Shown: one piece after another, positions 1 to 38,076 of the stretch
How the letters are laid out: every line of letters begins with the position of its first letter
Position numbering within the stretch: the stretch's first letter is position 1
Assembly: GCA_004292795.1 (NCBI GenBank)
Contig: RDXI01000014.1
Coordinates: forward strand, 1 to 38,076
Direction of reading: 5' to 3'
DNA: 38,076 nt
Origin: Bacteroidota bacterium
Lineage (GTDB): Bacteria > Bacteroidota > Bacteroidia > Cytophagales > Microscillaceae
Program-made: the position numbers and the translations under genes
The notes under the pieces: model-generated
Told to the model about the DNA's origin: nothing
The model's input: only the letters and a program-made list of their open reading frames with translations
Database searches by the model: none

Positions 1-253
1 ATGCTATGACGCTAACTATTGTGAAGAATACCCCCGCCTGAAAACCCAATATAGTATTATAGTAGCTTTCTTTCGTTTTGTAAAGTAGTAACTCTCTTTG
101 CAAAGAATCTTCTTTTTGTTTGCTTTGTTTCGCAAGTTCTTTGAATTTAGTGTTTAGAGCCTTAACATCTTTGTCAAGTTCTTTGAGGTCTTGCCCCAAA
201 ACAGGTGTTGCCCACAGTAGGCAAGCTACCAAAATATACATATAGTTTCTCAT
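1..253 (-). CDS. Secreted coiled-coil protein of unknown function, partial (C-terminus beyond left edge)
   Basis: This is an open frame of 84 codons running off the left edge. It starts at an ATG read leftwards from 253. The first ~20 residues (MRNYMYILVACLLWATPVLG) look like a signal peptide with a hydrophobic core ending in A/G residues. Next comes a Lys/Glu/Leu-rich stretch (about residues 22-65) with the heptad-like spacing of a coiled coil, then a hydrophobic segment beginning near residue 70 (LGFQAGVFFTIVSVIA) that may be a membrane helix cut by the edge. The frame is not among the longer open frames because it is truncated. I cannot assign a family. The clear signal peptide and open frame support a real gene. 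It lies downstream of carB on the same strand but is separated from it by a strong terminator, so it is probably transcribed on its own. Confidence 0.6.
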   Translation of the reverse strand, partial: MRNYMYILVACLLWATPVLGQDLKELDKDVKALNTKFKELAKQSKQKEDSLQRELLLYKTKESYYNTILGFQAGVFFTIVSVIA

Positions 254-301
254 ATAGGGGTTATACGGAAAAGGCATTTTTAGGTTTTGAGCGTTGTATC
301 A

Positions 302-329
302 TAGCGTAGGGGTTGCAACCCCTACGCTA
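302..329. repeat. Perfect palindrome, copy 1
   Basis: TAGCGTAGGGGTTG is followed directly by its exact reverse complement, giving a 28-base perfect palindrome in the gap between the partial gene and carB. A close relative lies at 384-410. It may be a REP-like intergenic element. Confidence 0.8.
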
Positions 330-340
330 CGGATAATCAC

Positions 341-371
341 AAAAAAACAGGCAAGACTCTCATCTTGCCTG
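341..371 (-). terminator. Rho-independent terminator of carB made of two inverted AGGCAAG motifs
   Basis: CAGGCAAGA (348-356) pairs with TCTTGCCTG (363-371) across a 6-base loop. Read leftwards the stem is followed by seven Ts (341-347). It sits about 60 bases after the carB stop. The stem consists of two head-to-head copies of the heptamer that is over-represented throughout the window. Confidence 0.8.
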
Positions 372-383
372 CCTATTTCTCAA

Positions 384-410
384 TAGCGTAGGGTTTGAAA
401 CCCTACGCTA
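384..410. repeat. Perfect palindrome, copy 2
   Basis: TAGCGTAGGGTTT, one central G, then the exact reverse complement of the first arm. It shares TAGCGTAGGG with the palindrome at 302-329, and the two copies bracket the motif-pair terminator of carB. Confidence 0.8.
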
Positions 411-431
411 CGAAGCTAAAAAGTCGAAATC

Positions 432-1589
432 TTACCTACTCAAATACAAATTCCTTTCATCATAAATCTTCTGAAAAACCTCGTCTTGGAGGTCTTTGAT
501 GAAATAGATAGCCTCGCCTGTGGACTTCATTTCGGGACCCAGTTCCTTGTTTACGTTGGGGAATTTGTTGAACGAAAAAACGGGAATTTTGATAGCATAG
601 CCACGCTTTACGGGTACGAAATACGAAGTAGCCGTTTTGTCTAACTTAAAATCCTTGAGTTTTTTATTGCCTATCATAATTTTCGTGGCGTAATTGATGT
701 ACGGCTTTTGGTATGCCTTGCAAATAAACGGCACTGTGCGAGATGCACGCGGGTTCGCCTCTATCACATACACCGTATTGTCCTTTATCGCAAATTGAAT
801 ATTCAACAAGCCCACCGTATCAAGCGCGAGGGCGATTTTTTTGGTATAACGCGCTATCGTTTCAATGAGCATCGGACTCAACGAAAAACAAGGCAACACC
901 GCATGAGAGTCGCCTGAATGAATACCTGCGGGTTCTATGTGTTCCATAATGCCCACGATATACACATTTTCGCCATCACAAATCGCGTCAGCCTCTGCCT
1001 CGATAGCTTGGTCTAAAAACCTATCTATCAAGATGTTGTTATCAGGAAAATCGTTCAACACATCTACTACGTGCTGTTCGAGTTCTTCTTCATTCAGTAC
1101 GATTTTCATACGTTGCCCACCCAACACATACGAAGGGCGCACCAACAACGGAAACTCCAAATCTTTCGCCACATTGTAGGCTTCTTCCGCAGAGCGTACC
1201 GCCGTAAATTCAGGATAAGGAATATCCAACTCGCGCAATAGCTTCGAAAAACGCTCTCTATCTTCTGCCAAGTCGAGGGCATCATAAGACGTGCCTATGA
1301 TTTTGATGCCATAACGGTTGAGTTTTTCTGCCAATTTTAAGGCAGTTTGTCCGCCCAACTGCACGATAACGCCTTCAGGCTGTTCGTGCAAAATGATGTC
1401 ATAAATATGCTCCCAAAAAACAGGCTCGAAATAGAGTTTGTCCGCAATGTCAAAATCAGTAGAAACTGTTTCAGGATTGCAGTTTATCATGATAGCCTCA
1501 TAGCCCGCTTCTTTCACCGCAAGCGTGCCATGCACACAACAATAATCAAACTCGATGCCTTGCCCAATCCTATTAGGTCCCGCTCCCAA
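432..1589 (-). CDS. carB: Carbamoyl-phosphate synthase large subunit, C-terminal half of a frameshifted carB
   Basis: This is the second ATP-grasp synthetase half of CarB, which makes carbamoyl phosphate for pyrimidines and arginine. The frame opens with the conserved ILGAGPNRIGQGIEFDYCCVHG segment and ends soon after MKSTGEA, so the MGS-like C-terminal regulatory domain of the ~1073-residue enterobacterial enzyme is absent. The only available start, TTG at 1589, lies inside the first beta strand of the domain, which is an implausible place to begin a protein. The same frame stays open upstream to about 1625 and encodes the expected linker ([13 protein letters not shown]). One extra G in the GGGG run at the end of the upstream half would join the two into a single 947-residue protein. 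I therefore read this as part of one gene spanning 432-3274 with a missing base, not as a separate gene. Confidence 0.9.
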   Translation of the reverse strand: MGAGPNRIGQGIEFDYCCVHGTLAVKEAGYEAIMINCNPETVSTDFDIADKLYFEPVFWEHIYDIILHEQPEGVIVQLGGQTALKLAEKLNRYGIKIIGTSYDALDLAEDRERFSKLLRELDIPYPEFTAVRSAEEAYNVAKDLEFPLLVRPSYVLGGQRMKIVLNEEELEQHVVDVLNDFPDNNILIDRFLDQAIEAEADAICDGENVYIVGIMEHIEPAGIHSGDSHAVLPCFSLSPMLIETIARYTKKIALALDTVGLLNIQFAIKDNTVYVIEANPRASRTVPFICKAYQKPYINYATKIMIGNKKLKDFKLDKTATSYFVPVKRGYAIKIPVFSFNKFPNVNKELGPEMKSTGEAIYFIKDLQDEVFQKIYDERNLYLSR

Positions 1590-1627
1590 GATGATAATTT
1601 TCTTCTTTTTCGAAACTTTGGATTCAT

Positions 1628-3274
1628 TTACCCCACGCCCACAAACGTAGAATAATAATAAGGGGTTTTTGCCTCAAACTCCGCCGCGCAAGTATCCACC
1701 ATTTTGTAAATGCGCTGAATACCCAATTCTTGCCTACGTTTGAAAACTTCGCTCTCCAAACAGCGCAATAAATGGGCAACTTGCCTATCCGCATAGCCTT
1801 TTTGTTTGGCAGTCAGGAGCAGGTCAGCAGGCAAGGTATCAATCGAGTATTGTTGAATATCTTTGTCTGTGTAGGCAAGGTCTTGGATTTGCTCCAAAAA
1901 CCATTTGTCTATTTTGGTCAGTTTTTGGATAGTGCGAAACGAAATGCCATGCATGAACGCATCTTTGATATGAAAAACGCGGTCTGCACTCGGAAACTCC
2001 AAACTTTCTAAGATAACTTGTTGATTAGTAAGCTCTTTTCCGTCCGCGCCTAAGCCATTTCTACGACTTTCAAGCGATTGACAAGCCTTCTGCAATGCCT
2101 CTTGGAAGTTACGTCCAATGCCCATAGCCTCGCCTACCGACTTCATTTGCAAGCCCAATTTTACATCAGCCCCAGGGAATTTATTGAAATTCCATCGAGG
2201 GATTTTTACGATAACATAATCAATCGTTGGCTCGAAGTAGGCAGAAGTTGTGCCTGTGATAGGGTTTTTCAATTCATCAAGATTGTAGCCTATTGCCAAC
2301 TTCGCGGCTATTTTCGCTATCGGATAGCCTGTGGCTTTGGAGGCAAGGGCAGAGGAGCGCGACACGCGAGGGTTTATTTCAATGACAATTATCTCGTCTG
2401 TTTCGGGATTGACCGAAAATTGAATATTGCAACCACCCGCAAACATGCCTATACCATTCATGCACTTGATAGCGAGGTTGCGCATTTCTTGATAGAGCTT
2501 GTCCGAAAGCGTCATAGCAGGCGCGACAGTGATAGAGTCGCCTGTATGAATACCCATCGGGTCAAAGTTTTCAATCGTGCAAATGATGATAACATTGCCT
2601 ACGCTATCGCGCAAAAGTTCGAGTTCGAACTCCTTCCAGCCCATGATGCTTTGCTCCACCAATACCTCGTGGGTAGGCGAGGCTTGGAGTCCGCGTGTGA
2701 GGGCTTCGTTGAATTTCTCTGCGTCATTCACAAAACCGCCCCCCGTACCGCCAAGCGTATAAGAGGGGCGTATCACTAAGGGAAAGCCTATTTCTTGTGC
2801 AATTTTCTTGCCCTGTAGAAACGAAGTAGCCGTTTTGCCTTTGCAGACATTCGCGCCCAATTCGAGCATCTTGAGTCGAAACTTCTCGCGGTCTTCAGTA
2901 GTTTCTACGGCTTTGATATCGACACCAATAATCTCTACGCCGTATTTTTCCCAAATACCCGCTTTCTCGCAGTCAATAGCAAGGTTCAGCGCAGTTTGTC
3001 CGCCCATTGTAGGCAAGACAGCCGACACCTTGTGCTTTTCGAGAATTTCGATGATGTATTTTTTCTCTAAGGGTTTGAGATAAATGTGGTCTGCCATCTT
3101 GGGGTCAGTCATGATAGTGGCAGGGTTCGAATTGATGAGGATAACCTCGATGCCTTCTTCTTTCAATGACCTCGCGGCTTGCGTGCCAGAGTAGTCAAAT
3201 TCACAGGCTTGTCCTATGACGATAGGACCCGAACCAATAATGAGTACCGATTTTATATGAGCGTTCTTGGGCAT
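1628..3274 (-). CDS. carB: Carbamoyl-phosphate synthase large subunit, N-terminal half of a frameshifted carB
   Basis: This is the carboxyphosphate synthetase half of CarB (about residues 1-400) followed by the oligomerisation domain (to ~540). The start [20 protein letters not shown] is the family's usual N-terminus. ATP-grasp landmarks are visible, including [23 protein letters not shown] and [20 protein letters not shown]. The frame stops after [10 protein letters not shown], exactly at the linker to the second half, at a GGGG run followed by TAA. Restoring one G restores the linker and the rest of the enzyme. Split carB genes exist in some archaea and Aquifex, but here the downstream half has no credible start, so a sequencing indel or a recent mutation is the simpler reading. 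The promoter is at 3370-3377, with a long inverted repeat in the leader. Confidence 0.93.
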
Positions 3275-3278
3275 ATCT

Positions 3279-3366
3279 ATTGAATTATTGAAGATTGAAT
3301 TATTGATATACTGAACTTTTAACAGCTATTTAGATAATTCAGTAGGTCAATAAGTCAATAATTCAA
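3279..3366 (-). promoter_or_regulatory. Long inverted repeat in the carB leader
   Basis: Between promoter and start codon, TTGAATTATTGA (3295-3306) is the exact complement of TCAATAATTCAA (3355-3366), and the inner TACTGAA (3309-3315) pairs with TTCAGTA (3338-3344). TTGAATTATTGA is also repeated directly just before, with a 15-base period. The leader RNA could fold into a ~19-bp stem, which suggests control of carB. The mechanism is not visible. Confidence 0.55.
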
Positions 3367-3369
3367 ACG

Positions 3370-3377
3370 CAAAGTTA
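3370..3377 (-). promoter_or_regulatory. -7 promoter element of carB
   Basis: TAACTTTG on the minus strand, matching the Bacteroidota TAnnTTTG -7 consensus. It lies about 95 bases upstream of the carB ATG. Confidence 0.6.
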
Positions 3378-3401
3378 GGGCAAAAAAGAGAAACGTTTGC
3401 A

Positions 3402-3446
3402 CTTGCCTACAAAAACTTGCCTACTCTGCGTTGGGTAGGCAAGTTT
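3402..3446. repeat. Motif-pair hairpin between carB and the YiaA/B gene
   Basis: Two direct copies of CTTGCCTAC (3402-3410, 3416-3424) are followed by the inverse GTAGGCAAG (3435-3443). The second copy and the inverse form a 12-bp stem (3413-3424 with 3435-3446). There is no strong T tract. Confidence 0.75.
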
Positions 3447-3539
3447 CGCTTGAGGTCTAAAACAAAAAAAACAGGTTTCGAAAACATTTTTCCTTCTATT
3501 GCGTTGAAATATTTGGAAACCAATCTTCTAACTATCATC

Positions 3540-3812
3540 ATGGAACAATCAAAAAATACTTCAGCATTTTACTTCTTGGCGTGGGCATCTTTCGTCATCT
3601 CATTTGTGGGTGTGGGCTTTGGCTTGGCATTTATGGAAGCTGTTTGGTCTGTAAAGGCTTTTTTTGGTATGTCGTACCTTTTTTCAATTTCTTCATGCTT
3701 TATGGTGGCGAAGGTAGTGCGCGACAAACAAGAAGAAGAATCCATCATCAACAAAGTGGAGAAAGCCAAAACGCAACAACTTATCAACAAATATGTAGAG
3801 CCAAATGTGTAA
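3540..3812 (+). CDS. YiaA/YiaB-type two-helix inner membrane protein
   Basis: This is a 90-residue protein that begins MEQSKNTSAFYFLAWASFVI. Two hydrophobic helices (about residues 10-32 and 38-58) are separated by a short loop and followed by the family's hallmark VAKVVRDKQEE, where an aromatic/Lys/Arg-Asp pattern follows the second helix. The C-terminus is a charged helix ending VEPNV. This matches the YiaA/B inner-membrane domain. Its function is unknown, and in E. coli it is linked only to envelope stress. The frame is open further upstream (from about 3417), but that part runs through a motif-pair hairpin and has no family similarity, so I chose the ATG at 3540. The stop is only ~8 bases from a leucine-rich-repeat gene remnant on the other strand. 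Confidence 0.8.
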   Translation: MEQSKNTSAFYFLAWASFVISFVGVGFGLAFMEAVWSVKAFFGMSYLFSISSCFMVAKVVRDKQEEESIINKVEKAKTQQLINKYVEPNV

Positions 3813-3819
3813 ATATTTT

Positions 3820-3890
3820 GCTCGATTAGCGTGTTCCCGACTTTCTAAAAGCCTCAAAAGGTTTTGAAATTCGATGTTTTGGTCTTGCAT
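3820..3890 (-). pseudogene. 5' remnant of a leucine-rich-repeat gene
   Basis: Reading left from the ATG at 3890, the first ~23 codons (MQDQNIEFQNLLRLLESREH) match the N-termini of the LRR genes starting at 4697 and 7032, then similarity ends as the frame runs into the end of the YiaA/B gene. Its upstream DNA also resembles that of the 4697 gene (GGCAAGGGCAAAT in both), so the duplicated unit included the promoter region. Nothing of the repeat domain remains. This is a truncated paralogue left by duplication and deletion. Confidence 0.75.
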
Positions 3891-3927
3891 ACCGTAAAAT
3901 GAGGTTATTTGCCCTTGCCTGATTTGA

Positions 3928-4697
3928 TTACATAAAAAATCCAAACCTATTTTTTATTGTGATTTCTTTAGGCAAAGATACAATAGGGTTAGACGATAAA
4001 TAAATATAAAACAACTTTTTTGCATTTACAAGCTCTTTGGGCAAAGTCGTAAGCTGGTTTTGCTCCAAGTACAAATAAGAGAGATTTTGCAGGCTTTCAA
4101 TTTCTTTGGGCAATACACGAAACTGATTACTACTCAAACCCAAAGATTTTAGCTGTTGTAATGCTACAAACTCCTTAGGCAAGGCTGTTAATTGATTTTC
4201 AGACAAATCAATAGAAGTTAATTGTGTTAATGCTATGATTTCTATGGGCAATGTGCTAAACTGATTATTACCTAAGGAAAGAGCATTTAATTGTTGTAAT
4301 GTTGCGATTTCTTTAGGCAAGGTTGTTAATTTGTTTTTGGATAAATCAAGAGATTTTAGTTCCGAAAATAAATAAAAGAAGGTAATGATTCTATGTTTTT
4401 CTCACTCAAGCACAGCGATTTTATTTGTTTTACCCTTACGCTCAGGTGTTGTATATCGCTTATAGCTTCCGCGAAATTTCGTACATTGTATCCTACCACG
4501 TTTTTCCATTCCTCATGTTCCAATAGAAATACGGTTACATCTACCAATTCGTTATATTTTTGAAGGCTCATACCAAAATATGCTTCAAAATCGGTTTGGT
4601 AATTTTGTGCTATTTGTAGTCCCAACTGCACTTGGGCGGGGTCTGTGCTTTCTAAAAGCCTCAAAAGGTTTTGAAATTCGGGGTTTTGGTCTTGCAT
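3928..4697 (-). pseudogene. Leucine-rich-repeat protein, interrupted by a one-base frameshift
   Basis: This is a paralogue of the intact gene at 6088-7032. The first frame (4697 to 4356, 113 residues) holds the shared N-terminal domain (MQDQNPEFQNLLRLLESTDP onwards) and the first LRR strand, then stops after LPSFIYFRN. The rest continues in another frame from just upstream of 4320 as ELKSLDLSKNKLTTLPKEIA and five further LRRs of ~23 residues, ending KNRFGFFM. One additional T in a TTTT run near 4365 would give FIYFSELKSLDL and an unbroken protein of 256 residues. This may be a real mutation or a homopolymer sequencing error. Bacterial LRR proteins of this LPxEIxxLxxL type are usually protein-interaction modules, but no partner can be inferred. 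Confidence 0.8.
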
Positions 4698-4701
4698 ATT
4701 A

Positions 4702-4709
4702 CAAAATTA
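4702..4709 (-). promoter_or_regulatory. -7 promoter element 4 bases before the LRR start
   Basis: TAATTTTG on the minus strand, followed by only four bases (TAAT) and then the ATG at 4697. With initiation a few bases after the element, the transcript would be leaderless. Confidence 0.55.
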
Positions 4710-4729
4710 GGAAAAAATAAACATTTGCC

Positions 4730-4770
4730 CTTGCCTACAAAACGCCCCTACTATGCACATAGTAGGCAAG
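4730..4770. repeat. Nested hairpins with inverted AGGCAAG motifs
   Basis: CTTGCCTAC (4730-4738) and GTAGGCAAG (4762-4770) form the outer arms. Inside, CCTACTATG (4747-4755) and CATAGTAGG (4758-4766) form a second, overlapping stem, so the two folds compete for 4762-4766. It lies between the DUF6169-like gene's stop and the LRR start. Confidence 0.7.
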
Positions 4771-4773
4771 TTT

Positions 4774-5247
4774 CTATTTCAGTCCTGAAAGTTCTTTGTA
4801 TTCTTTGGCAAGCACTTCTTGAATGTGCGCAAAATCAGTATGATTTTGAGGAATGATAGCTGAAGCACGCATATTTGTTCCTTCAAAAATATAGTCTTGT
4901 TTGAGATATTGCCCGTTGTTGCATTGCGTAAATAAACGACTAAAAAGCCTTTCCCTTGCCTGTTCTTTTCGGTCTTTTGTTTCACAAACATACAACAACA
5001 CCGTTTCAGGATTTTGAGTAAGATAATCAGCAATAATAGCAAGCACAGTAGGCATTATCATGTTGTCCTCGCCTGCTTCTGCCTCTGACAAATTTGTGTA
5101 ATCAAACCCAAGGTTTTTAAAGTGTAGCCCCTCGATACTCGGAAAAGTAAAATACACTTCATAGCGTCTGTAGTATTTAGTGGCTATGAAGTGATATTGA
5201 TAAGAGTTTGTTTGTTCGAAAGGATATGTTTCACCCAAATGTAACAT
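4774..5247 (-). CDS. DUF6169-like protein of unknown function
   Basis: A 157-residue soluble protein without signal peptide or membrane segments. The order of elements resembles the Bacteroidota family DUF6169: an aromatic-rich N-terminal strand region (YYRRYEVYFTF), a helix around residues 62-76 (PTVLAIIADYLTQNPET), a strand with YVCETKD, then RKEQARERLFSRLF, and a C-terminal helix (HIQEVLAKEYKEL). I recognise the family only by pattern, and its function is unknown. Its start overlaps the end of the upstream gene (5231-5998) by 17 bases, so the two are translationally coupled and probably act together. The pair is surrounded by LRR paralogues. Confidence 0.65.
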   Translation of the reverse strand: MLHLGETYPFEQTNSYQYHFIATKYYRRYEVYFTFPSIEGLHFKNLGFDYTNLSEAEAGEDNMIMPTVLAIIADYLTQNPETVLLYVCETKDRKEQARERLFSRLFTQCNNGQYLKQDYIFEGTNMRASAIIPQNHTDFAHIQEVLAKEYKELSGLK

Positions 5248-5998
5248 TCAGCACCTCCTCCAACTGTTTGATGTCCTTGCCTTCGCGTATGTAGGCGTTT
5301 ATGACTTCTGTATCGCGTTTTGTCTTAGCCCAGCCTTTCAACGTCTTATCGTTCAATTCTTCTTCTGTGATAGGTTGATAGGTTGATTGTTTGGGTTTGG
5401 GTAGCCAGCCTAAGGTTCGGGCAAGGGTTGCCTCAAACTTCATATTAGCAAGTATTCTTTCAGTTAATTCTTTGATTTTCAATGGTGTAATTTGTAGGTT
5501 TTGCGCATCTATAACCCCTACCACAAGAAAATAAAAATCACGCTCCAAAGCGTAATGCAAATATTGTGCATATACATTTTTTTGTTCTTGTGGAACAAAT
5601 TTCTCAAAAAAATTTTCCCTTTCCTCTGCAGTTTCAGGCAAAACTAAATGTAATTGTTGGCATCTTTTCTCAATACCTTTGCCTATTCTTTCAACACAAG
5701 CAAGTGCGTAAGCCAAACATTGTTTTAGCTCTTGATATTCTTGGTCAGTGCTTTCATAAAAAGGTGTTTGTACCGCGTCTTGTTGTAGCACATTATTCTT
5801 AGGGTTTGTCCATAAATACGCGCTAATCATATTGCGCAAATGAGCTATTTCTTCCTTATTGTCCAAGAAGAAAGAAAGCATATCTTGCTCGCCTGCCAAC
5901 CAAGTTTGGGCTAAATGCGCCATTTGGGTTATAGTTTGGGCTATATCCGTATCTGACTTGCCTATTGCCCTATAAATATCTATAAAACTGATAGCCAT
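5231..5998 (-). CDS. Helical hypothetical protein, first gene of a coupled pair
   Basis: A 255-residue, mostly helical soluble protein beginning MAISFIDIYRAIGKSDTDIA. It has a Glu/Gln-rich middle (about 80-150), and its C-terminus (KGWAKTKRDTEVINAYIREG, then GKDIKQLEEVLNV) is a basic-acidic helical segment. I do not recognise a family. The open frame extends 31 codons further upstream, but the promoter element at 6054-6061 lies in that extension, so I chose the ATG at 5998. The stop codon lies 17 bases inside the next gene (DUF6169-like). Short size, coupling and position among duplicated LRR genes would fit an accessory two-gene module such as toxin-antitoxin, but no catalytic or DNA-binding motif supports that directly. 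Confidence 0.65.
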   Translation of the reverse strand: MAISFIDIYRAIGKSDTDIAQTITQMAHLAQTWLAGEQDMLSFFLDNKEEIAHLRNMISAYLWTNPKNNVLQQDAVQTPFYESTDQEYQELKQCLAYALACVERIGKGIEKRCQQLHLVLPETAEERENFFEKFVPQEQKNVYAQYLHYALERDFYFLVVGVIDAQNLQITPLKIKELTERILANMKFEATLARTLGWLPKPKQSTYQPITEEELNDKTLKGWAKTKRDTEVINAYIREGKDIKQLEEVLNVTFG

Positions 5999-6053
5999 AA
6001 TAGTAAAGATTTTTTTAGAGATAACGATAATAGTGTCATAAAAGTTTGCTTTG

Positions 6054-6061
6054 CAAAGATA
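6054..6061 (-). promoter_or_regulatory. -7 promoter element of the 5998/5247 gene pair
   Basis: TATCTTTG on the minus strand, about 55 bases before the ATG at 5998. It overlaps the small palindrome-like GCTTTGCAAAG. Confidence 0.6.
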
Positions 6062-6087
6062 CAAAAAATATACTTGCCTACAAAACA

Positions 6088-7032
6088 TCAAAAAGCCTCA
6101 TCTTCATAACACTCAAAAAAAACATTTTTCCAATTTTTTACAAAATTTCGCAAGGCATCAGGCGGATTTTTGCCCACATATATACGGCACTTTTGTAGCC
6201 TTTTCAGACTATATGGGAGCGAAGTCAAAGGATTATCCGACAATTCTAAAATCTCCAAATGCGTCAAGTGGGCGATAGAATCGGGCAGTTGTTCGAGTTG
6301 ATTATGTTCCAAAAATAGGCAAGACAAATTGCGCAAACGCCCTATTTCAGTAGGCAAGACAACCAACTGATTGTAAGCCAAACTCAACGTTTCTAAACCC
6401 TGCAGTTGGGTTATGCTGGCAGGCAAGGAAGCAAGTCGATTGTGTTGCAAATACAAATGCGCCAAACTTTGCAACGCTCCTATTTCCGTAGGCAAGGCAA
6501 GCAGTTGATTGTACGAAGCGTACAAGTGCGTTAGTTTTTTCAACTTGCCTATTTCCGCAGGCAAGTAGGTAAGCTCGTTGAAGCTACTGTATAAAGCCTT
6601 TAAGTCTGCTAAATATTCTATTTCTGTAGGTAAGTAGGCAAGTCGATTGTAGCTCACAGACAACGTATGCAAATACGCCAAATTGCCTATTTCGGGAGGC
6701 AAGGCTGTAAGGTTATTGTTTGCCAAGGATAAGGCTTGCAAACCACCCAATTTTTTGATGTATGGCGGTAGGAACTCGATGCCCCTATTGCCCAAGTTCA
6801 ATATTTCACATTCTTGCAAGTTATTTACCTTCAGGTTTTGCGCCAAGTCCCACGCATTACAAGCCAATAAAAAACCAAACCAATCGCTATAGGCTTGCAG
6901 GCTACAGTGAAAATGTTGCTCGAAAGCATCAGCGTAGGGTGGGGCTATTTGTAACGCAAGTTCCACATGGGCGCGTTCCGTACTTGCTAAGAGCCTCAAC
7001 AGGTTTTGAAATTCGGGGTGTTGGTCTTGCAT
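6088..7032 (-). CDS. Leucine-rich-repeat protein with conserved N-terminal domain (intact paralogue)
   Basis: 314 residues with no signal peptide. Residues 1-75 are an N-terminal domain shared with the broken gene at 3928-4697 (MQDQHPEFQNLLRLLASTER, then a helical region ending in W). Then come about nine LRRs of ~23 residues with the pattern LPxEIGxLxxLxxLxLxxNxL, of the type common in Cytophagales. The tail (CRIYVGKNPPDALRNFVKNW) caps the solenoid. The LPTEIG turns are often written with the window's heptamer (CTTGCCT), so this gene carries one of the densest motif clusters, about nine copies in 945 bases. The role is probably protein binding, and the target is unknown. The start is 9 bases from the rpmA terminator stem, leaving little room for a leader. 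Confidence 0.85.
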   Translation of the reverse strand: MQDQHPEFQNLLRLLASTERAHVELALQIAPPYADAFEQHFHCSLQAYSDWFGFLLACNAWDLAQNLKVNNLQECEILNLGNRGIEFLPPYIKKLGGLQALSLANNNLTALPPEIGNLAYLHTLSVSYNRLAYLPTEIEYLADLKALYSSFNELTYLPAEIGKLKKLTHLYASYNQLLALPTEIGALQSLAHLYLQHNRLASLPASITQLQGLETLSLAYNQLVVLPTEIGRLRNLSCLFLEHNQLEQLPDSIAHLTHLEILELSDNPLTSLPYSLKRLQKCRIYVGKNPPDALRNFVKNWKNVFFECYEDEAF

Positions 7033-7040
7033 AAAAAGCA

Positions 7041-7071
7041 AAAAAAAACTATCCGTTTCTCGGATAGTTTT
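7041..7071 (-). terminator. Terminator of rplU-rpmA
   Basis: AAAACTATCCG (7045-7055) pairs with CGGATAGTTTT (7061-7071) across 5 bases. Read leftwards it is followed by a T run. It lies 4 bases after the rpmA stop. Confidence 0.9.
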
Positions 7072-7074
7072 GGG

Positions 7075-7341
7075 CTATGCGTTGGTAGAAATGGGTTCTA
7101 CAGAAACATAAGAACGGCTTTCTTTGCTTTTGCGGAAGGTTACTATACCATCAGCAAGGGCAAAAAGCGTGTGGTCTTTGCCAATCCCTACGTTGTCGGA
7201 AGGATAATGCACAGTTCCACGTTGGCGAACAATAATATTGCCTGCCTTAGCGAATTGACCACCAAATATTTTAACGCCTAAGCGTTTGCTATGTGATTCG
7301 CGCCCGTTCTTCGAACTACCCGCACCTTTCTTGTGTGCCAT
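7075..7341 (-). CDS. rpmA: 50S ribosomal protein L27
   Basis: 88 residues beginning [20 protein letters not shown], the near-invariant start of L27, which places its N-terminal tail at the peptidyl-transferase centre. The following [16 protein letters not shown] and [14 protein letters not shown] segments are family signatures. There is no N-terminal extension of the kind removed by proteolysis in Firmicutes. It follows rplU by 37 bases and is closed by a strong terminator. No copy of the over-represented heptamer occurs in this gene. Confidence 0.98.
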
Positions 7342-7378
7342 GGATTTAACAGGGGTTTAAAATTTGGAAAAAAAATTC

Positions 7379-7690
7379 TTATGCAGTGATGCTCTCGATA
7401 AGCACTTTAGTAAACTTCTGGCGGTGTCCGTTCAGCTTTTGGTAGCTTTTACGTCTCTTTTTCTTGAACACCAACACGGTATCACCTTGCAGATGTTTAA
7501 GAACTTTTGCCTTTACAGTTGCACCCGCGATAGTGGGCGCGCCTACTTGCACATTGCCGTCATTGTCAATCAACAAAACTTTGTCAAAAGTGAGGCTATC
7601 ACCTTCGTTAGCTTGGAGGCGATGCGCGTATATGAACTTATCTTGTTCTACTTTGAATTGCTGTCCAGCAACTTCTACTATAGCGTACAT
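7379..7690 (-). CDS. rplU: 50S ribosomal protein L21
   Basis: 103 residues starting MYAIVEVAGQQFKVEQDKFI, the standard L21 start. The frame is open a further 22 codons upstream, but the -7 element at 7726-7733 lies there and homology begins at this ATG. The C-terminus contains the usual FKKKRRKSYQKLNGHRQKFT 23S rRNA-binding segment, with KSYQKLNGHRQ in the place of the common KNYRRKQGHRQ. It is the first gene of the rplU-rpmA operon. Confidence 0.98.
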   Translation of the reverse strand: MYAIVEVAGQQFKVEQDKFIYAHRLQANEGDSLTFDKVLLIDNDGNVQVGAPTIAGATVKAKVLKHLQGDTVLVFKKKRRKSYQKLNGHRQKFTKVLIESITA

Positions 7691-7725
7691 GGTATATTCG
7701 AGGGGTGAGTTTTCAAAATGGAGTG

Positions 7726-7756
7726 CAAAGTTAGGGCTTTTTTTTACATAAAACAA
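7726..7756 (-). promoter_or_regulatory. Promoter of rplU-rpmA with -33 and -7 elements
   Basis: TAACTTTG (7726-7733) is preceded, 20 bases upstream on the minus strand, by TTG (7754-7756). This is the expected spacing of the Bacteroidota -33/-7 promoter. It is 35 bases from the ATG and the best-formed promoter in the window. Confidence 0.75.
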
Positions 7757-7780
7757 TAGTTCGATACTTTTTTTTGAAAT

Positions 7781-8698
7781 TTATAAGGCTTCCGCGCTTA
7801 TTTCTTCGCCTTTGGCGTTCACATAGAAGATTTTATCGCTGATTCGCACTTTGGCGTACCCCTTTCCTGCTCCATAAAATTTATTTTCGAATACTTCATC
7901 GTAGGTTGGTTGGACGACTATTCGGTTAGATTTGGTAATAAACCCCCACTTACCTCCCTTTTTCACAGGGGCAATGCCTCCTTTGAAAGGCATGGCATCT
8001 TCGTATTCAGACTCAATCACAAATTTATTTTCTTTGTTGATAAAGCCCCAACTGCCAAAATTATTTTCTACTGCGCCCAAGCCCTCCGTAAAGGGTTTTG
8101 CCTCTCGAAACCCGAAAGAAATAACCTCCTTGCCTGCCCAATCTAAGTAGCCCCAGCCTTTGGTGGTGTGTTTCACACAATACATTTGGTCGCTGTAGGC
8201 ATAGAGCCTTGTATATTCCAATGGAATTTCGAAACCGCCTTTGCGGTTGATGTAGCCCATAAGCCCGTCTTTTACGACCAAAGCACGTCCCCCTCGAAAC
8301 TCCGAAGCTACGTCATATTGAGGCGAAATAATAAGATGAAAATGCTCATCTATGTAGCCATATTTTTCGTTTTCTTTGCTTTTCACACGCGCCATGCCTT
8401 CTTGAAAAACAAAGGCAGACGCAGGCTCGACCAAGTCATTTATATCAAATGGAAAGTCTGTACCCTCTTCTACGGGTGTATAAAACAAAAAAGCATACAC
8501 TGTGAGGGCAAGAAACGGGGCGGCAAGCAAAAAGCCAAACCATGAGCCATTGTAGGGATTTTCTTTGATGCCTCTTTCTGCTCGCCTACGAGGTGAAGGC
8601 GTGGGTGCAACCTCCTCTACTGTAGGTTCGAGGGTAGGCAAGGCTTCGGGCTGAGGCGTACCGAAAAACTCGCGGACTATCTTTTGTTTATCGTTCAT
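7781..8698 (-). CDS. WG-repeat membrane protein
   Basis: 305 residues. The N-terminal ~60 residues are cytoplasmic, polar and proline-rich (PQPEALPTLEPTVEEVAPTP, RRRAERG). One membrane helix follows (WFGFLLAAPFLALTVYAFLF, about 66-86). The remainder holds five WG/KWG beta repeats of about 40 residues: YGYIDEHFH, MGYINRKGG, WGYLDWAGK, WGFINKENK and WGFITKSNR. These form a beta-propeller-like exported domain. Starts further upstream are possible in frame (8710, 8722), but MNDKQKIVREFF at 8698 lies 28 bases downstream of the promoter element. WG-repeat proteins are abundant in Bacteroidota and their function is mostly unknown. Confidence 0.85.
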   Translation of the reverse strand: MNDKQKIVREFFGTPQPEALPTLEPTVEEVAPTPSPRRRAERGIKENPYNGSWFGFLLAAPFLALTVYAFLFYTPVEEGTDFPFDINDLVEPASAFVFQEGMARVKSKENEKYGYIDEHFHLIISPQYDVASEFRGGRALVVKDGLMGYINRKGGFEIPLEYTRLYAYSDQMYCVKHTTKGWGYLDWAGKEVISFGFREAKPFTEGLGAVENNFGSWGFINKENKFVIESEYEDAMPFKGGIAPVKKGGKWGFITKSNRIVVQPTYDEVFENKFYGAGKGYAKVRISDKIFYVNAKGEEISAEAL

Positions 8699-8726
8699 AC
8701 ACCATTGCATACGCAAGTCCACACCA

Positions 8727-8734
8727 CAAAGTTA
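8727..8734 (-). promoter_or_regulatory. -7 promoter element of the WG-repeat gene
   Basis: TAACTTTG on the minus strand. It overlaps the stop codon of the upstream lipoprotein gene, so the WG gene has its own start even though both face the same way. Confidence 0.55.
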
Positions 8735-9115
8735 CAAACGTTTCCTTCTTGAATAACAAGCTATTTTGCCCCTATCCAACAAATATTCGAAAACCAACGT
8801 ATCAGGCGTAAGTTTCAGGATAGGATTATAATTCAATAATTCACCATGCGGTTTGTAGAGTGCAAGCGAGTCGCCTATGATTTTATAATCATAGAAAAAA
8901 GTGGTGTCTATGTGCGTATCAAGTCCTATATGTGTACTATCTTGAAAATAAAGCGTGTGATATAGCCCCTTGTGCGAGGCGTACCACGTCCCATGAATCA
9001 TGTCCAAACGTCTGTCGCTGGAGCGTTGGGGAGGCGAGCAGGCAAGAAACAACGCACTCAACGCTACAAAAGATAAAAAGATTTTTATTTTTAAAAGGTT
9101 GAAAATCAAGTACAT
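8732..9115 (-). CDS. Small lipoprotein of unknown function
   Basis: 127 residues. The N-terminus (MYLIFNLLKIKIFLSFVALS) is a signal peptide leading to the lipobox LFLAC, so the mature protein begins at Cys and is lipid-anchored. The mature part (HGTWYASHKGLYHTLYFQDS, DTTFFYDYKIIGDSLALY) alternates polar and aromatic residues as in a small beta-barrel and resembles lipocalin-like domains in spirit, with GTWY close to the Cys. That resemblance is weak. The frame is open upstream to about 9205, but the signal peptide argues for the ATG at 9115. It is divergent from the LysM gene. Confidence 0.7.
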   Translation of the reverse strand: MYLIFNLLKIKIFLSFVALSALFLACSPPQRSSDRRLDMIHGTWYASHKGLYHTLYFQDSTHIGLDTHIDTTFFYDYKIIGDSLALYKPHGELLNYNPILKLTPDTLVFEYLLDRGKIACYSRRKRL

Positions 9116-9183
9116 AACATCATTATTTACACCACAAACGTTTGCCGAGAGCGAAACATTGTGCAAGTTTATGCAAAAAAAGC

Positions 9184-9191
9184 TAATTTTG
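9184..9191 (+). promoter_or_regulatory. -7 promoter element 5 bases before the LysM gene start
   Basis: TAATTTTG is followed by CAGGA and the ATG at 9197. A transcript from here would be leaderless or nearly so. It argues against the upstream GTG at 9161 as the start. Confidence 0.5.
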
Positions 9192-9196
9192 CAGGA

Positions 9197-11095
9197 ATGA
9201 AGCATGTTGTAAAAGTAGGCGAGTCGTTATATGCCATAGCCAATAAGTATGGATTGACAGTAAGCGAACTGCGCCAATTGAACCCACTTGTATCTTCAAA
9301 CCTGCGCATAGGACAAGAACTTATAGTAGCCAAAACTACGCCCAAAATATCTATCACAGAAAACACAGGCTTTCACACCGTTCATGCAGGCGATACTCTT
9401 TTTGGAATAGCCCAACGCTACAAAGTGTCGGTAGCGCAACTCATGGAAGCAAATCAACTTGCCTCCCCTGCGCTTGCTGTGGGGCAACGTTTGAAAATTC
9501 CGCAACAAACACCCTCGCCTACACCCACACCCGCAACGGTTGTGATAGAAATGCCCGAATTTCATACAGTAGGCAAGGGCGAGTCGTGGTATGCCATCGC
9601 CCAACGCTACAAACTGAACCTCGAAGACCTCAAGGCGTGGAATCACGCTACCAATGATATGCTACGCGAAGGGCAACACATTGTTTTGAAACCACTCAAA
9701 ATTATACCTCCGCCCCCCGTAGTCAAAGAAGAAAAACCTGAACCGCCCAAAGATACACAAGGACAAATGCGTGCTATAGCAGAAGCTCGCAAACAATTTG
9801 CCTTGACTACCCACAACGGCATCGAGATTTTTGGCGAAGGTTTGCGAAGCGCAGTAGGACGCAACCACATCAATCGCCCCGAAGACCTGACCAAAATACA
9901 AACGCGCCTTGTGCAGTTGGGCATCTTGATAGAAGACCACGAAGAAAGCCCCGAAGACATTTACAAGCGAAATGGACGCGGAGCTATTACTGCGAACCTC
10001 ATTCCTCGAACTATAGAAGCCATCGAGCAGTTCCAAACGCGCTTTCGTGTGCGTTTTTGGATAGAACACTCTTCAAGGGTGGCTATGCTCAAAACAAGTA
10101 GCTTTACTTCAGGGGTAATAATGCCTGATGACGTTACGTACCGCGTTTTGCGCGAATACTCGCAATACAAACTTACCTTCACGCACCCACAAGATGGCTT
10201 GCCTATTACCGTAAAATTCTACAACTTCCCTCAAAGTTCTTATACACAATATTACCAAGGCGTTTCGTATGCGGGCAATTCTAACCCTGACATTCCGCTT
10301 TCGGTCTTTCAACGTTTGGGTGTAAATGCCGAATTAGCCCACGCCTTGCAATATGTGTCGAAGAATGAAGGCAATTTTGATGCGTTGAATACATACGATA
10401 GCGCGGTTTTTTCGTATGGCTTCATACAGTTTGCAGGCAATGGAGGCGGTTTTTCGCAATTCTTGGCACATACCAAACACAAAGCTCCCAAACTTTTTCA
10501 AGACTTTTTCCAAACGTATGGCGTTGATGTGGATTATGTACTGCATCAGGGCGCGGTGCGTCAGGCAAAACTTTTGTTAGCCACCCCTTACGACAAAGGA
10601 GGCAAGTATTGGATAGAAGGGCTTGAGGCTGAAATGGCTTTGCGTGAGGACAAACAACTGTACGGCATTTTCATACGTGCAGGGCATCACTTGCCTATCA
10701 TCACGCTCCAAATAGACGCGGCAATCCGTTTCTATGTTGTGCCTGCCTTGCAAATTCGCCTCAACTTGCGCATGGGAGTTTCCCAACTGCCCAATATTGC
10801 CATTACGCACATCATCAACTCGCCTCTTGGTTTGGCATTGCTGATTGATACTGTAGTCAATCAATGGACTACGCGCACTCAAGAAATCTTCAGGCAAGCT
10901 ATAGAAAGCCTGATAGCACAACGCCGTTTACAAACACTTGCTGATATACAACAATTAGAAGAGCGCAAAATAGTAGAGCAAATCATAGCCGAAGCCAAAA
11001 CCCGCAACGATATGCGCCTCATACAACGCGCCACGAACTTGTTGCAAAGCGGTTTGAGCAGTCAAAAAACAACTACGCCTTTGTTTGCGCAGTAG
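9197..11095 (+). CDS. Triple-LysM protein with C-terminal lysozyme-like region
   Basis: 632 residues. Three LysM peptidoglycan-binding domains come first (about residues 1-46, 58-103 and 119-164; e.g. HVVKVGESLYAIANKYGL, HTVHAGDTLFGIAQRYKV, HTVGKGESWYAIAQRYKL). A Pro-rich linker (PPPPVVKEEKPEPPKD) follows, then ~440 residues of mainly helical sequence. In that part, YVSKNEGNFDALNTYD followed by FSYGFIQFAGNGGG has the Glu...(Y/F)Gx(I/L)Q arrangement seen in lysozyme-like glycan hydrolases, so Glu in KNEGN is the candidate catalytic acid. No signal peptide is present with any start, which is odd for a wall-directed protein. It may be exported by another route or released by lysis, as for phage or contractile-injection lysins. 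The gene ends at a bidirectional terminator. Confidence 0.75.
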   Translation: MKHVVKVGESLYAIANKYGLTVSELRQLNPLVSSNLRIGQELIVAKTTPKISITENTGFHTVHAGDTLFGIAQRYKVSVAQLMEANQLASPALAVGQRLKIPQQTPSPTPTPATVVIEMPEFHTVGKGESWYAIAQRYKLNLEDLKAWNHATNDMLREGQHIVLKPLKIIPPPPVVKEEKPEPPKDTQGQMRAIAEARKQFALTTHNGIEIFGEGLRSAVGRNHINRPEDLTKIQTRLVQLGILIEDHEESPEDIYKRNGRGAITANLIPRTIEAIEQFQTRFRVRFWIEHSSRVAMLKTSSFTSGVIMPDDVTYRVLREYSQYKLTFTHPQDGLPITVKFYNFPQSSYTQYYQGVSYAGNSNPDIPLSVFQRLGVNAELAHALQYVSKNEGNFDALNTYDSAVFSYGFIQFAGNGGGFSQFLAHTKHKAPKLFQDFFQTYGVDVDYVLHQGAVRQAKLLLATPYDKGGKYWIEGLEAEMALREDKQLYGIFIRAGHHLPIITLQIDAAIRFYVVPALQIRLNLRMGVSQLPNIAITHIINSPLGLALLIDTVVNQWTTRTQEIFRQAIESLIAQRRLQTLADIQQLEERKIVEQIIAEAKTRNDMRLIQRATNLLQSGLSSQKTTTPLFAQ

Positions 11096-11150
11096 GCAAG
11101 TTTGAGAAATATTCGTACAAATATTGCACTGCAACCTTTCCACACATACA

Positions 11151-11186
11151 AAAAGCAGGCAAGACTCTCGTCTTGCCTGCTTTTTT
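11151..11186. terminator. Bidirectional terminator built from two inverted AGGCAAG motifs
   Basis: GCAGGCAAGAC (11155-11165) pairs with GTCTTGCCTGC (11170-11180) across TCTC. It is flanked by A and T tracts, so it works in both directions between the convergent LysM and protease genes. Confidence 0.92.
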
Positions 11187-11197
11187 GGGGGAAAAGA

Positions 11198-12850
11198 TTA
11201 TTTTTGACCTTTCAAGATTTTGTTGTATTTGTCCATGTTCGAGAGTATCTCAATGGCTTGTTTGATTTCTACGTCTTGTTGTAGGTTGTATTCGGTTTGC
11301 CCTTTGTCCAAGTAGTAGCGAGCCACGATTTCCGCTTCGAGCAATTCTTTTATTTCTGCTTTGAATTGTTGAAGCTCAGCTTCTTTGTTGTGAGAGGCTT
11401 TTTCCTTCAAGGCTTTTAATTGTGCTTCTATCACGCTGTACGATTTTTCGTCTTTGGCTTTTTCCTCCAGCATTTTGATAGTTTTTTCTACTTCAGTGGT
11501 ATAGTCGTATTCTTTGGTGCGCAACCATTTTACAAAGGCTTGATAATCTGCTTCGGACATAGAGAATTTTTTGGCTTCTGCTATAGTGTTGTGGTTCAGC
11601 GCAAACTCATTCGCATATTCGAAAATAAGGTTTTTCATACGCAAACTGTTCGTGATAGGCGCGTATTTCTTCGCGTCCATCATTATATCAGGGTCAAGCC
11701 CCACACCATCATAGACAGTACGCCCCGATTTTTTGGTTTTGAAAGCGCGTTTCAGCGAGTCCGCATTGCGGATAACACTTCCGTCTTCTTTGCGCTTGCT
11801 ATAGTCTATAGCTTGGATACAGCGACCACTTGGGATATAATATTTGGCAGTCGTAACTTTGAGTTGTGAGTTATAGGTCAAAGGGCGCGTAGTTTGCACC
11901 AAACCCTTTCCAAAACTTCTTTGCCCAATCAAAACGCCTCGGTCATAATCTTGGATAACACCCGACACGATTTCCGCCGCCGAAGCACTGCGTCCATTTA
12001 CCAACACAGCAATAGGAATATCGATATCAAGCGGTTGGTTCAATGCCTTGTAGCTCTTGTTCCATTCGGCTATTTTGCCTTTGGTCGATACCACTTCGAG
12101 GTCGCGGTTGATGAACAAGTTGCAAATATTTACCGCTTCGTTCAAAAGCCCGCCAGGGTTGCCACGAAGGTCGATAATGATTTTCTTCGCGCCTTCTTCT
12201 TTCAGTTTTTCTACAGCTTCTCTTACTTCGCGTGATGCGCCATTGGTAAAGTCCGTAAGTTGCAAATAGCCTACTTCTTGGCTTACCATACCGTAATATG
12301 GCACGTTTTCGATTTTGATGGTTTCGCGGGTTATCGTAACCTCATGCGTAGTAACTTGTCCATAAGAGCGCACTTCGAGCCCTTTCAGCAATTTACTTAC
12401 CTGCGCATTGGTTTTGTCTTTGAGTTCTATGCCATCTATTTTGATGATTTCGTCCCCAATTTTTAGCCCTGCTTCGTGGGCGGGGTAGCCATCATACGGC
12501 ATAATGATAGTAGATTTCCCTTCTCTTGTGCTGACAGTCGCGCCTATGCCTCCGTACTGCCCTGTGTGCATAGTGCGGTAGTCTTCTATGTCGTCTTCGG
12601 GTATGTAGTTCGTATAGGGGTCAAGCGAGTTGAGCATCGACTCGATGCCTGTTTTCATGAGCGTGTTCGGATTTACCTCATCAACATAGTACATATTCAC
12701 TTCGCGGAACAAGGTCGTGAAGATGTCCAAGTTCTTTTGGATTTCGAAAAACTTGTCCACTACCTTGAAAGCACTGAAGAACACCAACGCCCCAACAAGC
12801 GTTAGCAACAAGGTTTTGCGCTTCATAGCGCGTAGCCACATTTTTTTCAT
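11198..12850 (-). CDS. ctpA: C-terminal processing peptidase (S41 family, PDZ-containing)
   Basis: 550 residues. The N-terminal signal anchor (RKTLLLTLVGALVFFSAFKV) directs it to the periplasm. It has an N-terminal helical region, a PDZ domain (about residues 90-180; YGGIGATVSTREG, AHEAGLKIGDEIIKIDG), and then the S41 catalytic core. The Ser/Lys dyad is in NGRSASAAEI and RSFGKGLVQ, with the supporting IDLRGNPGGLLNEAV before it. The C-terminal ~150 residues are charged and helical (about 400-550), as in Bacteroidota tail-specific proteases. It cleaves periplasmic proteins near their C-termini. The promoter element is at 12925-12932. The gene contains no copy of the common heptamer in 1.65 kb. 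Confidence 0.93.
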   Translation of the reverse strand: MKKMWLRAMKRKTLLLTLVGALVFFSAFKVVDKFFEIQKNLDIFTTLFREVNMYYVDEVNPNTLMKTGIESMLNSLDPYTNYIPEDDIEDYRTMHTGQYGGIGATVSTREGKSTIIMPYDGYPAHEAGLKIGDEIIKIDGIELKDKTNAQVSKLLKGLEVRSYGQVTTHEVTITRETIKIENVPYYGMVSQEVGYLQLTDFTNGASREVREAVEKLKEEGAKKIIIDLRGNPGGLLNEAVNICNLFINRDLEVVSTKGKIAEWNKSYKALNQPLDIDIPIAVLVNGRSASAAEIVSGVIQDYDRGVLIGQRSFGKGLVQTTRPLTYNSQLKVTTAKYYIPSGRCIQAIDYSKRKEDGSVIRNADSLKRAFKTKKSGRTVYDGVGLDPDIMMDAKKYAPITNSLRMKNLIFEYANEFALNHNTIAEAKKFSMSEADYQAFVKWLRTKEYDYTTEVEKTIKMLEEKAKDEKSYSVIEAQLKALKEKASHNKEAELQQFKAEIKELLEAEIVARYYLDKGQTEYNLQQDVEIKQAIEILSNMDKYNKILKGQK

Positions 12851-12924
12851 AAAAATAAAGAGGGGTTATATGGTTTGGTATTGGTCGCAAGGCGAATGGG
12901 TTTGTTTCAAATGCGATATGCTTA

Positions 12925-12932
12925 CAAATCTA
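12925..12932 (-). promoter_or_regulatory. -7 promoter element of the S41 protease gene
   Basis: TAGATTTG on the minus strand, 74 bases before the ATG at 12850. Confidence 0.45.
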
Positions 12933-12981
12933 CCTTTTTTTTATCAAAAAAACAAATTTTCGACCATTTTTCTTGTCTGCG

Positions 12982-13020
12982 TGGGTAGGCAAGGCTACAG
13001 AAGGCAAGCTTGCCTACCCA
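12982..13020. repeat. Motif-pair hairpin between divergent genes
   Basis: TGGGTAGGCAAG (12982-12993) pairs with CTTGCCTACCCA (13009-13020). A third motif copy (AAGGCAAG, 13001-13008) in the loop makes GGCAAGCTTGCC a smaller palindrome. A fourth copy lies just beyond, at about 13040. The genes on both sides point away, so this cannot serve as their terminator. The rest of 12851-13133 holds only the two promoter elements. Confidence 0.75.
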
Positions 13021-13103
13021 AACGCCTTCGAACAGGGCAGGCAAGGCAGGGTTTATGATGTTTTTAACATCTCGCCTTATCACATTTTTTGTTCGAAAAG
13101 CGT

Positions 13104-13111
13104 TATCTTTG
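13104..13111 (+). promoter_or_regulatory. -7 promoter element of the thioredoxin gene
   Basis: TATCTTTG, the commonest form of the element in this window, 22 bases before the ATG at 13134. Confidence 0.65.
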
Positions 13112-13133
13112 CAACTGAATTTTATTCTCCCTT

Positions 13134-13601
13134 ATGAACGCTCTTAAGATTGCCCTTATTTTATTCCTTGTGGTAGCCACTACCGCGCTTGCCTACCGCC
13201 CCACAACCACTGAAATCACTTGGGAAACCAACTTTGAAAGTGCGTTGGAAAAAGCCAAAAAAGCCAAAAAGAAATTGTTTGTCAATTTTACAGGCTCTGA
13301 TTGGTGTGGTTGGTGTGTACGCTTAGACCGCGAAGTTTTTAGCAAAGCCGACTTTGTGGAATATGCCGATAATAACTTTGTATGTGTGAAGTTGGACTTT
13401 CCTAAAGCGAAGCCCATGACTGAAGCCGAGAAAAAACAGAACCAAGCGCTTGCCATACAATACAAAGTTACAGGCTTTCCTACCATTTTGGTATTGGACA
13501 CTGACAAAAGTGTGTTGATGCAAACAGGCTATCAGTTTGGTGGCTCGGAGGCTTACATCGAGCATCTGAAAAAAGGCATCAACCCCGAAGGCAAAAAATA
13601 A
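13134..13601 (+). CDS. Secreted thioredoxin-family protein
   Basis: 155 residues. A signal peptide occupies about residues 1-20 (MNALKIALILFLVVATTALA). The thioredoxin fold follows, with the redox pair in WCGWC (Cys58, Cys61) and the cis-proline segment GFPTILVLD. A helix-rich insertion (KAKPMTEAEKKQNQALAIQY) sits between the active site and the cis-Pro, as in Thioredoxin_7/DUF255-like periplasmic proteins. It probably reduces or isomerises disulfides in the periplasm. The gene is monocistronic, with its own promoter and terminator. Confidence 0.9.
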   Translation: MNALKIALILFLVVATTALAYRPTTTEITWETNFESALEKAKKAKKKLFVNFTGSDWCGWCVRLDREVFSKADFVEYADNNFVCVKLDFPKAKPMTEAEKKQNQALAIQYKVTGFPTILVLDTDKSVLMQTGYQFGGSEAYIEHLKKGINPEGKK

Positions 13602-13613
13602 ACTGTAAGACAA

Positions 13614-13647
13614 AAAAAGCCCCTGAAACAACATTCAGGGGCTTTTT
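13614..13647 (+). terminator. Terminator of the thioredoxin gene
   Basis: GCCCCTGAA (13619-13627) pairs with TTCAGGGGC (13634-13642), with A tract before and T tract after. Confidence 0.92.
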
Positions 13648-13653
13648 GTTCGA

Positions 13654-13787
13654 TATTATACTAAAATAATTCTTAACTTGCGTACAACACTTTACCACAA
13701 GAACACAAGAACACAAGAAAAAAAGGTAAAAGTAAGCTTCGTGACCTTGTGGTTGATATGCATTTTAAATCTTATTTTAGTATTATA
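13654..13787. repeat. MITE-like element, copy 1
   Basis: 134 bases bounded by imperfect terminal inverted repeats: TATTATACTAAAATAA at the left (13654-13669) and TTATTTTAGTATTATA at the right (13772-13787), with one mismatch in 16. The interior has short ACACAAG tandem units (13687-13718). The right end covers the stop codon of fcl. Both ends reappear in the element at 15074-15208. It has no coding capacity. Confidence 0.7.
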
Positions 13788-14706
13788 CACCAAATTTTTC
13801 TTTCAATATTTCTTTGATGCCTTCGCGGAGCGTTATTTTGGGTGTCCAACCAAGATTTTTGATTTTGGTAACGTCCATGAGCTTACGCGGTGTGCCATCA
13901 GGTTTGGAGGTATCAAAAAATAACTCGCCTTCATAGCCCACCAATTCCTTGATGAGCAAAGCCAACTCTTTGATAGTTTGGTCTTCGCCTGTGCCAACAT
14001 TGATAAGCGTAGGCTCGCTGTAATGTTGCATCAAAAAATAACACGCTTCCGCGAGGTCGTCAGTGTGCAAAAACTCTCTGTATGGCGTACCCGTTCCCCA
14101 AATTTCCACTTGTGGGCTGTTGTTTTGTTTTGCCTCTACAAACTTACGCATCAGGGCAGGCAAGACATGAGAATTGTGCAAATCATAATTATCGTTGCGC
14201 CCATACAAATTGGTAGGCATAACCGAGATGAAATCACAGCCATATTGCGCCCTGTAGTTTTCGCACATCTTGATACCCGCTATTTTCGCTATCGCGTATG
14301 GTTCGTTGGTATGCTCCAAATAGCCACTCAACAGTGTATCCTCTTTCAAAGGTTGAGGCGCAAGCTTAGGATAAATGCACGAAGAGCCTAAAAACATCAA
14401 TTTCTTAACGCCATGCACATAACTTTGATGAATGACATTGCATTGCATCATCAAATTTTCATAAATAAATTCAGCGCGGAAGGTATTGTTCGCCACAATG
14501 CCACCCACTTTTGCGGCGGCAAGCACCACATATTCGGGCTTTTCTTGGGCGAAAAAATCCGCAACGGCTTGTTGATTGCGCAAGTCCAATTCTTTCGAAG
14601 TGCGTACTACAAAATTGGTAAAGCCTTCTGCCTCAAATTTGCGCATAATAGCAGAACCCACCATACCACGATGCCCTGCAATGTATATTTTAGCGTTTTT
14701 GTTCAT
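13783..14706 (-). CDS. fcl: GDP-L-fucose synthase
   Basis: 307 residues of the extended short-chain dehydrogenase family. It converts GDP-4-keto-6-deoxymannose to GDP-L-fucose with NADPH. The nucleotide-binding GHRGMVGSA motif is at residues 11-19. [17 protein letters not shown] and PYAIAKIAG (the Ser and YxxxK catalytic residues) and the family-typical [14 protein letters not shown] are in order. gmd, the preceding step in the pathway, lies 760 bases upstream on the same strand, but each has its own promoter and two small genes read the other way between them. The stop codon falls inside the terminal repeat of a MITE-like element. Confidence 0.96.
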
Positions 14707-14768
14707 TTATCACACTTTAATTAAGTATTTTTGTAACAGAAATACAGGACTCCCTATTTTTCAATCTG

Positions 14769-14776
14769 CAAAGATA
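14769..14776 (-). promoter_or_regulatory. -7 promoter element of fcl
   Basis: TATCTTTG on the minus strand, 62 bases before the ATG at 14706. Confidence 0.6.
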
Positions 14777-14808
14777 GCAAAGTATTAGGAATGTAGCTCT
14801 TTTTGGTG

Positions 14809-14816
14809 TATCTTTG
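14809..14816 (+). promoter_or_regulatory. -7 promoter element of the small membrane protein gene
   Basis: TATCTTTG, 34 bases before the ATG at 14851 and divergent from the fcl promoter 33 bases away. Confidence 0.6.
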
Positions 14817-14850
14817 TGGCTCTTAATAAAAGTACATTCGCTAAAATACT

Positions 14851-15066
14851 ATGAATAACATTTGGAAAGCGACCTTGAAAACAGCCCTGTTTTCGTTTTT
14901 AATACTTAGTACGTCTGTTGTAGTGCTGAAAGATTGTTTTGCGGTTGATGCTGGTTTGAATATGATGTCATTCATCATACCTATTCATATACTTATGATA
15001 CCTCTCCTCTATTTTATTTACAAGGCAGAGAAAAATGATACATCAAAAATCAAAAGCAATTCATAA
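14851..15066 (+). CDS. Small two-helix membrane protein of unknown function
   Basis: 71 residues: MNNIWKATLKTALFSFLILS starts the first helix (about 9-30), a short loop contains a Cys (KDCFAVDAG), and a second helix (about 39-58, MMSFIIPIHILMIPLLYFIY) precedes a polar Lys/Ser tail. It has a good promoter and a clean open frame, which support a real gene. I recognise no family. It is followed within 10 bases by a MITE-like element and 200 bases later by another tiny two-helix gene in the same direction. Confidence 0.6.
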   Translation: MNNIWKATLKTALFSFLILSTSVVVLKDCFAVDAGLNMMSFIIPIHILMIPLLYFIYKAEKNDTSKIKSNS

Positions 15067-15073
15067 AAACAGC

Positions 15074-15208
15074 GAAAATAATTCTTACCTTGCGCCCTTG
15101 TAGTACACCCTTTCTAGGGTGTGTTCATAGCAATCGACACCCCGCACCCTAGAAAGGGTGTGTTACAGCCTTTTGCTATATGCACTTTAAAATTTATTTT
15201 AGTATTAT
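15074..15208. repeat. MITE-like element, copy 2, with internal 17-base inverted repeat
   Basis: The left end (AAAATAATTCTTACCTTGCG) matches the left end of the element at 13654 in 19 of 20 positions. The right end (TTTATTTTAGTATTAT) matches its right end. The centre differs: ACACCCTTTCTAGGGTG (15105-15121) is the exact complement of 15145-15161, and each arm is itself a small hairpin. It fills the gap 15067-15274 together with the motif pair at 15223-15244. Confidence 0.7.
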
Positions 15209-15222
15209 TTCTCGATACTATC

Positions 15223-15244
15223 CTTGCCTGCTAATGTAGGCAAG
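15223..15244. repeat. Motif pair (CTTGCCT / AGGCAAG)
   Basis: Head-to-head heptamers separated by 8 bases just outside the MITE-like element, forming a 7-bp stem. Confidence 0.6.
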
Positions 15245-15274
15245 AGTGTTTCGGTTAAATAAACCCTCTTGACT

Positions 15275-15436
15275 ATGAGAAACATATTATTTTTCTTCAT
15301 CATTTGTGCCATGTTTGCTTTGTGCAAATGGGATACAGACAACGCTACTTTGAATAATGCCATTTTAGTTGTCATGTTTTTGTTGTCTGCCTTCATGGTG
15401 TTTTTAGCCTTGCAAAAACAAAACTCCCAAAAGTAA
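15275..15436 (+). CDS. Very small two-helix membrane protein
   Basis: 53 residues from ATG 15275 to TAA 15436: MRNILFFFIICAMFALCKWD, a short polar loop (TDNATLNN), a second helix (AILVVMFLLSAFMVFLALQK) and the tail QNSQK. The helix-loop-helix layout resembles the 71-residue protein just upstream. The stop codon lies inside the stem of the gmd terminator, so the two convergent genes share the hairpin. No promoter element is evident. I found it by reading the strand opposite to a longer spurious frame, and the amino-acid pattern is much more protein-like on this strand. Confidence 0.5.
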   Translation: MRNILFFFIICAMFALCKWDTDNATLNNAILVVMFLLSAFMVFLALQKQNSQK

Positions 15437-15451
15437 GGTACTTTTGGGAGT
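15416..15451 (-). terminator. Terminator of gmd
   Basis: ACTCCCAAAAGTA (15423-15435) pairs with TACTTTTGGGAGT (15439-15451). Read leftwards it is followed by a T-rich tract (TTTTGTTTTTG). Confidence 0.85.
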
Positions 15452-15461
15452 GGTAGGCGAG

Positions 15462-16577
15462 TTATTCGTAAGAATTAACAACATCATGCCCGCCTTCTTG
15501 CAGGTATTTGTCGCGTTTGAACAAAGCAAGGTCAGAGGTCATCATATCTTTCACAAGGTCGTTCAAGGTATGCGTAGGAGTCCAGCCGAGTTTTGTACGC
15601 GCTTTGGTAGCATCACCTATCAGCAAATCTACTTCGGTAGGGCGGAAATAACGTGGGTCTATAGCCACTACTTCCTTGCCTACAGGCAAGTTATAATCTT
15701 TGTTCGCACAAGCACTCACAAAGCCCACTTCGTTGATGCCCTCGCCTTTGAACTCTACCGTAACGCCCACTTCGGCAAACGCCATACGCACAAACTCGCG
15801 CACTTCAGTCGTAACACCTGTAGCGAGTACAAAGTCTTCGGGTGTGTCGTGTTGCAAGATGCGCCACATACCTTCCACAAAATCTTTGGCGTGTCCCCAG
15901 TCGCGTTTTGCATCAAGGTTACCCAAAAAAAGTTTGTCTTGCATACCCAGCGCGATTTTCGACACAGCGCGGGTAATTTTGCGTGTTACGAATGTTTCGC
16001 CACGCAAAGGGCTTTCGTGATTGAACAAAATGCCATTGCAGGCAAACATATTGTAGGCTTCGCGGTAGTTTACCGTTATCCAATAAGCATAGAGTTTGGC
16101 TACTGCATACGGAGAGCGCGGATAGAAAGGCGTTTTTTCGGATTGTGGCACTTCTTGCACCAAGCCATAGAGTTCAGAAGTAGAGGCTTGATAAATGCGT
16201 GTTTTTTGCGCCATACCCAACAATCGCACTGCTTCCAACACGCGCAACGTGCCTATGCCGTCAGCATTGGCAGTATATTCAGGCGTGTCAAAACTTACCT
16301 TCACATGGGACATAGCCCCCAAGTTGTAAATCTCGTCAGGCTGAACATCTTGTATAATTCTAATCAAATTAGTAGAGTCGGTCAAATCGCCATAATGCAG
16401 TTTGAAGCGAATATTTTGCTCATGAGGGTCTTGATACAAGTGGTCGATGCGGTCTGTATTGATGAGCGAGCTACGGCGTTTGATGCCATGCACATGATAC
16501 CCTTTTTGCAATAGGAGGTCAGCCAAATACGCACCATCTTGTCCTGTGATACCTGTAATGAGAGCAGTTTTTGCCAT
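15462..16577 (-). CDS. gmd: GDP-mannose 4,6-dehydratase
   Basis: 371 residues. It makes GDP-4-keto-6-deoxy-D-mannose, the substrate of the fcl product, so together they supply GDP-L-fucose for surface glycans. The N-terminal [19 protein letters not shown] is the NADP-binding signature, and [16 protein letters not shown] and [10 protein letters not shown] follow. The catalytic Tyr/Lys are in [15 protein letters not shown], and [16 protein letters not shown] is diagnostic for Gmd. The coding sequence for LPVGKEV contains the heptamer and its inverse (CTTGCCT-AC-AGGCAAG on the plus strand) as an in-gene palindrome. Confidence 0.97.
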
Positions 16578-16607
16578 TATTTTTGTTTAGAAGGAGTTAA
16601 GAGAGCG

Positions 16608-16615
16608 CAAAATTA
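16608..16615 (-). promoter_or_regulatory. -7 promoter element of gmd
   Basis: TAATTTTG on the minus strand, 30 bases before the ATG at 16577. Confidence 0.55.
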
Positions 16616-16657
16616 GTGAAAATTCCTGTGCTAACAATTTTTTATACGCATTTTCCC

Positions 16658-16665
16658 TACCTTTG
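16658..16665 (+). promoter_or_regulatory. -7 promoter element of the acyltransferase gene
   Basis: TACCTTTG, 28 bases before the ATG at 16694. Its position excludes the longer open frame beginning at 16616 as the translated form. Confidence 0.55.
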
Positions 16666-16693
16666 CACACTTATCTCAAAACCTTTCTTGCGA

Positions 16694-17269
16694 ATGGCTT
16701 GGTTCTACCGCTTTATGTTTTGGTTGCGTGGCTGGAAAGTCGACAAAAACCTGCCCCCCGAAATGAAAAAATGTATTGTGGTAGCCGCACCACACACGAC
16801 TAATTGGGACTATTGGTATCTCATAGCCGCCTTTGGTATTTATGGCTTGCGTATGAAGGTTACCATCAAAAAAGAATGGACTCGCTTTCCTTTTGGCTTG
16901 CTTACGCGTCCTTTGGGTGCTGTGCCTGTGGATAGGTCGCCCAAAACGCCTAACGCGCCTCGCCCAAGCTTGGTGGAGGCAATGGTCAATTTGTTTGAAG
17001 GCAAGAAGGATATGATTATAGTCGTAACACCTGAAGGCTCGCGCTCCAAACGCGAGGAATGGAAAACGGGCTTTTATCATGTGGCGCAAGGGGCAGGCGT
17101 GCCTATTTGTTTGGGCTATGTGGACTACAAGACCAAAACTGCAGGCATAGGCAAGGTAATTTATCCGACAGACTTTGAGAAAGATATGCGCGACATTATG
17201 GCGTTCTATCAAAATGTTACGCCTCTTTACCCTGCCAAATTTTCGATAGATACGCGCTACAAACCATAA
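16694..17269 (+). CDS. 1-acylglycerol-3-phosphate acyltransferase-like protein
   Basis: 191 residues of the PlsC-type acyltransferase superfamily. The catalytic HX4D is HTTNWD (His34, Asp39), and the phosphate-binding block appears as TPEGSRSKREEWKTGFYHVA. The spacing of about 80 residues between them and the short length are typical of the small Bacteroidota members often annotated as acyltransferases. The N-terminal AWFYRFMFWLRGW is amphipathic and could bind the membrane. The likely role is phospholipid or lipid A-type acyl transfer, but the substrate cannot be told from sequence. I set the start at the ATG after the promoter element. Confidence 0.85.
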   Translation: MAWFYRFMFWLRGWKVDKNLPPEMKKCIVVAAPHTTNWDYWYLIAAFGIYGLRMKVTIKKEWTRFPFGLLTRPLGAVPVDRSPKTPNAPRPSLVEAMVNLFEGKKDMIIVVTPEGSRSKREEWKTGFYHVAQGAGVPICLGYVDYKTKTAGIGKVIYPTDFEKDMRDIMAFYQNVTPLYPAKFSIDTRYKP

Positions 17270-17275
17270 TTTTTG

Positions 17276-17283
17276 TATCTTTG
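17276..17283 (+). promoter_or_regulatory. -7 promoter element 4 bases before the AAA/PD-(D/E)XK gene start
   Basis: TATCTTTG, then CGGT, then the ATG at 17288. It is a consensus element with essentially no room for a leader, so the mRNA is probably leaderless. It starts right after the acyltransferase stop. Confidence 0.6.
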
Positions 17284-17287
17284 CGGT

Positions 17288-18817
17288 ATGCAAAAATATG
17301 CTCTTGGAATACAGAATTTCCGTGAATTGCGCAAAGCGGATTACCTATATGTGGATAAAACCAAACTTATCAAGCAGTTGCTTGATAATAAATACTATTT
17401 CTATTCTCACCCGCGCAGGTTTGGTAAATCATTGCTTATCAGCACCTTAGAAGAAGTTTTTTTGGGCAGCCAAGCCTTGTTCGAAGGGCTTTGGATACAC
17501 GATAAAATCACATGGGAACAACACCCCGTTCTGAAGTTTAGCTTTGCTAAGTCCGATTTCAAAGAACTTGGCTTGAATCAATATTTTCTCAACTTACTTG
17601 ATGAACACGCCAAAATACACAACATAGAACTTGCCCAAACCACCGTGGGAGGCAAGATGCAAGCGCTTATCCAAACCCTGCACGACAAACACCAAAAAGG
17701 CGTGGTATTGCTCATAGATGAATACGACAAACCCATTGTAGAATACCTACGCAAAGACCAAATACCGCAAGCCGAAGAAAACCGCGAAATTATGCGCCAA
17801 TTCTACTCGCCTTTGAAAGACCTTGACGCTTGCCTGCGTTTTGTGTTCATCACAGGCGTTTCGAAGTTTAGCAAAGTGTCTATTTTTTCAGACCTGAATA
17901 ACCTGAAAGACATTACCCTTAGCCCTCCTTTTGCTACACTTTTGGGCTATACGGAGGAAGAAATGGAGCATTATTTCCACGAAAGAATAGCCCAAATAGC
18001 CCAAGAAAATAACCAAACTTATGAACAATGTTTTGATAAAGTGCGCCTTTGGTACAATGGTTACTCGTGGGACGGCAAACACAAGGTTTATAATCCTACC
18101 TCGATTTTGAACTTCTTGTATGATGGCTCATTCCAAAATTATTGGTTCGAAACGGGTACGCCTACGTTTTTGATAGAAATGTTGAGCCAAAAATTTGTAT
18201 ATAATATGGAAACTATAGAAACTTCCAGCAAACGCCTCAACGAATTCCGTTTTGAGGCTATAGATGATGTTACATTGCTTTTTCAAACAGGCTATCTCAC
18301 TATCAAAGAACAGGAGGACGGTATTTATACACTTGCCTACCCCAACCAAGAGGTACGCGATTCCATGACCAATTATCTTTTATCAGAGTACACGCGTCAA
18401 GAAGACCTCAAACCACTTGTGCGCAATATATACCGAGCCTTGCAAAAAAGAGATTTTGAAAAATTGATGGCTTGTTTGAATAGCTTGTTTGGCGAAATTC
18501 CGTATCAAATCTTTGATGCCAAACAAGAAAAATATTACCATGCGGTTATTTTCCTTACCTTCCGATTGCTTGGCTACTATGCACAGGCAGAACCCAGCGT
18601 AGGCAAGGGCAGGATTGATGCTGTAGTAGAAACGGCTGATGGCATTTTCATTTTTGAGTTCAAAGTGAATGGCACTGTGCAGGAAGCTATGGCGCAAATC
18701 CATAAAAACAAATACTACCAACGCTACACCAATTCCAACAAAGAAATCTGCTTATTGGCGGTGGCTTTCCAAAACAAAGAGATAGCAGGATATGAAATAG
18801 AAAAATTTGAAAAATGA
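17288..18817 (+). CDS. AAA-ATPase-like / PD-(D/E)XK nuclease-like protein
   Basis: 509 residues, beginning MQKYALGIQNFRELRKADYL. This is the AAA-ATPase_like plus PDDEXK_9 (DUF1703) architecture that occurs in many paralogous copies in Bacteroidota. The P-loop variant PRRFGKS is at residues 42-48, and Walker B LLIDEYDKP near 141-149. FITGVSKFSKVSIFSDLNNL and YNGYSW are family signatures of the middle region. The C-terminal nuclease-like core has GRIDAVV (Asp444) and FEFKVNG (Glu457, Lys459), so the catalytic triad looks intact. The biological role is unknown, and a link with DNA or mobile elements has been suggested from its spread. Its stop overlaps the recF start as ATGA. Confidence 0.88.
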   Translation: MQKYALGIQNFRELRKADYLYVDKTKLIKQLLDNKYYFYSHPRRFGKSLLISTLEEVFLGSQALFEGLWIHDKITWEQHPVLKFSFAKSDFKELGLNQYFLNLLDEHAKIHNIELAQTTVGGKMQALIQTLHDKHQKGVVLLIDEYDKPIVEYLRKDQIPQAEENREIMRQFYSPLKDLDACLRFVFITGVSKFSKVSIFSDLNNLKDITLSPPFATLLGYTEEEMEHYFHERIAQIAQENNQTYEQCFDKVRLWYNGYSWDGKHKVYNPTSILNFLYDGSFQNYWFETGTPTFLIEMLSQKFVYNMETIETSSKRLNEFRFEAIDDVTLLFQTGYLTIKEQEDGIYTLAYPNQEVRDSMTNYLLSEYTRQEDLKPLVRNIYRALQKRDFEKLMACLNSLFGEIPYQIFDAKQEKYYHAVIFLTFRLLGYYAQAEPSVGKGRIDAVVETADGIFIFEFKVNGTVQEAMAQIHKNKYYQRYTNSNKEICLLAVAFQNKEIAGYEIEKFEK

Positions 18818-19902
18818 TGTTCTCCCTCCAAAGCCTCACGCTCCACAATTTCAAAAATTACGAAGACTTTTCGGTGCAGTTTTGCCCCTCTATCAACTGC
18901 ATAGTGGGCGCGAATGGCGTAGGCAAGACCAATATGCTGGACGCGGTGCATTATCTTTCGCTGACCAAAAGCGCGTTCAACAGCCAAGACGTGCATAGTA
19001 TCCGACATGGCGAGGAGCTTTTTGTGGTGTCAGGCAAGTTTCATTTGGCAGAAAAAAAACACCAAATCTTGTGCGGGCTTCAACAAGGGCAAAAAAAAAC
19101 ACTCAAAATTGACCAAGTGCCGTATCAAAAATTTACGGAACATATCGGTTTGTTTCCTGTAGTGTTGATTGCGCCACAAGACCACACGCTCATTACCGAA
19201 GGAAGCGAGGAGAGGCGCAAATTTTTTGATACCATCATCTCACAGATTGACCAAAACTATATGCTCAATCTGGTGCAATACAATCACTACCTCAAACAAC
19301 GAAACGCCCTGCTGAAACAAGCCAAAGAACGCGGTACATGGGATAATGATTTGCTTGCCACCTACGATTCGTTGCTCTTGCCCCTTGCACAACAAATTTA
19401 TGAACGGCGCAAAATATTTACCGAAAGCCTCTTGCCTGCCTTTTTGATGCACTACCAATACCTGACAGAAGGAGCGGAACAAGTGCATATTCGCTACGAG
19501 TCTGATGTGGAAAACGCTAACTTTCCTCGCCTGTTTGCCGACAACCTGCGCAAGGACTTCGAGCTACAGCGCACTACGTTGGGCGTGCATAAAGACGATT
19601 TTGAGTTTCTATTAGGCGATTTTCCTTTGAAAAAATTTGGCTCGCAAGGACAACAAAAATCTTTCCTGATAGCCCTGAAATTGGCACACTTTGGCATCAT
19701 TCAAGCCCAAAAAGGCATCAAACCCATTTTGTTATTGGACGATATTTTTGATAAATTGGACGATAAGCGCATTGCCAAACTGCTCGCTATGGTGGCAAGG
19801 CAAGACTTCGGGCAGATAATCCTGACAGATGCCCGCCCCGAAAGAAGCCGACAAATCTTGCAAGAAATAGAAGCCGAGAAGCAATTTATAGAGCTGAAGT
19901 AA
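18814..19902 (+). CDS. recF: DNA replication and repair protein RecF
   Basis: 362 residues. RecF loads RecA at gapped DNA with RecO and RecR. The Walker A motif GANGVGKT is at residues 32-39. The signature region (FGSQGQQKSFLIALKLA) and Walker B (PILLLDDIFDKLD) lie near the C-terminus, with LTDAR after them. The GVGKT loop is encoded with the window's heptamer, and the gene has four copies in all. It overlaps the preceding nuclease-like gene by four bases (ATGA), so its translation is coupled to it. An ATG one codon later is an equally good start. No dnaA or dnaN is nearby, as is common in Bacteroidota. Confidence 0.96.
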   Translation: MMFSLQSLTLHNFKNYEDFSVQFCPSINCIVGANGVGKTNMLDAVHYLSLTKSAFNSQDVHSIRHGEELFVVSGKFHLAEKKHQILCGLQQGQKKTLKIDQVPYQKFTEHIGLFPVVLIAPQDHTLITEGSEERRKFFDTIISQIDQNYMLNLVQYNHYLKQRNALLKQAKERGTWDNDLLATYDSLLLPLAQQIYERRKIFTESLLPAFLMHYQYLTEGAEQVHIRYESDVENANFPRLFADNLRKDFELQRTTLGVHKDDFEFLLGDFPLKKFGSQGQQKSFLIALKLAHFGIIQAQKGIKPILLLDDIFDKLDDKRIAKLLAMVARQDFGQIILTDARPERSRQILQEIEAEKQFIELK

Positions 19903-19987
19903 GTGTAGCTTTTTTGTTAAAGTCAATATTTTTTCATAATTTTACATAAAGCTATAGCCCGCCAACACTTTTTTATTCAAAAAAAGA

Positions 19988-19995
19988 TAAATTTG
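19988..19995 (+). promoter_or_regulatory. -7 promoter element upstream of the SiaB-like gene
   Basis: TAAATTTG, 89 bases before the ATG at 20085. The rest of the gap after recF shows nothing else. Confidence 0.45.
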
Positions 19996-20084
19996 CAAAG
20001 AGTTTGCTTTAAACATACATAGGTCTTTGATGCACTTACTCTTTTTCCACTTATTCACTCCCTTTGCCTCTCACTCCTCCGCGT

Positions 20085-20720
20085 ATGAAACTTGACGTAA
20101 GCCTACTAAAATCAGTGCTGAACATTTATGATGAACTCTTTACCAATGGCGTTTCATTGGTCTATTTGGGCGAATTTAACCACGAAATAACCAAAATGTT
20201 TACCTCTATGGCAGAGGACGACATGGAGCGACAAAGCACCAATATGTCTGTGAAAAGGCGTGTGTATCACGTCATGGTCGAAACGCTCCAAAACATGAAC
20301 CGCCATTCTGACGAAATAGCCAATGACGAAAACATAGGCAAGGGTTTGTTCATGATAGGCAAGCGCAATGACTCGTACTTTGTCATTACCTCGAACCGCG
20401 TTACGCATGACAACAAGGAGAAACTGCAAAATGCCCTGAACCAAATCAACAGCTCGACCAAAGAAGAGTTGAAAGAAATGTATAAGAAGCAAATCAAAGA
20501 AGGTAAACTCTCTAACAAAGGAGGCGCGGGCTTGGGATTGATAGACATTGCACGCAAAACTACAGGCAAGCTCGACTATCATTTTATACCTTACAACGAA
20601 GATGACAATCTCTTTATCCTCAATGTAGAAATCAATACGCGCATCTTGCGCGAAGAGGCAGAGAAAGAAGAAGCTGAAAAAGATGCGAAAAAAGAGGCAA
20701 GCAAAGAAGAGAAAAGCTAA
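20085..20720 (+). CDS. SiaB-family protein kinase (DUF6272, GHKL-like)
   Basis: 211 residues starting MKLDVSLLKSVLNIYDELFT. It has a GHKL ATP-binding fold: the N-box helix ETLQNMNRHS is at 66-75 and the G-box GGAGLGL at 146-152, with the segment between them forming the ATP lid (STKEELKEMYKKQIKEGKLS). This matches the SiaB family. In Pseudomonas, SiaB phosphorylates the STAS-like SiaC, and the PP2C phosphatase SiaA reverses it. The C-terminal 25 residues are Glu/Lys-rich and disordered. A SpoIIE/PP2C domain is encoded 1 kb downstream in the giant kinase gene, and no SiaC-like STAS gene is visible in the window. Confidence 0.82.
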   Translation: MKLDVSLLKSVLNIYDELFTNGVSLVYLGEFNHEITKMFTSMAEDDMERQSTNMSVKRRVYHVMVETLQNMNRHSDEIANDENIGKGLFMIGKRNDSYFVITSNRVTHDNKEKLQNALNQINSSTKEELKEMYKKQIKEGKLSNKGGAGLGLIDIARKTTGKLDYHFIPYNEDDNLFILNVEINTRILREEAEKEEAEKDAKKEASKEEKS

Positions 20721-20738
20721 TCTTTCGGAAAACTGCAC

Positions 20739-20746
20739 TAACTTTG
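20739..20746 (+). promoter_or_regulatory. -7 promoter element 4 bases before the DedA-family start
   Basis: TAACTTTG, then CGCC, then the ATG at 20751. The third of four genes in the window with this leaderless spacing. Confidence 0.55.
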
Positions 20747-20750
20747 CGCC

Positions 20751-21389
20751 ATGCAATTTTTGATAGACTTTCTCCTGCACCTTGATAAACACCTTGACTT
20801 GCTTATCAAGGACTACGGTACGTTTACTTACATCATACTTTTTCTGATTATTTTCATAGAAACAGGCGTTATCGTGATGCCTTTCCTGCCCGGGGACTCG
20901 CTTTTGTTCGCGGTAGGGGCTTTTTGTGCCAAAGGTTCTTTGAGCTTAGGGGCGTGTTTGGCTCTCCTATTTTTCGCGGCGGTATTGGGCGATACAGTCA
21001 ATTATTGGATAGGCAAGCGCATTGGTAGCCGAGTCGTTGAGCTAAAATCGCGGTGGATAAAGCAAGAACATTTGCTCAAAACCCAACAATTTTATGAACA
21101 ACATGGAGGCAAGACCATCATTTTAGCGCGTTTCTTGCCTATAGTGCGCACTTTCGCCCCTTTCATTGCAGGGGTAGGCAAGATGGAATACCGCAATTTC
21201 CTATTCTATAACCTCACAGGAGGCGCGGTATGGGTATTGCTTTTCACCTTGTTAGGCTTCTTTTTTGGCAATTTGCCTTTTGTGCAAAAGAACTTTAGCC
21301 TTGTTATTGTGGGCATTGTTGCCCTTTCTGTTGTGCCACCTTTGTATGAATATTGGCGTAGCCGAAACAAGAAAGAAAAAACAACATAA
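20751..21389 (+). CDS. DedA-family (VTT domain) membrane protein
   Basis: 212 residues with several hydrophobic segments. The DedA/SNARE-associated domain is clear: FIETGVIVMPFLPGDSLLF with the conserved Glu and the GDS loop, then LLFFAAVLGDTVNYWIGKRI, and FARFLPIVRTFAPFIAGVG (here ARFLPIVRTFAPFIAG), the Arg-containing signature of the re-entrant loop. Proteins of this group include undecaprenyl-phosphate and phospholipid flippases that act in the inner membrane. The C-terminus is polar and basic (RSRNKKEKTT). It lies 30 bases after the SiaB-like gene and has its own promoter element. Confidence 0.92.
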   Translation: MQFLIDFLLHLDKHLDLLIKDYGTFTYIILFLIIFIETGVIVMPFLPGDSLLFAVGAFCAKGSLSLGACLALLFFAAVLGDTVNYWIGKRIGSRVVELKSRWIKQEHLLKTQQFYEQHGGKTIILARFLPIVRTFAPFIAGVGKMEYRNFLFYNLTGGAVWVLLFTLLGFFFGNLPFVQKNFSLVIVGIVALSVVPPLYEYWRSRNKKEKTT

Positions 21390-21437
21390 TTTGTAGGCTT
21401 GTTTGCATATATTGATTTACAATGTTTTAGCCCTAAT

Positions 21438-21547
21438 GCTACAATAGAAATCAACTTGCCTACAAAAAATACCACAGAAGAATGAAGGAACACAGAGAAT
21501 TTTGTGTTCCTTTGTGTTTTAAAACATTTTATTGTAGTATTGTAGTG
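21438..21547. repeat. Probable third MITE-like element
   Basis: Left end ATGCTACAATAGAAATCAAC and right end ATTTTATTGTAGTATTGTAG share CTACAATA in inverse orientation and resemble the ends of the 13654 element with C for A changes. The interior carries ACCACAG/AACACAG units and a hairpin (GGAACACA, 21487-21494, with TGTGTTCC, 21503-21510). It is less certain than copies 1 and 2. It is the main content of the 310-base gap 21390-21699; the rest holds the promoter at 21604. Confidence 0.45.
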
Positions 21548-21603
21548 CCAAGCAGGTAAGCAAGGCATGACGTGTCGCTTTTTGTACTCCCGCCAAAAAA
21601 ACG

Positions 21604-21611
21604 TATCTTTG
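21604..21611 (+). promoter_or_regulatory. -7 promoter element of the kinase-phosphatase gene
   Basis: TATCTTTG, 88 bases before the ATG at 21700, just after the MITE-like stretch. Confidence 0.5.
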
Positions 21612-21699
21612 TATGTCTGAACGAAAAAAAATTACTTTAGCGCAAAATAGGCAAACTCTTTGCAACTGTATGCTATAAGACTGTAAAATTGCTGAAATT

Positions 21700-24600
21700 A
21701 TGACAACTACCATTGAGAAAGAAAAGTTAGATGTGCTGTTTGAGGGGCTAAACTCTACTATCTACCTACAAGAAGATAGCAAGTTTGGTGTGCCTGTAGT
21801 TATCAAAGTGTCGAAGAACGAACACCCCTCTCCCGAACAAGTAGAGATTTTTTTTAATGAGTATGAGATTAGTCAATCGCTTGCTATACAAGGCGTTAGA
21901 AAGGTTTTTGAGAAAATAAGCTACGAAGGCTACCCTGCCCTCGTGTTTGAGTATGTGCATGGCGTTACGTTGTTAGAAGCATTTAAGGAGAGAGGACGCG
22001 GCATTAAGAATTTTTTGGAATTGGCGATAGAAGTAGCTGACATATTGAGCGATATTCATCAGTGCGGTGTGATACACAAGGACTTGAACCTGCGCAATAT
22101 ACTCGTAGAACAACCCACGAACAAAGTTAAAATCATAGATTTTGGGATTGCTACCCGTTTCAGCCTGAAGGCACACGACATGGGCAACCCCGAAAAACTC
22201 GAAGGTACGCTTGCCTACCTCTCGCCTGAACAAACGGGACGCATGAACCGCGTGGTCGACCATCGCTCCGATTTGTATTCGTTGGGCGTTATTTTCTATG
22301 AACTGTTGGCAGGCAAGTTGCCCTTTGAGTCGCAAGACCCGATGGAGCTTGTCCATGCACACCTCGCGCAAAAACCTGTCCCACTAACAGAGTTAGATTT
22401 TAGAATCTCGCCTGTTTTGTCCGATATTGTGCTGAAATTGTTGCGCAAAAATGCCGAAGACCGCTATCAGTCGGCAACGGGTTTGCGCATAGATTTGGAG
22501 GAGTGTTTGCGCCAATGGAACGAAGAACAACGCATTTTGGAGTTCCCACTTGCTACCCGCGATTTTTCAGGCAAGTTGCAAATTCCCCAAAAACTTTACG
22601 GCAGAGAGGAAGAAACCAACAATTTATTGCGTGCTTTTGATAGAATTTGTCAAGGTCCTACCGAACTTTGGTTCGTGTCGGGCTATTCTGGCGTAGGCAA
22701 GTCTGCCCTTATCCACGAATTGCACAAGCCCATTACCGAAAAAAGAGGCTACTATGTGGAAGGCAAGTTTGACCAATTCCAAAAAAGCGTACCGTATTAT
22801 GCTTGGATTCAAGCCTTCAAAAGTTGGGTAAACCAAGTTTTATCTGAAAGCACAGACCGCTTGCGTTTTTGGCGCAACAAGATACTCAAAGCCGTTGGGA
22901 GCAATGGCAAAGTGCTAACTGATGTCATTCCTGCCTTAGAGCATATCATAGGCGAGCAACCTGTCTTGCCTGAATTGGGCGCGACTGAAGCCCAAAACCG
23001 CTTCAATTATGTGTTTCAAAGTTTTGTGAATATCATTTCCAAAAAAGACCACCCACTTCTTATCTTCATTGATGATTGGCAATGGGCAGACTCGGCTTCG
23101 CTGGAGTTGTTAAAAATCATTTTGGAAAATTATGAACAAGACTACTTGCTCATCTTGGGTGCGTACCGAAGCAATGAAGTTACAGACACGCACCCGCTTT
23201 CGTTGGCATTGGAGGAAATGGAGCGTCAGAATATCCAAATCAATGATGTAAAACTCAAAAATTTGAGCAACGAAGATGTGTTGGAATTGCTCAAAGATAC
23301 CTTGCACCCCACTACGCAAACCATTCAAGAACTTTCAAACCTTGTTTTTACCAAAACACAAGGCAATCCTTTCTTTGTCAATCAAATTCTGAAGTCGTTT
23401 TATGAAGACGATTTGCTGACGTTTGATTGGGACTCTACGAGTTGGCAGTGGGACATGGAAAAGCTCCTTACCACGAGCATTACGGACAATGTGGTGGAAT
23501 TGATGACAAGCAAAGTTCAGAAACTACCCATAGGCACACAAGAAGTTTTGAAACTTGCCTCCTGCATAGGAAGCCGTTTCAATGTAAGTGTGTTGAGTCC
23601 TTTGTACGAAGAATTGTATCAAGAAATGCCTCGCTCTGCCTTGAATAGCCTTGAGCCTGCTTTGCTCGAAGGAATGTTGATTCCTTTGCGCGAGGATTAT
23701 CAGTTTGCGCATGACCGCATACAACAAGCGGTGTATGCTATGCTGACCGAGCCAGAACGAAAAGGCGTGCATTTGCAAATAGGCAAGGTGTTGGTAAATC
23801 GTGTGCCAAAGGCTCTGCACGAAGAATATTTGTTCGACATTGTGCATCATTGGAACGAAGGCATCGATTTTATTCACGACCTTACGGATAAGCAGTTTTT
23901 GGCTCGCCTGAATGTGGAGGCAGGCAAGAAGGCTCGCCTATCGTCTGCGTATGCCCCTGCATTTACGTACTTGCGCACTGCTATCAAACTTTTGCCCCTC
24001 GATATTTGGGATACAGATTATGATTTTGCGTTGGAAGTGTATTGTGAAATGTTGCAAGTTGCCTTCTTGTATGGCGAACTCGACATGGCGCAATATTACA
24101 TCAACATTGTGATAGAAAAAGGCAGAAACATCTTGGACAAGATGCCCGCCTACGAAACTGTGATGCAATACCACATTGCACAAGGCGACAATCAAGCCGC
24201 TATTGAGGCAGGTTTGGAAGTGGTTACAGCCTTGAAAATCACGCTCACGCGCTTTCCTTTGCCCGACATTCCTGTAGAAGACCTTTATAACTTGCCTGAC
24301 ATTGAGGACGAAAAGCGCAAGGCGGGTATGGAAATTTTGGATAGCGTCATCACGCCTGCTTGGGCTTCGAACCCTGAACTTTTCCAAAAAATCACCTACA
24401 CAATGGTCAATATTTCTGTAGCGTATGGCAACTCACCTTCGGCGTGTGTGGGCTATGCGTTTTATGGCGGGCTGTTGTGTGGCAAATTGGGCAATATAGA
24501 ATTAGGCTATAAGTTTGGCAAATTGGCAGTCGCTCTCTTGGATAAGTATGATGCGCGTTTTTTCAAATCGAAGGTCGAAAACTTGTACCTTTCTACTGTG

Positions 24601-27021
24601 ATGCACTGGAAAGAGCCTCTGCGCGACACACGCAAACGCTACTTTGATGCTATCCAAATAGGTATGGAAACAGGCGAGATTGAATTTGCGTGCTACAACA
24701 TAGCCGAGTCAAGCTTGTATCAATTCCTGATGGGCTTGCCTTTGGAAGCCTTAGCTACTAAATACGCGAAGGAAAGAAGCCTTATCCAACAACACAAGCA
24801 AGAATTTCACGAAAACTACATAGCTTCATTCCAGCAACTTATTGCAGAACTTTTGTCAGATAAACCTACCAAACCTACACAATTAGTAGGCGAGTTTTTT
24901 GATGAAGACTGCTCCTTGCCTATTTTTGAGCATGAAGGACAGCTTACGCTTAGCTTTGTGGCATACCAAGCGAAGTATTTGCTTGCCTTCCTTTTCAAAG
25001 ACTACCGCAGGGCGTACAAATATGCACAAGAGGCAGACAAACATTTTGATGGCGTTACGGGTATGGCGTTTGTGCCGTTCCATGCGTGTATTTCTTCGCT
25101 CATTATGGTAGGCATTTTTCCTGAAATCACTACAGAAGAAAAGCCTAAAATCTTAGATAAAATCACTGACAACCTGCATAAACTCAAAGGTTGGGGCAAA
25201 GCAAACCCCGCCAACTATCAACACCTTGCCGACCTTGTGCAAGCCGAGCTATATCGCTTGTCGGGTATGGGTTCGAAGGCAATGGATCATTATGATTTGG
25301 CAATAGATAATGCTCGCCTCGAAAGGTTTTTGTGGGTGGAGGCTATCGCCAATGAACTCGCGGCAGAGTTTTATTTCGCACAAGGCAAGGAAAAAATAGG
25401 CAAGGCTTATCTACAAGACGCTTCGCACCGCTACCAACTTTGGGGCGCGGAGCGCAAATTGATAGACCTCGAACAACGCTACGATAAATTTGTAAAAAAC
25501 CGCTCCAATGCGAGCAATCCGCTTACCTCTACCACGCAAACCATCATAGGCGGAGGCGCGACCTCTACAGGTAGCAACAACAATCTGGACATGAACAGCA
25601 TCATCAAGGCTTCGCAAACGCTTTCTGGCGAGGTAAAACTTGAAAGTCTGTTGCAGAAGATGATGCACATTGTGATAGAAAATGCAGGCGCAGAACGCGG
25701 TTTGTTTGTCTTGCCTGATGATGATGGTATGTGGGTAATACAAGCAGAATGTACGGCAGGGAGCGAGTTTGTGGAATGTTTGAAAGCCATTCCTATCGAA
25801 AAAGCTAACGGTGTGAGTGATATTCCGAAGCTATCAAGCGAAGCGATTTATTATGCAGTGCGCACCCGCGAAACGTTGGTGTTGAATGATGCCTCGAATG
25901 AAAGAAGCATCATAGGTCCCACGTATATACAAAAAGTAGAGCCTAAGTCTATTTTGTGTATGCCTTTGTTGTATCAGGGCAAAATTTCGGGTATCTTATA
26001 CTTGGAAAATAACCTCACTACAGACGCTTTCACGCCAGACCGCCTCGAAGTATTGGAGATTTTGACTTCGCAAATTACGATTTCTATTGAAAATGCCTTG
26101 CTATACGAAAATCTCGAAGGCAAGGTAGCAGAGCGCACTGCCGAAGTGTTCGCATCTAAGGCTATCATCGAGAAGAAGAACGAGGACATCACGTCCAGCA
26201 TCAACTACGCCAAGCGTATCCAAGATGCCAGCCTTCCACGCATGGAAAAAATCAAGAAAATGCTTCCGCAAAGTTTCTTGTTATTCAAACCACGCGAAAT
26301 AGTGTCAGGTGATTTTTATTGGTGTACGCAAACCGAACCCAAGCCTATTTATGACGAGGTTACGGAGTACGAACAACAACGCCAAACCGTTATAGGTTTC
26401 GAGCCTGCCAAAGTCTTGATAACAGCCTCCGACTGCACAGGACATGGCGTGCCGGGCGCGTTTATGTCATTGATAGGCAATAATTTATTGAATGAAATTG
26501 TGATTTCAAAGGGCATTACCTCGCCTGAAATTATCCTTCAAGAACTGCACAAGGGCGTAAGAAACGCGCTCCAACAAGCCGAAACGGACAACAAAGATGG
26601 CATGGACATGGCGTTGTGTGTGGTTGATGAGCAACATAAAATAGTGGAATATGCAGGGGCGAAAAACCCGCTTATCTATGTTCAGAATGGGCAATTATTC
26701 GAGATAAAAGCAGACAAAATGCCTATTGGCGGTTCGCAAAAAGAAAAAGAGCGCACTTTCACGAAGCACGTTATCCCTGTCAATTCGCCTACTACGTTCT
26801 ATGTGTTTACTGATGGTTTCCAAGACCAATTCGGCGGACCTGATGGGCGCAAATTTATGATAAAATACATGAAAGAATTGTTTTTGGAAATCCACAACAA
26901 ACCTATGGAAGAACAGCGCAGTGTGCTAAAACACGCTATAGAAGAATGGATGACCTATCACCCTCACGAACCACAACGCCAAATAGATGATATTTTGGTA
27001 ATGGGTTTTCGAGTGGGGTAA
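21700..27021 (+). CDS. Ser/Thr kinase - AAA ATPase - GAF - SpoIIE/PP2C phosphatase, giant signalling protein
   Basis: 1773 residues with no signal peptide, likely cytoplasmic. Residues 1-270 are a Ser/Thr kinase: Lys36 in VVIKV, HKDLNLRN (126-133; HRD is HKD), DFG (147-149), then GTLAYLSPEQTGRMNR and HRSDLYSLGV. There is no clear Gly-rich loop. Residues ~295-560 are a large AAA/STAND-type ATPase with Walker A GYSGVGKS (328-335) and Walker B FIDDWQWAD (456-464). About 560-1280 is helical, TPR-like. GAF lies at ~1310-1470 (SLLQKMMHIVIENAGAERG) and a short coiled coil at ~1475-1520. The C-terminal SpoIIE/PP2C domain has SGDFYW (Asp1538), SDCTGHGVPGAFMS (Asp1578), DGMDMALCVVD and FTDGFQDQFGG (Asp1705), so the metal ligands are present. 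Kinase and phosphatase in one chain suggest a switch protein, perhaps acting with the SiaB-like kinase nearby. Confidence 0.92.
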   Translation: MTTTIEKEKLDVLFEGLNSTIYLQEDSKFGVPVVIKVSKNEHPSPEQVEIFFNEYEISQSLAIQGVRKVFEKISYEGYPALVFEYVHGVTLLEAFKERGRGIKNFLELAIEVADILSDIHQCGVIHKDLNLRNILVEQPTNKVKIIDFGIATRFSLKAHDMGNPEKLEGTLAYLSPEQTGRMNRVVDHRSDLYSLGVIFYELLAGKLPFESQDPMELVHAHLAQKPVPLTELDFRISPVLSDIVLKLLRKNAEDRYQSATGLRIDLEECLRQWNEEQRILEFPLATRDFSGKLQIPQKLYGREEETNNLLRAFDRICQGPTELWFVSGYSGVGKSALIHELHKPITEKRGYYVEGKFDQFQKSVPYYAWIQAFKSWVNQVLSESTDRLRFWRNKILKAVGSNGKVLTDVIPALEHIIGEQPVLPELGATEAQNRFNYVFQSFVNIISKKDHPLLIFIDDWQWADSASLELLKIILENYEQDYLLILGAYRSNEVTDTHPLSLALEEMERQNIQINDVKLKNLSNEDVLELLKDTLHPTTQTIQELSNLVFTKTQGNPFFVNQILKSFYEDDLLTFDWDSTSWQWDMEKLLTTSITDNVVELMTSKVQKLPIGTQEVLKLASCIGSRFNVSVLSPLYEELYQEMPRSALNSLEPALLEGMLIPLREDYQFAHDRIQQAVYAMLTEPERKGVHLQIGKVLVNRVPKALHEEYLFDIVHHWNEGIDFIHDLTDKQFLARLNVEAGKKARLSSAYAPAFTYLRTAIKLLPLDIWDTDYDFALEVYCEMLQVAFLYGELDMAQYYINIVIEKGRNILDKMPAYETVMQYHIAQGDNQAAIEAGLEVVTALKITLTRFPLPDIPVEDLYNLPDIEDEKRKAGMEILDSVITPAWASNPELFQKITYTMVNISVAYGNSPSACVGYAFYGGLLCGKLGNIELGYKFGKLAVALLDKYDARFFKSKVENLYLSTVMHWKEPLRDTRKRYFDAIQIGMETGEIEFACYNIAESSLYQFLMGLPLEALATKYAKERSLIQQHKQEFHENYIASFQQLIAELLSDKPTKPTQLVGEFFDEDCSLPIFEHEGQLTLSFVAYQAKYLLAFLFKDYRRAYKYAQEADKHFDGVTGMAFVPFHACISSLIMVGIFPEITTEEKPKILDKITDNLHKLKGWGKANPANYQHLADLVQAELYRLSGMGSKAMDHYDLAIDNARLERFLWVEAIANELAAEFYFAQGKEKIGKAYLQDASHRYQLWGAERKLIDLEQRYDKFVKNRSNASNPLTSTTQTIIGGGATSTGSNNNLDMNSIIKASQTLSGEVKLESLLQKMMHIVIENAGAERGLFVLPDDDGMWVIQAECTAGSEFVECLKAIPIEKANGVSDIPKLSSEAIYYAVRTRETLVLNDASNERSIIGPTYIQKVEPKSILCMPLLYQGKISGILYLENNLTTDAFTPDRLEVLEILTSQITISIENALLYENLEGKVAERTAEVFASKAIIEKKNEDITSSINYAKRIQDASLPRMEKIKKMLPQSFLLFKPREIVSGDFYWCTQTEPKPIYDEVTEYEQQRQTVIGFEPAKVLITASDCTGHGVPGAFMSLIGNNLLNEIVISKGITSPEIILQELHKGVRNALQQAETDNKDGMDMALCVVDEQHKIVEYAGAKNPLIYVQNGQLFEIKADKMPIGGSQKEKERTFTKHVIPVNSPTTFYVFTDGFQDQFGGPDGRKFMIKYMKELFLEIHNKPMEEQRSVLKHAIEEWMTYHPHEPQRQIDDILVMGFRVG

Positions 27022-27027
27022 GTACGG

Positions 27028-27060
27028 AAAAAGCAAGTTCATGTGGGCTTGCTTTTTTTT
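27028..27060. terminator. Bidirectional terminator after the kinase-phosphatase gene
   Basis: AAAAAGCAAG (27028-27037) pairs with CTTGCTTTTT (27048-27057), followed by more Ts. It lies between convergent genes. Confidence 0.88.
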
Positions 27061-27085
27061 ATTACCACAGAGGGCATATCAAACC

Positions 27086-27622
27086 TTAATCATCTTTCCC
27101 ACCTGCCGCGTCTTCTTTTTTCTCTGTTGGCTCCCAAAGCAAAAAAGCGTCTTCGTCATCATACACACCGAAGTTATGTTTGGCGAAAAAAGGCGCGGTT
27201 TCGTTGTCTATTTGGGCATTGTAGCGTTCAATGATGGCTTGCATATCTGCCCGCCACTTGCCTTTTTTGGCATTGCGCTCTTCGGCAAACGTAGCCAACA
27301 AGGACACATATTTTTCTTGAATAGGCAAGAGCGCGTTTTTTATCTCTTGTATCTTGCGCAAAAGTTTGTCCCTGTCTGTAGGCAAGGTTGGTTTTTGTTG
27401 CCATTGACTCAAGGCTTTTTGTGCCTCTGTGTAGGCAAGGCGCAAGTCGGTTAATTGCTTGCGTTCCTTCTCCGATATTTGTTTGTATAGGCGTTGATGT
27501 TGCGCTTGCCAAACGGGGTGAATGTGTTGGCGTTCATATTCCAACAAGGCTTTTTGGAGCATTGCCCAATCGGGAGGCAAGCAAAAACTAACTACAGACC
27601 ACAAAAACAGGCAAGGCATCAT
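27086..27622 (-). CDS. Exported helical protein of unknown function
   Basis: 178 residues. The N-terminus MMPCLFLWSVVSFCLPPDWA is a probable signal sequence with an early Cys, though no standard lipobox. The rest is charged and helical: HPVWQAQHQRLYKQISEKER, LRLAYTEAQKALSQWQQKP, then DKLLRKIQEIKNALLPIQEK with RADMQAIIERYNAQ. The spacing of charged and aliphatic residues recalls Spy/LTxxQ-type periplasmic helical proteins, but no motif confirms it. The C-terminal tail is acidic (EPTEKKEDAAGGKDD). The gene has a consensus promoter 25 bases upstream and terminators on both sides, so it is monocistronic. Confidence 0.7.
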   Translation of the reverse strand: MMPCLFLWSVVSFCLPPDWAMLQKALLEYERQHIHPVWQAQHQRLYKQISEKERKQLTDLRLAYTEAQKALSQWQQKPTLPTDRDKLLRKIQEIKNALLPIQEKYVSLLATFAEERNAKKGKWRADMQAIIERYNAQIDNETAPFFAKHNFGVYDDEDAFLLWEPTEKKEDAAGGKDD

Positions 27623-27646
27623 AACGCAAGGGTAGAAAAGGAGCTA

Positions 27647-27654
27647 CAAAGATA
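27647..27654 (-). promoter_or_regulatory. -7 promoter element of the helical exported protein
   Basis: TATCTTTG on the minus strand, 24 bases before the ATG at 27622, directly after the nuoM terminator. Confidence 0.6.
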
Positions 27655-27658
27655 CAAA

Positions 27659-27697
27659 AAGTTCCATTCTGTTCGAGAATGGAACTTTGTTTTTTTT
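27659..27697. terminator. Terminator of nuoM
   Basis: AAGTTCCATTCT (27659-27670) pairs with AGAATGGAACTT (27676-27687), with T tracts on both sides. It serves nuoM when read leftwards. Confidence 0.88.
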
Positions 27698-27706
27698 AAT
27701 TGGTAG

Positions 27707-27763
27707 GCATTTGATTTATCAAATGCTGTTTTAAACCTATGGTATATTTGATTTATCAAATGC
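27707..27763. repeat. Two direct copies of a 20-base palindrome abutting the nuoM stop
   Basis: GCATTTGAT-TT-ATCAAATGC (27707-27726) is a perfect inverted repeat with a 2-base centre. ATTTGATTTATCAAATGC recurs at 27746-27763, ending at the base before the nuoM stop codon. It looks like paired binding sites or a two-step RNA processing/3'-end structure. Confidence 0.75.
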
Positions 27764-29212
27764 TTATCCTAAAATTTTCAATAAATCCATAACCGCAGGG
27801 GCAGACAGATTGAGAAAAAGATTGGGGAACAAGCCCATCACAAAAACCATAACTGTAAGCGGAAACAAGACCAAACTCTCGCCTACCGTAACGTCTTGCA
27901 CATGTTGGGTATAAGCTGTTTTTTCGCCAAACATCACACGCTGATACATACGCAACATATACACCGCGCCAAAAATGATAGTCAAACCTGCAATAGCTCC
28001 CAAATAAACGTCCTTCGCAAACACAGCACGCAAGAGCAAAAACTCGCCTACAAAGCCATTGGTAAGGGGCAATGCCACACTGCCCAACATCAAAATAGTG
28101 AAGTAAATTGTAAGCGCGGGAGCAGATTGTGTAATGCCTCCCAAGTTCTCTATCTCGCGGGTATTGGTGCGATTTTGAATAATATCAATCACATAAAACA
28201 AGCCTACAACGTTGATGCCATGCGCCAACATTTGAATCATAGTGCCTTGTAAGCCAAACTCGCTCATACAAAACACACCCGCCGCCATCAAACCCACGTG
28301 AGAGAAAGATGAATAGGCAATCAAACGCTTGATGTCTTTTTGTTGAATGGCAATAATTGCTCCATAGACAATGCCCACCACTGCCAAAATAATAACCCAT
28401 ATTTGTGCATCACGAACCGCTAAGGGCGTAATGGGCAACAACCAACGAAACAAGCTATACACGCCCATCTTGAGCATAATGCCCGAAAGAAGCATGGTAG
28501 CAGGCGTAGGTGACTCTGTATAAGTGTCAGGTTGCCAAGTGTGGAAAGGGAAAATTGGCATTTTGATAGCAAACGCAATGAATAAGCCCCAGAAAAGCAC
28601 CATTTGCGTAGTAGCATCAAGTTTCAACAAACGGAACGCATCATAGTCTGACGAACCGCTTTGCATATACAACACCACCAACGCAATCAACATAAACAAG
28701 CTACCAAAAACGGTGTAAATGAAGAACTTGAACGTGATTTTGATGCGGTTCTCGCCTCCCCAAATAGCCGAAAGGAAATAGATAGGAATAAGCGCGGCTT
28801 CCCAAAACAAGTAGTACAAAAACGCATCTCGTGCCACGAAAACGCCTATCAAAGCACTTTCCATCAACAAAACTAAGCCAAAAAATGCGTGTGGATAGCT
28901 CTGTTCGCGCACTGTGAGGATAATCAAAGGGCAAAGCAACGTAGTCAGCAACACGAGTGGCATACTGATTCCATCAATACCAATGTGAAAATTGATATTG
29001 GCGGACATTATCCAAATCATGTTGAACTCAAACTGCAAACCGCCCGCAGGATTGAATTGCGTAAGCAAATAAACGGTGTGCGAGAACGTGAAAAGGGCTA
29101 TAGCAAAGCTAATCCACTTCAACGTTTCGGTTTTTGTAGTGCGTAGCAAGAATAGTATAAGACTGCCCACCAACGGAGGCACAATGAGTCCAAGTGTTTG
29201 AAATTGATCCAT
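27764..29212 (-). CDS. nuoM: NADH-quinone oxidoreductase subunit M
   Basis: 482 residues with about 14 hydrophobic segments. It is the antiporter-like proton-pumping subunit NuoM of complex I. The family signature is plain: INFHIGIDGISMPLVLLTTL, FYLFWEAALIPIYFL (here YYLFWEAALIPIYFL with the essential Glu), IYTVFGSLFMLIALV, FPFHTWQPDTYTESPTPATM with the conserved Lys upstream (FAIKMPIFPF), and LIAYSSFSHVGLMAAGVF. No nuoL, nuoN or other complex I gene adjoins it: it ends in its own terminator and the upstream gene is divergent. No AGGCAAG heptamer occurs, only a few AGGCGAG variants. I see no confident promoter. Confidence 0.97.
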   Translation of the reverse strand: MDQFQTLGLIVPPLVGSLILFLLRTTKTETLKWISFAIALFTFSHTVYLLTQFNPAGGLQFEFNMIWIMSANINFHIGIDGISMPLVLLTTLLCPLIILTVREQSYPHAFFGLVLLMESALIGVFVARDAFLYYLFWEAALIPIYFLSAIWGGENRIKITFKFFIYTVFGSLFMLIALVVLYMQSGSSDYDAFRLLKLDATTQMVLFWGLFIAFAIKMPIFPFHTWQPDTYTESPTPATMLLSGIMLKMGVYSLFRWLLPITPLAVRDAQIWVIILAVVGIVYGAIIAIQQKDIKRLIAYSSFSHVGLMAAGVFCMSEFGLQGTMIQMLAHGINVVGLFYVIDIIQNRTNTREIENLGGITQSAPALTIYFTILMLGSVALPLTNGFVGEFLLLRAVFAKDVYLGAIAGLTIIFGAVYMLRMYQRVMFGEKTAYTQHVQDVTVGESLVLFPLTVMVFVMGLFPNLFLNLSAPAVMDLLKILG

Positions 29213-29287
29213 GTTGTTTGAATATAGTCTAAACTCTATCAGGGGGCTAAGTTAATATGTTTTTTTTGATTTGTGCAAAGTTTGAGA

Positions 29288-29311
29288 GTTGAAGGTTGAA
29301 AGTTGAAAGTT
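29288..29311. repeat. Heptamer tandem repeat (GTTGAAA)
   Basis: GTTGAAG, GTTGAAA, GTTGAAA and GTT in tandem, 3.4 copies, in the gap 29213-29455 between nuoM and the DUF4159 gene. The rest of that gap is AT-rich and holds the motif pair at 29388-29429. Confidence 0.6.
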
Positions 29312-29387
29312 ATTTTTTTGTGTATAACATTGATTTTCAGTATTTTATATTTTTTTGATGGGCAGAAAAATTTTGTAAAGTTGTGCA

Positions 29388-29429
29388 GTAGGCAAGCCTT
29401 TGTTTGCGAATAAAGCGAAACTTGCCTAC
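29388..29429. repeat. Motif pair overlapping a promoter
   Basis: GTAGGCAAG (29388-29396) and CTTGCCTAC (29421-29429) face each other across 24 bases. The last bases of the right copy are the first bases of the -7 element TACATTTG of the DUF4159 gene. Confidence 0.65.
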
Positions 29430-29434
29430 ATTTG
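29427..29434 (+). promoter_or_regulatory. -7 promoter element of the DUF4159 gene
   Basis: TACATTTG, 21 bases before the ATG at 29456. Confidence 0.5.
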
Positions 29435-29455
29435 CTATTATTTCTCAAGAAACGT

Positions 29456-30115
29456 ATGCTATACAGATTTTTGCTTGTTTTGTTCTGTTTGCTCGCCTTG
29501 CCTGCTTGGGCGCAAAAGCCCACTGTGCGCATAGGCAAGCTAAAGTATAATGGTGGCGGTGATTGGTACTGCAATAAGACCTCGCTACCCAACCTCATCA
29601 ATTTTTGTAACCGCAACCTGAACACGAACCTCGCGCCAGAGGAGGACGTGGTGGAAGCAGGAAGCAAGGACATTTTTACGTATTCGTTCATTCACATGAC
29701 AGGGCATGGCAATGTGGTTTTTAGCGAAGCCGAAGCCCAAAACTTACGCCTGTATATGCTCGCAGGAGGTTTTCTGCACATAGACGATAACTATGGCTTG
29801 GACAAGTACATTCGCCCCGAAATGAAAAAAGTCTTTCCTGAATTGGAGTTTGTCGAATTGCCTTTCTCGCACCCTGTGTATCATCAAAAATACGACTTTC
29901 CGAATGGCTTGCCTAAAATCCACGAACATGATGGCAAACCTGCGCAAGGCTTTGGTTTGATTTACGAAGGGCGTTTGGTGTGTTTCTATTCGTATGAAAC
30001 GGACTTAGGCAATGGCTGGGAAGACCAATCTATCCACAATGACCCCGAAGAACGCCGTCAAGCCGCCTTCCGAATGGGCGCGAACTTGCTGACTTTTGCC
30101 TTCACGAATTATTAA
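29456..30115 (+). CDS. DUF4159-domain exported protein
   Basis: 219 residues with signal peptide MLYRFLLVLFCLLALPAWAQ. The mature protein fits DUF4159: VRIGKLKYNGGGDWYCNKTS at its start, FIHMTGHGNVVFSE, LRLYMLAGGFLHIDDNYGLD in the core, and ERRQAAFRMGANLLTFAFTN at the end. The domain has a Rossmann-like, glutamine-amidotransferase-like fold and is often found in gene clusters with MoxR and DUF58 proteins, but none is present here. The function is unknown. The start was chosen at the ATG that begins the signal peptide, 21 bases after the promoter element, and not the upstream in-frame codon. Confidence 0.87.
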   Translation: MLYRFLLVLFCLLALPAWAQKPTVRIGKLKYNGGGDWYCNKTSLPNLINFCNRNLNTNLAPEEDVVEAGSKDIFTYSFIHMTGHGNVVFSEAEAQNLRLYMLAGGFLHIDDNYGLDKYIRPEMKKVFPELEFVELPFSHPVYHQKYDFPNGLPKIHEHDGKPAQGFGLIYEGRLVCFYSYETDLGNGWEDQSIHNDPEERRQAAFRMGANLLTFAFTNY

Positions 30116-30142
30116 GGTTCAAAAACAAAAAACAAAACTTGT

Positions 30143-30355
30143 ATGCTTTATACTACTCACATTACTCGAAATCCTGACATCATGGGCGGAAAGCCTATCA
30201 TCAAAGGAACGCGCATTACTGTAGAGCTTTTGCTACGCAAAATGGCAGAAGGGGCTACTTTACAAGATTTGTTGAGAGGTTACCCACACCTAAGTATAGA
30301 ACAGTTGTACGCTGTGTTGGAATATGCGGCTGTTGTGGTAGATAAGGCAGAATAA
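30143..30355 (+). CDS. DUF433 antitoxin-like protein (orphan)
   Basis: 70 residues matching DUF433: IMGGKPIIKGTRITVELLLR, then MAEGATLQDLLRGYPHLSIE and QLYAVLEYAAVVVD. This is a small winged-helix/HTH-type antitoxin. The usual partner is a DUF5615 PIN-like toxin encoded immediately downstream, but here the next gene is an unrelated peptidase on the opposite strand 11 bases away. It follows the DUF4159 gene by 27 bases and may be co-transcribed with it. It could be a solitary antitoxin, a remnant, or a repressor reused for another task. Confidence 0.88.
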   Translation: MLYTTHITRNPDIMGGKPIIKGTRITVELLLRKMAEGATLQDLLRGYPHLSIEQLYAVLEYAAVVVDKAE

Positions 30356-30366
30356 TCGAAAGCTCA

Positions 30367-32148
30367 TCACTCCAAAGGCAAGCGCACCTCTTTCTCCAAA
30401 CGAAAAACAGGGTAGCGCAAATGCGTTTTTTCGTAATAGGGCGAGTTTTTGTAAATGAAGTCCAGTTGTTTGTTGGCACTTTTGGCAAATTCTGCGTCCT
30501 CTTGGCGTTTGGCTTCGAAGCGTTGGCGAAGGTCAGGATTGTCTGCTAATAATTTCTCGGCTATCTCCTCGAACACATAATCCGAAAAATACTCCTTCTG
30601 TTGCAAGATGCTGTCAAAGAAATTCCACGCAAAAAACGAGTCCACGCCTTGCGGTTCGAGGGTTTCTACTATGTAGCGGTTGCTTGCCTGCCCCACGAAG
30701 ACCGCGTAGTCACCTTGTAGGAAAGACACGGTTTGCGTTTCCTTCCTTGCCTGCACTTGGCTATGCAAATAATGTCCCTCGAAGGGGCGCGGAGCTGTTT
30801 CGTAGCTATCTATATAATACGCCTCCACTTCCACCCGCACATCTTGCGTCAAGCGTTGTAGCTTTACGCCATTGCGTTGTAGGCGCGTAATGACTTCCTG
30901 CCAGCCTTGCGGTATGATGTAGGCAAGCGGTTTTTGCACCACCACATCAGGCGCGAAGGCATCGAAATATTGTATGGGGCGTTCTATGGGTTTGCTCCTA
31001 TCATAGAAGGTTCGCTCAAGCCCCGTAACGTTGCTCTTGAGTTTGATAGGTTCATAGCCCAAGAAATTGATAGTTCTAAAACGCTTCTTGTCTGCCTTCC
31101 AACTCAAGGCAAAGGTATCTTCTGTTTTGGTATTGTCTTTTTGGGCTTGAACGGTGGCGCGAATTTTTTCGCCATTTTCGTGGGCGTGTAAAATTACAGA
31201 TTGCATAAATTTATACGTCCCTTCTACGCGCTGTTTGAAGGGTTTGAGCATGTGGCTTTCTACAATAAAACTCAACGTGCCAAACAACGAAGTATAGCCC
31301 GAAGAGTAACGAGGCGAGTCTAAAAAACCGCCAAAACCTTTGTCTGGCGTGTCGCTGAAAGCGGTAACATACGGCGAGATAGGCACTTGCAAGGCTTGCA
31401 TACGCTTCTCAAGGTCGGGTATGAGCGTTTGGCGCATATACTCGCCTGCCTTGCCTCCGAGTTTTTCGGGCTGTGTGGCAAGATATGTGATGACGTATTG
31501 ATAATCTGCCCCGTTGGTCGTGTGGTTTTCGAGGTACAGGTGAGGCTTGCAGAGATGAAACAACTCGGCAAAAGTACGGGCATTTTCTGTATCTTGTTTG
31601 ATAAAATCGCGGTTCAGGTCATAGTTTTGTGCATTGCCCCTGAAGCCGTAGGCTTTCGGTCCCACTTGGTTTACGCGACTTGTGCTATTGCGGTTTAGCA
31701 CGCCCCCCACATTGTAGAAGGGTATCATCACCAGCACTATGTCTTGCATAGCTTTGACCAAAGGAGGGCGCGGTTCTTGTCTTGTTTGGCGAGCTATATC
31801 ACGAAAAAGCATCAACGAAGCATCAACGCCATCAGGCTCGCCTGCGTGTATGTTGTTGTTGATGAGCAGGATAGTTTTTCCTTTTTTGTGCAGGGAGGCA
31901 AGGTCGAAGTCGCCATCAAGCGACAAAATTGCATAATGTAAAGGCTTGCCTACATCAGTCTTGCCTACAGTCTGCAAAGTAATGCACGCAAACTGCTTAT
32001 CGAGCATCTCCAAAAACTCGATGCCTTGTTGGTAGGTTACGGTTTCTGTGCCATTCGTTTTCTCGAAGTGCGTAGTAAGGTCGTTTTGAGCATACAACAA
32101 CGGCACGCTCCAAAAACATAGCAGTAGGTAGGCAAGGCTTTTTTTCAT
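30367..32148 (-). CDS. M14-family zinc carboxypeptidase, secreted
   Basis: 593 residues. Signal peptide MKKSLAYLLLCFWSVPLLYA. The M14 zinc site is visible: INNNIHAGEPDGVDASL supplies the HxxE pair (His and Glu of HAGE), YLENHTTNGADYQYV the third ligand His, and SFIVESHMLKPF the catalytic Glu, with YDLNRDFIK providing substrate-binding residues. The C-terminal ~250 residues are a beta-rich accessory part. The frame is open a further 62 codons upstream, but that extension is a translation of the 21-base tandem repeats and an AT-rich leader, and the promoter element (32202-32209) lies inside it, so I start at the ATG that begins the signal peptide. Confidence 0.87.
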   Translation of the reverse strand: MKKSLAYLLLCFWSVPLLYAQNDLTTHFEKTNGTETVTYQQGIEFLEMLDKQFACITLQTVGKTDVGKPLHYAILSLDGDFDLASLHKKGKTILLINNNIHAGEPDGVDASLMLFRDIARQTRQEPRPPLVKAMQDIVLVMIPFYNVGGVLNRNSTSRVNQVGPKAYGFRGNAQNYDLNRDFIKQDTENARTFAELFHLCKPHLYLENHTTNGADYQYVITYLATQPEKLGGKAGEYMRQTLIPDLEKRMQALQVPISPYVTAFSDTPDKGFGGFLDSPRYSSGYTSLFGTLSFIVESHMLKPFKQRVEGTYKFMQSVILHAHENGEKIRATVQAQKDNTKTEDTFALSWKADKKRFRTINFLGYEPIKLKSNVTGLERTFYDRSKPIERPIQYFDAFAPDVVVQKPLAYIIPQGWQEVITRLQRNGVKLQRLTQDVRVEVEAYYIDSYETAPRPFEGHYLHSQVQARKETQTVSFLQGDYAVFVGQASNRYIVETLEPQGVDSFFAWNFFDSILQQKEYFSDYVFEEIAEKLLADNPDLRQRFEAKRQEDAEFAKSANKQLDFIYKNSPYYEKTHLRYPVFRLEKEVRLPLE

Positions 32149-32201
32149 ATATTTAGTTACAATTAAATTTAAAAGAAAGAAGAGAATAAAAAAGTTAATA
32201 T

Positions 32202-32209
32202 CAAAAGTA
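32202..32209 (-). promoter_or_regulatory. -7 promoter element of the M14 peptidase gene
   Basis: TACTTTTG on the minus strand, 53 bases before the ATG. The 21-base repeats begin 8 bases upstream of it. Confidence 0.45.
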
Positions 32210-32217
32210 ATTTTTAT

Positions 32218-32343
32218 ACAAACAAGCACGGCATCTGTACAAACAAGCACGGCATTTGTACAAACAGGCACGGCATCTGTACAAACAAGCACGGCATCTG
32301 TACAAACAAGCACGGCATTTGTATAAACAGGCACGGCATCTGT
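32218..32343. repeat. Six tandem 21-base repeats upstream of the M14 gene
   Basis: Six copies of a 21-base unit (ACAAACAAGCACGGC plus ATCTGT) with only A/G, C/T and one A for C changes. Each junction makes the palindrome TGTACA. The period of 21 bases is two helical turns, so the sites would lie on one face of the DNA. There are no unique spacers, so this is not a CRISPR. It lies in the 277-base gap between the dihydroorotase-like and M14 genes. Confidence 0.9.
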
Positions 32344-32425
32344 ACAATTTATTTATACTAAACAAAAAAAAACGGCAATACTTTTTCAAAAGAAATACAT
32401 TGCCGTTTACTAATCAAAAATTATA

Positions 32426-33703
32426 TTACAAAACACTGAACTTGCCTGCACGAAAGACCCCTACGGCTTTTCCACGCAAAGGAACATCAAAAAAAGGTGA
32501 GTTTTTTGAAGTCGCAAGCGTACTTTTGGCAGTAGGCAAGACTTCCGAATCGAGGTCGAAGAAAGTCAAGCTCGCCTCCTCGCCTACCGACAGGGCAGGC
32601 AAGGGCAGGCGCAAAATCTCGCGTGGCTTGGTCGTGAAAGTAGCCAACAAAGCAGGCAAGGACAACGGATTAGCTCGCCTACTGTTGGCAGTATGCAAGA
32701 CCGAAAAGAAGGTTTCTAAGCCAATAATGCCAAACTCCGCCATATCCAATTCCAAGTTTTTGCTTTCTTCGTCTTGCGGATTGTGGTCAGACACTATAGC
32801 GTCAATCGTACCATCTGCCAAGCCTTCCCACAGCGCGTCTATGTGGTCTTGAGTACGAAAAGGCGGGTTTACTTTGTAAAAACTATCAAAGCCTTGCAAA
32901 GCACTGTCATCAAAAAACAACTGATGCACCGCCACATCACACGTAACTTGCAAGCCTTTTTGCTTGGCTTCGCGTATCATTTGCACCGACTCTTTGCAAG
33001 AAACAAGCGAGAAATGCAAACGTCCTCCCGCATATTCCAATAGTTGCAAATCACGTTGCACAAGCAAGGTTTCCGCCAAAGGAGGCATACCGTTCAAGCC
33101 CAACATGGTACTTTGTACGCCTTCGTGCATCACGCCATATTGCGTAAGCAGTTTGTCATCAGGGCGTTGTATCAACAAGCCATCAAAAGGCTGTAAATAT
33201 TGCAAGGTTTTCAACAAAATGCCTGTGTGCGCAGTAGGCAAGATGCCATCAGTGAAGCCAACCGCCCCCGCATGATGCAAGTCTATCATGTCCGTTAGGT
33301 CGTGTCCTTTTGCCTCCAGCGTAATGCAGGCGAGAGGGTGAAGTTTGACAATACTTTGCGCGGGGTGTTGTTTCACAAAAGCCACGTCATGCTTCGTTTG
33401 GCGCACAGGCAAGGTATTAGGCAATAGCACAATGTCTGTAAAGCCTCCTTTTTGCGCACATTTCGCGCCTTGTTCGAGGGTTTCCTTGTACTCAAGCCCA
33501 GGTTCGGGCAATAACACACGCATATCAATCCACCCCACCGACACACAAAAAGCAGAACAATCTATGATTTGCGCCTCGCCTTCTACGGGGCGGGCAGGCG
33601 AGATATGGGCAATCTTACCTTCTTGTATGTGGATATTTACGCGCTTTTCGTTCCATTCAGAACGAGCATCAAGCACTAAGGCATTGTAAAAAATGGATTG
33701 CAT
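32426..33703 (-). CDS. Dihydroorotase-like protein without the HxH metal site
   Basis: 425 residues of the amidohydrolase (class I dihydroorotase) family, related to PyrC. The family frame is clear: GWIDMRVLLPEPGLEYKETL, GGFTDIVLLPNTLPV, MHEGVQSTMLGLNGMPPLAE, CDVAVHQLFFDD, YKVNPPFRTQ and AIVSDHNPQDEE. Active dihydroorotases have DxHxHLREPG at the first position and a metal-binding His in the sheet near residue 178. Here these are DMRVLLPEPG and LLIQRPDDK, so at least three metal-ligand histidines are gone. The His of AVHQ and the Asp of SDHNP remain. Such variants are common in Bacteroidota and resemble the inactive PyrC' that scaffolds aspartate transcarbamoylase. I infer a structural or divergent role. 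Confidence 0.87.
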   Translation of the reverse strand: MQSIFYNALVLDARSEWNEKRVNIHIQEGKIAHISPARPVEGEAQIIDCSAFCVSVGWIDMRVLLPEPGLEYKETLEQGAKCAQKGGFTDIVLLPNTLPVRQTKHDVAFVKQHPAQSIVKLHPLACITLEAKGHDLTDMIDLHHAGAVGFTDGILPTAHTGILLKTLQYLQPFDGLLIQRPDDKLLTQYGVMHEGVQSTMLGLNGMPPLAETLLVQRDLQLLEYAGGRLHFSLVSCKESVQMIREAKQKGLQVTCDVAVHQLFFDDSALQGFDSFYKVNPPFRTQDHIDALWEGLADGTIDAIVSDHNPQDEESKNLELDMAEFGIIGLETFFSVLHTANSRRANPLSLPALLATFTTKPREILRLPLPALSVGEEASLTFFDLDSEVLPTAKSTLATSKNSPFFDVPLRGKAVGVFRAGKFSVL

Positions 33704-33728
33704 AGAGGCTAAGGAAACAAATGTGGTG

Positions 33729-33736
33729 CAAAAATA
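33729..33736 (-). promoter_or_regulatory. -7 promoter element of the dihydroorotase-like gene
   Basis: TATTTTTG on the minus strand, 25 bases before the ATG at 33703. It is the first element of the AGCTAT-rich array upstream. Confidence 0.4.
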
Positions 33737-33857
33737 GCTTTTTCACACAAAAAGCTATGCAAAAAAGCTATGAAAATAGCTTTTTGTATGCGAAAAAGCT
33801 ATAAAAATAGCTATGAAAATAGCTTTGTGTATGCGAAAAAGCTATAAAAATAGCTTT
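33733..33857. repeat. AAGCTAT/ATAGCTT array with a 43-base tandem duplication
   Basis: About nine copies of ATAGCT or its complement AGCTAT in 125 bases, in alternating orientation. The right part is two tandem 43-base units (33772-33814, 33815-33857) that differ at about four positions, each with the layout ATAGCTTT...TATGCGAAAAAGCTAT. It fills the gap upstream of the dihydroorotase-like gene, next to its promoter, so it may be an operator array. The alternative is simple repeat expansion. Confidence 0.8.
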
Positions 33858-33872
33858 GTGGTGTTTTGCAAA

Positions 33873-33909
33873 CAAAAAAAAACTAACAACAAATCGAGTT
33901 TGCTGTTAG
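33873..33909 (-). terminator. Terminator of the peroxiredoxin-like gene
   Basis: CTAACAACAAA (33883-33893) pairs with TTTGCTGTTAG (33899-33909) with one G-U or mismatch. Read leftwards it is followed by nine Ts. Confidence 0.85.
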
Positions 33910-33927
33910 ATTTGATTTTTGTATAAA

Positions 33928-34500
33928 TTACTTGCCTGCCACCGCAAAACTTTCTACCAATTTGAGGTTGATATTGTCGCCTGCATCATTGCCGTAGTGC
34001 GCATATTGAATAATCAACTGCTCATCAATCAAAAAATCGGCAGGAATAGCATCGGGGTTTGTGCCTGCTTCTTGTCCATCGCCTGTAATGCCAAGTTGCG
34101 CCGCCTCTTGCACTTCCGCAAAGCGTCCTGCATTTTTCAAGGCTTCTAAAGTCGCTTTTTCAGGATTGATTTCTGCTCCAAACAAGTCATATATTTTGCG
34201 CTGAGGGTCAGAAATGATGGTGATTTTGTTGTCCTTGAAAATCCTATCCTTGAAAAAAGGGCTGTATTCAAACATTTTCTTGTCCGATTCATAAAAGACC
34301 AAAATTTCAGTATTGTTCTCTTTCAATTTGTCGGCAAGGTGCGTCAATTTGAACAAATGGAAATTGCAGAGGGGGCAATGTGTGTTGCGCAAGAAGGCAA
34401 TGAATATCTTTTTGCCTCGCAAACTATGCAAGTGAATAGGATTGCCCAATACATCTTCTGTACTGAAATCAGGAACTTCTTGGTTTTGAAGTAATGGCAT
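33928..34500 (-). CDS. Peroxiredoxin-like (AhpC/TSA) protein
   Basis: 190 residues starting MPLLQNQEVPDFSTEDVLGN. It has a thioredoxin fold with FLRNTHCPLCNFHL, where Cys42 is in the position of the peroxidatic Cys and Cys45 completes a CPLC pair, as in the peroxiredoxin-like subgroup (FxRxxxCPxC). The Gln/Glu-rich insertion near residues 125-150 (ATLEALKNAGRFAEVQEAAQ) and the DFLIDEQLIIQYAHYG strand are typical of the group. No signal peptide, so it is likely cytoplasmic. Probably a thiol peroxidase or a redox relay. The frame extends upstream to 34578, but family similarity begins at this ATG. Confidence 0.85.
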   Translation of the reverse strand: MPLLQNQEVPDFSTEDVLGNPIHLHSLRGKKIFIAFLRNTHCPLCNFHLFKLTHLADKLKENNTEILVFYESDKKMFEYSPFFKDRIFKDNKITIISDPQRKIYDLFGAEINPEKATLEALKNAGRFAEVQEAAQLGITGDGQEAGTNPDAIPADFLIDEQLIIQYAHYGNDAGDNINLKLVESFAVAGK

Positions 34501-34570
34501 ATTAACGGCGGTTAAGTTATGGTTATAACATTTTGGAACGGAGAAATGTTCGCTTGGGCGCGTAAAGCAA

Positions 34571-34596
34571 GTAGGCAAGACTCGCGCCTTGCCTAC
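34571..34596 (-). terminator. Motif-pair hairpin after the TPR gene
   Basis: GTAGGCAAG (34571-34579) pairs with CTTGCCTAC (34588-34596), with one further base pair outside. It begins 10 bases after the stop of the TPR gene. There is no long T tract, so its efficiency as a terminator is uncertain. Confidence 0.6.
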
Positions 34597-34605
34597 TGAA
34601 ATACC

Positions 34606-36414
34606 CTAATTCATAAAATCGCCTCGCAAAATACGGAAACGCTTACGTGCTTCGGCTGTGAAGATGCTGGCAGGATATTTTACCAAAAAATCTTGATATA
34701 CTGTTTTGGCTTTGTCCTTGTCTTGTATATTTTCTTCGTAGATTTTGCCCAACAAAAACATAGCATCATCTCCAAAAATACCTTCGGGAAATTGCGCTTG
34801 CAGGTCTTCGAGGGGCTTTACGGCATCTTGTGCCTTGCCTACCCGCACAAGCAGGCGAGCCTTCGTAAGCAAGGCTTTTTCGACTACATTTTCTTTCGGA
34901 TACCTTTTGAGCAACGTGTCCAAACTTATCATGGCTTCTTTTTCCTTGTGTTGGAACAGTTGTAGCTCTACCTTCGAAAATTCCTTCAACGCTGTGCCAA
35001 GCGTATCGTCCAAAATGTTGTCTTTGATAAGTAAACTTAGCTCCATAGCATCATTCGAAATCTCTCGGCTGGTTGCTTCTTTCAAGATGTCCAAATGCTC
35101 GGTAGCGAGGTCGAACTCGCCTTTGTAGTAGGAAAGTTTGGCATTGCGTAGTTTTGCTTCGTGTCCTATGGGGTGTTCCTTGCGTGCCAATTCCACTTGT
35201 GAATAGAGCAAAGTAGATTCCCACGACTCGTCTTTGAGCAAATAAATATCGCCCAAATCCATTTTAGCCACACTCATAAAGTCCGCGCTTCCTTGCGAAA
35301 GTTCGATGGCTTCGTTGAGCAATACGACTGCAGTGTCTTTTTTATCCAAATAAAACGCATACAGCAATGCCATGTTGCGGATAGCTTCCTTCGTTTTGGG
35401 CGTTCTGCCCAACTCGCCTAAGAGTTGTTTGTATTGTTTGATAAGATTTTCTATTTCTGCCTTATCCACAGGATAGGTATTTTTGATAGCGTCTTCCTTG
35501 CATTTGAGGAACATATTGCGGGCATAACCATAGTTTAAACCCGCAGGATAGGTTTTTATCACATATTCGTACATTTGCGCCGCCGCGTTGTAGTCGTTGT
35601 TTCGTTGGGCTATTTGGGCAATGTTCACGATTTGATTGCCTTCTTCTTGGTAGCGTTTGTCGAGGGCGCGTGCCTGCACGAAGGCGCGAGTGAAGCGTTT
35701 TTGTTGGAGATAAATCCACAAAAGCAGTTCGTTATAGACAATTTGGTCTTGGTCTTTTTCGAGTTTGGTAAGCAGGTTTTGCTCCAATTTATCAAATTCT
35801 TCGGGCTTCGAGAGGTTGTCTTGCAAGGCACTTTTCACCCCGTCCAAATGGTCTTTGTCCTTCACTGCAAAAGTTATCAGCTCCTCAATCGCCAAATCTT
35901 GTTTGCCTTGCAGGGCATAGACTTGTGCCAATTCCAACGCCCAAAGCGTTTTTTCTTTTTGGTTTTTGCGGGAGGCAAGGATAATTTTCTCCGCCCAATC
36001 CACATGGTCGATTCTAACCGCGTGTTCTATAGCGTCCAAGGTAGCTTCGGGACGTTTGCGCAATTCGTCATTGATAGCCACGATTTCCTTATCTACTAAG
36101 GCAGGTTGGTTTTGTTGCTCCATTACCCACGCATAGTCGAGCCTGTAGATCATGGTTTCAGGATTTTCCTTGCTTTGTCGTTTGGCGAGCTTTTCCGCCT
36201 CTTTCCAATCCTTCAGATTGACAAGCGTTTTGAGATAATGGCTATAAATGAGCGAGAGCGAGTTGGGCATACGTGCCACACGCTCATACACTTCGCGGGC
36301 TTTCTCAAACTCGTTTTGGCTATAATACTCCTCTGCCAACGAAACGTCCTTCTGTTGGGCGTAGGCGAGGGCGGGTAAGAACAAAAACAATACCCCAAAA
36401 AGAAATTTTTTCAT
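34606..36414 (-). CDS. Secreted tetratricopeptide-repeat protein
   Basis: 602 residues. Signal peptide MKKFLFGVLFLFLPALAYAQ. The whole mature protein is built of helical TPR-like pairs: EYYSQNEFEKAREVYERVAR near the start, YNELLLWIYLQQKRFTRAFV mid-way, YNAAAQMYEYVIKTYP, and the C-terminal LFQHKEKEAMISLDTLLKRYP and AKTVYQDFLVKYPASIFTAE, the latter two like the YbgF/CpoB type. There is no catalytic motif. It is likely a periplasmic or outer-membrane scaffold. An ATG two codons earlier is possible, but the one at 36414 gives the standard signal peptide. A promoter lies 52 bases upstream. Confidence 0.85.
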   Translation of the reverse strand: MKKFLFGVLFLFLPALAYAQQKDVSLAEEYYSQNEFEKAREVYERVARMPNSLSLIYSHYLKTLVNLKDWKEAEKLAKRQSKENPETMIYRLDYAWVMEQQNQPALVDKEIVAINDELRKRPEATLDAIEHAVRIDHVDWAEKIILASRKNQKEKTLWALELAQVYALQGKQDLAIEELITFAVKDKDHLDGVKSALQDNLSKPEEFDKLEQNLLTKLEKDQDQIVYNELLLWIYLQQKRFTRAFVQARALDKRYQEEGNQIVNIAQIAQRNNDYNAAAQMYEYVIKTYPAGLNYGYARNMFLKCKEDAIKNTYPVDKAEIENLIKQYKQLLGELGRTPKTKEAIRNMALLYAFYLDKKDTAVVLLNEAIELSQGSADFMSVAKMDLGDIYLLKDESWESTLLYSQVELARKEHPIGHEAKLRNAKLSYYKGEFDLATEHLDILKEATSREISNDAMELSLLIKDNILDDTLGTALKEFSKVELQLFQHKEKEAMISLDTLLKRYPKENVVEKALLTKARLLVRVGKAQDAVKPLEDLQAQFPEGIFGDDAMFLLGKIYEENIQDKDKAKTVYQDFLVKYPASIFTAEARKRFRILRGDFMN

Positions 36415-36466
36415 ACACACAATAGCTATCTATATCAATCAAACGTAAAAAATGCGTAAGACTTTT

Positions 36467-36474
36467 CAAAGATA
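36467..36474 (-). promoter_or_regulatory. -7 promoter element of the TPR gene
   Basis: TATCTTTG on the minus strand, 52 bases before the ATG at 36414. Confidence 0.6.
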
Positions 36475-36505
36475 CACTTTTTCTTTTCAAAACACAAGCC
36501 TTGCC

Positions 36506-36542
36506 TACAAAAAATAGCGCAAGCAACTCGCCTGCGCTATTT
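36506..36542 (-). terminator. Terminator of the T9SS cargo gene
   Basis: AAATAGCGCA (36512-36521) pairs with TGCGCTATTT (36533-36542). Read leftwards it is followed by a T run, and it lies 25 bases after the stop. A copy of the AGGCGAG variant sits in the loop. Confidence 0.88.
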
Positions 36543-36567
36543 CCGAATAAAAAAAATAACCGAAACT

Positions 36568-38076
36568 TTATCGTATCAAATTCAACGCCCCACGCTTCGC
36601 GCCTTTGTAGGTAAGGGCAGAGCCATCGAGGAGCGTTCCCTCTATCTGCCACGTATAAACGCCTACAGGTTGGTCTTTGCCGTTTTTCTTGCCGTCCCAG
36701 CCCTTCGTGCTTGCATCTGCGAAGCTGTTCGTTTCATACACAAGGTCGCCAAATCTATCAAACAATTTCAGTTTGAAAGTTTTGATATTACTGCCTGCCA
36801 CCAAAAACGCATCATTGCTCTTATCTCCATTAGGCGAGAAAAGGTCAGGAATGAAGAAGTTAGCCGTAAAGCATTGATTATCCGTGAGAGGCAAAACCGT
36901 AACCGTTTTATCCACCGAAGCCGTACAACCGCCTGCCGTTACGCTGTAATTCACGGTATGTTGTCCTATTCCTAAAACTGTAGGATTAAAAACTGTAGCC
37001 GTAACATTGTTTATCTTGAAAGTGCCACCTGTAGGCGAGCCTGCTAACGTAATACTTGCACTATTCACGCAATAACTATCTGCCAAACCCGCAATAGAAA
37101 CTACAGGAACAGCCAACACGCTTACGGATTGATTGATACTATTTGTACAGCCATTGGCATCTGTGAAGCTATAGTTTACAGTATGATTGCCCACGCCAAG
37201 CGTAGCAGGATTGAACGTTGTAGCCGTAACATTGTTTACCTTGAAAGTTCCACCCGCAGGGCTTGCCTGCAACGTAACAGCAGAAGCATTGGCGCAATAA
37301 GAACCCGCCAAGCCCACAAAAGCAAGCGTAGGCAAGGCGACCACTTCCACCGTTTGTTCTGTGAACGCACTACAGTTTGTGCCACCTGTTGAGGTGCTGA
37401 TGTATGTATAGCGTACAATGTGATTGCCCACTGAAAGCGTAGCAGGATTAAACGAAGTAGCAGGGCTTCCGTTAATTGTAAACGAACTACTTGCGCTTGT
37501 AGGCGAGCCTGCCAACGTTACGGCAGTCGCGTCTTTGCAATATTTATTTGCTAACCCTGTGATAGAAGGCGTAGCCACTGCAGGCAAGACTTTCACGATA
37601 ATTTCGTCAGTATCCGAGCAGTTGCCTTTAGTAACCGTAACCACAAATTTGTAATCTCCCGCAGAGGTTTCTGTCACGTTGAGCGTTTGGCTCGAACCCG
37701 CAGGCGTAATGGTCGCCTCGCCTACTTTTTGCTTCGTCCAAGCATAGATAGCCCCACTCAAATTTGCATTGAGCGTAACATTGCCTCCATTGCAAATTTC
37801 CTTATCCGCACCCAAATCTACCTGAATTTCGGAGTCATAATTGGAGAAAAACGCATAACTTGAGCCAACAATGTTGTTTGCATTGTTGCGGTAGGCAAGC
37901 AAAATGCCTAAGTGAAACAAGCCACTCGAATTGGTAAGCCTATGATTGTCGTTATCCACAAGTTGGGCATTGGTAAAACTTTTGCGTGTATATACCCAGC
38001 CCGGTTTATTGGGTACAGCCGTAAAATCGCCTGCAGTTATCAAACTCGTATTGCCATTCAAACTAAAATTGCCCTT
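36568..38076 (-). CDS. Large T9SS cargo protein with type-B sorting domain, partial (N-terminus beyond right edge)
   Basis: 503 codons are visible, open through the right edge, and no real start is in view. After a lectin-like or unknown start (SGLFHLGILLAYRNNANNIV), there is an Ig/PKD-like domain (DLGADKEICNGGNVTLNANL), then three repeats of ~75 residues (GLANKYCKDATAVTLAGSPT, GLAGSYCANASAVTLQASPA, GLADSYCVNSASITLAGSPT), each ending in a TVNYSx strand with a second Cys. The C-terminal ~95 residues (FIPDLFSPNGDKSNDAFLVA, KLFDRFGDLVYETNSF, GWDGKKNGKDQPVGVYTWQI, KGAKRGALNLIR) are the gliding motility-associated (CHU_C) type-B sorting domain, which targets the protein through the type IX secretion system. 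It is probably a surface adhesin. Confidence 0.93.
   Translation of the reverse strand, partial: KGNFSLNGNTSLITAGDFTAVPNKPGWVYTRKSFTNAQLVDNDNHRLTNSSGLFHLGILLAYRNNANNIVGSSYAFFSNYDSEIQVDLGADKEICNGGNVTLNANLSGAIYAWTKQKVGEATITPAGSSQTLNVTETSAGDYKFVVTVTKGNCSDTDEIIVKVLPAVATPSITGLANKYCKDATAVTLAGSPTSASSSFTINGSPATSFNPATLSVGNHIVRYTYISTSTGGTNCSAFTEQTVEVVALPTLAFVGLAGSYCANASAVTLQASPAGGTFKVNNVTATTFNPATLGVGNHTVNYSFTDANGCTNSINQSVSVLAVPVVSIAGLADSYCVNSASITLAGSPTGGTFKINNVTATVFNPTVLGIGQHTVNYSVTAGGCTASVDKTVTVLPLTDNQCFTANFFIPDLFSPNGDKSNDAFLVAGSNIKTFKLKLFDRFGDLVYETNSFADASTKGWDGKKNGKDQPVGVYTWQIEGTLLDGSALTYKGAKRGALNLIR

Follow-up and report, generated by a model that had tools for sequence, protein, structure and literature searches.

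A highly iterated DNA word, not codon choice, underlies a glycine-lysine codon pattern in two genomes of one Microscillaceae genus

Why should the choice between two lysine codons depend on the base that stands in front of the preceding glycine codon? The question is raised by a gene at positions 21700-27021, forward strand, of the window, by which we mean the whole stretch of 38,076 nucleotides analysed here, from an uncultured bacterium of the family Microscillaceae (order Cytophagales, Bacteroidota). The gene codes for a protein of 1773 aa with kinase, AAA_16, GAF and SpoIIE domains, as assigned by Pfam. The earlier note on this DNA had counted in it 14 Gly-Lys pairs written as GGC plus Lys, with AAG after an A and AAA after a T or a G, and we recovered all of them. 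The nine pairs preceded by A all use AAG and complete the word AGGCAAG. Located on the forward strand by a word search with a codon check, they start with (GC)A-GGC-AAG at 22311-22317 and continue at 22569-22575, 22695-22701 (with the full GT flank, GTAGGCAAG), 22761-22767, 23781-23787, 23922-23928 (with a GC flank), 25383-25389 and 25398-25404 (two sites within 25383-25404), the last one lying at 26118-26124. The five pairs preceded by T or G, at 22905, 24480, 24516, 25194 and 25977, all use AAA, which is also the usual codon at the genome level (71% AAA, 29% AAG), as the note had said of other Lys codons in the window. The same word search found an antisense copy in the gene at 24291-24297 (reverse strand), where the coding strand reads CTTGCCT in another frame and encodes no Gly-Lys. 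The gene carries 26 AGGCRAG words, 12 sense and 14 antisense, and because these 14 are antisense a focus on Gly-Lys is too narrow. The codon rule of the note is therefore real, but its heptamer is part of a longer, degenerate unit, of which codon choice is one visible consequence.

Across the whole window, with genes called by the same ORF heuristic as below, A-GGC is followed by 37 AAG and 6 AAA, and GGC in other contexts by 2 AAG and 12 AAA; exceptions thus exist, as the note had recorded, although they are somewhat more numerous than the two AGGCAAA that it listed. It had proposed a Fisher tabulation of the Lys codons after GGC, with equal use of AAA and AAG after A-GGC and after other GGC as the refuting outcome. 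We made this comparison on samples, using heuristic gene calls (longest non-overlapping ORFs). In this genome (G000; 205 CDS in 292 kb, not the whole genome) the counts were 270 AAG and 45 AAA after A-GGC vs 28 and 93 in other contexts (p=3e-35), and in sampled genes of its one sequenced genus-mate (G001) they were 256 and 79 after A-GGC vs 27 and 101 after C-, G- or T-GGC (p=8e-28). Equal use is clearly ruled out in the sampled genes.

The codon pattern understates the phenomenon, whose cause is a highly iterated DNA word and not codon choice. The window holds 124 copies of AGGCAAG vs 5.7 expected, and shuffles never gave more than 13. In this genome (4.56 Mb) there are 12,514 copies, that is one per 364 bp or 2,740 per Mb, with 149 copies of the reversed control word, and the genus-mate (5.4 Mb) has 10,883, about 2,000 per Mb. 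Enrichment over the dinucleotide expectation is 17-fold in the 292 kb of the first genome and 13-fold in 367 kb of the second. The restriction to this lineage was observed directly: among about 450 Bacteroidota genomes sampled, AGGCAAG never exceeded about 0.3 per kb beyond the two genus members. Raw counts in family relatives are a few-fold above those of the reversed control, but a family-wide word was rejected, with dinucleotide- and codon-corrected ratios in relatives mostly between 1 and 2; this raw excess is compositional, because the observed counts match the dinucleotide and codon-usage expectations. The nearest named relatives, as judged by a carB-like gene, are metagenome-assembled genomes labelled Microscillaceae, Cytophagales or Bacteroidetes. 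A pattern scan for viral contigs with dense words returned, among the matches listed, only scattered ones, at most 1.8 per kb and in short stretches. Iterated words are already known from cyanobacteria, Neisseria and Haemophilus. Our literature search found no description of words of this kind in Bacteroidota; AGGCAAG itself appeared in one unrelated paper, and nothing was found on such a word in Microscillaceae.

In order to separate the word from its coding context, we counted, for each of the six frame and strand placements, the sites where the amino acids permit it, the expectation being taken from codon usage. All six placements are enriched, with observed/expected ratios of 6-15 in this genome and 5-14 in the genus-mate and values near 1 in relatives. 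Single placements are occupied at 28-66% of the permissive sites, and pooled occupancy reaches 54% and 44% in the two genomes vs 1-6% in the family samples. The word is also denser between genes than within them (3.6 vs 2.8 per kb in this genome, 2.7 vs 2.2 in the genus-mate). Shuffled words in this genome mostly give ratios near or below 1, and the higher ones share a long piece with the motif. The inference in the note that selection or some process acts on the DNA word itself is thus upheld by the six placements, the intergenic enrichment and the shuffled words, for two species of one genus only. A preference for the codon pair GGC-AAG after a codon ending in A, whether translational or not, or the steering of codons by avoided restriction sites, could have produced the original observation, which concerned one codon pair, and restriction-site avoidance is indeed very strong in both genomes. 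GGCC, GATC, CCGG and CTAG are nearly missing from them (0.01-0.06 of expectation), TTAA is avoided (0.2-0.27 of expectation), and GCWGC, GGATG and GTCTC are avoided in this genome as well. However, the other five placements, which encode other peptides, are also enriched, the intergenic word is dense, and AGGCAAG reaches 17 times expectation where TGGCAAG stays at 1.0, with no avoided palindrome in either. We consider explanations of this class scarcely credible; a codon-pair or codon-usage cause is contradicted by the antisense and intergenic enrichment.

How do the copies arise? The note had left room for a copying process, and a small mobile or intergenic repeat carrying the word and inserting copies could be imagined, since the intergenic inverted pairs resemble REP-like hairpins. 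In the carB-like gene, however, several words lie on residues that are invariant in 39 orthologs (e.g. VLP, LAS and VGE), and they therefore arise by point substitution, which makes insertion of copies unlikely. Conservation also falls off a few bases from the core, and coding copies are single, occur in all frames at protein-permissive positions and come without insertions. A mobile repeat is thus contradicted for the coding copies, which form the majority, and as a general cause it can be set aside almost completely.

Between genes, word pairs within 40 bp are inverted rather than direct (26:4 in this genome, 31:1 in the genus-mate), and the word reaches its highest density where neighbouring genes converge (6.2 and 3.5 per kb). 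The window contains several such arrangements, for which no strand applies: an inverted pair, AGGCAAGACTCTCATCTTGCCT, found by word search at 349-370, with the look of a terminator hairpin; a pair CTTGCCT ... AGGCAAG at 4730-4770; at 11157-11178, in the gap between convergent genes, a pair, AGGCAAGACTCTCGTCTTGCCT, with a T-rich stretch after it; and a cluster at 13002-13045 in which a perfect palindrome, AGGCAAGCTTGCCT, is joined by a third copy. Judged on sequence alone, shapes such as GGCAGGCAAGGAATTTTCCTTGCCTGCTTTTTA look like intrinsic terminators. These pairs do not discriminate between causes, because any driven asymmetric word is expected to enter hairpin stems, and the intergenic excess would likewise be expected of any such word. 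The hairpin at 349-370 is flanked at 303-330 and 386-412 by two related intergenic palindromes of REP-like appearance, GCGTAGGGGTTGCAACCCCTACGC and GCGTAGGGTTTGAAACCCTACGC.

The unit that is actually iterated extends beyond the heptamer and is degenerate: it reads GYAGGCRAG in this genome and is GGYAGGCAAGG-like in the genus-mate. Among the one-base variants in this genome, only AGGCGAG matches the 17-fold enrichment of AGGCAAG, while in the genus-mate it is enriched just 5-fold; AGGTAAG is mildly enriched, and most other variants are near expectation. The flanks prefer G at -2 and C or T at -1 in this genome, and GG at -3 and -2, C or T at -1 and a G after the core in the genus-mate. Permissive sites are occupied at 80-89% with G[CT] at -2 and -1, and at 3-14% with C at -2, a contrast to which the joint evolution of flank and core may contribute. 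AGGCAAG/CTTGCCT is asymmetric, its flanks give no dyad, and conservation drops within a few bases of the core. Two candidate processes were rejected here. Active removal of near-misses was suggested by an apparent depletion of AGGCCAG and AGGCTAG, but both genomes avoid GGCC and CTAG throughout, and a very-short-patch-like T-to-C repair conflicts with the enrichment, not depletion, of AGGTAAG. The sample of this genome also contains second-tier enriched words for which the main motif gives no obvious account, namely AGGCGCG/ACGCGCCT (5-8-fold) and CTATCAA/TTGATAG (about 5-fold).

The word pushes the proteome modestly but broadly. Peptides that it can encode (GK, LP, LA.,.CL, [KQE]A[RS] and RQ.) show observed/expected ratios of 1.1-2.1 in the genus vs 0.8-1.2 in relatives, and most exceed their reversed controls, though RQ. 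in this genome does not (1.28 vs 1.26). Along 32 kb of alignment between the two genomes (77% identity), 51-59% of the words are shared vs 22% for an average 7-mer, a level that some A-rich 7-mers also reach. Where the amino acids of permissive sites are conserved, 34 sites are occupied in both genomes, 16 only in this one, 5 only in the genus-mate and 36 in neither. The six genes under 30% GC in the genus-mate carry the word at 0.13 per kb, which fits recent acquisition on the evidence of these six genes only. An AAA-ATPase_like/PDDEXK_9 protein gene at 17273-18817 of the window has several homologous places in the genus-mate, on contigs C553, C410, C405, C398 and C699.

Two further properties concern the copies as a population. 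Their orientation shows no heterogeneity across contigs (p=0.77 and 0.61 in the two genomes) and no association with GC skew, so no strand polarity was detected, and within-gene permutations revealed no departure from random spacing and no diminishing return for near neighbours; an apparent positive neighbour effect disappeared once genes were compared with themselves. A gain in odds of 10-20-fold, roughly constant in coding and intergenic DNA, leads us to infer that each word carries a scaled advantage close to ln(10-20), or roughly 2.3-3. A Chi-like signal in recombination or chromosome handling, protecting self DNA in break processing or serving segregation, would be in keeping with a short, asymmetric, over-represented word, and the near-complete avoidance of several restriction palindromes suggests frequent cutting, against which Chi-type words protect self DNA. 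The lack of polarity and of a GC skew link, and the lack of a diminishing return for close neighbours, speak against it, as does the occupancy known for Chi, which is far below that of AGGCAAG. We therefore regard a Chi-like role as improbable.

We are nearly certain that a site-autonomous drive acts at the level of DNA. What kind of force this is, and whether a protein reads the word, are matters of inference. As the sequence statistics support, it acts at each DNA site, whatever the frame, strand, coding status or neighbours, and fixes point mutations that create or keep the word; synonymous codons spell it wherever the protein allows, and the peptides it can encode become commoner. The most likely source, by inference only, is a sequence-preferring recognition of self DNA in natural transformation or homologous recombination, a step for which there are no uptake or population data; DNA bearing the word would be taken up or recombined more often, and the word would spread by molecular drive, as uptake sequences do in Neisseriaceae and Pasteurellaceae. 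A reader protein other than the type IV pilus receptors of these families would be needed. Taken as a whole, a drive toward GYAGGCRAG through self-DNA recognition in uptake or recombination is a tentative proposal to which we give somewhat less than even weight, its cause being inferred and not demonstrated.

An uptake-type drive is consistent with an asymmetric word, graded flanks, differing dialects and inverted pairs; the lack of strand polarity and the very low density in genes under 30% GC also speak for it. Graded occupancy is as expected of affinity and not of a strict cut-or-methylate site, and the difference in flanks between the two genomes is, by analogy, like the dialects of uptake sequences. 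When transformed, Riemerella columbina, a member of the same phylum, reportedly favours its own DNA (PMC7965970). ComEC is present in the genus-mate and in relatives and was not found in the 82%-complete genome studied here; it is uninformative, because it is ordinary, family-wide equipment. The absence of pilus ATPases, the high density and the lack of a spacing effect conflict with an uptake-type drive. No type IV pilus or type II secretion ATPase (PF00437) was found above the cut-off in 15 family genomes, including both of the genus, in a search that covered ATPases only and left receptors out; 13 of 14 control genomes passed the same cut-off. Since the requirement for a pilus ATPase is unmet, the word is not filed with the DUS or USS. 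The missing spacing effect counts against uptake because selection acting per fragment should relax as soon as one copy is present.

Elhai reportedly proposed a drive by mark-coupled repair or replication for the highly iterated palindromes (HIPs) of cyanobacteria, and a comparable process could operate here if a methyltransferase, for example a type IIG enzyme marking one strand of an asymmetric site, recognised AGGCRAG and coupled repair or replication biased fixation. The drive is site-autonomous, and the fully degenerate R, with AGGCAAG and AGGCGAG equally enriched in this genome, is typical of methylase sites. The two genomes carry many Eco57I-type enzymes (20 and 15) and have in common a full-length type IIG restriction-methyltransferase (L369:127-3270 in G000, L370:2-3301 in G001) with 69-71% identity, rising to 86-88% over residues 600-900, within which the specificity part falls. 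This enzyme is a candidate reader, but its target is unidentified and no data tie it to the word. AGGCAAG alone, at 2,740 per Mb, stands at the upper limit of the 300-2,700 per Mb given for HIP1 (PMC4390886). On the other side, the HIPs listed by Elhai are palindromic, unlike AGGCAAG; a strict methylase site would not be expected to show graded flanks at -3 to -1; AGGCGAG reaches only 5-fold enrichment in the genus-mate; and relatives that lack the word commonly have such enzymes too, one of them (G007) with a C-terminal half of 61% identity. A HIP1-like origin, the main rival of the uptake reading, is possible, but we find it doubtful. Heavy restriction pressure and a self-word could, we infer, be two sides of one foreign-DNA barrier.

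Other words were noticed in other genomes. In Microscillaceae bacterium Prado074 (G004, another genus; 6.8 Mb; loci L065 and L335-L354) there are 6,128 TGATWATCA sites vs 52-396 in other family genomes. They form the core of a palindrome of roughly 25 bp, TAAnTnnYTGATWATCARnnAnTTA, which occupies most intergenic gaps of at least 40 bp and lies at variable distances from start and stop codons. Because it is found mainly between genes (3.0 vs 0.26 per kb in genes), this element is of another kind than AGGCAAG, but with it a second Microscillaceae genus is seen to have an amplified word. In Pontibacter, AAGTATA (L092 and L054) and also AACTATA (L092) stand at about 12-13 times expectation; with the frames unchecked, either codon context or a further iterated word could be the reason.

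If our reading is correct, a further independent lineage has a genome dominated by one short word, after the cyanobacterial HIPs and the proteobacterial uptake sequences; this word lacks symmetry, comes close to saturation and belongs to a phylum in which we found no earlier description of such a case. With simple statistics in every frame, it gauges the strength of a DNA-level drive against codon choice and protein constraint, and its presence in two genomes of the genus and absence from the sampled family relatives offers a route to the reader protein. It is also a warning: when codons or motifs are analysed in such genomes, a DNA word can pass for a signal of translation or of the protein. 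We can only suggest, as a rather unlikely possibility, that in a genus lacking pilus ATPases an unknown self-DNA recognition reading GYAGGCRAG has rewritten the entire genome, with 80-89% of the favoured permissive sites filled, and shifted the proteome, and that other genera of the family may have words of their own.

Which known system does the word resemble? With Chi and KOPS it shares a short, asymmetric, over-represented word, but it lacks any polarity and its saturation is far higher. With the DUS of Neisseriaceae and the USS of Pasteurellaceae it shares an asymmetric word of about 9-12 bases, present in genes as well as outside them, whose core is strong and whose flanks are softer, the lack of chromosome polarity, terminator-like inverted pairs, species dialects and low levels in some AT-rich genes. 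Neisseria uptake sequences occur about once per 1,150 nt and form terminator-like intergenic inverted pairs (PMC2397512), whereas AGGCRAG exceeds this density several times over (about 4 per kb), shows no spacing effect, belongs to another phylum, in whose Microscillaceae no type IV pilus ATPase accompanies it, and has an uptake role that is inferred only. The cyanobacterial HIPs are palindromes that correlation links to specific methylases, whereas AGGCRAG is asymmetric, has graded flanks and has so far been linked to no methylase. Of the HIP criteria, it fails that of the palindrome and satisfies that of hundreds to thousands of copies per Mb. With HIP1 and the alternative HIPs it has in common this density, the presence both in and between genes, a largely lineage-specific distribution and alternative words in sister lineages.
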